Positions 1 through 45,610 of a stretch of 45,610 bases of DNA are shown piece after piece. How positions within the stretch are numbered: position 1 is the first letter of the stretch; the number at the start of each line of letters is the position of its first letter. Both the position numbers and the translations under genes were made by a program. The notes below the pieces were generated by a model that ran no database searches, was not told the DNA's origin, and worked only from the letters and a program-made list of their open reading frames with translations. Origin of the DNA: Bacteroidales bacterium (GTDB taxonomy: Bacteria; Bacteroidota; Bacteroidia; Bacteroidales; UBA10428); contig JAFGEO010000111.1 in NCBI GenBank assembly GCA_016931575.1, forward strand, positions 1 to 45,610. The letters are read 5' to 3'.

Positions 1-93
1 GGTCGCCATAGGCTTGCCGACGGCGATACCTTCGGTCGCCATAGGCTTGCCGACGGCGATACCTTCGGTCGCCATAGGCTTGCCGACAGCGAT
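1..93. repeat. 33-bp tandem repeat (minisatellite), truncated by window edge
   Basis: Two identical 33-bp units (1-33 and 34-66) are followed by a third copy that diverges after about position 87 (one change at 88, then unrelated sequence). Each unit contains the self-complementary pair TCGCC and GGCGA, so it can fold into hairpins both within a unit and across unit junctions (GGCG, ACC, loop TTC, GGT, CGCC). Because 33 is a multiple of three, open frames run through it in several directions and give 11-residue peptide repeats. There is no sign that these are real proteins. The array continues to the left of the window. Confidence 0.85.
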
Positions 94-336
94 GGAGTTT
101 CTCCTTTACAGAATGATTAGTCTATCCTGCTGCCCTGGCGGATATGTGTTAGGTCCCGGCTTATTCATTGTGTCCTCCTATTTTGATATGCTATGATTAA
201 TCAGAAACGGTTACCTGACTTCCTGATTAACTGACGAGCAAAAAAAATCTCCCGGATTTATGGAATCTGAATGGTACTTGTATCCTACTGACAGAAACGC
301 AAAAAGAAGATCTTGTTGAACTAAAAATTATACCTC
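94..336. other. Intergenic stretch upstream of the VWA protein gene
   Basis: This is a non-coding stretch between the tandem repeat and the gene starting at 337. The one clear structure is an 8-bp dyad, TTAATCAG at 197-204 and CTGATTAA at 223-230, separated by 18 bases. I see no convincing TAnnTTTG -7 box just upstream of 337, so the promoter is not located. Confidence 0.5.
197..230. repeat. 8-bp inverted repeat TTAATCAG-N18-CTGATTAA
   Basis: This is a perfect 8-bp dyad in the region upstream of the gene at 337. It could be an operator or a weak hairpin. No T-run follows on either strand in the right position, which argues against an intrinsic terminator. Function is unknown. Confidence 0.5.
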
Positions 337-2196
337 ATGAAAAAGCTTGTATTTCTATCACTCGTTGGCCTGCTGGGCATGATCGCTGTAAACAGCATGG
401 CAAATTTTACCATTCAGGGACAGGTTACGGATGCCTACGATGGCTCACCGCTCCCCGGGGTAAATGTTATTGAAAGGGGAACAACAAATGGAACGATTAC
501 TGATATTGATGGAAAATATACCCTGACGGTAGGAGCCGAAAATGCAGTTCTCGTCTTTACGTATATCGGATACGAAACCGAAGAGGTGCGTCTTTCCGGA
601 AGGACCACCATAAACATGCAGCTGAGTGCCGCAGTGGACCAGCTGGAAGAGATCGTGGTGTTAGGCTATGGCACCTCCCGCAGCAGGGAAGCTCCTGCCT
701 CTGTTGCATCGTTCACCATCGGGAAAAAGCAGGATAAGTCTCAGGGCTATATGGCTCCCCCATCGACTTATGATATAGCCTTTGCTGAACACAATACAGA
801 AGGCTATTCCACCATCCATGAAAACGGATTTAAGGATGTCGGGATGAATCCGCTTTCCACCTTCTCCATCGATGTGGATGCCGCCTCGTATGCCAACATG
901 CGCCGCTACATCACCAACGGTCAAAGACCTCCGGTCGATGCGGTACGGATCGAGGAGATGATCAATTATTTCAAATACGATTACCCGCAACCGGAAGATG
1001 AACATCCCTTCACCGTCAATTATGAGCTCGCCGAATGCCCCTGGAACAAGGATAACCGTTTACTCCATGTAGGTCTGCAGGGACTGGAGATCCCCACGGA
1101 TGATCTACCTCCTTCCAACCTGGTATTCCTGATTGATGTATCCGGATCCATGAGTACCTATAACAAGCTCCCCTTGCTGAAGAGCGCCTTTAAGCTCCTG
1201 GTCAGTGAATTGCGCCCCGATGACAGGGTAGCCATTGTGGTATATGCAGGAGCAGCAGGACTTGTCCTGGAATCGACAAAAGGAAAGGATAAGCAGGTGA
1301 TCCTTGATGCACTTGATCGCTTGAATGCAGGGGGATCAACTGCAGGAGGTGCCGGCTTGAAGTTGGCCTATAAAACCGCCGAGGAACACTTCATGGAAAA
1401 CGGAAACAACAGGATCATCCTGGCAACAGACGGCGATTTCAATGTAGGCCAGAGCAGCAATGCCGAGATGGAACGACTGATTGAACAGGAGCGGGAGAAA
1501 GGGATTTCTATTTCGGTACTGGGATTCGGCATGGGAAACTATAAGGATGATAAAATGGAAATTATCGCCGATAAGGGAAATGGGAACTATGCCTACATCG
1601 ATAATATTCAGGAAGCTGAAAAAGTATTTGTCAATGAGTTCGGCGGCACCCTGTTTACCATTGCCAAGGATGTTAAAATCCAGATCGAGTTCAATCCTGC
1701 AAGGGTAAAGGAATACCGCCTGGTAGGGTACGAAAACCGCCTCCTGAACGAGGAAGATTTTGATAATGATAAGATCGATGCCGGGGAACTGGGATCGGGT
1801 CATACCGTTACAGCCCTCTATGAGATCGTGCTGAGAGAGGAAAAACCGGGAGAAGACAGGCTGAAATATCAGACTACCCTTTGGAACGACCTGGCACTTG
1901 AAAGCAAGGAGCTAGCCACCATTAAATTCAGGTATAAAAAGCCTGATGGGCTAAAGAGCCAGCTAATAGAGAAAACCATCCTGGATGAATACAGAAGCTT
2001 TGCGGAGACCAGCAATAATTTCCGCTTCTCGGCGGCTGTTGCCGAGTTTGGGATGTGCCTGAGAAATTCCGAGTTTAAAGGTACTTCCAGCTACGATGAA
2101 GTCCTGAGACTTGCCTCCAATGCAAAGGGAGAGGATGAAGAAGGATACCGCAGCGAGTTTGTCCGTCTGGTAAAAACTGCCAGCTCACTAAAATAG
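337..2196 (+). CDS. Secreted von Willebrand factor A (YfbK-type) protein with SusC-like N-terminal region
   Basis: Predicted exported protein of 619 residues. Residues 1-22 form a signal peptide. Residues about 24-95 are a carboxypeptidase-regulatory-like beta-sandwich (ITGQVTD-type start, LPGVNV, GTITDIDGKYTL, VFTYIGYETEEV), followed at about 104-113 by LEEIVVLGYG, the sequence that in SusC-type TonB-dependent receptors leads into the plug. There is no plug or barrel. Instead a YfbK-like N-terminal part (FSIDVDAASYANMRRYI) leads into a VWA domain with the MIDAS motif DVSGSMS, then a YfbK-type C-terminal domain. VWA MIDAS sites bind a metal and mediate protein-protein contact; the partner is unknown. 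This architecture recurs in Bacteroidetes, but the cellular role is not established. The ATG at 337 precedes the signal peptide directly. Confidence 0.88.
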   Translation: MKKLVFLSLVGLLGMIAVNSMANFTIQGQVTDAYDGSPLPGVNVIERGTTNGTITDIDGKYTLTVGAENAVLVFTYIGYETEEVRLSGRTTINMQLSAAVDQLEEIVVLGYGTSRSREAPASVASFTIGKKQDKSQGYMAPPSTYDIAFAEHNTEGYSTIHENGFKDVGMNPLSTFSIDVDAASYANMRRYITNGQRPPVDAVRIEEMINYFKYDYPQPEDEHPFTVNYELAECPWNKDNRLLHVGLQGLEIPTDDLPPSNLVFLIDVSGSMSTYNKLPLLKSAFKLLVSELRPDDRVAIVVYAGAAGLVLESTKGKDKQVILDALDRLNAGGSTAGGAGLKLAYKTAEEHFMENGNNRIILATDGDFNVGQSSNAEMERLIEQEREKGISISVLGFGMGNYKDDKMEIIADKGNGNYAYIDNIQEAEKVFVNEFGGTLFTIAKDVKIQIEFNPARVKEYRLVGYENRLLNEEDFDNDKIDAGELGSGHTVTALYEIVLREEKPGEDRLKYQTTLWNDLALESKELATIKFRYKKPDGLKSQLIEKTILDEYRSFAETSNNFRFSAAVAEFGMCLRNSEFKGTSSYDEVLRLASNAKGEDEEGYRSEFVRLVKTASSLK

Positions 2197-2247
2197 TTTT
2201 CATGGATTCCTGATTCTGATCTGCCTTTGGGCAGTTGGTTTGACGGG

Positions 2248-2272
2248 GCTGCGCTTTTGCGCAGCTTCTTTC
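2248..2272 (+). terminator. Intrinsic terminator after the VWA gene
   Basis: A 7-bp stem GCTGCGC/GCGCAGC (2248-2254 and 2259-2265) with a TTTT loop is followed by the T-rich run TTCTTTC. It lies 52 bases past the stop codon of the VWA gene. Confidence 0.75.
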
Positions 2273-2388
2273 ATTTATTGTATTTATTTCTTACCTTGTG
2301 TATTACAGGGGAAAAAACGAGAAAGGGCAATTGCAGGTTAAATCCCCTCATCAGTTTATAGAGTTGAGCAGCAGGGAATAAATTAATC

Positions 2389-3690
2389 ATGGAAATAAAA
2401 TCGTTCACCGAATATTACAACAAGCAAATCAGGATTGCCTATGTGATTCTTATTGTGCTGACCATTGTAATAAACCTGCTCGACCTCAATAACCTTGATT
2501 TTAAATCGATTTCCCTCCTGATCATAAACACCTCTACCATCACCCTGCTGATCATTACGCTTATTATTTATTTTCTTGGGAAACTGAAACTCCATATTGC
2601 GGTTAGCCTGGCCATGTATATTATTGTGGCAAATTTTTTCTTTTCCTACATCAGTTTTTTTAGGCCCAAAGAGGAATTATTGGATTACCTGATGCGCGAG
2701 ACACTTTTTCTTCTGCTTATGATGTTCTTCGGTGGTTTATTCCTGCATCGCAACCATGCCATTGCGATTCTTGTCTTTATGCTGTTCCGGTATATAAGCT
2801 TAACCATCTATCTTAAACCTCCATTTCTTCTGGAGAATATCTTTACATACAGCCTGACTTTCATTGCCCTTACTTCTGTGGTATATTTTTTATCCGGAAA
2901 ACTGCACCAGTCCATTCTGGAAATCCAGTTGAAGCAAAGCGAGATTATCCGTAAAAACGAAGATCTTTCCATTAAGAATATCAGTCTTCAGAAGATGAAT
3001 ACCTCGAAAGACAAATTCTTTGCAATCATATCCCATGATCTGCGTAACCCCCTGAATGCGCTAAAGGGTTTTGTCGATTTATTTACAATGAAAGGGAATT
3101 CCCTTGCTGAAGAAAAGCGTGAATCCTACCTTTCCAATATGCGTTCAGCCATTGATAATATCAATGAGTTATTGAGCGATTTGCTGGAGTGGTCGCGTTC
3201 GCAATCCAACCAGATGAGCTTTAATCCAAGTCATTTCAGACTTTCGGACCTATCGGACACGGTTTGCTATTATCTTAAACAGGTTGCCGAACTGAAGGAG
3301 ATTACTCTTGAAGACCTTACCGATAGGGATGCAGAGGCAAATGCCGACTTCAACATGATGTTTACGGTCATGCGAAACCTGGTCTCGAATGCCATAAAAT
3401 TCAGTAACAATGGAACCGTTGTCACCATTTTATCAGAAGATCTTGGAATGGAATACAGGATGAAGATCATCGATCAGGGAACCGGTATCGATCCGGAGAA
3501 TATTAGAAAACTATTCCAGATCAATGAAGCGTTCAGCACCCCGGGAACGAATGATGAGAAAGGGACCGGGCTCGGTCTCATTCTCTGTAAAGAGTTTGTG
3601 GAGAAAAACAGAGGCATTATCGGTGTTGAGAGTGAGCCGGGTAAAGGAAGTTCATTCTGGTTTACTCTGCCTAAAAGTCAGCATGGGTAA
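2389..3690 (+). CDS. Membrane-bound sensor histidine kinase
   Basis: A 433-residue kinase. The N-terminal half is hydrophobic with about six membrane segments (near 15-32, 41-62, 69-91, 104-120, 122-142, 150-170), followed by a short coiled coil (about 171-205). The dimerisation and phosphoacceptor motif FFAIISHDLRNPLNALKGF carries the phosphoacceptor His216. The ATP-binding domain shows the N box (MRNLVSNAIKFSNNG), G1 (DQGTGIDP) and G2 (GTGLGLILC). There is no separate extracytoplasmic sensor domain, so the signal is probably sensed in or near the membrane. No response regulator lies next to it, making it an orphan kinase whose partner is encoded elsewhere. The ligand cannot be inferred. Confidence 0.93.
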   Translation: MEIKSFTEYYNKQIRIAYVILIVLTIVINLLDLNNLDFKSISLLIINTSTITLLIITLIIYFLGKLKLHIAVSLAMYIIVANFFFSYISFFRPKEELLDYLMRETLFLLLMMFFGGLFLHRNHAIAILVFMLFRYISLTIYLKPPFLLENIFTYSLTFIALTSVVYFLSGKLHQSILEIQLKQSEIIRKNEDLSIKNISLQKMNTSKDKFFAIISHDLRNPLNALKGFVDLFTMKGNSLAEEKRESYLSNMRSAIDNINELLSDLLEWSRSQSNQMSFNPSHFRLSDLSDTVCYYLKQVAELKEITLEDLTDRDAEANADFNMMFTVMRNLVSNAIKFSNNGTVVTILSEDLGMEYRMKIIDQGTGIDPENIRKLFQINEAFSTPGTNDEKGTGLGLILCKEFVEKNRGIIGVESEPGKGSSFWFTLPKSQHG

Positions 3691-3779
3691 GCACTTGCGC
3701 TGTCCTGGAGCTCGCCGTGCCAGGAATTCCGGAAGAATTGAGTTTAAATTCTTATATTCGGCATGATAACCGGAAAGCA

Positions 3780-4253
3780 ATGCGACGAAACGAGCAGGAA
3801 ATCACTGACATTAATACCATTTATGAAATTCTGGACCAATCTGAAGTTTGCAGGCTCGCTCTTCATGACAGTCCCTATCCCTATATTGTACCCCTGAATT
3901 TTGGGTACGAGGATCAGGGGGGATTGTGTTTATATTTTCACTGTGCCCTGGAAGGAAAAAAGCTGGATCTGATCCGGAAGAACAACAAGGTCTGTTTTGA
4001 AACAGAAGCAAACACCAGGCTGGTACGCTCTGCGAAAGCCTGTGGATGGTCGATGGAATACAGAAGTGTGATAGGTTATGGGACCCTTGGGATCCTTGAG
4101 GAAGAGGAATTGGTTAGGCACGGGTTGAAGATCGTCATGAGGCACTATTCCGGAACGTCAGCGCACGATTTTGATGCCCTCTCCCTTTCAAGATGCCTGG
4201 TATTGCGACTTCAGGTTGAGTCTTATTCCGCAAAGCAACACAAGCAATCCTGA
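3780..4253 (+). CDS. Pyridoxamine 5'-phosphate oxidase-like flavin protein (NimA family)
   Basis: A split-barrel flavin-binding protein of 157 residues from the chosen start. The start MRRNEQEITD followed by EILDQSEVCRLAL and YPYIVPLNFGYE is typical of the NimA/NimB branch of the PNPOx-like family. An upstream in-frame ATG at 3717 would add 21 residues that do not look like the family, so 3780 is preferred. Some relatives reduce 5-nitroimidazoles and confer metronidazole resistance; most family members are uncharacterised, so resistance should not be assumed. The gene stands alone between the histidine kinase and the attenuator leader. Confidence 0.85.
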   Translation: MRRNEQEITDINTIYEILDQSEVCRLALHDSPYPYIVPLNFGYEDQGGLCLYFHCALEGKKLDLIRKNNKVCFETEANTRLVRSAKACGWSMEYRSVIGYGTLGILEEEELVRHGLKIVMRHYSGTSAHDFDALSLSRCLVLRLQVESYSAKQHKQS

Positions 4254-4285
4254 TACAAAATAAAAATAATTCATCCTGGTTTAAT

Positions 4286-4332
4286 AATCGCAGAAAAATA
4301 GCGGATTATAACTCTGCGATTTTGTATTTTTG
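4286..4332 (+). terminator. 9-bp dyad with T-rich tail: terminator of the flavin-protein gene and/or operator of the next promoter
   Basis: AATCGCAGA (4286-4294) and TCTGCGATT (4313-4321) are perfectly complementary, with an 18-nt loop, and are followed by TTTGTATTTTTG. As RNA this could terminate transcription of the preceding NimA-like gene. As DNA the right arm ends 3 bases before the -7 box at 4325, so the same dyad could be an operator. The sequence alone does not decide between the two. Confidence 0.5.
4325..4332 (+). promoter_or_regulatory. Bacteroidetes-type -7 promoter box for the attenuator leader
   Basis: TATTTTTG matches the Bacteroidetes TAnnTTTG -7 consensus exactly. With the usual spacing, transcription would start at about 4337-4341, that is at or next to the ATG of the small leader ORF at 4340. 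No clear -33 TTTG is visible. Confidence 0.6.
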
Positions 4333-4339
4333 CTCCATC

Positions 4340-4426
4340 ATGATGAACATGTGGCTACATAGGGATACAATTTCAACACTCGTGCTATTCAGGCACCGGG
4401 AGGTAGATAGTTGTATGCCAGCGTAG
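4340..4426 (+). CDS. Candidate 28-residue leader peptide, near-leaderless
   Basis: A short ORF opens with ATG ATG AAC ATG TGG and ends at TAG 4424-4426; the peptide ends RHREVDSCMPA. It lies entirely inside the predicted leader transcript, and its first ATG is within a few bases of the predicted start site, so the message would be leaderless or nearly so. Codons for Arg-His-Arg-Glu-Val overlap the segment 4395-4404 that can pair with the terminator below. The only Cys codon and the last Met codon follow directly. That layout is what a translation-coupled attenuator needs. The peptide is too short for coding statistics to help; translation is inferred from position, not shown. Confidence 0.45.
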   Translation: MMNMWLHRDTISTLVLFRHREVDSCMPA

Positions 4427-4464
4427 AACATCATAGTAGCAAACAATATATGAAACCTCCCGGT
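4395..4464 (+). promoter_or_regulatory. Candidate antiterminator pairing
   Basis: ACCGGGAGGT at 4395-4404 is the exact reverse complement of ACCTCCCGGT at 4455-4464, giving a 10-bp helix. Segment 4455-4463 is also the 5' arm of the terminator hairpin, so the two structures are mutually exclusive. Nine bases of 4396-4404 duplicate the terminator's 3' arm. Confidence 0.6.
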
Positions 4465-4486
4465 AAAAGCCGGGAGGTTTTTTTTT
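4453..4486 (+). terminator. Strong intrinsic terminator upstream of the exporter gene (attenuator)
   Basis: An 11-bp stem AAACCTCCCGG/CCGGGAGGTTT (4453-4463 and 4470-4480) with a TAAAAG loop is followed by six further T residues. It sits only 16 bases before the ATG at 4503, well downstream of the previous gene, so it most likely gates entry into the exporter gene rather than ending the earlier transcript. Confidence 0.85.
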
Positions 4487-4502
4487 ACCTAAATCTCAGA
4501 TT

Positions 4503-5456
4503 ATGGAAAATGAAAATGTCCCAGGTAAGTTCGGGGCTGTTCTGCTGGCACTTGGCGGAGTGGTCCTGTTTTCCGCAAAAGCGGTATTTGTAAAAATGGC
4601 GTATGCCTTTGAGACAGACGTAGTGCTGCTCCTGTTGGTCCGGTTAATGATTGCCCTGCCTGTATACTTGCTTATTGTTGTGTTTTCATTCAGGAAGTGG
4701 AAGAAAAAGTATCCCCTGAAAGCCATACATGTTCTGGCCATCACAGGCCTGGGACTTGGGGGGTATTACCTGGCCAGCTACCTCGATTTTGCAGGGCTTA
4801 AGTATGTGTCAGCCAGTGTCGAACGTATCATTCTTTTCGTCTACCCGACGATGGTGGTATTGCTGACTGCCCTGATGAACAGGAGCAGGATCCCCGGCAG
4901 GCAGATCTATGCCATTGTGATCACCTATTTTGGGATGTTCCTCATTTTTTATCAGGGGGTAGGTTCGGAACAACAGGTAAACCTGTTGCTCGGAGGAGCA
5001 TTGATTATTGGATGCGCATTTATCTATGCCCTGTTTATGATCGGCACCGAACGGTTAATGCCTTACGCCGGATCGGTGCAGCTTACAAGCTATACGATGA
5101 TTGTATCAACAGTATCCGTGCTGTGCCACTTTCTGTTGTCTGACCATCCTCCCCTGACAGGGGTTCCCGTGCAGGTATTCTGGATTGGCGGTGGAATGGC
5201 CATATTTTCAACGGTGATACCCTCCTTTATGATCGCTGAGGCCATTCGCAGGCTAAGTGCCTCAAATGTGGCTATCATCGGGAGTATAGGACCTTTTAGT
5301 ACCATGCTTATGGCCTCCGTGTTCCTGGGGGAAAGCCTGACAGCGTTTCAGTTCCTGGGTGCCATCATAATTATTTCAGGGGTCCTCCTGGTAAGCTTCG
5401 GGAAGAAAAAACCGGATGCCCAACCCGATAGCAGAGAGCTGAAAAAAGTAGCCTGA
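4503..5456 (+). CDS. EamA/DMT-family transporter
   Basis: An integral membrane protein of 317 residues with about ten hydrophobic segments arranged as two repeats of the EamA (drug/metabolite transporter) fold. The second repeat ends in the typical SVFLGESLTAFQFLGAIIIISGVLL. Members of the superfamily often export amino acids or small metabolites; E. coli EamA (YdeD) exports cysteine and O-acetylserine, but the substrate here cannot be read from sequence. It is preceded by a leader with a terminator and a competing helix, so expression is probably controlled by attenuation. A Tam-like methyltransferase follows after 64 bases and is likely co-transcribed. Confidence 0.9.
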   Translation: MENENVPGKFGAVLLALGGVVLFSAKAVFVKMAYAFETDVVLLLLVRLMIALPVYLLIVVFSFRKWKKKYPLKAIHVLAITGLGLGGYYLASYLDFAGLKYVSASVERIILFVYPTMVVLLTALMNRSRIPGRQIYAIVITYFGMFLIFYQGVGSEQQVNLLLGGALIIGCAFIYALFMIGTERLMPYAGSVQLTSYTMIVSTVSVLCHFLLSDHPPLTGVPVQVFWIGGGMAIFSTVIPSFMIAEAIRRLSASNVAIIGSIGPFSTMLMASVFLGESLTAFQFLGAIIIISGVLLVSFGKKKPDAQPDSRELKKVA

Positions 5457-5520
5457 AGTAATTGTTTCCTATCCTGAATTAAAACCAAATGATAAAACAG
5501 CAAACTATAACTATAAAGAA

Positions 5521-6294
5521 ATGAAAAACGATTGGAACCCGGAGTTATACCTTCAATTTGAAAAGGAACGCAGGCAGCCCAGTATCGATCTGGTTTCCCG
5601 GATCGATAAAAAAAATCCTCAACAAATCATTGATATAGGCTGTGGTCCCGGAAACAGCACACAGGTTCTTCGCTACAGATGGCCTGATAGTAAGATCATG
5701 GGGATCGACAATTCCGAGGCTATGATCGCAAAAGCAAAAAGAGACTATCCGGACCAGGATTGGAATGTATTCGATGCGGCGACAGAAATGATCCCCGGAA
5801 AGTTCGATATCGTTTTCTCGAATGCAACAATTCAATGGATACCGGATCACCCTGGCCTGTTCAGAAAGTTCACTGACATGCTGTCAGACGGGGGTATACT
5901 GGCCGTTCAGATCCCATTATTCTGGAACATGCCTCTGGGCAAATCTATTCAGAAGACTTCCAGGATGGTAAGGTGGGCGAATAGGATAGGAAAGATTCAT
6001 GAGCTCTTTACCATTCACAATCCCGTGGAATATTTTGAGATGCTAAGTAAACTATTTGACCGGGTGGAGATATGGAAAACAGACTATATCCATATCATGG
6101 AAACTCAGGAGGCCATCCTGGAAATGATCCGAAGTACCGGCTTGCGACCCTATCTTGATCAGCTCGGGGAAGATGAAAAGTCAGGGTTTACTAACTTGAT
6201 TCTGGAAGGGATCAAAAGGGATTATCCTCACCGTGAAAACGGAAAAGTCTTATTCCCCTTTGAGCGTTTGTTCCTAATTGGGGAGAAGTGTTGA
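5521..6294 (+). CDS. tam: SAM-dependent methyltransferase, trans-aconitate 2-methyltransferase-like
   Basis: A class I methyltransferase of 257 residues. Motif I IDIGCGPGNSTQVL (about 37-50) and the acidic end of strand 2 (GIDNSEAMI) form the SAM site. The family-typical stretches NATIQWIPDHPGLF, LAVQIP, STGLRPYLDQL and the C-terminal FPFERLFLIG all match what is known of E. coli Tam, which methyl-esterifies trans-aconitate, an inhibitor of aconitase. The length is close to the E. coli enzyme. Substrate assignment is by family resemblance only. It follows the EamA transporter and is followed by a long inverted repeat. Confidence 0.82.
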   Translation: MKNDWNPELYLQFEKERRQPSIDLVSRIDKKNPQQIIDIGCGPGNSTQVLRYRWPDSKIMGIDNSEAMIAKAKRDYPDQDWNVFDAATEMIPGKFDIVFSNATIQWIPDHPGLFRKFTDMLSDGGILAVQIPLFWNMPLGKSIQKTSRMVRWANRIGKIHELFTIHNPVEYFEMLSKLFDRVEIWKTDYIHIMETQEAILEMIRSTGLRPYLDQLGEDEKSGFTNLILEGIKRDYPHRENGKVLFPFERLFLIGEKC

Positions 6295-6346
6295 CAGATT
6301 ATTTCCGGGCTTGCACCGGGTACAGATTAATTCGTGCAGATACCGG

Positions 6347-6390
6347 AAATTTAAGTATGCTTAAAATATTATTTAAGCATACTTAAATTT
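6347..6390. repeat. 19-bp perfect inverted repeat with 6-nt loop
   Basis: Arms 6347-6365 and 6372-6390 are exact reverse complements (AAATTTAAGTATGCTTAAA and its complement) around ATATTA. Each arm itself contains the imperfect dyad TTAAG-TATG-CTTAA. The sequence TATATTTTTTA follows on the + side, so it may act as the terminator of the methyltransferase gene. The long, very AT-rich perfect dyad is also compatible with a protein-binding site. Confidence 0.8.
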
Positions 6391-6507
6391 ATATTTTTTA
6401 TCCAACAACGCGATTTTCCATATAGTTAAGCCTTCGCTTCTGCCAGTCATCCTTTTTTTTATTCCCCGAATCATCTTATTTTCGTTGGGAGAACATAAGC
6501 TGATTCA

Positions 6508-7815
6508 ATGGCACGACCAAATTATATACTACCCAAGTCGGTAACCCACATGGGCATTAACCTTACGGCAGTAGTTGCCTATGCCATCACCCTGAGCTTC
6601 CTGAGAAAGTTCGATGTGGCAATATTGTGGAGTGTTGTCATCTCGATTGGGGTACTTGCCGCGGTCATTGCCGGGCTGGAAAGGATTATCATAGGGAAGA
6701 GGCTTAACGATTCTGCCGGGTTGAAATTCTCCGGTCTCAACAAGCTGAATTTCCGGCGCATCAGTCTTAAGTTACTGGGATTTTATGCCACGCTTCTTCT
6801 GGTTGCTGCATTTTACCTGCTTTTTCCTGTATATCATACGACAGGTTTCACCCAGTATTTCAGGTTTACGGGCTATCTTTTGCCTGTGCTGCTTATTGGG
6901 GGAATATTCTATTTTGTAGCAATGGACCTTTTTATGAAGGAACCGAAGGACTCTTACTGGCATGCAGGGATGCTTGTGCTGGGTAAATATCGGGAGACGG
7001 ACCCTTCGCAATTGAAGAATCATTTCCTCGGATGGCTTGTGAAAGCTTTTTTCCTTCCCCTGATGCTTGGTTTCCTGATGAATGATACAGCGATCTCATT
7101 TCAACATTCCTTTAGGGAAAGCCTGGATAGCTTTCCGGAATTCTATCGTTATGCCATCAATTTCATTTTCTCGGTTGACCTGTTGTTTATCTCGGCCGGA
7201 TATTTACTTACGCTGAAGATCTTTGATTCCCATATACGGACTGCCGAGCCTACCGTAATGGGCTGGCTGGTTGCTCTCTTATGCTATCCCCCTCTTAGCC
7301 ATATGGTTGGGAACAATTACCTGCTTTACGGTGGTGACTGGCGATGGTTGAAATTGTTTGAGGGAAACCAGGGCCACCTGTACCACATCTATGGATTGGT
7401 AATCCTTGGCCTGTTTGCGTTTTATGCACTCGCCTCAGTTGCCTTCGGGTTAAGGTTTTCCAACCTGACCAACCGTGGGATTATAACAAATGGTCCCTAC
7501 AGGTATATGAAACACCCTGCATACCTAGCAAAGAATATGGCCTGGTGGTTTGCTTCCATACCCTTCCTCTTTCAGGATAGCTGGCAGATCAGGATACAAA
7601 TGAGCCTCTTACTTTTAGGACTGAATTTTATTTACTACATTAGGGCGATAACAGAGGAACGGCATCTATCGCTGGACGCTACCTATGTCAAATACGCAAC
7701 AGCCATGAATGAGAAGGGAATATTTAAGGGCCTTTACCGGAGATTTCCTTTTTTGAAGTACGATGTAAAACGCTATGTCGATGCTGATGGAAATTTAAAG
7801 AAACTCTGGTTCTGA
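6508..7815 (+). CDS. Polytopic membrane protein with C-terminal ICMT/PEMT-like methyltransferase domain
   Basis: A 435-residue protein with many hydrophobic segments. The C-terminal part has the isoprenylcysteine/phospholipid methyltransferase signature NLTNRGIITNGPYRYMKHPAYLAKN (about 322-346, quoted in short: GPYRYMKHPAYL), followed by a membrane pair and the family-like EERHL, where a conserved Glu helps bind SAM. Such enzymes methylate small membrane-associated substrates. The N-terminal 300 residues are an unusually long membrane region with no function I recognise. The gene is isolated, 213 bases after tam, and no clear terminator follows. The substrate is unknown. Confidence 0.75.
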   Translation: MARPNYILPKSVTHMGINLTAVVAYAITLSFLRKFDVAILWSVVISIGVLAAVIAGLERIIIGKRLNDSAGLKFSGLNKLNFRRISLKLLGFYATLLLVAAFYLLFPVYHTTGFTQYFRFTGYLLPVLLIGGIFYFVAMDLFMKEPKDSYWHAGMLVLGKYRETDPSQLKNHFLGWLVKAFFLPLMLGFLMNDTAISFQHSFRESLDSFPEFYRYAINFIFSVDLLFISAGYLLTLKIFDSHIRTAEPTVMGWLVALLCYPPLSHMVGNNYLLYGGDWRWLKLFEGNQGHLYHIYGLVILGLFAFYALASVAFGLRFSNLTNRGIITNGPYRYMKHPAYLAKNMAWWFASIPFLFQDSWQIRIQMSLLLLGLNFIYYIRAITEERHLSLDATYVKYATAMNEKGIFKGLYRRFPFLKYDVKRYVDADGNLKKLWF

Positions 7816-7919
7816 GGTTTTAATCGTCCGCTTTGGTAATTGCGTGTTTGTAAGGGGCAGGTAGTATGCTGCCTTCCGGACAGGCTATTTTAAGATACTA
7901 ACCATCAAAACATACCATT

Positions 7920-10900
7920 ATGAGAAGCATTGTTAGCTACTTCGGCCTTATGCTCGTTATGGCACTGCCTTCATTGTGTACACAGGTAGTTGCCCAGGAG
8001 ACATCACCTGCTTCAGCGATCTGGGAAATGAGCGATCCGGCCACCGGGGGTACGGGAACTGCCGCGGCTACAGCCGGCTATATTGAAGCCAGCGAGGAAA
8101 CTTTTGTCAATACTTCCATAAATCAGTATTCCGGTCCGGAAAACAGCCAGCGTGTTCGAATTGCCTCGAATGAATGGCCCGCTAACCAGACTACACCTAT
8201 TGAAGGCGTCTACATCGAGTACACTGTTGCCCCGAAGGAAAATGCCCGTCTTTACCTGGGTGAATTTCAATTGGGTATTGCCGCTGCCTCCATTAATACG
8301 ATGAAGGCAGAGATCCGGTATTCGAAAGACCCGGCTTTCGCGACCTATGAAGTTATTCCGTATTCAACCGGACTGGAAGATAACTACCTGCGGCGCGATT
8401 CCCTAACATGGATCGATGCAGAGGTAGAACTTACCGTGCTGGAAGGACAGGCTTTTTACGTTCGCATCTATCCCTGGGTGGATAACGATCCTGATATCAG
8501 GACCGGGAAATATGTATGTCTGCAAGGCCTGGTTATTTCAGGGATTATCGAGAGCATACCGGTTGAAGCCTCTGTGATCTGGCCTTATGACGGCGATGAA
8601 ACCTATTCAGCCACCGGAAATCTGGAGGCAGCAGGTCCGGTCAGCAGCCCGTCGATGAGCTACTCAGGAAGCACTCAAATGCCCTCCGCCGGATCCGGGG
8701 CAGAAGTAATGACTGGGATTTACGAACCGTTTACACAAGACTGGTATGCTGAAACGGACACCGCTGCTGACTACTACATTCAATTTGCGGTATTTCCTCC
8801 GTTTGGTACCACCCTGAGTTGCGATTCTTTAAGTTTAAAAATCGGGGGAAGGAATTCTGCCACGCTTCAGGCTGCATTATTTGCTTCTGCAGCATCTGAC
8901 TTCACTTCTTCAAGCATTCTGATAGGTGATACACCCCTGGAGCAAGACTCTGTGGCAAAATGGCATGTCTCCCTGAATAACGAGCTGGTTTTCGGGGATA
9001 CCCTGTTTTTAAGGATCTATCCTTATAATACTGTTACGGAATCTGGTGCTATCGGAATAGTCCTCGACCATGTCAGTGTGTATGGTATTACCGTGGGGAT
9101 CACCGCCGATCCCCCGACAGTCACCACCGCAGCCTTATCCTATGTCTCAACGACTTTTGCCACCTGCGGAGGAAATATTCCTTCTGATGGCGGGAATGAG
9201 GTAATACAGCGAGGGGTAGCCTGGAATACAGAGGGTGAACCGATCATTACCGATGATCACACGGTGGATGGCACGGGATCCGGCTCGTTTGTCAGTCAGA
9301 TCACCGGTTTAACACCCGGCACCACCTACTATGTCAGGGCCTATGCCAAAAACGGGGCGGGGACCTCGTATGGTGAGGAACTTGAATTACAGGCCCTTTC
9401 AGCCATCATGGTACCCACCGTTACAACAGCCAGTCCTGATAATATCATGGTTGTATCTGCAGAAGGGGGTGGTGAGGTTACCCTTTGGGGTGGCGATTCA
9501 GTCACTGCCCGCGGAGTTTGCTGGAATACGACAGGAGATCCCACTATTGCTGATGGCACATCGCTGGACGGTGAAGGACTCGGGAGTTTCAACAGCTACA
9601 TCTATCCGCTGACGGAGAACACAACCTATTACATTCGTGCCTATGCGACAAACAGTGCCGGCACAGGGTATGGCGGGCAGCTGACTTTCACTACCCAGAC
9701 ACCCGCCCCGGATGTAATTAAAACCGTGGCTGCAGATGGCAGTGGCGATTATACCTCAGTTCAGGCAGCATTTGATGATGTCCCAGAAAATTATACCGGC
9801 CGGTACACCATCTTTGTCAAACCGGGGACTTATTACGAAAAGCTCATCCTTGAAGCTAACAAGATCAATGTTGTCCTGCAGGGAGCTCATGCCGACAGTT
9901 CGATTCTGACCTATGACGACAATGCAAACAGTGATAACGGTTCAGGAGGAACGGTAGGAACTTCAGGTTCCTATAGTGTGGCCATTGATGCGGATGATTT
10001 CATCGCCAGGGACATTACCTTCCGAAATACGAACCAGGAAGCCCAGGCTGTTGCGCTGAGGACCAATGGTGACCGCCTGAGCTTTTACCGGTGCAAGATC
10101 CAGGGATATCAGGATACCTACTATGCCTGGGGAGGAAGTGGTACGGCGCGCAACTATTTCAGAAACTGTCTGATCGAAGGTTCTGTGGACTTTATCTTCG
10201 GACGGAATATCGTTGTTTTTGACAGCTGTGTGATCCGGGAAAACCGTAATGGAGGAGAGCTGACAGCGGCATCCACCGAACCGGAATCGAAGTTTGGCTT
10301 CGTATTTATCGATTGTATTATCGAGGCGGATGCAACAGGGTATGACGGTGCCGCCATCACCAGCTTCTCCCTGGGAAGGCCCTGGCAGAAAGCACCCCGC
10401 ACCGTTTTTATTAATTGCTATGAGCCGGCGTCACTTGATCCGGCAGGTTGGGATAACTGGAATGTAGTGCCGGCATTGTATGCCGAGTATTCCTGCTATG
10501 GCCCGGGCTCCGATATTACCTACCGGAATCCCGTTTCCAGGCAGCTGACCGAAGAGGAAGCTGCGGAGTATACCCTGGCCAATATTTTTGCCCGGGAATC
10601 GAATCCGCTTTACAGTTTTGACTGGATGCCTGCAACAGACTATTATAAACTGGGACAGACCATCAGTTTTGAAGAAATAGGTGAACAGGATATCAACTGG
10701 AGGAGCCTTGTTCCCGAGCTGTCTGTCAGCTCGAATTTGCCACTTACCCTTGAAAGTTCGAATACCGGGGTTGCTACTATTGAAGAGGGAACCATCCTGT
10801 TCGTGGCAAATGGTACTGCGGAGATCACAGCATCACAGCCTGGCAACTTCATGTACAATGCTGCTGCTGATGTAAGCCGTACCCTGACTATTACGGGGGA

Positions 10901-11144
10901 AGTAAACATCGATCAGATCCTGGAGGAGGTCTTCAGCCTTTATCCAAATCCTGCGTCAGATCACTTGCAGATTATGCGTGATACGGATGATGAGCAGATG
11001 CTCAGGATTATCCGTGTTGATGGACAGATTGTTCATGAAGAACTGCTGAACACCGCTGAACAGGTGATTGATCTTTCCGATCTGGAAAAAGGATTCTACC
11101 TGGTGCAGTATAAAGAGAAGATCTATAAACTGGTATTGGAATAA
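7920..11144 (+). CDS. Secreted multidomain pectinesterase (CE8) with T9SS sorting domain
   Basis: A 1074-residue exported enzyme. Domains in order: signal peptide (1-25); two related unknown modules, each starting with an A-S-x-I-W pattern (about 31-215 and 216-392); two fibronectin-III-like modules (about 397-490 and 493-590) sharing RGVxWNT and TTYYxRAYAxN; the right-handed beta-helix pectin methylesterase domain (about 599-890); an Ig-like stretch (about 915-1000); and a type IX secretion C-terminal sorting domain starting YPNPASDHL (about 1008-1074). Catalytic signatures of family CE8 are present: GYQDTYY with Asp732, DFIFG with Asp757, and GRPW with Arg820. It removes methyl esters from pectin outside the cell or at the cell surface. 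No polysaccharide lyase or SusC/D pair is nearby, so it is an isolated pectinolytic gene here. Confidence 0.93.
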   Translation: MRSIVSYFGLMLVMALPSLCTQVVAQETSPASAIWEMSDPATGGTGTAAATAGYIEASEETFVNTSINQYSGPENSQRVRIASNEWPANQTTPIEGVYIEYTVAPKENARLYLGEFQLGIAAASINTMKAEIRYSKDPAFATYEVIPYSTGLEDNYLRRDSLTWIDAEVELTVLEGQAFYVRIYPWVDNDPDIRTGKYVCLQGLVISGIIESIPVEASVIWPYDGDETYSATGNLEAAGPVSSPSMSYSGSTQMPSAGSGAEVMTGIYEPFTQDWYAETDTAADYYIQFAVFPPFGTTLSCDSLSLKIGGRNSATLQAALFASAASDFTSSSILIGDTPLEQDSVAKWHVSLNNELVFGDTLFLRIYPYNTVTESGAIGIVLDHVSVYGITVGITADPPTVTTAALSYVSTTFATCGGNIPSDGGNEVIQRGVAWNTEGEPIITDDHTVDGTGSGSFVSQITGLTPGTTYYVRAYAKNGAGTSYGEELELQALSAIMVPTVTTASPDNIMVVSAEGGGEVTLWGGDSVTARGVCWNTTGDPTIADGTSLDGEGLGSFNSYIYPLTENTTYYIRAYATNSAGTGYGGQLTFTTQTPAPDVIKTVAADGSGDYTSVQAAFDDVPENYTGRYTIFVKPGTYYEKLILEANKINVVLQGAHADSSILTYDDNANSDNGSGGTVGTSGSYSVAIDADDFIARDITFRNTNQEAQAVALRTNGDRLSFYRCKIQGYQDTYYAWGGSGTARNYFRNCLIEGSVDFIFGRNIVVFDSCVIRENRNGGELTAASTEPESKFGFVFIDCIIEADATGYDGAAITSFSLGRPWQKAPRTVFINCYEPASLDPAGWDNWNVVPALYAEYSCYGPGSDITYRNPVSRQLTEEEAAEYTLANIFARESNPLYSFDWMPATDYYKLGQTISFEEIGEQDINWRSLVPELSVSSNLPLTLESSNTGVATIEEGTILFVANGTAEITASQPGNFMYNAAADVSRTLTITGEVNIDQILEEVFSLYPNPASDHLQIMRDTDDEQMLRIIRVDGQIVHEELLNTAEQVIDLSDLEKGFYLVQYKEKIYKLVLE

Positions 11145-11365
11145 ATAGCTACTCTCTCGGCGATGAAATAAGCCTGTACTAAGAACCTCAGGCGGGATTG
11201 GCCCCTGAAGCTTTGAATGAAAGCGACACGCTGGCGAGTGATACAAGTACGTTCGGTTTTATCCTAAACGATACCATCTACACTTTTTCCTCTGCAGGCT
11301 TTGTTGCCTTCCTGTTTGGCGGTGGTCGTCCAAAAATTCCTATCTTCGCCGGCTAATGCGATGCT

Positions 11366-12262
11366 ATGTGGGTTATTTTAGGGTTGTTTTCAGCACTTTT
11401 TCTGGGGATCTATGATGCTGTCCGTAAGAAGGCCCTGAAGGGGAATCCGGTTATTCCGGTCCTCTTTATTGCGAGTCTTACGGGTGCAATCCTTTTTGTT
11501 CCTTTTATTGTAGGTTCATCGGCAGGTATCATAGCATCAGATTCCGCATTTTTTGTTCCAGAGATTAGTCTTCTGCTGCACCTGAAGATTTTCCTTAAGT
11601 CCTTTATTGTGGGATTCTCCTGGTTCCTGGCATACCATGCCCTTAGTCATCTTCCTCTGACCATCATGGTCCCGATCCGGTCCACCGGTCCCATGTGGAC
11701 GCTGCTTGGGGCCATTATAATTTATGGCGAACGTTTTACTACCCTTCAGTGGTCGGGGATAATTATTGTCCTTTGTTTCTTTTATTATTTCACCCTGGCA
11801 GGAAGGAGAGAGGGAATTGATTTCTTTCGTAACAAATGGATCTTTGCGGCTATTGGTGCTACCCTTGTCGGAGCGGTCAGCAGTTTGTACGATAAATACC
11901 TTTTCAGCCAATATGACCGGATGGCTGTGCAATCCTGGTATACCCTTTACCTGATCGTCGTTCTGCTGCCATTTTTGATGCTGTTATGGTATCCGCGAAG
12001 GAAAGCCATGGATCCCTTCAGGTGGTCACCGCTGATTCCCTTAATAGGAATTTTATTGGTATTGTCCGATTTTCTTTATTTCTATGCCCTGGGAAATCCG
12101 GATTCTCTGATTGCAGTGCTTTCCGTCATACGGCGAAGCAGCGTGATTATTTCTTTTGTTTCCGGCGCCCTATTCTTCCGTGAGACCAACCTTAAGCGTA
12201 AGGGGCTGGCCCTGTTGGGGATCCTGGCAGGTGTAATCCTGATCGTAACCGGGAGCTTATGA
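11366..12262 (+). CDS. EamA/DMT-family transporter (second copy type)
   Basis: A 298-residue membrane protein with about ten hydrophobic segments and two DMT repeats. It resembles the first DMT protein of this window only at family level. The first repeat carries the typical HLPLTIMVPIRSTGPMWTLL region with ALIIYGERF-like helix end, and the second ends in FFRETNLKRKGLALLGILAGVILI. The substrate is unknown. It lies 221 bases after the pectinesterase and 169 bases before menG. No leader like the one ahead of the first exporter is visible. Confidence 0.87.
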   Translation: MWVILGLFSALFLGIYDAVRKKALKGNPVIPVLFIASLTGAILFVPFIVGSSAGIIASDSAFFVPEISLLLHLKIFLKSFIVGFSWFLAYHALSHLPLTIMVPIRSTGPMWTLLGAIIIYGERFTTLQWSGIIIVLCFFYYFTLAGRREGIDFFRNKWIFAAIGATLVGAVSSLYDKYLFSQYDRMAVQSWYTLYLIVVLLPFLMLLWYPRRKAMDPFRWSPLIPLIGILLVLSDFLYFYALGNPDSLIAVLSVIRRSSVIISFVSGALFFRETNLKRKGLALLGILAGVILIVTGSL

Positions 12263-12377
12263 GTTAAACCTGCTCATTATCAGCTATTAAACAAGGAATT
12301 TCCGAATCCTGAAGGTTTGTGCGTCACAGAATATGGAAGCGCAGGATATCCAGTAAGCTGGAACGGGTAGATATGCT

Positions 12378-12385
12378 TATATTTG
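12378..12385 (+). promoter_or_regulatory. -7 box for menG
   Basis: TATATTTG fits the TAnnTTTG consensus and lies 46 bases upstream of the proposed TTG start at 12432. No strong -33 element is seen. Confidence 0.55.
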
Positions 12386-12431
12386 TGTGGGTTTTTTCTT
12401 CAGGGTTTATTTCTGAAAAATCTGAAAGACA

Positions 12432-13157
12432 TTGAGAGAGCAAAAGCGAGAGAAAGATTTTCCGCTGAAAAATTTTTATGCGGGTATTTACAGGCGCTAC
12501 GATCTGATCAACCGGATTTTCACCTTCGGGATGGACAAGCGCTGGAGGAAGGTCACTGCAGAATTGTGCATGAAAGAAGGGCCGGAACGCATTATTGATC
12601 TTTGTTGCGGTACCGGTGACCTGGCCTTTGCCATCAGGAAGAGAGCCGGGGGGGGTACGCAGGTTACCGGCTACGATTATAGCGAAGAAATGCTGCAGGT
12701 AGCCCGTGAAAAGCAGGGGAAGTTTTCCCTCGACCGTATCAGTTTTATCCAGGGTGACGCTGCAGACATGCCTTTTTCGGATGCGGAATTTGATTCGCTG
12801 ACCATTGGCTTTGGTTTTCGCAACCTAATCTATCAAAATTCAAATGCTGCCAGGCACCTGGCTGAGATTTCCAGGATATTGCGTAATGGGTCGCACCTGT
12901 ATATCCTGGAGAGCGCAATTCCCTCCAACCGCTTAATACACTTTTTCTACAGTCTTTATCTTAGTCTGGTGCTCATTCCGCTTGGGGGGATCATTTCCGG
13001 CGATTGGAAAGCCTACCGGTACCTGGCAAAATCATCGGCAGGATTCTATCAGCCTGCCGAGCTTCAGGAGATCCTGAAACAATACGGGATGCGGATATGC
13101 AGTGTCAGGAAGTTCTTTTTTGGGGCTGCAAGTCTTATGATTGCCCGAAAGGAATAA
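12432..13157 (+). CDS. menG: Demethylmenaquinone methyltransferase
   Basis: A UbiE/MenG-type enzyme of 241 residues that methylates demethylmenaquinone with SAM as the last step of menaquinone synthesis. Motif I is IDLCCGTGDLAFAI with Asp56. The post-motif GYDYSEEML, the DAADMPFSDAEFDSLTIGFGFRN block and the C-terminal SSAGFYQPAEL are family hallmarks. The N-terminal YDLINRIFTFGMDKRWRK also matches. The only usable start that keeps this N-terminus is TTG at 12432, because an in-frame stop lies three codons upstream. It precedes the men block by 99 bases and has its own -7 box. Confidence 0.93.
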   Translation: MREQKREKDFPLKNFYAGIYRRYDLINRIFTFGMDKRWRKVTAELCMKEGPERIIDLCCGTGDLAFAIRKRAGGGTQVTGYDYSEEMLQVAREKQGKFSLDRISFIQGDAADMPFSDAEFDSLTIGFGFRNLIYQNSNAARHLAEISRILRNGSHLYILESAIPSNRLIHFFYSLYLSLVLIPLGGIISGDWKAYRYLAKSSAGFYQPAELQEILKQYGMRICSVRKFFFGAASLMIARKE

Positions 13158-13205
13158 TTGGTAAGTCGGAATGAATGGCATGGAGATAAAGCTACCTTTT
13201 CTCAG

Positions 13206-13235
13206 TTTTTGTTCGCCGGGGTTTTGTTATATTTG
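13206..13235 (+). promoter_or_regulatory. Promoter of the menI-menE operon
   Basis: A TTTTTG at 13206-13211 resembles the -33 element, and TATATTTG at 13228-13235 fits the -7 consensus, with a 16-base spacer between them. Transcription would start near 13241, giving a leader of only about 15 bases before the ATG at 13257. Confidence 0.65.
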
Positions 13236-13256
13236 ATCTGAACTTATTTCAGCAAT

Positions 13257-13661
13257 ATGACCATCGAGGAAATAAATAAGTTATGCAAGAATAGTTTCAT
13301 TGGATACCTTGATATTGAATTTCTTGCTTACGGAGAGGATTTCGTGGAAGCACGGATGCCTATTGACGAAAATAAATTGCAGCCTATGGGGTTGCTCCAT
13401 GGCGGAGCTTCGCTCGCCCTGGCAGAAACTGTTGCCAGTGCCGGCTCTTTATTAGCGGTCGATGAAACAAAATACAATGTTTTAGGTTTACAGGTAACGG
13501 GGAACCATGTTTCTACCATCAGTTCCGGCGATGTCATAGCCAGGGCGGAAATTGTTCACCGGGGGGCATCAACTCACGTCTGGGATGTGAAGATCAGCAG
13601 TGAGCAGGGAAAATTGATTTCCGTAGCCAGGGTTACCAACATCATCATGGAGAAAACATAG
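13257..13661 (+). CDS. menI: Hotdog-fold thioesterase, probable 1,4-dihydroxy-2-naphthoyl-CoA hydrolase
   Basis: A 134-residue single-domain hotdog protein of the PaaI/MenI type. The central motif GLLHGGASLALAETVAS (about 44-60) contains the HGG turn and the catalytic-position Glu of this family. It is the first gene of the men operon and lies 11 bases before menF. Menaquinone synthesis needs a thioesterase to release 1,4-dihydroxy-2-naphthoate from CoA after MenB, so MenI is the natural assignment. The family is broad, and the substrate is inferred from gene context rather than from sequence alone. Confidence 0.82.
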   Translation: MTIEEINKLCKNSFIGYLDIEFLAYGEDFVEARMPIDENKLQPMGLLHGGASLALAETVASAGSLLAVDETKYNVLGLQVTGNHVSTISSGDVIARAEIVHRGASTHVWDVKISSEQGKLISVARVTNIIMEKT

Positions 13662-13672
13662 ACAGACAGCGG

Positions 13673-14803
13673 ATGCAGGAAAAACTGACAAAGACATACT
13701 CAGTATTTGATGCCCTGAAACTGATTTTGGGTAAAAAACTCTCCTTTGCGATATACAGGTTGCCTGCACAGGAAGAGATTACCCTCATCGTGCAAAAAGA
13801 CCATGTACTTCAAGAACTGAAAAATCTGGCCGAGGTGGGGGAGGATGGCGGTTTTCTGATTGCTCCTTTTGCTACGGAAAACGGAGACAAAACCTACCTT
13901 CTCAAACCTGATTATGTATTCCGGAACAGCCTGGAAGCCGAAGAATTTCATGAGCTGGAATCACTGGAGATCCCTGTTCTTGACGGAACTGAGCAAATTG
14001 TCCCTCGCGAGATCGCCAAAGATAACTATATCCGGCAGGTGAATGATACCATTGACCTTATCCGGGAGAAGGAGTACGATAAGGTGGTGTTATCCAGGGC
14101 TAAAATCATCAGAGGGAACTACCGCAGTGAACTTAAAATGATCTTTCACCTGCTTTGTGCATCCTATCCCAATGCTTTCGTTTACCTGTTTAACTTTAAC
14201 GGAAAGTGCTGGACCGGAGCCAGTCCCGAACCACTTGTCTGCACTCACGGGAATGAGCTGTGCACGGTCTCTCTGGCAAGTACACGCCCCTATTCCCGCG
14301 AAAATATGGACCTGTCGAACTGGAACACAAAAGAATTACAGGAGCAGGAATACGTGACCGAGTACATCGAGGATATTCTCGAAGAATATGGAGGCACCGG
14401 TGCCTCAAAACTCGGGCCATACACCAAGAAAGCAGGCAGGTTATTGCATTTGCGCACCGATTTTCGATTGCCCCTGGATCGGATCGGAGAGAAGTTGCCC
14501 TACCTGGTGAGTGCACTGCACCCTACTTCAGCAGTATGCGGAATGCCCATGGAAAAATCGCTCCGGTATATTAAGCAGACTGAATCGCACAACCGTGAAT
14601 ACTATGCCGGTTTCCTGGGACCCATGATGATAGACGATCAACTTCAGCTATTTGTGAACCTGCGATGCATGAAAGTGCTGGAGAACGCTGTGGTCCTGTA
14701 TGTTGGGGGAGGCATTACCTCCGACTCAGTCCCTGAGGACGAGTGGGAAGAAACTGAAATCAAGGCAGAAACACTTTTATCCATTCTCCAGCAAATTCAA
14801 TAA
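13673..14803 (+). CDS. menF: Isochorismate synthase
   Basis: A chorismate-binding enzyme of 376 residues that converts chorismate to isochorismate, the committed step of the menaquinone pathway. The C-terminal two thirds carry the family signatures: YDKVVLSRAK, WTGASPEPLV, the HPTSAVCGMP block with Glu two residues on, REYYAGFLG, and a final EDEWEETEIKAETLLSI. The N-terminal part is variable, as usual. Its stop codon TAA shares one base with the ATG of menD, indicating translational coupling. Confidence 0.93.
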   Translation: MQEKLTKTYSVFDALKLILGKKLSFAIYRLPAQEEITLIVQKDHVLQELKNLAEVGEDGGFLIAPFATENGDKTYLLKPDYVFRNSLEAEEFHELESLEIPVLDGTEQIVPREIAKDNYIRQVNDTIDLIREKEYDKVVLSRAKIIRGNYRSELKMIFHLLCASYPNAFVYLFNFNGKCWTGASPEPLVCTHGNELCTVSLASTRPYSRENMDLSNWNTKELQEQEYVTEYIEDILEEYGGTGASKLGPYTKKAGRLLHLRTDFRLPLDRIGEKLPYLVSALHPTSAVCGMPMEKSLRYIKQTESHNREYYAGFLGPMMIDDQLQLFVNLRCMKVLENAVVLYVGGGITSDSVPEDEWEETEIKAETLLSILQQIQ

Positions 14804-16473
14804 TGCCACATCCACTCCAGCATATTACAGACCTTAGCGAGATTTGTTACCAGGCAGGGTTTGCCTATGTTGTCATTTCACCCGGATCCAGAAATGCCCC
14901 GCTGATCGATGCGTTCAGCTCCCGCTTTCAGGAACGTTGTTACAGCATTGTAGATGAGCGAAGTGCAGCCTATTTTGGCTTGGGGCTCTCCCGCGAAAGC
15001 GGGAAACCTGTAGCCTTGCTCTGCACTTCCGGGACCGCAGTTCTGAATTATGCTCCTGGCCTGGCAGAGGCATATTATCAGCAGGTTCCCCTGCTTGCTG
15101 TTACGGCGGACCGCCCGGCAGAATGGATCGATCAGCAGGATAACCAGACCATCAGACAGGAAGGAATTTACCGGAATTATATAAAGCATTCGGTGGTCTT
15201 ACCCGAAAAGATGTCTTCTGAGGAAAACCTTGAACAGGCACATTCCCGGATCGCCAAGGCGATAGCTGCTGTTTGCATAGCACCCCGCGGCCCTGTGCAC
15301 CTCAACGTGCCCCTTCACGAACCTCTGTATGGCGGGCTGCCTTCCGCTTCTCCGGATCTTCCCGTCCAGGACCTCTGTCTTTCTTCTTCAACAGGTGCGG
15401 AAATACCGCATGGTTTCCTGGATGCCTGGACGCGTGCCGGAAAGATCCTGATACTGCAGGGTCAGGGAACCCCTGATCGCCAATTGCATAAAAACCTTGA
15501 ATGCTTATGCCAGGATCACCGGCTGGTCCTTATGGCAGAAAACATTTCAAACCAATATACCAACGATGCAATAACTACCCCCGACCTCTATTTTGCGCAG
15601 GTGAAGGACGGGGAACTGCCTGAACCCGATCTGTTAATATATACCGGAGGTCAACTGGTCTCAAAACGCATAAAAACATACCTGCGTGGTATCAGGGTGC
15701 AGGAAACCTGGAGGGTGGGGGTGGATGCCTATCCCATGGATACTTTCAGACAGGAAAATAAATTCGTCCCCAGCGATGCAGGGACAATTTTTGAAAAACT
15801 TGGCAGCATGATACAACCGGGAGCTCCCTCTGAGTTTAAATCTGCCTGGATGGCGGCTGCAAGAAAGGTATTGAACTGGCAGAATGAACTACAGAAGTCC
15901 CTGCCGTTCTCTGATGTTTCAGTCGTTCGGGATATCCTGAATTCACTGCCCTCAGGTACCAGGACAGAGTTGGGCAACAGCAGTGCCATACGCTATTCGC
16001 AGCTGGTTCCTGCGAGAGCCGACTTAATCTACTACTCAAACCGCGGAGTATCAGGGATTGACGGCTGCCTTTCAACCGCTTCGGGAACCGCTGCTGCCTC
16101 GGGGGAGCCTTGCTATATTATTCTGGGCGACCTTAGTTTTGTGTATGATTCCAATGCACTTTGGAACCGGGCGCTTTCCAAAAAACTCAGGATCATTGTT
16201 CTTAATAATCAGGGAGGAGGCATCTTCGGACTGATTGAAGGTCCCGGTAAAAAGGCGGCCTTTAAGGACTACTTCCTGGCCCATCATCCGGTTGACCTTC
16301 AAAAATTAGCAGAAGCCTTTAATTTGAATTATTTTTGTGTGAAGGACAAGCAGTCATTGCAGTCGGCACTTGCCGAAACTGCTAAAGGACAGAATGCTGC
16401 AGTAGTGGTGGAAGTCCTTACCGAACAGGAAATTAACACACTGGCTTACCATAGAGTAATGCAGAAAGATTGA
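14803..16473 (+). CDS. menD: 2-succinyl-5-enolpyruvyl-6-hydroxy-3-cyclohexene-1-carboxylate synthase
   Basis: A thiamine-diphosphate enzyme of 556 residues that joins isochorismate and 2-oxoglutarate to give SEPHCHC. The N-terminal VVISPGSRNAPLIDAF and the CTSGTAVLNYAPGLAEAYY block are typical of MenD. The ThDP/Mg site begins at GDLSFVYDSNALWN (Gly442, Asp443), followed by NNQGGGIFGLIEG. The length is normal for the family. The ATG overlaps the menF stop by one base. menB follows after 24 bases. Confidence 0.95.
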   Translation: MPHPLQHITDLSEICYQAGFAYVVISPGSRNAPLIDAFSSRFQERCYSIVDERSAAYFGLGLSRESGKPVALLCTSGTAVLNYAPGLAEAYYQQVPLLAVTADRPAEWIDQQDNQTIRQEGIYRNYIKHSVVLPEKMSSEENLEQAHSRIAKAIAAVCIAPRGPVHLNVPLHEPLYGGLPSASPDLPVQDLCLSSSTGAEIPHGFLDAWTRAGKILILQGQGTPDRQLHKNLECLCQDHRLVLMAENISNQYTNDAITTPDLYFAQVKDGELPEPDLLIYTGGQLVSKRIKTYLRGIRVQETWRVGVDAYPMDTFRQENKFVPSDAGTIFEKLGSMIQPGAPSEFKSAWMAAARKVLNWQNELQKSLPFSDVSVVRDILNSLPSGTRTELGNSSAIRYSQLVPARADLIYYSNRGVSGIDGCLSTASGTAAASGEPCYIILGDLSFVYDSNALWNRALSKKLRIIVLNNQGGGIFGLIEGPGKKAAFKDYFLAHHPVDLQKLAEAFNLNYFCVKDKQSLQSALAETAKGQNAAVVVEVLTEQEINTLAYHRVMQKD

Positions 16474-16497
16474 TCGAAACGGAGAAAAAAGATACGT

Positions 16498-17322
16498 ATG
16501 AGTACAAGCAGGGAGTGGAAAAGCCTCAGGGATTATGAGGAAATAAAATTTGAATTCTGGGAAGGTATTGCCAAAATAACCATCAACAGGCCGCGCTACC
16601 GCAATGCTTTCACGCCGGATACCACCAAGGAAATGTGTGATGCCATGGTAATTTGCAGGGAGAATCCGGATATTTCCGTGGTTATCCTGACAGGTGCCGG
16701 GGATAAGGCATTTTGCAGCGGGGGAGACCAGAATGTAAAGAGCTTTGCGGGTTATATTGGAAAGGATGGAGTTCCCCGATTGAATATCCTGGACCTTCAA
16801 AAACAGATCCGGTCCATTCCCAAGCCGGTAATTGCCATGGTAAACGGCTATGCCATTGGCGGCGGGCATGTCCTTCATGTGGTCTGTGACTTGTCCATTG
16901 CTTCCGGGAATGCGATTTTCGGACAGACAGGGCCTAAAGTCGGAAGTTTTGATGCCGGCTTCGGATCTTCGTACCTTGCCAGGGTTGTCGGGCAGAAAAA
17001 AGCACGGGAGATCTGGTTCCTCTGCGAACAGTACACAGCACAGGAAGCCCTGGATATGGGACTCGTCAATAAGGTTGTACCGCTGGCCGAGCTGGAAGAT
17101 GAAACCGTTAAGTGGTGTCAGAAGATCATGGAGCGAAGCCCGCTGGCCCTCCGGATGATTAAGGCCGGCCTGAATGCCGAGCTTGACGGACAGGCCGGAC
17201 TCCAGGAATTTGCCGGGAATGCAACCATGCTGTACTATATGACGGAAGAAGCACAGGAAGGAAAGAAAGCCTTCCTGGAAAAACGCAAACCTGATTTTAA
17301 AAAATACCCTAAAATGCCCTGA
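16498..17322 (+). CDS. menB: 1,4-dihydroxy-2-naphthoyl-CoA synthase
   Basis: A crotonase-fold enzyme of 274 residues that cyclises O-succinylbenzoyl-CoA. It carries [10 protein letters not shown] near residue 78, the oxyanion-hole stretch [14 protein letters not shown], and the diagnostic [20 protein letters not shown]. The Gly in QTG (Gly145) corresponds to the bicarbonate-dependent type I enzymes; type II enzymes have Asp at this position. The C-terminal [11 protein letters not shown] is also typical. It lies between menD and menA, 6 bases from the latter. Confidence 0.95.
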
Positions 17323-17328
17323 TCGGAC

Positions 17329-18222
17329 ATGAGGATGAAAGTGTGGATACAAGCATTCAGGCTGAGGACATTGCCTCTGGCATTTTCCTGTTCTGTGATG
17401 GGGAGCTTCCTTGCCTGGTCCGGGAATCATTTCCGGTGGGAAATATTCCTGCTCGCTGCCCTGACCACACTTTTCCTGCAGATTCTCTCAAACCTGGCCA
17501 ACGATTTTGGTGATTCGGAACACGGGGTGGATAATGCTGAGCGGGTGGGCCCCATGCGAACGGTGCAGGGAGGTTTGATCAGCAGATCAGCTATGAAGGG
17601 CGCCATTGCCATACTTTCCGTATTAGCCCTGATTTCGGGATCATTACTCATTTTTATTGGACTTGATAGCATAAAGCAGATTGTACTTTTCTTCCTATTG
17701 GGAATCCTGGCTATTGTTGCTGCATTAAAATACACCATTGGAAAAAATCCCTATGGATATGTAGGTTTGGGAGATATCTTCGTTTTTCTGTTTTTCGGGA
17801 TATTGGGAGTATCCGGAACCTATTACCTGCATACCCACCACTTTTCCGCCTGGGTGCTCCTGCCGGCTGCAACCATCGGGTTGCTGAGCTCAGGGGTACT
17901 TAACCTGAATAATATGAGGGATATCAAAAACGATGCGGAGAGCGGGAAACGAACATTGGTCGTGCGATTGGGATCGAAAGGCGCAAAAATCTACCACACC
18001 GTGATCATCGGACTGTCCATGGTCTGCAGCCTGATTTATACCCTTGAATTTTATCATTCAATTTTCCAGCTGCTTTTTATTCTGACATTCCCGCTCTTTG
18101 TTATGAATATCATTGTTGTTATTCAGAATACCGAACCGAAAGCGTTAAATAGTGAGTTAAAGAAACTTGCCATCAGTACCTTTATTTTTGCCATTATTTT
18201 TGGATTGGGATTAGTACTGTAA
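17329..18222 (+). CDS. menA: 1,4-dihydroxy-2-naphthoate polyprenyltransferase
   Basis: A UbiA-family membrane prenyltransferase of 297 residues, with about eight to nine membrane segments, that attaches the isoprenoid tail to DHNA. The two Asp-rich motifs are clear: NDFGDSEHGVDNAERVGPMR (about 59-78) and NNMRDIKNDAESGKRTL (about 197-213). A second in-frame ATG lies two codons after the first; either may be used. The TAA stop shares one base with the ATG of menC. Confidence 0.94.
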   Translation: MRMKVWIQAFRLRTLPLAFSCSVMGSFLAWSGNHFRWEIFLLAALTTLFLQILSNLANDFGDSEHGVDNAERVGPMRTVQGGLISRSAMKGAIAILSVLALISGSLLIFIGLDSIKQIVLFFLLGILAIVAALKYTIGKNPYGYVGLGDIFVFLFFGILGVSGTYYLHTHHFSAWVLLPAATIGLLSSGVLNLNNMRDIKNDAESGKRTLVVRLGSKGAKIYHTVIIGLSMVCSLIYTLEFYHSIFQLLFILTFPLFVMNIIVVIQNTEPKALNSELKKLAISTFIFAIIFGLGLVL

Positions 18223-19280
18223 TGATCAAAGCCGTTATCAGACATAGGGATTTTATATTTAGGAGGGCAGCCACAACTTCCAGGGGAACCCTCCATTCAA
18301 AATCCGTTCATTTCATCGTCCTGTATGATGATGCGAACCCTTTTGTATCAGGGATTGGAGAATGCTCTGTTTTCCCCGGACTGAGTATGGATGATGTGGA
18401 AAATTTCAGCACAAAGCTTGAGGAGGTGGCTCAGATGATCAATAAGGGCTGGTTCAACCTCAATGCTCCCCTCTATGGATTCCCCTCCATTAATTTCGCC
18501 CTTGAAACAGCCTTTCGGGACCTTGAAAACAAAGGAACCAGGATCTTATACCCTTCAAAATTCACTTCCGGGGAGGATTTTATTCCGATCAACGGGCTGA
18601 TCTGGATGGGAAACCTGGAGGATATGGTAAAGCAGATCAATCAAAAGCTGAACGAAGGATTCACCTGCCTGAAAATGAAGATCGGGGCATTGGATTTTAA
18701 TGAGGAATACCTTATTCTTAGCGCTATTCGAAAAGAATATAAAGAAGAAGAGCTGGAAATCAGGCTGGATGCAAACGGGGCTTTTCAGCCCGACGACGCC
18801 CTGGAGCTGCTCTACCGGCTTTCAGATTTAGGTATTCACAGCATAGAGCAGCCCATCCTGCCCTCACAACTGGAAGAAATGGCTGCGCTCTGTGAAACTA
18901 CACCGGTTCCGATTGCCCTGGATGAAGAACTGATCGGCAAGTATCCGGTTGAAAACAAACGGCAACTTTTGAAGCTGATCAATCCGCAGTATATTGTCCT
19001 GAAACCCGGACTGCTTGGGGGTATCAAATCCTGCGAAGAATGGATAAAAGTTGCCGGCGAGCAGGAAACAGGATGGTGGATCACTTCTTCACTGGAAACA
19101 AATATCGGGCTCAATGCCATTGCACAATGGACCTACACACTGAACAGTTCCATGCCCCAGGGATTGAGCACGGGTGGATTGTTTGTAAATAATATAGACT
19201 CCCCCCTTGCACTTGCCGGAGAAAAGTTGTATTATTTCCCCAGAAAAAAATGGGACCTTTCCCTCTTTACCTCAAAATGA
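18222..19280 (+). CDS. menC: o-Succinylbenzoate synthase
   Basis: An enolase-superfamily enzyme of 352 residues that dehydrates SHCHC to o-succinylbenzoate. The catalytic set is complete: Lys151 and Lys153 in LKMK, metal ligands Asp183 (LDANGAF), Glu209 (IEQPI) and Asp234 (ALDEEL), and Lys261 (VLKPGLLGG). The family has low overall sequence identity, and related enzymes can be racemases, but the men context settles the role. It starts on the last base of the menA stop and ends 1 base before the proposed menE start. Confidence 0.94.
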   Translation: MIKAVIRHRDFIFRRAATTSRGTLHSKSVHFIVLYDDANPFVSGIGECSVFPGLSMDDVENFSTKLEEVAQMINKGWFNLNAPLYGFPSINFALETAFRDLENKGTRILYPSKFTSGEDFIPINGLIWMGNLEDMVKQINQKLNEGFTCLKMKIGALDFNEEYLILSAIRKEYKEEELEIRLDANGAFQPDDALELLYRLSDLGIHSIEQPILPSQLEEMAALCETTPVPIALDEELIGKYPVENKRQLLKLINPQYIVLKPGLLGGIKSCEEWIKVAGEQETGWWITSSLETNIGLNAIAQWTYTLNSSMPQGLSTGGLFVNNIDSPLALAGEKLYYFPRKKWDLSLFTSK

Positions 19281-19281
19281 G

Positions 19282-20364
19282 ATGCCCTTACAAAACAATT
19301 ATCACGGACTGATCCTGAACAACAGGATAATACCTGTTGACGACCTGCAGGATTTTTCGGAGACTATGATCTCGGATGGAAGTGTCCCGGAATGGCAGAA
19401 GAAAGTCTTCTCCTTCATTCTCGACTGGGTTGATGACCGGGAGTATATTGAGCAGTTATCCTCCGGAACCACGGGAATACCAAAACAGCTGCAGCTGTCC
19501 AAACAGTCGATGGTCGAATCAGCCGAACAAACCTGTAAGTATTTTGATATCACCTTCGGTCAGACATCCCTGCTTTGTCTTCCGATCGAGTATATTGCCG
19601 GTAAGATGATGGTAATCAGAGCGTTTGTCGGAGGGATGAACCTGTTAATTGCCGAACCCAGCAGTATGCCGGACCTGACTGGTTTTGGACAGATTGATTT
19701 TTGTGCAATGGTGCCGCTACAGGTGTATAACTCCCTGAACAATGTGGATACCCTTCGAAAGATCAGGAAACTGATCATCGGTGGAGGGGAGATCAGGGAT
19801 GAGCTGGAGGTGATGCTGCGTGATATGCCAAACGAGGTCTATGCAAGTTACGGAATGGCCGAAACCTGTTCGCACGTAGCGATCCGGCGCATCAGCGGCA
19901 TGGCACATGAAAGATTCTACCGGGCAATACCGGGCGTAATGTTCTCTACGGATGATCGGAATTGTCTGAAAATCAGTGCCAGTTTCCTGGAGGCTGATGT
20001 TGTGACAAACGATGTGGTGGACCTGATTGACAGGACCTCTTTCCGATGGATCGGAAGGTATGATAACCTGATAAATTCCGGGGGGGTAAAGATTGTACCC
20101 GAGGAGATAGAAGCCCTGGTATCCAAAACCACCGGCCTTGACTGTGCAGTTATAGGATTGCCGGACCAGAAGCTGGGAGAGAAGGTGATCCTCGTACTGG
20201 AAAAGGGGGGTGAGGATATTAACCATGCTGAATTGAAAACCCTCCTGGAGGAAGAGCTGCCTAAACATGCACAACCCAAGGAGATAATCCTTCTGGATGA
20301 GCTGCCAAGGAACCATTCATTTAAAGTTGACCGGAACAAGCTGAAACAGGACTTGAGTAGCTGA
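19282..20364 (+). CDS. menE: O-succinylbenzoate-CoA ligase
   Basis: An ANL-superfamily acyl-CoA synthetase of 360 residues, short as is usual for Bacteroidetes MenE. It has the adenylate P-loop LSSGTTGIPK (about 59-68), the ASYGMAETCSH block, YDNLINSGGVKIVPEEIEAL, and the C-terminal PRNHSFKVDRNKL, whose first Lys should be the adenylation lysine. A longer in-frame start at 19207 would overlap menC by 74 bases and add an unrelated segment, so the ATG at 19282, directly after the menC stop, is preferred. It is the last gene of the operon and is convergent with the DUF302 gene 22 bases away. Confidence 0.93.
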   Translation: MPLQNNYHGLILNNRIIPVDDLQDFSETMISDGSVPEWQKKVFSFILDWVDDREYIEQLSSGTTGIPKQLQLSKQSMVESAEQTCKYFDITFGQTSLLCLPIEYIAGKMMVIRAFVGGMNLLIAEPSSMPDLTGFGQIDFCAMVPLQVYNSLNNVDTLRKIRKLIIGGGEIRDELEVMLRDMPNEVYASYGMAETCSHVAIRRISGMAHERFYRAIPGVMFSTDDRNCLKISASFLEADVVTNDVVDLIDRTSFRWIGRYDNLINSGGVKIVPEEIEALVSKTTGLDCAVIGLPDQKLGEKVILVLEKGGEDINHAELKTLLEEELPKHAQPKEIILLDELPRNHSFKVDRNKLKQDLSS

Positions 20365-20386
20365 TTCTGTTCAGTTATGGAGAGGG

Positions 20387-20776
20387 CTATTCAAGATTTT
20401 CCAGGAAATCTTTAAGTTTTTCACGTATCTCACCGGCCGTTGAGGCCAGTGCTGGATTTTCGATGGCCATCATCGAGGCTACCGGATCGACTACCGAAAC
20501 CTGTGTTTGTCCCGGTGTTTTTTCCTGAAGTACAATATTGCATGGGAGCATCAGCCCGATGTGCTCTTCGCTCTGCACCGCTTCGTAGGCATGTTTCGGG
20601 GAGCAGGCGCCGAGAATAAGATAGGGGCGATAATCCACATTGAGCTTCCCTTTAAACTTCTCATGCATAGCGATCTCAGAGACAATTCCGAATCCGTATG
20701 CAGGAAGTTCTTTTTCTACCCTGGCCCTGCATTCGTCAAGGGGCAGCTTAAGTTGTCTGGTAAAATAGTAATTCAT
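20387..20776 (-). CDS. DUF302 family protein
   Basis: A 129-residue soluble protein with the DUF302 layout: an N-terminal beta/alpha start (YYFTRQLKLPLDECRARVEKEL), the central YLILGACSPKHAYEAVQSEE, then IGLMLPCNIVLQE and VSVVDPVASM. The fold is known structurally, but the biochemical function is not. Two cysteines (in GACSP and LPCNI) are in family-typical places. It is last in a minus-strand cluster with a methyltransferase, a small membrane protein and a thioredoxin, 3 bases after the methyltransferase stop, which hints at a redox or sulfur-related role. Confidence 0.88.
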   Translation of the reverse strand: MNYYFTRQLKLPLDECRARVEKELPAYGFGIVSEIAMHEKFKGKLNVDYRPYLILGACSPKHAYEAVQSEEHIGLMLPCNIVLQEKTPGQTQVSVVDPVASMMAIENPALASTAGEIREKLKDFLENLE

Positions 20777-20779
20777 GGC

Positions 20780-21373
20780 TTATTCTTTTTTTGCTATCAT
20801 TCGGATTATTGAAGCTTCTCCCGAATGAAATACACTTTCAGTTACATTCTGAACGGATTTTTCCATGGACTCGATAAGAAGGTCCCGGAAATCAAGTTTC
20901 AGCGATTCCGGTGAATACAGCATGCCAATGTCTTTTGGACCCCCGGAATTGTAGTGGATCTGCTCTTTGGAGAAAGCTTCCATAAAAAGCCGACCTCCCG
21001 GCTTCAGCATTGCGACAAATTTCCTGTGCAGTTTTACCCTGGAAGCATCAGGAAAATGAGCGTATATCAATCCGATATACTCAAAGGATTCAGCGCAGCT
21101 CCATTCATTCAGGTCAGCTTCATCATAGTGGATGGGAAGGTTTTCTTTTCGGGCTCTTTTCAGTGCCTTTTCTCTGCCGACAGCACTGTAGTCGACAGCG
21201 TACACATTCCAACCCCTGGAAGCGGCGTACAGGGCATTCCGACCCTCCCCTTCAGCCGGCAGCAAAATACTGCCGGCTTCGTGAGAGTCTATGAAATTTC
21301 TGAAAAAGAGGTTGGGATCTTTTCCGTACACAAAGTCATGCTCACCATATCGCTGATCCCACTTCGTTATCAT
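20780..21373 (-). CDS. SAM-dependent methyltransferase (TehB/thiopurine-type)
   Basis: A class I methyltransferase of 197 residues starting WDQRYGEHDFVYGKDPNLF, a beginning typical of TehB-like enzymes. The SAM motif is degenerate but recognisable (SILLPAEGEGRNALYAASRG), followed by VYAVDYSAVGREKAL. Relatives modify small toxic compounds such as tellurite or act on unknown thiols; the substrate here is unknown. Its ATG overlaps the stop of the upstream small membrane-protein gene by 4 bases, so the two are translationally coupled. Confidence 0.85.
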   Translation of the reverse strand: MITKWDQRYGEHDFVYGKDPNLFFRNFIDSHEAGSILLPAEGEGRNALYAASRGWNVYAVDYSAVGREKALKRARKENLPIHYDEADLNEWSCAESFEYIGLIYAHFPDASRVKLHRKFVAMLKPGGRLFMEAFSKEQIHYNSGGPKDIGMLYSPESLKLDFRDLLIESMEKSVQNVTESVFHSGEASIIRMIAKKE

Positions 21374-21600
21374 CCTTCAGCTTCCTTTTCCTTCTTCTCC
21401 CTCTTCTTCAGAAAGTCATTAAGTGTGTCTCCTATCAGGTATCCCATGAGCCCTCCGATAAGCGTACTGGTATGCCAATTGGATGTAATGGCACAGGAAC
21501 CCGAACTACAGCCTATAAAATGCCAGTAAAGATATCCCCCCAGGAGTCCGGCTGCCGTAAAACCGGCAGTGATCAAATATTTTTTATTTATTTTCCGCAT
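21370..21600 (-). CDS. Small two-helix membrane protein (DUF6132-like)
   Basis: A 76-residue protein with two hydrophobic segments (about 9-28 and 45-62) rich in glycine, and between them the Cys-containing stretch GCSSGSCAITSN. It ends in a highly charged tail of Lys and Glu. The pattern of two helices flanking a CxxxxC loop fits the DUF6132 family seen in Bacteroidetes, whose function is unknown. Its position behind trxA suggests a link to thiol chemistry, but that is inference from the neighbours. Confidence 0.75.
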   Translation of the reverse strand: MRKINKKYLITAGFTAAGLLGGYLYWHFIGCSSGSCAITSNWHTSTLIGGLMGYLIGDTLNDFLKKREKKEKEAEG

Positions 21601-21628
21601 GTTCAGAATTATTGCTGAATAATTACAA

Positions 21629-21988
21629 TTAATTTACTTTCAGCACGTCTCCGATGGCTTGCTTAAAGGTATCTTTAGGAAGTGCACCCATGGCCATTTG
21701 AGGCTGACCCTCCAAGGGGATGAAAAGAAGGCTGGGAATGCTGCGGATTCCGAATAAACCGGCCAGTTCCTGCTCTGCTTCGGTGTCTACTTTGAAGATC
21801 TCAAGCTTATCCCCGTATTCCGCCTTTAGTTCTTCCAGGATAGGGGCAACCATTTTACACGGGCCGCACCAGTCAGCATAGAAATCTATAATTGCGGGGG
21901 CTTTGCCCTCATATTTCCATTCCTTGTTTGCTTCGTAGTTAAATACTTTCTCTTTAAAGCTTGTTTGTGTTAAATGTTCAAGTGCCAT
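21629..21988 (-). CDS. trxA: Thioredoxin
   Basis: A 119-residue thioredoxin with the active site WCGPCKMVAPILEEL and the cis-proline region IRSIPSLLFIP. Upstream is PAIIDFYADWCGPC, the classical strand before the active site. It lacks a signal peptide and is cytoplasmic. It is the first gene of the minus-strand cluster that includes DUF6132, a methyltransferase and DUF302. It may supply reductant generally; the gene neighbourhood hints at a more specific partner, but nothing in the sequence fixes one. Confidence 0.93.
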   Translation of the reverse strand: MALEHLTQTSFKEKVFNYEANKEWKYEGKAPAIIDFYADWCGPCKMVAPILEELKAEYGDKLEIFKVDTEAEQELAGLFGIRSIPSLLFIPLEGQPQMAMGALPKDTFKQAIGDVLKVN

Positions 21989-22023
21989 ATTATTTAGTTT
22001 TTATGTTTAACCGAAATTTCCTG

Positions 22024-22031
22024 CAAAGGTT
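22024..22031 (-). promoter_or_regulatory. Probable -7 box for trxA
   Basis: On the minus strand this reads AACCTTTG, one base from the TAnnTTTG consensus, 36 bases upstream of the trxA ATG. A CAAA (TTTG on minus) at 22044-22047 is close but rather near for a -33 element. Confidence 0.4.
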
Positions 22032-22293
22032 CAAAAAACATACCAAAATATCTAAATATATACATATAAACATAATAAAATAATATAAGTAATTAGAAAT
22101 CAACACTTAAAGGTTATATATTTTTTATTAAAAGGGGCATGACAGATCGGCAGCGTCATATTTTGCAAGCGTATTTTTCAATTCAGGTTTATCAAAATGG
22201 CCGAAAAAGCATTTGGGAATCGCAGGTTATCACCTGGCATAGATAGATAATTGAATAAACCGGGGTATTCTCAAACCTGAAGAAGACTTTACT

Positions 22294-22383
22294 ATGCAGC
22301 GGAGTCTGTTACAGTTTCTTTGTTCTTTTGTTGTTTCCATTGTTTTAGCGCAGGAGAACGCAAAAATTTCCACCCCGACCTGA
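22294..22383 (+). pseudogene. Possible remnant: isolated signal-peptide-like ORF
   Basis: An ATG at 22294 opens 29 codons reading MQRSLLQFLCSFVVSIVLAQ and nine further residues to TGA at 22381. The peptide has a basic start, a hydrophobic core and an A-Q end like a Sec signal peptide of a Bacteroidetes secreted protein, but no mature part follows in any obvious frame. It may be the fossil of a lost secreted-protein gene or chance. Confidence 0.3.
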
Positions 22384-22430
22384 GATTGATGGATAAAAAA
22401 TTGGAATAGGATGTAATGAAGCTTAAAATA

Positions 22431-22451
22431 TACATTTGATAGCTACCTTTG
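22431..22451 (+). promoter_or_regulatory. Two overlapping -7 boxes upstream of the S4 gene
   Basis: TACATTTG (22431-22438) and TACCTTTG (22444-22451) both fit TAnnTTTG. The downstream one would start transcription about 20 bases before the GTG at 22477. A TTGG at 22401-22404 could serve as -33 for the first. Confidence 0.55.
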
Positions 22452-22476
22452 CAGGTATCATCTTAAACACCGGAAC

Positions 22477-22695
22477 GTGACACAGAAACAAAAAGAATTT
22501 AAGCTTACTACAGAATACATTGAGCTCATCAAACTACTGAAACTCCTGAACATCGCTGAAAGCGGCTCACATGCCAAATACCTGGTGGAAGCAGGGGAGG
22601 TTAGGCTTAACGGGGAGGTGGAATTACGAAAGCGGGCCAAGTTGAGGGCAGGGGATCGTATTGAGGTATTGGATTGGCTGGTGAATATCGCCTGA
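22477..22695 (+). CDS. S4-domain RNA-binding protein
   Basis: A 72-residue protein consisting of little more than one S4 RNA-binding domain (LIKLLKLLNIAESGSHAKYLVEAGEVRLNGEVELRKRAKL in parts), similar to the YaaA/YbcJ class. It starts with GTG, because no in-frame ATG is available upstream and the short distance from the -7 box fits. The partner RNA is unknown; relatives are linked to ribosome or tRNA/rRNA handling. It stands alone, convergent with the histidine kinase gene 15 bases downstream. Confidence 0.85.
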   Translation: MTQKQKEFKLTTEYIELIKLLKLLNIAESGSHAKYLVEAGEVRLNGEVELRKRAKLRAGDRIEVLDWLVNIA

Positions 22696-22710
22696 AAAGC
22701 GGTACATTTT

Positions 22711-24063
22711 CTAAAACGTCAGGGTAAATACCGTTTCCTTTTCCGGTTCCGAGAAGGCTGTGATCGTCCCCGCATGCAGGCGCATGATCTGACGTGAAAG
22801 GGCGAGCCCAATGCCTGAGCCACTGCTCTTGGTAGTAAAAAACGGAATAAAGATCTTTTCGAGCACATCAGGCAGTATACCAGGGCCGTTGTCAATGACC
22901 TGTACAGTATGCCGCCCGCGTTTGTTATAGAAGGCCATCAGTTGCAGTCTGCCGTTTTTCCTTCCTTTTAGGGCATAGATCGAATTCTTGATCAGGTTGA
23001 TCAGTACCTGCTCCACAAGCTGTTCATCAGCTGTGAGCTCCATCTCCCTGGGGTCGACGGTGATGATAAAGTCAATGCCCTGACGGGCAGTTTCTTCTTC
23101 CATCAGGGAGTGGATGTTTTCAAAGAGGCCCTCCATCCTGAAGAAGGTAAAATTCGGCTTGGGAATTCGGGTAAGGTTGCGGTAAGTATCCACAAAATGC
23201 AACAAGCCCTTGCTGCGCTTATTGATGGTCTGAAGGGCATTTTCCATCTCCCCGAGGGATTCATTCTCAATCATGGTATGGCCTCCATCATCCTTTGGAT
23301 AGCCATTCAACATCACTTCAAGGGTGGAGGAGATGCTGGCGATGGGCGTAATGGAATTCATGATCTCATGCGTCAGCACCCGGATAAGTTTTTGCCAGGC
23401 TTCAGTCTCCTGTTCTTCCAGCACATGCTGGATATCCTTGATGGTCACCAGGGTGGTCACCTTGTCACGTACCTTGATGGTTGTGGCATAGATCGCAAGT
23501 TGCAGCAGGTCGTCGTCATCATACACCTTGATCAGTTCGCTTTCACCGGGTTTGATCCGGAAAAGCAGGTCGACAAGCTCCTTGCTAAGTTTTTCAAGTC
23601 CTTTGATGTTGGTCAGGCCGGAGATTTGGAAGAGCTTTTTGGCAGATTTATTGATAAGGTCGATAGTTCCGTCCGACTGGTAAGCGAGGAGGCTGACATC
23701 AATATTCTGCAGGATGGTCTGCAGGTAGTAGAAGTGTTCCTCCTTTTCGCTGCGTACACGCTGAAAGTCGCTGATAACTTCATTGAAGGCATTATTCAGC
23801 TGGTCGAAGGAAGAACCCATGCCCTCCATATTAAATTTTCGGGTGAACTCATTAAACCGGATCGATTCCAGAAAGGAGGTTAGTTCGCGGTTAGTTTTGT
23901 CGACATACCTGATCAGGGAAGCAACCTCGAAAACAGTAATGGCACCTACAATGATCGGGGTAAAGAAAAAGTTGGTGGAGAAGGAATAGTAAAACAGAAT
24001 GATTGAAAGGGTCAACAGGATGACCCTCAGGATGAGGTTGAATCTGAAATTCTTATAGCCCAT
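22711..24063 (-). CDS. Sensor histidine kinase (NtrY/NtrB-like), partner of the sigma-54 activator
   Basis: A kinase of 450 residues with two N-terminal membrane helices (about 12-29 and 33-52), a linker, a PAS-like segment (about 112-215), the phosphoacceptor motif LIRVLTHEIMNSITPIAS with His232, and an ATPase domain with LINLIKNSIYAL, DNGPGILP and GSGIGLALSRQIM. The His-Glu-Ile-Met-Asn box is typical of NtrB/NtrY-type kinases paired with sigma-54 activators. Its ATG overlaps the last codons of the upstream regulator gene by 11 bases. The short loop between the helices suggests membrane or intracellular sensing. Confidence 0.93.
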   Translation of the reverse strand: MGYKNFRFNLILRVILLTLSIILFYYSFSTNFFFTPIIVGAITVFEVASLIRYVDKTNRELTSFLESIRFNEFTRKFNMEGMGSSFDQLNNAFNEVISDFQRVRSEKEEHFYYLQTILQNIDVSLLAYQSDGTIDLINKSAKKLFQISGLTNIKGLEKLSKELVDLLFRIKPGESELIKVYDDDDLLQLAIYATTIKVRDKVTTLVTIKDIQHVLEEQETEAWQKLIRVLTHEIMNSITPIASISSTLEVMLNGYPKDDGGHTMIENESLGEMENALQTINKRSKGLLHFVDTYRNLTRIPKPNFTFFRMEGLFENIHSLMEEETARQGIDFIITVDPREMELTADEQLVEQVLINLIKNSIYALKGRKNGRLQLMAFYNKRGRHTVQVIDNGPGILPDVLEKIFIPFFTTKSSGSGIGLALSRQIMRLHAGTITAFSEPEKETVFTLTF

Positions 24064-25432
24064 ACTTTTCCATTCTGCGGTACAGGGATGTCCGGGTCAG
24101 GCCGAGTTCTTTGGCAGCCTTCGTAATATTCCCCTGGTTCTGTTTCAGCACCTTGAGAATGATCTTCTGCTCGATGTCATCCAGGTTGAAGCTGTCAAGC
24201 TCAACGTCGTCCCCTTTTTTCTTGGAGCTGAGATAGAAATCATCCTGGTCCAGGATGTTGTTTTCACACATGATCACAGCGCGTTCTACCGCATGCTGCA
24301 GTTCCCTGACATTTCCGGGCCAGCTGTAGTGGTTAAGTTTATTGAGGGCCTGTGAGCTGATCCTGTTGATCTTCTTTTTATATTTCTTCGAATAAACGTC
24401 CAGGAAATGCTCAGCCAGGACGGTGACATCTCCGGTTCTTTCCCGAAGGGGCGGCAGGTGGATTTCTACCGTGTTGATGCGGTATAGAAGGTCCTGCCGG
24501 AAATTACCCTCATCTACCATCTGATAGATGTCATTGTTGGTAGCACAGATCAGACGGACATCGATGGGGGTGGATTTGGTGGCGCCCACACGGGTAATTT
24601 CCCTGCGTTCAAGGGATGTCAGGATCTTGGCCTGCATGGGAGAGCTCAGGTTGCCGATCTCATCCAGAAACAGGGAGCCTTTGGAAGCCAGTTCGAAACG
24701 GCCGGGTTTATCTGCCCTGGCATCGGTAAATGCACCTTTGACATGTCCAAAAAGCTCGCTTTCAAAGAGGGTTTCGGTTATGGAGCCCATGTCCACGCTG
24801 ACAAAAACTTCATCTTTTCGCAGGGAGTTACGGTAGAGCGCACGGGCAACGAGCTCTTTTCCCGTGCCATTTTCTCCCAGGATGAGTACATTGGCATCGG
24901 TGGTGGCAACCTTCTTTATGGTGTTGAATACCTCGTTCATTTCCGGCGAGTTGCCGATGAACTCATGGAATGACTGATCGATGATGGCACACAATTCCTG
25001 CTGCCTGACGCGCAACCGCCCGGTTTCTTTTTTACTTTGCCTGAGTTTTATCGCAGAGTTCAGGGTGGCCATGAGTTTCTCATTCTGCCAGGGTTTCAGG
25101 ATGAAATCGGTTGCCCCTGATTTAATGGCTTTTACCGCTTTTTCAGCATCACCGTACGCTGTGATAAATACTACCACCGCATCGGGATCGATAGAAAGTA
25201 TTTTCTGTAACCAGTCAAAGCCTTCCTGGCCGCTGCTGGCATCCTTGGTGAAATTCATGTCCAGCAGGATGACGTCATAATCATTTGCAGCTAATTCTTC
25301 CTGAAGAGTATCCGGACTATTCAGGGTCGTGATTTGTTCAACGCTTGTTTTCAGGAGCAGCTTTAACGCAAAGAGGATATCCTCATTGTCGTCAACAGCC
25401 AGTATCCGACCATTTTTTTCAGCCATCGGCAA
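24053..25432 (-). CDS. Sigma-54-dependent response regulator (NtrC family)
   Basis: A 459-residue activator: receiver domain with Asp58 (DVILLDMNF), AAA+ domain with Walker A GENGTGKE, Walker B SLFLDEIGN, and a C-terminal Fis-type helix-turn-helix (NITKAAKELGLTRTSLYRRM). The sigma-54 contact loop reads GAFTDA in place of the canonical GAFTGA. A second in-frame ATG lies two codons after the first. The gene is transcribed before its kinase and divergently from the ABC ATPase gene, whose upstream region has a candidate -24/-12 promoter. It probably activates that unit. Confidence 0.94.
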   Translation of the reverse strand: MPMAEKNGRILAVDDNEDILFALKLLLKTSVEQITTLNSPDTLQEELAANDYDVILLDMNFTKDASSGQEGFDWLQKILSIDPDAVVVFITAYGDAEKAVKAIKSGATDFILKPWQNEKLMATLNSAIKLRQSKKETGRLRVRQQELCAIIDQSFHEFIGNSPEMNEVFNTIKKVATTDANVLILGENGTGKELVARALYRNSLRKDEVFVSVDMGSITETLFESELFGHVKGAFTDARADKPGRFELASKGSLFLDEIGNLSSPMQAKILTSLERREITRVGATKSTPIDVRLICATNNDIYQMVDEGNFRQDLLYRINTVEIHLPPLRERTGDVTVLAEHFLDVYSKKYKKKINRISSQALNKLNHYSWPGNVRELQHAVERAVIMCENNILDQDDFYLSSKKKGDDVELDSFNLDDIEQKIILKVLKQNQGNITKAAKELGLTRTSLYRRMEKYGL

Positions 25433-25461
25433 CGAAGTTTTTGTTTGGGTGCACGTATCAA

Positions 25462-25469
25462 CAAATGTA
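25462..25469 (-). promoter_or_regulatory. -7 box for the response regulator/kinase operon
   Basis: Read on the minus strand this is TACATTTG, a full match to TAnnTTTG, 29 bases upstream of the ATG at 25432. Confidence 0.55.
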
Positions 25470-25745
25470 ATTAATATCTTCCAATTTTGCCGGAAGTATT
25501 GAATTTGGCTCCATACTAAGTGGGATGAAAGAAACCCGAAATGCGGGACATTCTGTTCCTGCTTTCTATCAGGTGATAACTATCTGTAAGCAAACTTGTT
25601 TCACTTCAATATTGAGTTTATCTTTAAGTTGAAAGGAAGGCTAAAAATTGGCTGTTCGGATTCGTACTGTAGTGGGTGCGTAAACGAACAAAAACCACCT
25701 GACAAAAAGAAACTAATAGTCAATAAGTCAAAATATTGCAAAGCA

Positions 25746-25761
25746 TGGCATGATAAATGAA
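25746..25761 (+). promoter_or_regulatory. Candidate sigma-54 (-24/-12) promoter
   Basis: TGGCATGATAAATGAA aligns with the consensus TGGCAYG-N4-TTGCW with correct GG to G spacing. Mismatches are A for the first T and A for C in the -12 TTGC. Transcription would start near 25772, 16 bases before the ATG of the ABC gene. The divergent sigma-54 activator supports the reading. Confidence 0.45.
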
Positions 25762-25787
25762 ATCTTTTTCCATATTATTTTAATCCT

Positions 25788-26480
25788 ATGTTAAGGACCG
25801 AAGAATTATCACGAATATTTATTGCAAATGAGGTTCAGACGGTGGCTTTGAGCCGGGTGAATATTGCCATCGAGAAGGGTGAATTTGTTGCGGTCATGGG
25901 GCCGTCAGGTTGTGGGAAGACTACCCTCCTCAACATCCTCGGATTACTGGACCGTCCTACTTCAGGCAGATACTGGCTGGAGGGGAAGGAGGTCTCAGGG
26001 CTGAGCGAACTGCAGCGTACGTTCCTTCGGAAGGGTAAGATCAGTTTCATTTTCCAGAGTTTCAACCTGATTGATGAATTGTCGGTCTATCAGAATATAG
26101 AGCTTCCGCTGCTTTACATGGGACTTTCCTCCCGGGAGCGTAAAAACAGGGTGAAAGCTGTGCTTGAAAGCATGAAGCTGATTCACAGGCGCAGGAATTA
26201 TCCGCGGCAACTTTCCGGGGGGCAGCAACAGCTTGTTGCGATTGCCAGGGCAGTGGTTACGAGGCCCGATATTATTTTTGCAGACGAACCCACCGGAAAC
26301 CTCGATTCCGTTAACGGTTCCGAGATTATGGATAACCTCACCAAGCTGAATAACGATGGCACAACGGTTGTTATGGTAACCCATTCCCCGACACAGGCGG
26401 ATAAGACACACCGGATTATCCAGCTTTTTGACGGTCATGTGGTCAGCGAGAATGTACGCAAAACCATGAAAACAGGATAG
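25788..26480 (+). CDS. ABC transporter ATP-binding protein (MacB/LolD type)
   Basis: A 230-residue ATPase with Walker A GPSGCGKTT (Lys44), Q-loop IFQSFNLIDEL, signature LSGGQQQLVAIARA, Walker B IIFADEPTGNLDS and the H-loop MVTHS. The NLDS extension after Walker B is characteristic of the MacB/LolD/FtsE subgroup, which work in mechanotransmission-type export or lipoprotein release. Such ATPases need a FtsX/MacB-like permease, but none is encoded nearby. It is followed after 95 bases by a TolC-like gene and lies opposite the sigma-54 regulator. Confidence 0.93.
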   Translation: MLRTEELSRIFIANEVQTVALSRVNIAIEKGEFVAVMGPSGCGKTTLLNILGLLDRPTSGRYWLEGKEVSGLSELQRTFLRKGKISFIFQSFNLIDELSVYQNIELPLLYMGLSSRERKNRVKAVLESMKLIHRRRNYPRQLSGGQQQLVAIARAVVTRPDIIFADEPTGNLDSVNGSEIMDNLTKLNNDGTTVVMVTHSPTQADKTHRIIQLFDGHVVSENVRKTMKTG

Positions 26481-26575
26481 GCTATCTGCTGTATTCCGGT
26501 CAATCCAAAATACTTAGCCCGGAAATTCTTAATTTTCCTGCGGAGCATAAAGCTAAAATTTCGATAAGTTTACAC

Positions 26576-27910
26576 ATGATGAAATTTAAACCAGGCCTTA
26601 GCATATTACTCCTGCTATCCGGTATTTGTGCATTCGGGCAGCATCCATGGACCCTTTCAGAGTGTATTGAGTATGCAAATGCCCATAATATTCAGATCAG
26701 ACGAACCGAACTGCAGGCTGATGCTGCCCGCGAGGATCTACTCCAGGCAAAAATGAATCTTCTTCCAGACCTGAATGCCGGATTTGGAAGAACCTACAGC
26801 TTTGGGCGGCAGGTTAACCCCGGCACAAATGAATATACCGAAAATAATTTTATCTATGACAGCTACGCGGTTACTTCCAACCTGGTGCTCTTTAATGGCC
26901 TGCGGAACTATCACCGGATCAGGCAGAACCAATTCCGGACCCTGGCAGCGATTCAGCAGGTTGAAGTGGAAAAAATGGAGAAAACCCTGAGCATTGTTGC
27001 TGCTTTTCTGCAGATCCTGTACCAAAAGGAAATGGTCGCCATGACGAGGGCACAGTTGGAAGCCACCCAGTTTCAGACTGACAGGACCCGCACACTTGTC
27101 GGGGCCGGAAAGATCGCAGAGGGTGGCCTTCTTGAGCTACTGGCACAACTTGCAAATGAAAAACTGAATGTTACAAAGGAAGAAAACCAGCTGAAGCTTT
27201 CTTTCCTGAACCTGGTTCAGTTGCTGGATCTCGATTCAGTGGCAGGCTTTGAAATTTTCTCTCCGGAACCCCTTGATTCTGAGAACCAACAAGCAATTCC
27301 GGCTGTCAATGTGGTATATGCCGATGCCCTTGAATTTTTTCCGCATATCAGAATGGCTGAATATCAGCTCCAGGCTGAGAAGATGAACCTGAAAATGCAG
27401 CATGGCCGACTTAGTCCGCAGCTGGTGTTGTCAGGAAGCTTTTACACCCTGTATTCCGATTATTATGGAACGAATGGCGCAGATTATCCTTACGGTGACC
27501 AGTTCAGGGACAATCTGGCTCAATCGGCCGAGATAGGACTGAGTGTCCCGATTTTCAACCGGGGTGAAGTGAGCCGGGATATCAGTTTGGCGAGGATCAG
27601 CCTCGAAGACTCAAAATACCTTCTGGAACAAACCAAACAAGTGTTATTTAAAGAAATACAGCAAGCCTGCAATGATGCCGGTCTTGCCCGAGAAAAATTT
27701 AAGGCAGCAGAGGAAGCTGTTAGTTCATCCAGGGAATCGTTCAGCTACACGGAAGAGAGCTACAATTTAGGTGTTGTGGGTTCTGTTGAGTACAGTCTTG
27801 CAAAAAATAACCTGATCAGGGCAGAATCCCAGCTTTTGCAGGCCAGGTATGAAGTAATCTTTGCATGGATGATCCTTAATTTCTACCGGGGGAAGTCAAT
27901 AGAGCTGTAA
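26576..27910 (+). CDS. TolC-family outer membrane efflux protein
   Basis: A 444-residue outer-membrane channel. It has a signal peptide (1-21, ending FG-Q) followed by WTLSECIEYANAHNIQIRR, the standard TolC opening, then long alpha-helical stretches with heptad character, two copies of the outer-membrane-efflux layout, and the C-terminal NLGVVGSVEYSLAKNNLIRAES. It would provide the exit duct for an ABC or RND exporter. ATG codons at 26576 and 26579 are both possible. It is probably co-transcribed with the ABC ATPase; a membrane-fusion protein is missing from the neighbourhood. Confidence 0.92.
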   Translation: MMKFKPGLSILLLLSGICAFGQHPWTLSECIEYANAHNIQIRRTELQADAAREDLLQAKMNLLPDLNAGFGRTYSFGRQVNPGTNEYTENNFIYDSYAVTSNLVLFNGLRNYHRIRQNQFRTLAAIQQVEVEKMEKTLSIVAAFLQILYQKEMVAMTRAQLEATQFQTDRTRTLVGAGKIAEGGLLELLAQLANEKLNVTKEENQLKLSFLNLVQLLDLDSVAGFEIFSPEPLDSENQQAIPAVNVVYADALEFFPHIRMAEYQLQAEKMNLKMQHGRLSPQLVLSGSFYTLYSDYYGTNGADYPYGDQFRDNLAQSAEIGLSVPIFNRGEVSRDISLARISLEDSKYLLEQTKQVLFKEIQQACNDAGLAREKFKAAEEAVSSSRESFSYTEESYNLGVVGSVEYSLAKNNLIRAESQLLQARYEVIFAWMILNFYRGKSIEL

Positions 27911-27919
27911 ATGGGGTAA

Positions 27920-27946
27920 ATCCTGTCAGGGCAGGATCAAATATTT
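27920..27946 (+). terminator. Weak hairpin between convergent tolC-like and acetyltransferase genes
   Basis: ATCCTG (27920-27925) and CAGGAT (27932-27937) flank a 6-base loop, with the T-run of CAAATATTTTT a few bases further on. It sits just after the TolC stop codon. The stem is short, so this is tentative. Confidence 0.4.
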
Positions 27947-28437
27947 TTCTCAAAACACAGGTAAGGAAGCTTCTGGAAATCGGAATGGAAGTTGCCTGCA
28001 TTTTCAAATTTTCTGTTTATAAAGAAAGTATCCTCCACAGGATATTGTTCCAGTACGTCAAGCCGGATGCTGGTAAACTTGTTTTCCCGGGCATATCCCT
28101 CGGCAAAAGCGAGGAGTTTTTCAGTAACATCGGTTTGACTGTATAATGGATGAATGGCCAGTCGGTTCACATACAGGACCTTTTCCCCGTTCCCCTTCCA
28201 ATCGATATCAGCGTATTCCTTTGGCATCTCCTCAGTCAGGTTTATCATTCCACGTACCATACCCAATTCAAAACCAAGATATAATGTACCCTTGTCAATA
28301 TCCTTTTCAATGACCTTAGGCCCGGGATTTGCGTTGTTCCACTGTTTGAATCCCCTGCTGTTCATATCAGCAATACATTCTTTGAGAACGAAGAGTGCAT
28401 CAACCAGGAAATAAGGTGTTGCTTGCTTAATATCCAT
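27937..28437 (-). CDS. GNAT-family N-acetyltransferase
   Basis: A 166-residue protein with the GNAT pattern: a central beta strand pair (GTLYLGFELGMVRGMINL), then VLYVNRLAIHPLYSQTDVTEKLLAFAEGYARE, which is the strand-4/acetyl-CoA loop and helix 3, and TSIRLDVLEQYPVEDTFFINRKFE. The pyrophosphate-binding loop is degenerate (no QxxGxG/A), so activity needs confirmation. The substrate is unknown. The gene is convergent with the TolC-like gene and divergent from the beta-helix lipoprotein gene. Confidence 0.82.
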   Translation of the reverse strand: MDIKQATPYFLVDALFVLKECIADMNSRGFKQWNNANPGPKVIEKDIDKGTLYLGFELGMVRGMINLTEEMPKEYADIDWKGNGEKVLYVNRLAIHPLYSQTDVTEKLLAFAEGYARENKFTSIRLDVLEQYPVEDTFFINRKFENAGNFHSDFQKLPYLCFEKNI

Positions 28438-28599
28438 TAGAAACTGAGCTTGTTTATTTGCACATGCGAAAAATCTATTCTTAAATTTAATAAAGATATT
28501 TTAAAATACTTTGTCACGCAAAAATAAAATGGAAGTATTATTGAAGCAATTAATATTTTGAAAATGCGTTAATCTTTCAGCTGATAAGCTAGTATTCAC

Positions 28600-28607
28600 T
28601 AACTTTG
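28600..28607 (+). promoter_or_regulatory. -7 box for the beta-helix lipoprotein operon, near-leaderless
   Basis: TAACTTTG is a perfect TAnnTTTG. The start site would fall at about 28612-28614, leaving only some five bases before the ATG at 28618, so the mRNA would have almost no leader. Confidence 0.6.
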
Positions 28608-28617
28608 CAAAAAAAGA

Positions 28618-30090
28618 ATGCGAAATAGTCTCATTGCGGTTCTGAGTGGCTTCCTGTTAATAATTTTTCTTTCTGACTGTCAGAATGATGGAGTGATGGT
28701 TGATGATTTTCAATTAGGGTTCTCCGCAGATACGGTATATTTCGATACAGTATTAACGACTCTCGGTTCGGTAACGCATCATTTTCAGATCTATAATCCG
28801 GAAAACCAGCCGGTGGAGATCGATCATATTTTTCTTGCCAGGGGGCAGGAATCCTTTTTTCGCCTAAATCTCGACGGAACGCCCGGCCGCGAGTTCAGCA
28901 AGGTTATCATTCCCGCCAGGGACAGCCTTTTTTTGTTTGTGGAGCTCACGATAGACCCCCTGGATGAGAGCAATCCGGTTCTCATTAAAGATTCAGTGGT
29001 TTTTGAGACTAAATCGGGTTTGCAGGATGTCAAGCTTCTTGCTTATGGGCAGGATGTTCACGTATTCAACGGAGAGATCTTCAAAACTCAGACCTGGACA
29101 AAAGAAAAGCCATACCTCATTGTAAACAGCGCAGCGCTTGATACAAACGAAGTGCTGACCATTGAGCCCGGCACGAAAATTTACCTGACCAGTACCTCGA
29201 GTTTGCTGATCTGGGGGCAGATACAGGCTCACGGTACCTACGATGAACCGATCATCTTTAGCGGAGCCCGTTTTGATGGCCGTTATGAGGAGTCCGCCGG
29301 ACAATGGAGGACCCTCTACATCGCTGAAGGAAGTAAGGATAATGTACTGGAGCATGTGATCATCAGGAATGCTACTGCCGGCATCCAGGTGGGCTATCCC
29401 GACCGTGAGAAACAGGCTGCTGTGGAGCTCAGGAACTGTATGATCCTGAACAGCAGTTCGCTGGGGATTTTTTCCTTTAACTCGATCATTAATGCCTATA
29501 ATACGGTGATTGCCGATTGTGGATCAATAGGGATTTACATTCAGATGGGAGGAACCTACAACTTTTACCATTGCACACTTTCGAATGTTTCCGCCTATTA
29601 CCCTGATTTTTTCGAAAATGCCTATAAAGCCAGGTCGCTTCCGACGCTTATGTTTAAGAATTACTTTGAGTGGTACGATTTCGACGAGGAATTCAGGTAT
29701 TTCGAGGATACACTACCGGGCGATGTGGAAGTCAATTTCTATAACAGCATCATTTATGGCACCAGCGTATCTGAAATTTATTTCAAGAAGAACGACATGG
29801 CCGGAATGAGCTATCTTTTTGATCACACCCTCATGAAGTTGCATGCCGATTCCCTGAAATATTTTAATCCGGCACAAATGGTTTCGAACATTTATAATCG
29901 GGATCCCGGATTCCTGAATGACAGCATCGTGCTGGGCGATTATGATTTTAATCTGAGTGATACCTCGGTAGCGATCGATGCCGGGAGCCTGGTGCGGATC
30001 CAGGGAATACCCCAGTTGGAATACGATTTTACCGGAAAACTCCGCACTGTTGACGGAGCCCCTGATCTAGGCGCATATGAATACGAGTAG
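28618..30090 (+). CDS. Lipoprotein with right-handed beta-helix domain
   Basis: A 490-residue probable lipoprotein: the hydrophobic signal ends FLSDC with Cys21 as the likely lipidation site. The N-terminal part (about 35-160) has an Ig-like composition (FSADTVYFDTVLTTLGSVTH). From about 170 onwards it runs into beta-helix repeats (ILIVNSAALDTNEVLTIEPG, ATAGIQVGYP, NCMILNSSSLGIFSFNSI). It closes with AIDAGSL and GAYEYE, a common end of Bacteroidetes beta-helix proteins. No catalytic residues are recognised. Such proteins sit on the cell surface and may bind glycans, but no function is established. The gene overlaps the next by 14 bases. Confidence 0.82.
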   Translation: MRNSLIAVLSGFLLIIFLSDCQNDGVMVDDFQLGFSADTVYFDTVLTTLGSVTHHFQIYNPENQPVEIDHIFLARGQESFFRLNLDGTPGREFSKVIIPARDSLFLFVELTIDPLDESNPVLIKDSVVFETKSGLQDVKLLAYGQDVHVFNGEIFKTQTWTKEKPYLIVNSAALDTNEVLTIEPGTKIYLTSTSSLLIWGQIQAHGTYDEPIIFSGARFDGRYEESAGQWRTLYIAEGSKDNVLEHVIIRNATAGIQVGYPDREKQAAVELRNCMILNSSSLGIFSFNSIINAYNTVIADCGSIGIYIQMGGTYNFYHCTLSNVSAYYPDFFENAYKARSLPTLMFKNYFEWYDFDEEFRYFEDTLPGDVEVNFYNSIIYGTSVSEIYFKKNDMAGMSYLFDHTLMKLHADSLKYFNPAQMVSNIYNRDPGFLNDSIVLGDYDFNLSDTSVAIDAGSLVRIQGIPQLEYDFTGKLRTVDGAPDLGAYEYE

Positions 30091-31141
30091 ATACCTGATT
30101 TTAACATGCCTGCTGGTCTGTTTACAGTTTGTTACAACCTGCATCGAAGCTCAGAATACCCTTGTTTCAGGGGCAGAGCGGGGGGACCTGCGCATCATGT
30201 TCTACAATGTGGAGAATTATTTCGATACGCTGGATGATCCCCATAAACGTGACAACGATTTCCTGCCGGATGCCGATAAGAAGTGGAACGGCTACCGGTA
30301 CTACGAAAAGTCACAGCATATTTTTCAGGTGGTGGCCGCTGTGGGGGAGCTGGAGCCGCCGGAGCTGATTGGCTTATGCGAGCTGGAGAATGAAGCTACC
30401 CTTCAAAAGCTGATCTGGTCGACCGGGCTGTCAAAGTTTCCATACCGGATCGTACAGTATGAATCGCCCGATTTGAGGGGCATAGATGTCGGTCTGCTTT
30501 ACCGGTCCGACAGGATGGAATTGGTGAGTTCAGAGCCACACACCATCCGTTTTCCGAATAATCCGCGGAAGAAAACGAGGGATATACTTTACGGGAAGTT
30601 CCTCTGCAACACAAAGGACACCCTGCATATTTTTGTGAACCACTGGCCTTCCCGGTATGGGGGACAGGAGGAATCGGACCCCGCCCGCCGGTATGTAGCC
30701 GGAATTCTTAGGCATAAGACAGATTCCCTGCTTGCCATTGATCCCTGTGCAGCCATTCTGATCATGGGCGACCTGAATGACGGCCCCACAGATCCCAGCA
30801 TCAGGGAGAGCCTGGGAGCTATTGCTGCAGACGGAAAGGCTGCTTGTGCCAACCTGTACAACCTCTCGATAATTCCGGTCGCCAATGAGGCAAAGGGGAC
30901 TCACCGCTACAAGGCTAACTGGGAAACTTTCGACCAGTTTATTGTGTCAGGGTCCTTGCTAAACAAGAAAAAAGGACGCTTGTATTCCGCTCCTCAAATG
31001 CACATTGCAGACTTCTCTTTCCTGCTTGAACCTGACAAGACCTACGGAGGCGTTAAGCCTAACCGCAGCTATTTCGGTTCGTACTACCACGGCGGATTTA
31101 GTGACCACCTGCCGGTGTTCCTGGATATTTATTTCCGATAG
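30077..31141 (+). CDS. Endonuclease/exonuclease/phosphatase (EEP) family protein, secreted
   Basis: A 354-residue protein with a signal peptide (1-26) and an EEP catalytic domain. It contains the metal and catalytic motifs FYNVENYFDT, GLCELENEATL, NHWPSRYGG, GDLNDGPTDPS and a final SDHLPVFLDIYF. The Asn and Glu of motif 1-2 and the SDHLP His are in the usual places. Relatives hydrolyse phosphodiesters in nucleic acid or sugar-phosphate substrates. Its start overlaps the preceding lipoprotein gene by 14 bases, so they form an operon. Export suggests a role outside the cytoplasm, possibly nucleic-acid scavenging. Confidence 0.88.
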   Translation: MNTSRYLILTCLLVCLQFVTTCIEAQNTLVSGAERGDLRIMFYNVENYFDTLDDPHKRDNDFLPDADKKWNGYRYYEKSQHIFQVVAAVGELEPPELIGLCELENEATLQKLIWSTGLSKFPYRIVQYESPDLRGIDVGLLYRSDRMELVSSEPHTIRFPNNPRKKTRDILYGKFLCNTKDTLHIFVNHWPSRYGGQEESDPARRYVAGILRHKTDSLLAIDPCAAILIMGDLNDGPTDPSIRESLGAIAADGKAACANLYNLSIIPVANEAKGTHRYKANWETFDQFIVSGSLLNKKKGRLYSAPQMHIADFSFLLEPDKTYGGVKPNRSYFGSYYHGGFSDHLPVFLDIYFR

Positions 31142-31329
31142 GGAAACGCTTTTTCCCTGTTGATCCTCACGAATACCCGAAGGTCCTGGCACAGCTTTAC
31201 CGACAGTATCCTTCAGCAAAGACTGCCACTGTAACCGGTTGTTCGATAGTTGCAGGGACATGATATAAATCTTCTAAATTTTCTTACGAAACCCTTCTGC
31301 CTTAAAAATGAAATGCACACTTTTGCGGG

Positions 31330-34266
31330 ATGGATTTGCAGTTTGTTATCGCTTTGTCAGAGCACCGGATTCTGGGCTACCTGTTTGCACCCTACCTGAT
31401 TAAATTTGGCAGGAAAGAGGGAAAGCATACTATCTTCGAACGGGTTACCCTGCTCAACCTGAAGACCTATGAAAATGCCATTACCCCAGAGCAGGTCCAG
31501 CTGGTAAAATATATCGAGGAATACAACGATCAGAATCTTAACAAGCTCTTTTCCAAGAAGAAGAAACTCGCCACCAAGGATTTCATCGGCGGGATGGATA
31601 AGGAACTATTCGCGGTACACATACGGCCATACATTGAAAGGCGTATGGCCCGCTGCCTGGATATTATGCTTTTCAACCCTGTACCGATATACCATAAGGC
31701 TCTTCATAGCATAATTTACGAGGATGACCGGATTGAACTGATTGAGGAAGAAGGATCGGCAGTGTTTAATTTCAGGCGAAAGGAAGACGGACTGATTTAC
31801 TATCTTTCTATCGAACACCGGGGTGAAATCCTGAACCTTAAGGGCAGCGAAGGGATGGTCATTATCAATGAACCCTGCTGTACCATTCTCAGAGACCGCC
31901 TGTTTGTTTTCAGGGATATTGACGGGAAGAAGCTGATGCCCTTCTTCGATAAAGATGCGATAAGCATTCCCAAAGCTTCAGAAAAGAAATACTTTGAGAG
32001 CTTCGTTCGCAATGCCATAAAAAAATTTAAGGTGAATGCCGAGGGCTTCAGCATTATTGATGTTGATGCTGAGCCTGTACCGACCCTTTCAATAGAGAAC
32101 GACCTTTCCGGCAGGTACCATTTCGTGCTGAAGTTTATTTACGATGAAAAGTCGATCTACTATGCAAACCGTAAAACCGACCAGAAAGTCAGCTGCGAGA
32201 TCACAGATGAACAGGCTACATTTTACCGTCTGAAGCGTGACTATAACAAGGAGAACGAGTTTATTCTCCATCTCCTGTCGCTGGGCCTTGTCAACCGCGA
32301 AGGACCCTTTTTCATTCCCATGCTTAAAAAGGACGATTCGGTGAGCTATGAAGTTATAAACTGGATCAATACTCATCACAGGCTGCTTCAGAAATCAGGT
32401 TTTTCTGTAGCTCAGAATAATCTGGAGAAGGATTATTACCTGGATGATTTTGAGATTCGTATGGAGGTTTCCGATAAGAGCAACGACTGGTTTGATATTG
32501 AAGCCAGGGTTGAGTTCGATGGTTTTAAGATTCCTTTTGCCTCTTTCCGGGATAACATCCTGAATGGTGAGCGGGAGTATATGCTGCCGAATGGGAAGCT
32601 TGTTATTCTCCCTGCTGAGTGGTTCGAGAGCTACCGGGATATGATGACTTTCTCCAGGACCGAGAAGGACACTATGCGCCTGGACAAGAGGTATTTTTCG
32701 CTGCTGAATAAAAACATCAAGGGGATTCCGGGTGCTTACAAGGAGAAGTTCCTGAGTCTGATCGAAACCGAAAATGCCCCTGAAAAAGTGCCCGGGGAAG
32801 TCCTGGCCGAGCTTAGAAAATACCAGGTTGAGGGTTATAGCTGGCTATACCGTTTGCATAAAAACGGCTTTGGGGGTTGCCTGGCAGACGATATGGGATT
32901 GGGAAAAACCCTGCAAACAATTACCAATCTTTACCGGGTAATCAGCGAAAACAGGATTGAAGAATCACAAACTTCCCCGATCCCGGAAAGATTGCAGCTT
33001 TCCCTGTTCGATTCCCCTGCAACCCTCCCCGGAAAACCGGTGAAAGTTTCATTGGTGGTAGTTCCCACTTCGCTGGTACATAACTGGCAGAATGAGATCA
33101 GGCGTTTTACGCCCGGACTGCAAATCGGATCCTACGTAGGAGGGCAGCGCAGGCCCCTGCAGGAACTGGTGGGACAGTCGGATATCATCCTGACATCCTA
33201 CGGCATTATCCGGAACGATATTGAGGAATTCTCCCGCTTCGATTTTCAGTACCTGATCCTTGATGAAAGTCAGATGATCAAGAATCCCGGGTCAAAGACC
33301 TATCAGGCAGTAATTACCCTTCGGGCTGATCATCGTCTCGTACTTACGGGAACACCGATTGAAAACTCCCTGTCGGACCTTTGGGCACAGATCAACTTCC
33401 TGAATCCGGGTTTACTGGGGAACCTTAGTTTCTTTCGCACCCAGTTTCAACTACCCATTGAGAAAAATGCTGATGAGAATAAGCGGGACATGTTACTTAA
33501 GCTTATTGCGCCCTTTGTCCTGCGTCGCACCAAAGCCGAGGTGGAACCCGAGCTACCCCCGGTCAGTGAGCAACTGATCTACTGTGATATGGATGACAGC
33601 CAGGAGGTGCTCTATGAACAGGAGAAGTCCAGGGCACGGAACCTGGTGATTGAAAAGCTATCACAGGTTGGCTTTCAGAAATCGGCCATGGTCATCCTGC
33701 AGTCGCTCACCAAGCTCCGGCAGATTGCCAACCACCCGGCGCTGGTCGAGGAAAACTATTTTGCCGGTTCAGGAAAGTACGATGAGATTACCCGCAACCT
33801 GATGAACCTCCTGGAGGAAGGTCATAAAGGACTTATCTTTAGCTCCTTTGTAAAGCACCTGGACCTGGTGGCGGAATTTCTTGACAGGAAAGGAGTTGGC
33901 TATGCCCTTTTAACCGGTGAAACCAGGAACAGGGAAAAAGAAATCGATCGCTTTCAGAAAGATGATAATTGCCCGTTCTTTCTGATTTCCCTTAAAGCGG
34001 GTGGGGTGGGACTAAACCTGACGGCTGCCGATTACGTCTTCATTCTTGATCCGTGGTGGAACCCGGCTGCTGAAATGCAGGCTGTAAGCAGGGCACACCG
34101 TATTGGACAGGAGAAGAATGTTTTCGTCTACCGCTTTATCTCGCGGGGAACACTTGAGGAGAAGATCCTGAAACTCCAGGAGAAGAAAGCAGAACTTGCC
34201 GAAACCTTTGTCAATAATAATCTTAAAGGCATTTCAGAAGAGCAGGTAATGGATTTGTTCGAATAG
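31330..34266 (+). CDS. SNF2-family DEAD/DEAH-like helicase
   Basis: A 978-residue ATPase. Residues about 1-470 are a family-specific region of unknown role. The SNF2 core follows: Walker A DDMGLGKTLQT with Lys526, motif II reading DESQ (Asp645 to Gln648) instead of DEAH, LTGTPIENSLSDLW, and in the C-terminal lobe LKAGGVGLNLTAADYVF and WWNPAAEMQAVSRAHRIGQ. This is the bacterial SNF2 (HepA/RapA-like) group, which moves along duplex DNA or recycles RNA polymerase. No partner gene such as a SWIM-domain protein is adjacent, so the role is undetermined. Confidence 0.92.
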   Translation: MDLQFVIALSEHRILGYLFAPYLIKFGRKEGKHTIFERVTLLNLKTYENAITPEQVQLVKYIEEYNDQNLNKLFSKKKKLATKDFIGGMDKELFAVHIRPYIERRMARCLDIMLFNPVPIYHKALHSIIYEDDRIELIEEEGSAVFNFRRKEDGLIYYLSIEHRGEILNLKGSEGMVIINEPCCTILRDRLFVFRDIDGKKLMPFFDKDAISIPKASEKKYFESFVRNAIKKFKVNAEGFSIIDVDAEPVPTLSIENDLSGRYHFVLKFIYDEKSIYYANRKTDQKVSCEITDEQATFYRLKRDYNKENEFILHLLSLGLVNREGPFFIPMLKKDDSVSYEVINWINTHHRLLQKSGFSVAQNNLEKDYYLDDFEIRMEVSDKSNDWFDIEARVEFDGFKIPFASFRDNILNGEREYMLPNGKLVILPAEWFESYRDMMTFSRTEKDTMRLDKRYFSLLNKNIKGIPGAYKEKFLSLIETENAPEKVPGEVLAELRKYQVEGYSWLYRLHKNGFGGCLADDMGLGKTLQTITNLYRVISENRIEESQTSPIPERLQLSLFDSPATLPGKPVKVSLVVVPTSLVHNWQNEIRRFTPGLQIGSYVGGQRRPLQELVGQSDIILTSYGIIRNDIEEFSRFDFQYLILDESQMIKNPGSKTYQAVITLRADHRLVLTGTPIENSLSDLWAQINFLNPGLLGNLSFFRTQFQLPIEKNADENKRDMLLKLIAPFVLRRTKAEVEPELPPVSEQLIYCDMDDSQEVLYEQEKSRARNLVIEKLSQVGFQKSAMVILQSLTKLRQIANHPALVEENYFAGSGKYDEITRNLMNLLEEGHKGLIFSSFVKHLDLVAEFLDRKGVGYALLTGETRNREKEIDRFQKDDNCPFFLISLKAGGVGLNLTAADYVFILDPWWNPAAEMQAVSRAHRIGQEKNVFVYRFISRGTLEEKILKLQEKKAELAETFVNNNLKGISEEQVMDLFE

Positions 34267-34276
34267 CCGCCGGGAT

Positions 34277-35029
34277 CTATTCTTTCCAGCTATCGAGCTC
34301 CCTGACCATGCTAATCAGGTCGTCTTCACGGCCGAGTTTTAACCCTTGCTTTTTAATGTAGCTCAGGATTCTTTCTTCATTATCGGGGAATTGCCGGGCA
34401 AAATGGCTTTTATTGCTACTCAGCCGAATGATTTCACCCTCTTCCGTGATGAGGATATGGGCATCATCTTTCCTGTCAAAATGAGCAGGTTTTGGATCTT
34501 CATAGCCTGTCTTGGCAGGTTTAGCATCCACAAATTCGACCACAGATTGCTTGAAAAGGCTTATATTTCCTGAGTATAATTCAATCATATAACCGCCAAT
34601 GCTGGGGATCCTGAAAAAAGGGACGTATTTGTTATTTTCCAGTATAATGTGCTTGATTTCTTTTATTTCAGCCAGTTCCAGGAGCTGTTCATCCTGCTTA
34701 AACTCCATTTTCTTTGCATAAATATTGTAGCGCATTGGCAGGTTTTCGATTAGCCTGCCATCGATAAATTCAATCGTAGCAGGCGTCAATTCTTTGTTAG
34801 AGTATGGTTTTCCTTCAATATATTCATACTCGAGGAAATTAATCGGAGAAGCTTCCCTGAAAAGTATTTGATTAATGTGGTCCATTTCATGGATTTCATC
34901 CCCCTGGGCCTTATTGTCCGCAGGACAGGCCAGCAGCAGAAGAATTGCAAGAGGGGCTATAAACGGGAAAGGGTTTATTCTTGCCGATTTGCGTGATCTT
35001 GTTGAATACAGGTTTGATCTCATAATCAT
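34277..35029 (-). CDS. Hypothetical secreted or lipid-anchored protein
   Basis: I do not recognise this 250-residue protein. It has a long basic N-terminus (R/K/S-rich, residues 1-20), then a hydrophobic segment ending LLLLAC, so Cys35 may be lipidated, or a Sec cleavage could follow at KAQG. The remainder is polar, with alternating short strands and charged helices and no obvious enzyme motif. It is convergent with the SNF2 gene 10 bases away, and divergent from the small lipoprotein gene ahead of mtnA. A second start, two codons downstream, is possible. Confidence 0.65.
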   Translation of the reverse strand: MIMRSNLYSTRSRKSARINPFPFIAPLAILLLLACPADNKAQGDEIHEMDHINQILFREASPINFLEYEYIEGKPYSNKELTPATIEFIDGRLIENLPMRYNIYAKKMEFKQDEQLLELAEIKEIKHIILENNKYVPFFRIPSIGGYMIELYSGNISLFKQSVVEFVDAKPAKTGYEDPKPAHFDRKDDAHILITEEGEIIRLSSNKSHFARQFPDNEERILSYIKKQGLKLGREDDLISMVRELDSWKE

Positions 35030-35158
35030 AGTTTATGAGTTGAATATTACGAAAAAATGAGCTCATGCACAAGGCGATTGTATTAAGAAAGTTGCGCCAT
35101 TTTGTTTTTTTTTATCCCTTGAATCGTACTTTTATGGCGAAATCAAGAACCAAACCCA

Positions 35159-35602
35159 ATGAAAACAAAAACACATTTTTTACTATTCCTGTTGATTAGC
35201 CTGTGTTTTGTACGCTGTTCCAAAGAACCCTCGCCGATGGATGAAGTGACTGTCCGGGCTATTGATTTTGATACCCTTGAATTTGCCTCCTCCATGAAAG
35301 GCTGGGAACTTTATAGCTGGACAAATGGTGATGACTGGTACTATTCGCTGCTTCCTGGAACTAATTCCCTGAAAACCATAGAGATAGTTCTGTTTCAACC
35401 TTATATTGTTATCGGTGAGGATTCCCTGAAGAAGATGATATCCTGTTTACCAAAAGGGGAGGAGATTGCCTGGATCAGTCCGGAATGGATCGAAAAAATC
35501 TGGGGTGAAACCTATGAGGGATTCGGGATTCCGGCTAAAAAGATCCAGGAGGACCTAGTCGAATTTTGTAGAGTTAACGGGTATATAATGAATATCGCAT
35601 AG
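35159..35602 (+). CDS. Hypothetical lipoprotein
   Basis: A 147-residue protein with a signal sequence ending FVRCSKEP; Cys20 is the probable lipidation site. The mature part is acidic and Trp-rich (KGWELYSWTNGDDWYYSLLPG), with no catalytic motif I recognise. It lies 10 bases before mtnA and may be co-transcribed, although nothing links it to methionine salvage. A TACTTTTA box about 30 bases upstream is close to the -7 consensus. Confidence 0.7.
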   Translation: MKTKTHFLLFLLISLCFVRCSKEPSPMDEVTVRAIDFDTLEFASSMKGWELYSWTNGDDWYYSLLPGTNSLKTIEIVLFQPYIVIGEDSLKKMISCLPKGEEIAWISPEWIEKIWGETYEGFGIPAKKIQEDLVEFCRVNGYIMNIA

Positions 35603-35612
35603 CATAGCAGGA

Positions 35613-36716
35613 ATGAAGATTGACGGAAAACCTTATCAGACCATCTGGCTCGATCCGAAAGACGAAGGCATTGTGCATTCCATCGACCAGCGGAAAATAC
35701 CTTTTCAATTTTTAGTGGAACAACTGACCGGCCTTGATGAGGTATGTGTTGCCATCAGGGACATGCATCTGCGAGGGGCGCCACTGATCGGAGTTGCAGC
35801 AGCTTTTGGACTATACCTTGCTGGCTACAGGCATCCGGGGAATCCGGATCTGAAGAAATACCTTTCGTCAGCCGGTGACCAGCTTCTGGCCACCCGCCCT
35901 ACTGCTGTAAACCTGAAAATGGCTGTTGACCGGCAATTGGCAGCGATCACCAGACTGGAAGATCCTGCCGCCATTATTTCCACCCTGAAAAAAGGTGCCC
36001 TGCAACTTCTTGAAGAGGAAAAGGAGAATTGCAGGATGATTGGAGTGCACGGCCTCGAAATCATTAAGGCTATTGCCTCAACGAAGGGGGGGGAGCCTGT
36101 CAACATTCTGACCCACTGCAATGCCGGTTGGCTGGCATGTGTGGACTATGGTACTGCCACTGCCCCGATTTACCTGGCCCACGATCATGGAATAAAGGTA
36201 CATGTCTGGGTGGATGAGACACGCCCGAGGAATCAGGGTGCCCGGCTGACGGCCTGGGAACTGGGACAGCATGGTGTGGACCACACCCTTATTGCGGATA
36301 ATACCGGTGGGCTGCTTATGCAGCAGGGAAAGGTGGACATGGTCATTGTTGGCAGCGACCGGACAACCCGTTCAGGTGACGTCGCGAATAAGATCGGCAC
36401 GTACCTGAAAGCTCTTGCAGCCTTTGATAACCGGGTACCCTTTTATGCAGCCTTGCCACTTACAACGGTTGACTGGGAGATCGACGATGGCGTAAAAGAA
36501 ATTCCCATTGAGGAGAGGAGTCCCGATGAAGTGCATTTTGTTGAGGGTTTCGCAGACGGAAGAATACAACAGGCAAGGATAAGCCCGCAGAACAGTGCTG
36601 CGATGAACCTGGGATTCGATGTCACACCGGCGCGACTGGTGACGGGTATCATCACTGAAAGAGGTGTCTGTCCCGCATCAGCAGAGGGATTGGCAAGGCT
36701 GCGAAAGCAGGCCTGA
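35613..36716 (+). CDS. mtnA: S-methyl-5-thioribose-1-phosphate isomerase
   Basis: A 367-residue enzyme of the methionine salvage pathway converting methylthioribose-1-phosphate to methylthioribulose-1-phosphate. It carries MHLRGAPLIGVAAAFGL, LTHCNAGWLACVDYGTA with the catalytic Cys169, ETRPRNQGARLTAWEL and VGSDRTTRSGDVANKIGT with Asp249, all family hallmarks. No other mtn gene is present in the window, so the rest of the pathway must be elsewhere or absent. The 47 bases to the convergent panB show no clear terminator. Confidence 0.94.
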   Translation: MKIDGKPYQTIWLDPKDEGIVHSIDQRKIPFQFLVEQLTGLDEVCVAIRDMHLRGAPLIGVAAAFGLYLAGYRHPGNPDLKKYLSSAGDQLLATRPTAVNLKMAVDRQLAAITRLEDPAAIISTLKKGALQLLEEEKENCRMIGVHGLEIIKAIASTKGGEPVNILTHCNAGWLACVDYGTATAPIYLAHDHGIKVHVWVDETRPRNQGARLTAWELGQHGVDHTLIADNTGGLLMQQGKVDMVIVGSDRTTRSGDVANKIGTYLKALAAFDNRVPFYAALPLTTVDWEIDDGVKEIPIEERSPDEVHFVEGFADGRIQQARISPQNSAAMNLGFDVTPARLVTGIITERGVCPASAEGLARLRKQA

Positions 36717-36763
36717 TGGTTTTTCGTTGTGCTTTTCGGGTTAGTGTTTTTCCTGCGGACTAA

Positions 36764-37579
36764 TCAGTACTGTTCACGCTCATTCGGGAAGTCTTTCCGC
36801 TTCACATCAACAATGTAATTCTCAACGGCCCCGTGAATCTCCTGGTTCAGGTTATGATAGCGGCGGAGGAACCGGGGGGAGAATTCCTGCGTAATTCCGA
36901 GCATGTCATGTAATACCAGCACCTGTCCGTCAACATCCGGTCCGGCACCAATGCCGATAATCGGGATGCGCAGGGAAGTTGACACTTCCTCTGCCAGTTT
37001 TGCCGGGATTTTTTCCAGCACAATGCCAAAGACCCCGGTTTTTTCCAGGAGGTGTGCATCTTCAACCAGTTTGCGGGCTTCATCCTGCTCCTGCGCACGG
37101 ACCACGTAAGTTCCGAATTTATGGATCGACTGCGGGGTCAGTCCCAGGTGTCCCATTACCGGTATTCCGGCAGAAAGGATCCGGCTGACCGACTCCAGAA
37201 TTTCGCGTCCACCTTCCATTTTTACGGCATGTGCACCTGTTTCCTTTAAAATACGAATTGCAGAAGCCAGGGCTTCCTTGGAATTCCCCTGGTAGGTGCC
37301 AAATGGAAGGTCGACAACAACCAGGGCCCTTTTCACCCCGCGAACCACCCCGGCGGCGTGGTATATCATTTCGTTGAGGGTGATGGGGACCGTAGTTTCA
37401 TGACCAGCCATCACGTTGGATGCTGAATCGCCGACAAGAATAACGTCAATGCCTGCTCCGTCCAGAATACGCGCCATGGAATAATCGTAGGCGGTGAGCA
37501 TGGCGATTTTCTCTCCGCGAAGTTTCATCTCGTGAAGGACATGTGTTGTAACCCGCCTGACTTGTGAATGAACTGACAT
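36764..37579 (-). CDS. panB: 3-methyl-2-oxobutanoate hydroxymethyltransferase
   Basis: A 271-residue ketopantoate hydroxymethyltransferase, the first committed enzyme of pantothenate synthesis. It carries [65 protein letters not shown] and the catalytic Glu within [16 protein letters not shown]. The length is normal. panC and panD are not in the window. It is divergent from dnaK with 240 bases between them, and convergent with mtnA. Confidence 0.94.
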
Positions 37580-37704
37580 AAGCTGTCTTTTTAAATGGGC
37601 TACAAAGTTTATAATAAATTCACAGAACTGACAACAGAAAGTCCTTTTTTCAGGGTATGCGCTTAATTTTCTGTCTTTTTGTCAGGAATGACATTCGAAC
37701 TGAC
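37570..37704. repeat. Three copies of GAACTGAC in the panB-dnaK region
   Basis: The octamer GAACTGAC occurs at 37570-37577 (in the panB start region), 37625-37632 and 37697-37704, all in the same orientation. The third copy is part of the nested dyad GTCAG-GAATG-A-CATTC-GAA-CTGAC (37681-37704). Spacings are 55 and 72 bases. Confidence 0.5.
37603..37610 (-). promoter_or_regulatory. Probable -7 box for panB
   Basis: Read on the minus strand this is AAACTTTG, one base off TAnnTTTG, 24 bases upstream of the panB ATG. Confidence 0.4.
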
Positions 37705-37769
37705 GGAATCCATTCAATTCCCTGCCAAAATTCCGGGCAATTCCGGAATGGCATAATCATTGAAAATAG

Positions 37770-37790
37770 TAGTTCAAAACATAAGAACTA
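37770..37790. promoter_or_regulatory. TAGTTC-N9-GAACTA dyad upstream of dnaK
   Basis: Perfect 6-bp arms (37770-37775 and 37785-37790) flank a 9-base spacer. They lie 30 bases before the dnaK ATG, where an operator would act. The spacer length equals that of the HrcA-binding CIRCE element, but the arm sequence does not match CIRCE. No heat-shock promoter is recognisable. Confidence 0.4.
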
Positions 37791-37819
37791 AAATAATAAC
37801 ATCTAAAAGCATATAAGTA

Positions 37820-39742
37820 ATGGGTAAAATTATTGGAATCGATCTTGGAACCACCAACAGTTGTGTTTCAGTTATGGAAGGGAATGAGCCGGTTGTTATC
37901 CCCAACAGCGAAGGGAAGCGGACAACTCCTTCTGTGGTAGCTTTTGTTGAGAATGGCGAGCGCAAGGTAGGTGATCCGGCTAAACGTCAGGCCATAACCA
38001 ATCCGGAAAAGACGGTATCTTCCATCAAACGGTTTATGGGAGAGACATTCGATAATACTCAGAAGGAGATTAACCGTGTACCCTATAAAGTGTTAAAGGG
38101 AGATAACAATACTCCCCGGGTGAAGATTGACGACAGAAAATATACGCCTCAGGAAATTTCGGCCATGATTCTTCAGAAGATGAAGAAGACAGCTGAAGAC
38201 TACCTCGGACAGGAAGTTACCGAAGCGGTGATTACCGTTCCCGCATACTTCAACGACTCACAGCGTCAGGCTACCAAGGAAGCTGGGGAAATTGCCGGGC
38301 TGGTTGTAAAAAGAATCATTAATGAGCCTACTGCCGCGTCACTGGCCTATGGTCTGGACAAAAAGGACAGAGACATCAGGATCGCTGTTTTCGACCTGGG
38401 TGGAGGAACTTTCGATATTTCCATTCTCGAGCTTGGAGATGGTGTTTTTGAAGTTAAATCCACCAATGGGGATACCCACCTGGGTGGAGATGATTTCGAC
38501 CATGTAATTATCGAGTGGCTGGCTGATGAGTTCAAGAAAGATGAAGGCCTCGACCTCAGGAAAGATCCTATGGCTATGCAACGCCTGAAAGAAGCTGCCG
38601 AGAAGGCTAAAGTTGAACTTTCAAGTTCAACCCAGACGGAGATTAACCTCCCGTATATTATGCCGGTTGACGGCATTCCAAAACACCTTGTTAAAACACT
38701 CACCAGGGCCCAGTTTGAGCAACTGGCCGATTCACTGATCCAGGCTACCATAGGCCCCTGTAAGCAGGCACTTAAAGATGCAGGCATGTCAGCATCTGAA
38801 ATCGATGAGGTGATCCTGGTTGGGGGTTCAACCCGAATTCCTGCTATCCAGGAAATCGTCGAGAAATTTTTTGGCAAAAAGCCTTCCAAAGGAGTAAATC
38901 CGGACGAGGTTGTAGCCATCGGCGCTGCTATCCAGGGTGGTGTACTCACCGGAGAAGTAAAAGATGTGCTCCTGCTCGATGTTACCCCGCTTTCCTTGGG
39001 TATTGAAACCATGGGAGGGGTGATGACCAAACTGATTGAGTCGAATACCACCATTCCGACGAAAAAAGCGGAGACTTTTACCACTGCAGCTGATAGCCAG
39101 CCTTCAGTAGAAATTCATGTCCTGCAGGGAGAGCGCCCAATGGCAGCAGGAAACAAAACCATCGGCAGGTTCCACCTCGATGGCATTCCACCGGCCCCGA
39201 GAGGCGTTCCTCAGATCGAAGTGACTTTCGATATCGACGCAAACGGGATCCTTCATGTACATGCCAAAGACAAGGGAACCGGTAAAGAGCAAAGTATCCG
39301 TATTGAGGCTTCGTCAGGACTGAACGATGATGAGATCAAGCGTATGCGCGATGAAGCCAAGGCAAATGAAGACAGCGATAAGGCTGCACGCGAAAAGGTT
39401 GACAAGATTAATGCTGCTGACAGCATGATCTTCCAGACCGAAAAACAACTGAAAGAATTCGGGGATAAGATCCCTGCGGATAAAAAGGAGTCTATTGAGA
39501 AAGCGCTTGCAAGCCTGAAAGAAGCTCACAAGAGCGGGGATGTTGCAGCTATCGATACCGCTACTGCCGAACTGAACAACGTATGGCAGGCCGCTTCACA
39601 GGATATCTACAACGCCAGCCAGCAGGCACAGGGCGGTCAGCAACAGGCTGATCCGGCTGCAAATGCTGGTCAGAGCCAGGAAGGCGGGGCTAAAGGCGGT
39701 GATGATGAAGTTACCGATGTTGATTTTGAGGAAGTAAAGTAA
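37820..39742 (+). CDS. dnaK: Molecular chaperone DnaK (Hsp70)
   Basis: A 640-residue Hsp70. The ATPase domain begins [16 protein letters not shown] and contains [16 protein letters not shown] and [20 protein letters not shown]. The substrate-binding domain has the [20 protein letters not shown] linker region and ends in the canonical DVDFEEVK after a Gln/Gly-rich tail. It binds unfolded proteins with DnaJ and GrpE, neither of which is adjacent. The gene is monocistronic, ending in a good terminator. Upstream there is a dyad with a 9-base spacer. Confidence 0.98.
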
Positions 39743-39764
39743 TACGTGATACCAGGTAGATTTT

Positions 39765-39796
39765 AAGGGCTGCTTCATTTTGAAGCAGCCTTTTTA
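39765..39796 (+). terminator. Intrinsic terminator of dnaK
   Basis: The stem GGCTGCTTCA/TGAAGCAGCC (39768-39777 and 39781-39790) with a TTT loop is followed by TTTTT, and AAG before the stem extends the pairing. It lies 25 bases after the stop. Confidence 0.88.
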
Positions 39797-40081
39797 GTAG
39801 TGACAAGTGATCGGCACAAAAATCTACCCGGGAAACCCAACATGCCATCCGGGGGGCACCTGACTTCATCCGGGAGACAAAAAAACCTCCCGGTTACCGG
39901 AATTAATCCAAACCGGCTTGTGTTTTCTCCATGGCTTTGGCCTGGGATCCACTCTCCTGAAGCAAGTGTCCGGCTTCCGCCCACAATCGTTCACATGCGA
40001 TTTCCTTCCAATAAGCAGTTTATAAACATGCAGCAAGAGAGAAAAAATCAGTACTTTTAACCATATTTAGTACTTGCACTT
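39797..40081. other. Palindrome-rich intergenic region after dnaK
   Basis: Together with the terminator this gives 339 bases without a recognisable gene. It contains a CCGGGAG-N10-CTCCCGG hairpin (39870-39893) directly overlapping CCGGT-T-ACCGG (39890-39900), and near its end a possible -7 box TACTTTTA (40052-40059) for the next gene. An 86-codon open frame at 39800-40060 lacks any protein-like character. Confidence 0.5.
39870..39900. repeat. Compound GC-rich palindrome
   Basis: CCGGGAG (39870-39876) and CTCCCGG (39887-39893) form a 7-bp stem around an A-rich loop. The last bases also belong to the 11-base palindrome CCGGTTACCGG (39890-39900). On the minus strand the loop is a run of seven T. 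Confidence 0.6.
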
Positions 40082-40894
40082 ATGTTACATAAAATTCTTA
40101 CCATTTGTTTGCTTTTCCTTTCCGTCGCTTTGGTCGCCCAGGAAAATGACACGATTAACAGGCTTGATGCCAAAGGACTTAAAACCGGGTACTGGGAGAA
40201 AAAGTCTCCGGAAGGCAAATTTATCTACCAGGGATATTTTAAAGAGGGTAAACCCATTGGTGAGATGCGCCGCTATTATGAAACCGGGGAGTTAAAGGCT
40301 ATCATGTTGTACGAAGAAGGAAATGATCGGGTTAAAATAAACTTTTATTACAACGATGGTGAAGCTGCAGCGGAAGGGTGGTATTATCAGAACCAGAAAG
40401 ATAGCCTGTGGACCTACTACAGCTTTTATTCTGCTACGGTTACCTCTACCGAAAATTATGTCAGGGGGCAGAAGCATGGCCTGGAGAGAAAATTCTATGA
40501 AAACGGGAATGTTTCGGAAGAGATCGGGTGGAGCAATAATATGAAGCATGGAGTGTGGAAACAGTACTACGAGAATGGCGTGGTAAAACTTTCTACCGGG
40601 TATTCCTATGGAAAGGTATCAGGGCCATACCTGGTTTACGGGGAGACCGGGGATATCTATATCAAAGGCCAGTTTGTGGATAACCAGCAGGAAGGTACCT
40701 GGTACTACTATGATATTGACGGTAAGGTGAAATCGGAACTCGTCTACAAGAATGGTGTCGTTGAAAATGAAGACCAGCTGATCGATAAAGACCTGGAATT
40801 TTTCAATATGGTTGAGGAGAATATCAGGCTTGGTAAATTTAAGGAACCCACCATGGAGGATGTTATGCCGGGTGGCGGGCGTGACTACTATTAA
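40082..40894 (+). CDS. Secreted MORN-repeat-variant (YwqK-like) protein
   Basis: A 270-residue protein with a signal peptide (1-20, LVAQ end) and about eight degenerate MORN-type repeats. Each reads like G-x-Y-x-x-G-K-x-x-G-x-W-x-x-Y-Y-x-x-G (for example GLERKFYENGNVSEEIGWS and KHGVWKQYYENGVVKLS). Database labels often call such proteins YwqK-family antitoxins, but no toxin is present here and the export signal makes that role unlikely. They are common surface or periplasmic proteins in Bacteroidetes of unknown function. It precedes the subtilase by 64 bases. Confidence 0.82.
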   Translation: MLHKILTICLLFLSVALVAQENDTINRLDAKGLKTGYWEKKSPEGKFIYQGYFKEGKPIGEMRRYYETGELKAIMLYEEGNDRVKINFYYNDGEAAAEGWYYQNQKDSLWTYYSFYSATVTSTENYVRGQKHGLERKFYENGNVSEEIGWSNNMKHGVWKQYYENGVVKLSTGYSYGKVSGPYLVYGETGDIYIKGQFVDNQQEGTWYYYDIDGKVKSELVYKNGVVENEDQLIDKDLEFFNMVEENIRLGKFKEPTMEDVMPGGGRDYY

Positions 40895-40958
40895 TCGTTT
40901 TTAAACGCTTGTTTCCTACGTGAGGGTTTACGGAGGACAATTTTTAGGACTGGCGACT

Positions 40959-42617
40959 ATGAATTTCAGGCTGAGAACCTATATCGTTTTCATTCTTTTC
41001 CTGAGTTTCGGCAACGGATTGTCAGCTCAGGCAGGCTATCCCGTGTATTGGGTCAGCTTTACAGACAAGGACCATACTCCATACTCCCTGGATAGTCCCG
41101 GGGAATTCCTTTCACAGCGGGCCATCGACAGGAGGCTTAAGCAGGGGATAGACTTCGGGGAATCGGACCTGCCGGTCGATCCGGCCTACCTTGACAGCCT
41201 GTCATTTTTAGGTGCCAGCATCATCAATGTATCAAACTGGTTTAACGGGGCTATGATCGAAGTCCCTGATCCCGCTCTGATCGAAGTGATTACTGCCGCA
41301 GAATTTGTTCTGGACACACCTCTGATGATCAGGCCCGGCTTTACCTATAGCATGAAAAAGAGTGCCTCCTCAAAGCTGGAACTATGTTCGGAGGGCGACA
41401 GCTATCCTTACGGCACCTCCCATAACCAGATTGCCATGCTCGATGGCGATGCCCTGCACGAGTCCGGATACCGTGGCGAAGGGATGCTAATTGCCATCCT
41501 GGATGCCGGCTTTTTAAATGCCGATTCCATTTCTTCCTTGCAGCATGTGTGGCAATCGGCGAATATACTTGCCTGGCGCGATTTTGTAAAAGATGGTGTC
41601 GATATCTTTGATGCCCATAACCACGGGACCCAGGTATTTTCCATTATTGGGGGAATTGAGGAGAACTTACTCTATGGAACAGCCCCTGAAGCCGAATTTG
41701 TGCTGGTACGAACCGAGGATGCAATATCGGAATACCTGATCGAAGAATATAACTGGGTCTGCGGTGCGGAGTTTGCCGACAGTATCGGTGCCGATATCAT
41801 CAACAGCTCACTGGGCTACGCCCTGTTTGAGGATGCCAGTCAGGACCACAGCTATGAGGATATGGACGGAGCCACTGCACCAATCTCCATAGCAGCAGGG
41901 ATTGCTGCCTCTAAGGGAATGGTGGTAGTGACCAGTGCAGGAAACGAGGGAGGGAACAGCTGGCGCTATATCACAGCTCCGGCTGATGCCGATAACATCC
42001 TTGCGGTGGGGGCTACGGATCCCTCCGGGATCATCACTGGTTTCAGCTCACGCGGCCCCAGTGCCGACGGCAGGGTAAAACCCGATCTGTGTGCCCAGGG
42101 TTACCAGACGGTTTCGCAACACTCCGGAGGCAGTTTTACCACCTGTGCCGGCACCTCGTGTTCCTCCCCTGTAATAGCAGGCATGCTGGCATGCCTGTGG
42201 CAGTCGATGCCCGGTGCCGGGAGGGAGGAACTGCTCAGCCAGGTCAGGCGAAAATCCTCCCGTTTCATAACACCGGATGCCGAATATGGGTATGGGATCC
42301 CCAATTTCGTAGAGACCTTTGCCCTGATGCACGAGTCTGTACCTGATGAAACAAGCGGGGGACTGGCAGTCTCCCTCTTCCCAAACCCTGCCGATGATGA
42401 AATCTTTTTCAATCTGTCCGGGCTGGGAAAAGAAACTCATGTAACAGTTAACATAATTGATATGTCAGGGCGTTTGTATTACCAGGCAAACTTTCCGACC
42501 CTGGAGGATCGTGATGTCCTAAAGATCAGCGATCTCACTTTCCTTTCATCAGGACCGTACCTTATGAGGATCACCTCGGGAAGCGGGACCCTTACGCAAA
42601 CCTTTTTCAAAAAATAG
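40959..42617 (+). CDS. Subtilisin-family (S8) serine peptidase with T9SS sorting domain
   Basis: A secreted protease of 552 residues. The ATG at 40959 gives a direct signal peptide (MNFRLRTYIVFILFLSFG, cleavage near LSAQA); an in-frame GTG at 40920 would add 13 residues ahead of it and is less likely. The catalytic triad is complete: Asp182 (AILDAGF), His222 (HNHGTQV) and Ser400 (GTSCSSPV), with the oxyanion Asn in TSAGNEGG. The C-terminal FPNPADDEIF and the end YLMRITSGSGTLTQTFFKK form a type IX sorting domain. It is secreted across the outer membrane and probably degrades extracellular protein. Confidence 0.94.
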   Translation: MNFRLRTYIVFILFLSFGNGLSAQAGYPVYWVSFTDKDHTPYSLDSPGEFLSQRAIDRRLKQGIDFGESDLPVDPAYLDSLSFLGASIINVSNWFNGAMIEVPDPALIEVITAAEFVLDTPLMIRPGFTYSMKKSASSKLELCSEGDSYPYGTSHNQIAMLDGDALHESGYRGEGMLIAILDAGFLNADSISSLQHVWQSANILAWRDFVKDGVDIFDAHNHGTQVFSIIGGIEENLLYGTAPEAEFVLVRTEDAISEYLIEEYNWVCGAEFADSIGADIINSSLGYALFEDASQDHSYEDMDGATAPISIAAGIAASKGMVVVTSAGNEGGNSWRYITAPADADNILAVGATDPSGIITGFSSRGPSADGRVKPDLCAQGYQTVSQHSGGSFTTCAGTSCSSPVIAGMLACLWQSMPGAGREELLSQVRRKSSRFITPDAEYGYGIPNFVETFALMHESVPDETSGGLAVSLFPNPADDEIFFNLSGLGKETHVTVNIIDMSGRLYYQANFPTLEDRDVLKISDLTFLSSGPYLMRITSGSGTLTQTFFKK

Positions 42618-42623
42618 TCGCCC

Positions 42624-44012
42624 ATGCAGGAGAACCAACTGACCCTACTTCAGCTGAACAGTGAGATCAAGAATGTCCTTAAAGTGCATACAGAACGATT
42701 TTACTGGATTGTCGGGGAGATCAGTGAGCTGAAGGTGAATTACAGTGGGCACTGTTACCTGGAGCTTATTCAGAAAGACGAAACCAGCGACCAGATCCTG
42801 GCACGGAGCCGTGCAATGATCTGGGCACAGAATTTCCGGCTGATCAAGCCCTATTTCGAAACCACAACAGGGCAGCTATTGACAGAAGGTCTGCGTGTGC
42901 TGGTGAAGGTGAGTGTGGAGTTTCACGAAGTGTATGGTCTCAGCCTCAACATCACGGATATCGAACCAAAATATACCGTTGGTGAGATGGCCCTGCGGAA
43001 GCAAAAGATCATCGACAGGCTGACGGAGGAAGGGGTGATCGACATGAACAGGGAGCTGGAACTGCCCATGCTGTGCCGGAAGATCGCCATCATCTCATCG
43101 CCTACTGCAGCGGGTTATGGCGACTTTTGCAACCAGCTGGAGAACAATCCCTACGACTATAAATTCTACCTGAAGCTGTTTCCCGCGGTGATGCAGGGCG
43201 AGGCAGCAGAGCAATCGGTAATCGATGCACTGGACCGCATTTATGCCCGGGAGGGTTTTTTTGATGTGGTGGTGATCATCCGTGGCGGGGGTTCGCAGGT
43301 TGACCTGAATTGCTTTAACAGCTACTGGCTGGCATACCATATTACCCAGTTCCCGTTGCCCGTCCTGACAGGTATCGGGCATGAGCAGGACGATACCGTT
43401 ACCGACCGCGTCGCCCATACGCGCCTCAAAACACCTACCGCCGTTGCTGCCTATCTGATCGACATGATGGCCGTGCTGGAAAACCGCCTCGATGAATGGA
43501 CTGAACAGCTTGGGGAAATGATCCGGGATATGGTCGTTGAAGAGTCGCTGAAACTCAACAGGCTGTCGCATAAATTGCAGCAGGTATTGCAGGACCGGAT
43601 AAGCCGGCACCGCAACCGGCTGAACAATGCCTCTTTTCAGCTGCATAAAGGCAGCATGGACCGCATCAGCCTTTCGCTCCGTAGCCTTGACCGGATCGGG
43701 TCAAAGGTTCTTACCAGATCATCCGCTCTTCCCAGGGACCGGATGCAGGATCTAAAATGGATACAGAACCGCATGAAACAAACGGTGAGTCTCAGAAAAG
43801 ACGGACTGAAGCAGAAGCTTCAATTTATCGAGGAAAAGCTTGATGCCTATGATCCTGCGCGGGTCCTGGAAAGAGGTTATTCCATCACCCTGAAAGACGG
43901 AATGCCGGTCAAAGATGCCAATGTACTTAAACCCAACGATATCATAACCACCCTCTTCAGAAAGGGTAAAGCAGAAAGTATAATTAAAAAAGAAGACCAT
44001 GAGCGAGAATAA
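42624..44012 (+). CDS. xseA: Exodeoxyribonuclease VII large subunit
   Basis: A 462-residue subunit. It has an N-terminal OB-fold (FYWIVGEISELKVNYSGHCYLEL), then the catalytic domain with IAIISSPTAAGYGDFCNQLE, VVVIIRGGGSQVDLNCFNSYWLAYHI, and GIGHEQDDTVTDRVAHTRLKTPTAVAAYLI. A long coiled-coil C-terminal half ends with LERGYSITLKDGMPV. It works with XseB to degrade single-stranded DNA. It starts 6 bases after the subtilase stop and overlaps xseB by 14 bases. Confidence 0.96.
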   Translation: MQENQLTLLQLNSEIKNVLKVHTERFYWIVGEISELKVNYSGHCYLELIQKDETSDQILARSRAMIWAQNFRLIKPYFETTTGQLLTEGLRVLVKVSVEFHEVYGLSLNITDIEPKYTVGEMALRKQKIIDRLTEEGVIDMNRELELPMLCRKIAIISSPTAAGYGDFCNQLENNPYDYKFYLKLFPAVMQGEAAEQSVIDALDRIYAREGFFDVVVIIRGGGSQVDLNCFNSYWLAYHITQFPLPVLTGIGHEQDDTVTDRVAHTRLKTPTAVAAYLIDMMAVLENRLDEWTEQLGEMIRDMVVEESLKLNRLSHKLQQVLQDRISRHRNRLNNASFQLHKGSMDRISLSLRSLDRIGSKVLTRSSALPRDRMQDLKWIQNRMKQTVSLRKDGLKQKLQFIEEKLDAYDPARVLERGYSITLKDGMPVKDANVLKPNDIITTLFRKGKAESIIKKEDHERE

Positions 44013-44205
44013 GCTATCCTATAGCAAAGCATATAAAGAGCTGGAAACTATCCTTCAGCAGATTGAGAACAATGACCTCGATGTGGACAACCTGGCAACC
44101 AAGGTAAAGCGGGCTGCTGAGCTGATCAAAATATGCAAGGGAAAACTTCGGGAAGCAGAAGCGGAGATCGAGGAGGTGATCCAGGATATGGAGGAGGAAG
44201 ATTAG
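43999..44205 (+). CDS. xseB: Exodeoxyribonuclease VII small subunit
   Basis: A 68-residue helical hairpin protein with the family start SYSKAYKELETILQQIEN and a charged coiled-coil tail (ACKGKLREAEAEIEEVIQ-like). It binds the XseA coiled coil and is needed for exonuclease VII activity. It overlaps xseA by 14 bases, typical of the pair. Confidence 0.93.
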   Translation: MSENKLSYSKAYKELETILQQIENNDLDVDNLATKVKRAAELIKICKGKLREAEAEIEEVIQDMEEED

Positions 44206-44338
44206 CCGGGTGCCGGGTACTGGGTGCTGACAACCTGTAAGGGACATTGTCTGAATGAAACTCAAAAGTTAGTTTTATGGCACTCCCATTGTTGATAAGG
44301 TAGATCATTAAGAAATCCAACTAAATGCGTAAACTGGC

Positions 44339-44968
44339 ATGAAACAAATCCTATACATTCAAATCCTTCTGCTCACAACGAGCATGGTTATTTCTGCTCA
44401 AACACAGCAAGGCGATCCATCCGGGTGGTTCGGGAATGAAACCCTGTCGATTGGTAACGGAAAGTACAGCAGTACCCATCCGGAAGAGGGCTTTGGGGAT
44501 TTCCGGTTGATTGGTTGGTCAGAAACCGGTTTGATCGCCTACCTGTTTAATCCAATGACATCCGTTGCCTGTGAGACAGAGGAGACCTTGTACATTTACG
44601 ACCTGGTAAATAATTATCAGGTATGGAGAAAATTTGCATGCTCCGTAGACTGGACAGATCCACAGGATCGCACCGTGAAGGAATGTATCGGGAAGCTGAC
44701 AGAATATCAGATTAAGCCCGCTACTGCCATTACCTTAAAACCAATGGATACTAAAATTGAACGTGCGGACTCAACGATCAAAGTCTTTCAGATCAAAGGA
44801 GATCAGCAGCTATTGCTGGCTTCTTTAAAATTGCAGAAAGATTGTTTTTCGATGCTTGAAGCGGATGGTTATCTTGTGTCGCCATTAAACGAGAACCTGT
44901 ATGCGGTGCTGCTTCCCTACCTTTGCGATATAGAGGATGTTTGTGTTTTGGGATGGGAAGGAAAGTAA
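44339..44968 (+). CDS. Hypothetical secreted protein
   Basis: An unrecognised 209-residue protein with a clear signal peptide (MKQILYIQILLLTTSMVISA, cleaved before QTQ). The mature part contains seven cysteines, including one in SVACET, one in FACSVDW, one in VKECIGK and two in the C-terminal CDIEDVC. This suggests disulfide bonds in the periplasm or outside. No catalytic motif or repeat is seen. It follows xseB by 133 bases and precedes a membrane protein gene with its own promoter, so it may be a single-gene unit. Confidence 0.65.
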   Translation: MKQILYIQILLLTTSMVISAQTQQGDPSGWFGNETLSIGNGKYSSTHPEEGFGDFRLIGWSETGLIAYLFNPMTSVACETEETLYIYDLVNNYQVWRKFACSVDWTDPQDRTVKECIGKLTEYQIKPATAITLKPMDTKIERADSTIKVFQIKGDQQLLLASLKLQKDCFSMLEADGYLVSPLNENLYAVLLPYLCDIEDVCVLGWEGK

Positions 44969-44999
44969 TCAGCACTTTATTTCGTTCAGAGATATTAAT

Positions 45000-45007
45000 T
45001 ACATTTG
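45000..45007 (+). promoter_or_regulatory. -7 box upstream of the partial membrane protein
   Basis: TACATTTG is a full TAnnTTTG match, 27 bases before the ATG at 45034. A TTCG at 44982-44985 could be a poor -33 element. Confidence 0.5.
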
Positions 45008-45033
45008 GAGCCAGGTAATCAAGAAAACAGTTC

Positions 45034-45610
45034 ATGAAGAAATGGGTCCCTTATCTCTTATTTTCAATAATTGCGCTTGCATCCTTTAGGATGTTCTCAT
45101 CAATGTTCTATCCTGCATTCAACTCGGATAATGCCGTACCCGTTTTGATGATACACTATTACAAGTTGCCCAGGGATTTATATTATTGGGGAATTGACCG
45201 ATTAGGAAGTCTTATCCAGTTAATCGCACAGATTCCCTTTATGCTCAATATTTCAGCTCTTGCTTCGGAATCGATCGTACATTATATCATTTTATTTTTT
45301 GGGTTTCTGGCATTTTCAAGCTTTATAAAATCAAAATTCCTGAAAGTAGTTTTTGCACTGATATGGTTTTTCCCACCTATGCGATTAATTGACGTGACAC
45401 AGTTTTATCTGGGAATTCATTATAGTCTGGTCGCGATCATCGTATACCTGTACAATAAAAGATTGCCGGAAATAAGGAATAAATCGATCTGGTTAAGGCA
45501 TATTCATTATTTATTAATAGTACTAATTTCCATCACAGCAGTATGGGTATCAGATATGGCGCTTATATCAGTTTTTGTTATTGTTGGCATTCAGGCAGTC
45601 TTTTATCTGA
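45034..45610 (+). CDS. Polytopic membrane protein, 5' part only (GT-C-like)
   Basis: The reading frame opens with ATG at 45034 and stays open to the window end, giving 192 residues with no stop. The protein starts MKKWVPYLLFSIIALASF and continues with several hydrophobic segments. After the first helix, an extracytoplasmic loop holds FNSDNAVPVLMIHYYKLPRD, where an acidic residue follows the first helix as in membrane GT-C glycosyltransferases. That fold assignment is tentative and rests on layout only. The rest of the gene lies beyond the window. Confidence 0.7.
   Translation, partial: MKKWVPYLLFSIIALASFRMFSSMFYPAFNSDNAVPVLMIHYYKLPRDLYYWGIDRLGSLIQLIAQIPFMLNISALASESIVHYIILFFGFLAFSSFIKSKFLKVVFALIWFFPPMRLIDVTQFYLGIHYSLVAIIVYLYNKRLPEIRNKSIWLRHIHYLLIVLISITAVWVSDMALISVFVIVGIQAVFYL

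Follow-up and report, generated by a model that had tools for sequence, protein, structure and literature searches.

The window analysed in this study, a stretch of 45,610 nucleotides from a Bacteroidales bacterium (contig JAFGEO010000111.1), carries ahead of an EamA/DMT transporter gene an element which is probably a ribosome-mediated (leader-peptide) transcription attenuator, predicted in most relatives to be read through at a shortage of charged Trp-tRNA. Judging from the sequence and its computed folding, the element is identified as an attenuator with high confidence and its control by a translated leader with good confidence; tryptophan is fairly probable as the signal across the leader group, and for the copy in the window its chance falls a shade short of even. 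The arrangement of small ORF, antiterminator, terminator and EamA gene has been found, in varying strength, in 18 leaders from Bacteroidales-type and Cytophagales genomes, the place equivalent to that in the window being occupied in G007, G005 and 15 more.

Organization of the leader region

The upstream neighbour of the element is a gene for a Pyridox_ox_2 protein (3717-4253). The -7 promoter box of Bacteroidota has the consensus TAnnTTTG, and a promoter-like box, TATTTTTG, at 4325-4332 on the + strand matches it exactly, beginning 15 nt ahead of the leader ATG; no clear -33 box was seen by eye upstream of it. An exact -7 box within 60 nt 5' of the leader ATG was present in 8 of the 18 leaders. 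The leader ORF of the window (4340-4426, + strand) is an open frame of 28 amino acids, MMNMWLHRDTISTLVLFRHREVDSCMPA, with leaders at the same place in the relatives, and its sole Trp codon, proposed as the control codon, is codon 5 (4352-4354, + strand), situated 42 nt ahead of the antiterminator. The antiterminator strand ACCGGGAGGT (4395-4404, + strand) occupies codons 19-22 of this ORF. In the MFE fold of 4335-4490 this strand is taken by a competing (protector) hairpin (4355-4426, + strand), which ends at the leader stop codon. The preliminary description of this DNA had proposed an attenuator layout, and this proposal holds, but the small ORF and the competing hairpin had been overlooked in it. 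The intrinsic terminator hairpin (4452-4481, + strand) follows, and its T run ends at 4486, leaving the 16-base gap already described before the ATG (4503) of the EamA/DMT gene, which encodes 317 amino acids (4503-5456, + strand).

Antiterminator and terminator structures

Bases 4395-4404 had been described as complementary to 4455-4464, the 5' arm of the terminator; the two were found to be an exact opposite-strand match, which beats 500/500 shuffles. Bases 4469-4478 in the 3' arm repeat ACCGGGAGGT with one mismatch (9/10), in agreement with the nine repeated bases counted earlier. The strong terminator formerly placed at 4453-4480 was recovered by the terminator scan as a stem of 13 pairs (4452-4481) closing a loop of 4 nt, the T tail being at 4478-4486. 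Its 5' arm can pair either with 4395-4404 or with the 3' arm, and the two helices are mutually exclusive, as had been claimed: the RNA 4367-4466 folds as the antiterminator (-27.7 kcal/mol; 1/200 shuffles as good), whereas 4406-4487 folds as the terminator (-29.7; 0/200 shuffles as good). The leader-to-arm duplex reaches -20.7 against a shuffled mean of -9.6, and none of 500 dinucleotide shuffles was as good (p=0.002). In the absence of a ribosome, the protector hairpin and the antiterminator were found to be near balance (P(anti)=0.67). What defines an attenuator is present in the window, namely an intrinsic terminator ahead of a gene with an exclusive antiterminator, and it is joined there by a short leader ORF which overlaps the antiterminator and whose translation would alter the folding according to the ribosome-position analysis. 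A second exact copy of ACCGGGAGGT was seen at 39885-39894 of the window on the minus strand, about 140 nt past a DnaK-like ORF (named by eye).

No known riboswitch class had been recognised in the preliminary description, and this agrees with the Rfam search, which gave no match at gathering score in the window or in the 10 scanned stretches (L001 being the window's own); the sensor, however, is most likely a translated leader peptide. A small-molecule riboswitch with an overlapping, untranslated ORF would be in keeping with the strong folding of the leader (z -5.3 including the terminator, z -1.6 when ending at 4464) and with the long hairpin preceding the terminator. Besides the Rfam result, there is no sequence-conserved aptamer, as only terminator stretches matched outside the window in a 60-genome search, and the frame-specific Trp enrichment described below would be left unexplained; a riboswitch is accordingly given a very small probability, and the element of the window is probably not one. 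Under the riboswitch reading 18 sub-threshold Rfam matches (E up to 5) were also considered and set aside as probably due to chance.

Leaders in related genomes

A DNA search with the whole leader over 60 related genomes gave a match in five, one of which was the genome of the window itself; the matches in the remaining four were confined to short stretches of the terminator part, and in G005 and G007 the matching stretch lies directly 5' of the EamA orthologue. Since the DNA search had given only terminator stretches, the search was moved to homologues of the EamA protein. Orthologues were found in 3 of 23 genomes of the window's family (E<=1e-40), in 4 of 295 genomes of its order (1e-50), in 5 of 393 genomes of the order at 1e-60 with a Marinilabiliaceae query and in 27 of 395 genomes of the phylum (1e-45). 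Further, the protein search gave 30/231 in the order of G704 and 73/121 in family f130, which holds Arcicella and Pseudarcicella records (15/222 at a stricter limit). Two final searches over 18 and 2 genomes brought nothing further.

In a named collection 543 relatives were listed, and the best 80 of these make up the named loci. From the 73 places in f130, 30 loci and 40 fetched stretches were used, G814 (partial) was excluded, and G503 and G560 are the same as L105 and L108; gene starts in the 40 loci L150-L189 were placed at a fixed offset. In total 208 upstream stretches were pooled (7 duplicates and L242, the same as L123, being removed), of which 49, all of them non-redundant, carry a terminator within 150 nt. 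In 22 of these 49 the terminator follows, after a gap of 15-45 nt, a small ORF of 12-40 codons, and 17 of the 22 show a leader-to-arm duplex of -8 kcal/mol or better. A Trp codon was found in 16 of these 17 ORFs and in one of the five ORFs with a weaker duplex. Most EamA homologues are without a leader, 17 of the 208 upstream stretches passing all of these criteria. The 18 working leaders are the 17 passing ones minus L177, whose ORF lies inside the upstream gene, plus L012 and L029; L012 was added by hand after the rule had dropped it, its longest ATG being inside the upstream gene, and L029 was added despite its weak duplex. Inner ATGs were taken for L056 and L133. Terminators in Aquimarina and some other loci were judged by eye to be the ends of upstream genes and were set aside.

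Two observations on the collected homologues may be recorded here. The EamA protein of L056, from a record titled Cellulophaga sp. BC115SP, is 100% identical to that of L120 (G754, family f130), and the name of this record may be wrong. Leaderless Flavobacteriaceae-type homologues (e.g. L026, L071, L072, L074, L079 and L093) were seen by eye to share an upstream box like GAACATCGTAAT, which is possibly an operator.

Conservation and covariation

In the broad group of the window all seven identified orthologues (the window, G007, G005, G139, G059, L015 and L016) carry a leader ORF and a terminator, the antiterminators of G139 (L012) and L015 being weak. In the shuffle test the antiterminators gave a Fisher value of 4e-11 over 17 leaders, the near copy L062 being left out of the sum, and p<=0.05 individually in 9 of the 18. 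The other nine antiterminators are not individually significant (L012 is the worst, p 0.91), and their positions and the spacings derived from them are therefore unsure. In the core of the helix the bases of the antiterminator, the 5' arm and the 3' arm change together as three-way compensatory changes: at position 3 nine leaders have G-C, seven A-T and one G-T, and at position 4 nine have G-C, five A-T and four G-T, among pairs picked by duplex folding and hence biased towards pairing, for which the shuffle test serves as the control. A lack of conservation or covariation of 4395-4404 with 4455-4464 in relatives had been named beforehand as one of two results that would refute an attenuator; the pairing was found to be both conserved and covarying, which supports the attenuator layout.

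Among 430 other ORF starts (>=150 aa, mechanically found in the window and the 80 named loci) a terminator was present in 14, a small ORF in 2 and an antiterminator in none, and 0 of the 430 passed the leader criteria. Moreover, the presence of the leader is clustered on a quick EamA tree of 160 proteins (duplicates, L236 and L249 removed), with 5 changes against a shuffled mean of 17.3 and 0/500 shuffles as low, on a tree which has some long branches and in which near-copies aid the clustering. The leaders of the window and G007 differ by conservative changes, L-H-[RK]-[DN]-[TS]-I-x-T.

These results bear on the possibility that the hairpin is the ordinary terminator of the upstream gene and that its complementarity to the leader arose by chance. 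Several other EamA homologues do have terminators which, by eye, end the upstream gene. The hairpin of the window, on the other hand, lies 16 nt before the EamA ATG and about 200 nt past the upstream stop codon with the promoter-like box in between, and its antiterminator is conserved and covarying; we regard this explanation as the least probable of those considered.

Two leader layouts were observed in the collection. In the window, L012, L013 and L014 the antiterminator falls within the ORF, out of reach of a ribosome standing on the stop codon; in L029, L043 and L229-L231 it overlaps the stop-codon ribosome.

Tryptophan codons and trp operon leaders

The 18 leader ORFs comprise 413 codons and contain 20 TGG codons in frame against 3 and 4 in the other two frames, an in-frame Trp codon being present in 17 of the 18. 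The first 14 leaders, some of which are related and during whose collection the idea of Trp arose, have 16 Trp residues against 3.0 expected from the protein background of the named loci (p 9e-8); all four leaders found after that (L229-L232, three of them from one family) have W12. The first Trp stands 19-30 nt ahead of the antiterminator in 14 of 17 leaders, the exceptions being the window (42 nt), its nearest relative G007 (L014, 7 nt) and L015 (14 nt); in G005, which is of the same genus as the window, the W lies at 22 nt. Further, the first Trp occupies an antiterminator-competent position in 16 of 17 leaders against 10.0 expected given the proportion of competent codons (P=0.001). The first ORF of L020 lacks Trp; an alternative ORF with Trp was tried and rejected, its Trp being badly placed (P 0.15), and L020 stays an exception.

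The trp operon leaders of the same genomes served as a positive control. A search for trpE in 11 leader-bearing genomes gave a full-length match in 10 (410-435 bits against a curated cut-off of 517.7, hence called trpE-like here) and weak matches only in the 11th, G712, which is 88% complete. Ahead of every one of the 10 trpE-like genes (loci L209-L218) lies what resembles a textbook trp attenuator, made up of a small ORF encoding WWW or WWWW, an antiterminator and a terminator; in the genome of the window the leader ahead of the trpE-like gene is MNSILFTNWWWLRIRQKP (G000:C160 before 3803). The third Trp of the trp leaders is 17-25 nt from the antiterminator (10/10), a spacing which the EamA leaders share with their first Trp, and a ribosome at this third Trp frees the antiterminator in 10/10 (P 0.99 or more). 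Rfam gave no match at gathering score in the four trp loci scanned (L209, L212, L213 and L216). These bacteria appear to use Trp-codon attenuation.

Ribosome position and proposed mechanism

With a ribosome on the first Trp, the antiterminator was free in 16 or 17 of 17 leaders when only the RNA downstream of the ribosome was folded (footprint edges A+10 to A+18), and in 15 of 17 when pairing across the ribosome was allowed. In the window the antiterminator is free with the ribosome at Trp codon 5 (P=0.98), and a ribosome anywhere at codons 2-15 frees it; a ribosome at codons 17-22 blocks it, and one at 25-26 blocks it by half. In G007 (L014) the ribosome at the Trp codon gave P 0.39, and 0.05 if RNA on its two sides could pair. 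In the window, L012, L013 and L014 none of the antiterminator is covered by a ribosome on the stop codon; if RNA may pair across the ribosome, this position predicts read-through for the window (0.99) and L014 (1.00), while for L012 (0.27) and L013 (0.18) it does not. When all 18 leaders were folded with such pairing allowed, P at the stop codon was <=0.3 in eight, and without a ribosome 8 of the 18 fold closed. In the trp leaders the corresponding values were 3/10 at stop (P<=0.3) and 4/10 without a ribosome; as these control leaders fare no better, the fold measures settle the off state neither way.

In the proposed mechanism, transcription would start shortly after the -7 box, at about 4338, and proceed through the 28-codon leader ORF, which a ribosome would translate behind the RNA polymerase. 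If this ribosome were held upstream of about codon 16, the hairpin 4355-4426 could not close fully and 4395-4404 would pair with 4455-4464; the terminator would then not form and the EamA gene would be transcribed. With the ribosome over codons 17-22 as the polymerase reaches the terminator, or with the competing hairpin closed, the terminator would be expected to form. Across the leaders Trp is the codon which seems best placed to hold the ribosome, from which we infer that the signal is most likely a shortage of charged Trp-tRNA, and in most relatives the transporter would be made together with the trp operon under this shortage. The signal and the sign are less certain for the window, because its Trp is 42 nt away and because a ribosome at the stop codon leaves its antiterminator uncovered. 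As a pair, the window and G007 could respond to another signal, either general stalling or a C-terminal codon, and could have the reverse sign.

A leader-peptide attenuator which in the window copy does not sense Trp is the foremost of the other explanations, though it is held to be unlikely. The element would respond to any ribosome slowed near the start of the ORF, by an antibiotic or general starvation, or to a stall on a different codon, for instance the C-terminal Cys. The breadth of codons 2-15 over which a ribosome frees the antiterminator and the unusual spacing of the Trp codons of the window and G007 are consistent with it, as are the Cys codon four codons ahead of the stop in the window, G007 and G005 and the 13 Cys residues in the first 14 leaders against 2.1 expected from the proteome background. 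Against it stand the strong Trp enrichment among the leaders, including G005 of the same genus, and the absence of any Cys excess over the other frames (13 in frame against 19 and 8 out of frame), for which reason Cys was rejected as the control amino acid.

Relation to known attenuators

TnaC, the leader peptide of the tryptophanase operon, is short, has one essential Trp near codon 12 and controls Trp metabolism and transport; the system is Rho-dependent, and the ribosome stalls at the stop codon under excess Trp, with the Trp at a fixed distance from a C-terminal Pro. The EamA leaders are likewise short with a Trp near codon 12. An arrest peptide of this type would give the opposite sign: with free Trp the ribosome would be held close to the leader's end and an exporter would be turned on. 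It could account for W12 in the three 24-aa leaders L229-L231, which resembles E. coli TnaC, for the 11 of 18 leaders whose first Trp is codon 12 or 13 (with the inner ATG for L056) and for the antiterminator left free by a stop-codon ribosome in the window and G007; the EamA family also includes exporters, and the YddG and RhtA models match below their cut-offs. However, a stop-codon ribosome covers at least two thirds of the antiterminator in 11 of the 18 leaders, which should favour termination, and a C-terminal Pro is absent from all 18 peptides. The first Trp stands at a variable 6 to 24 residues from the peptide's end, whereas its distance to the antiterminator is kept in 14 of 17; the terminator of the window is intrinsic, and in most leaders the geometry predicts the sign opposite to that of TnaC. 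Arrest of this kind is considered improbable, only slightly less so than a riboswitch.

The Trp-codon attenuator favoured here is closer to the TrpL type of the trp operons, with which the EamA leaders share a short ORF with Trp codon(s), an intrinsic terminator and an antiterminator that overlaps or comes after the 3' end of the ORF. The TrpL type has three or four Trp in a row, whereas a single one is usual in the EamA leaders (L015 and L016 have two or three), which, unlike the TrpL type, control a transporter; the window further differs in its odd spacing and in its antiterminator, which lies well inside the ORF. The His and Phe leader families of Rfam follow the same logic as the EamA leaders, and sub-threshold matches to both were obtained, His_leader with 22.5 of 49 bits (E 0.1) and Phe_leader with 20.7 of 55 (E 0.3), both including the terminator. 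Vitreschak and colleagues reportedly predicted in 2004 amino-acid attenuators ahead of transporter genes, some of them in Bacteroidetes; leader peptides are said to have been used there, as in the present work, to infer the substrate of a transporter, the transporters in question reportedly being histidine transporters, and no EamA gene is known to have been among them. No leader-peptide attenuator of an EamA gene appeared among the openly licensed PMC papers listed by the literature searches. According to a 2010 survey, besides the atypical ermC leader no such attenuator had been demonstrated outside Proteobacteria and Actinobacteria, and the survey contributed a Firmicutes leader-peptide case of its own (PMC2965389). 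Leader-peptide attenuation is a known kind of control; here it proposes a substrate for an orphan group of transporters.

Transporter and gene neighbourhood

The preliminary description had named the gene product an EamA exporter. Membership in the EamA/DMT family is confirmed by Pfam (EamA, 107.4 bits against a cut-off of 28.2, in two stretches), but the role of exporter is not established. Five NCBIfam models match below their cut-offs, including TIGR00950 (82 bits), YddG (51 bits) and RhtA (29 bits); for the aromatic amino acid exporter YddG (NF050091) the score was 51.3 bits against a cut-off of 300. The family label leaves the direction of transport unsettled, since LicB (7b0k, E 6e-4), the only solved relative found by sequence, is presumably a choline importer. 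The commonest leader geometry predicts expression when charged Trp-tRNA is scarce, and uptake therefore fits better than export. On the evidence of the leaders, Trp or a Trp-related compound is the most likely substrate, and the transporter may be viewed as a candidate Trp-related one, perhaps an importer; uptake is proposed tentatively, with somewhat less than even confidence. More broadly, this EamA/DMT group of Bacteroidales-type bacteria and Cytophagales might serve the uptake of Trp or a Trp precursor and be regulated jointly with the trp operon by a leader peptide that mostly has one Trp codon, and the switch might have been rewired in the window's genus, the antiterminator coming to lie well inside the ORF with changed spacing and perhaps sign; this wider proposal is rather unlikely to hold in all its parts.

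The EamA family is very large and its members seldom have a known substrate; a leader which names an amino acid gives one of its groups a testable substrate. This group could also prove to be a case of uptake among proteins mostly annotated as exporters. Moreover, leader-peptide attenuation is thinly documented in Bacteroidota, and the present leaders enlarge this record; their variation within the genus may provide a case of attenuator rewiring.

A second EamA-like ORF is located at 11366-12262 of the window, directly ahead of a menaquinone-type gene cluster (about 12432-20364; names by eye), and no T-run terminator or leader was seen by eye upstream of it. No Trp-related operon partners of EamA were seen in the few places inspected, and the gene downstream of EamA differs among the window, G005 and L015. 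In the window it is a class I methyltransferase gene (Tam-like; 5521-6294, + strand), 64 nt downstream of the EamA gene and possibly co-transcribed with it; in G005 another ORF, not the methyltransferase, stands 3' of the EamA gene. An AT-rich inverted repeat of 19 pairs followed by T-rich sequence was observed at 6347-6390 of the window, 3' of the methyltransferase gene, and is probably the operon terminator.
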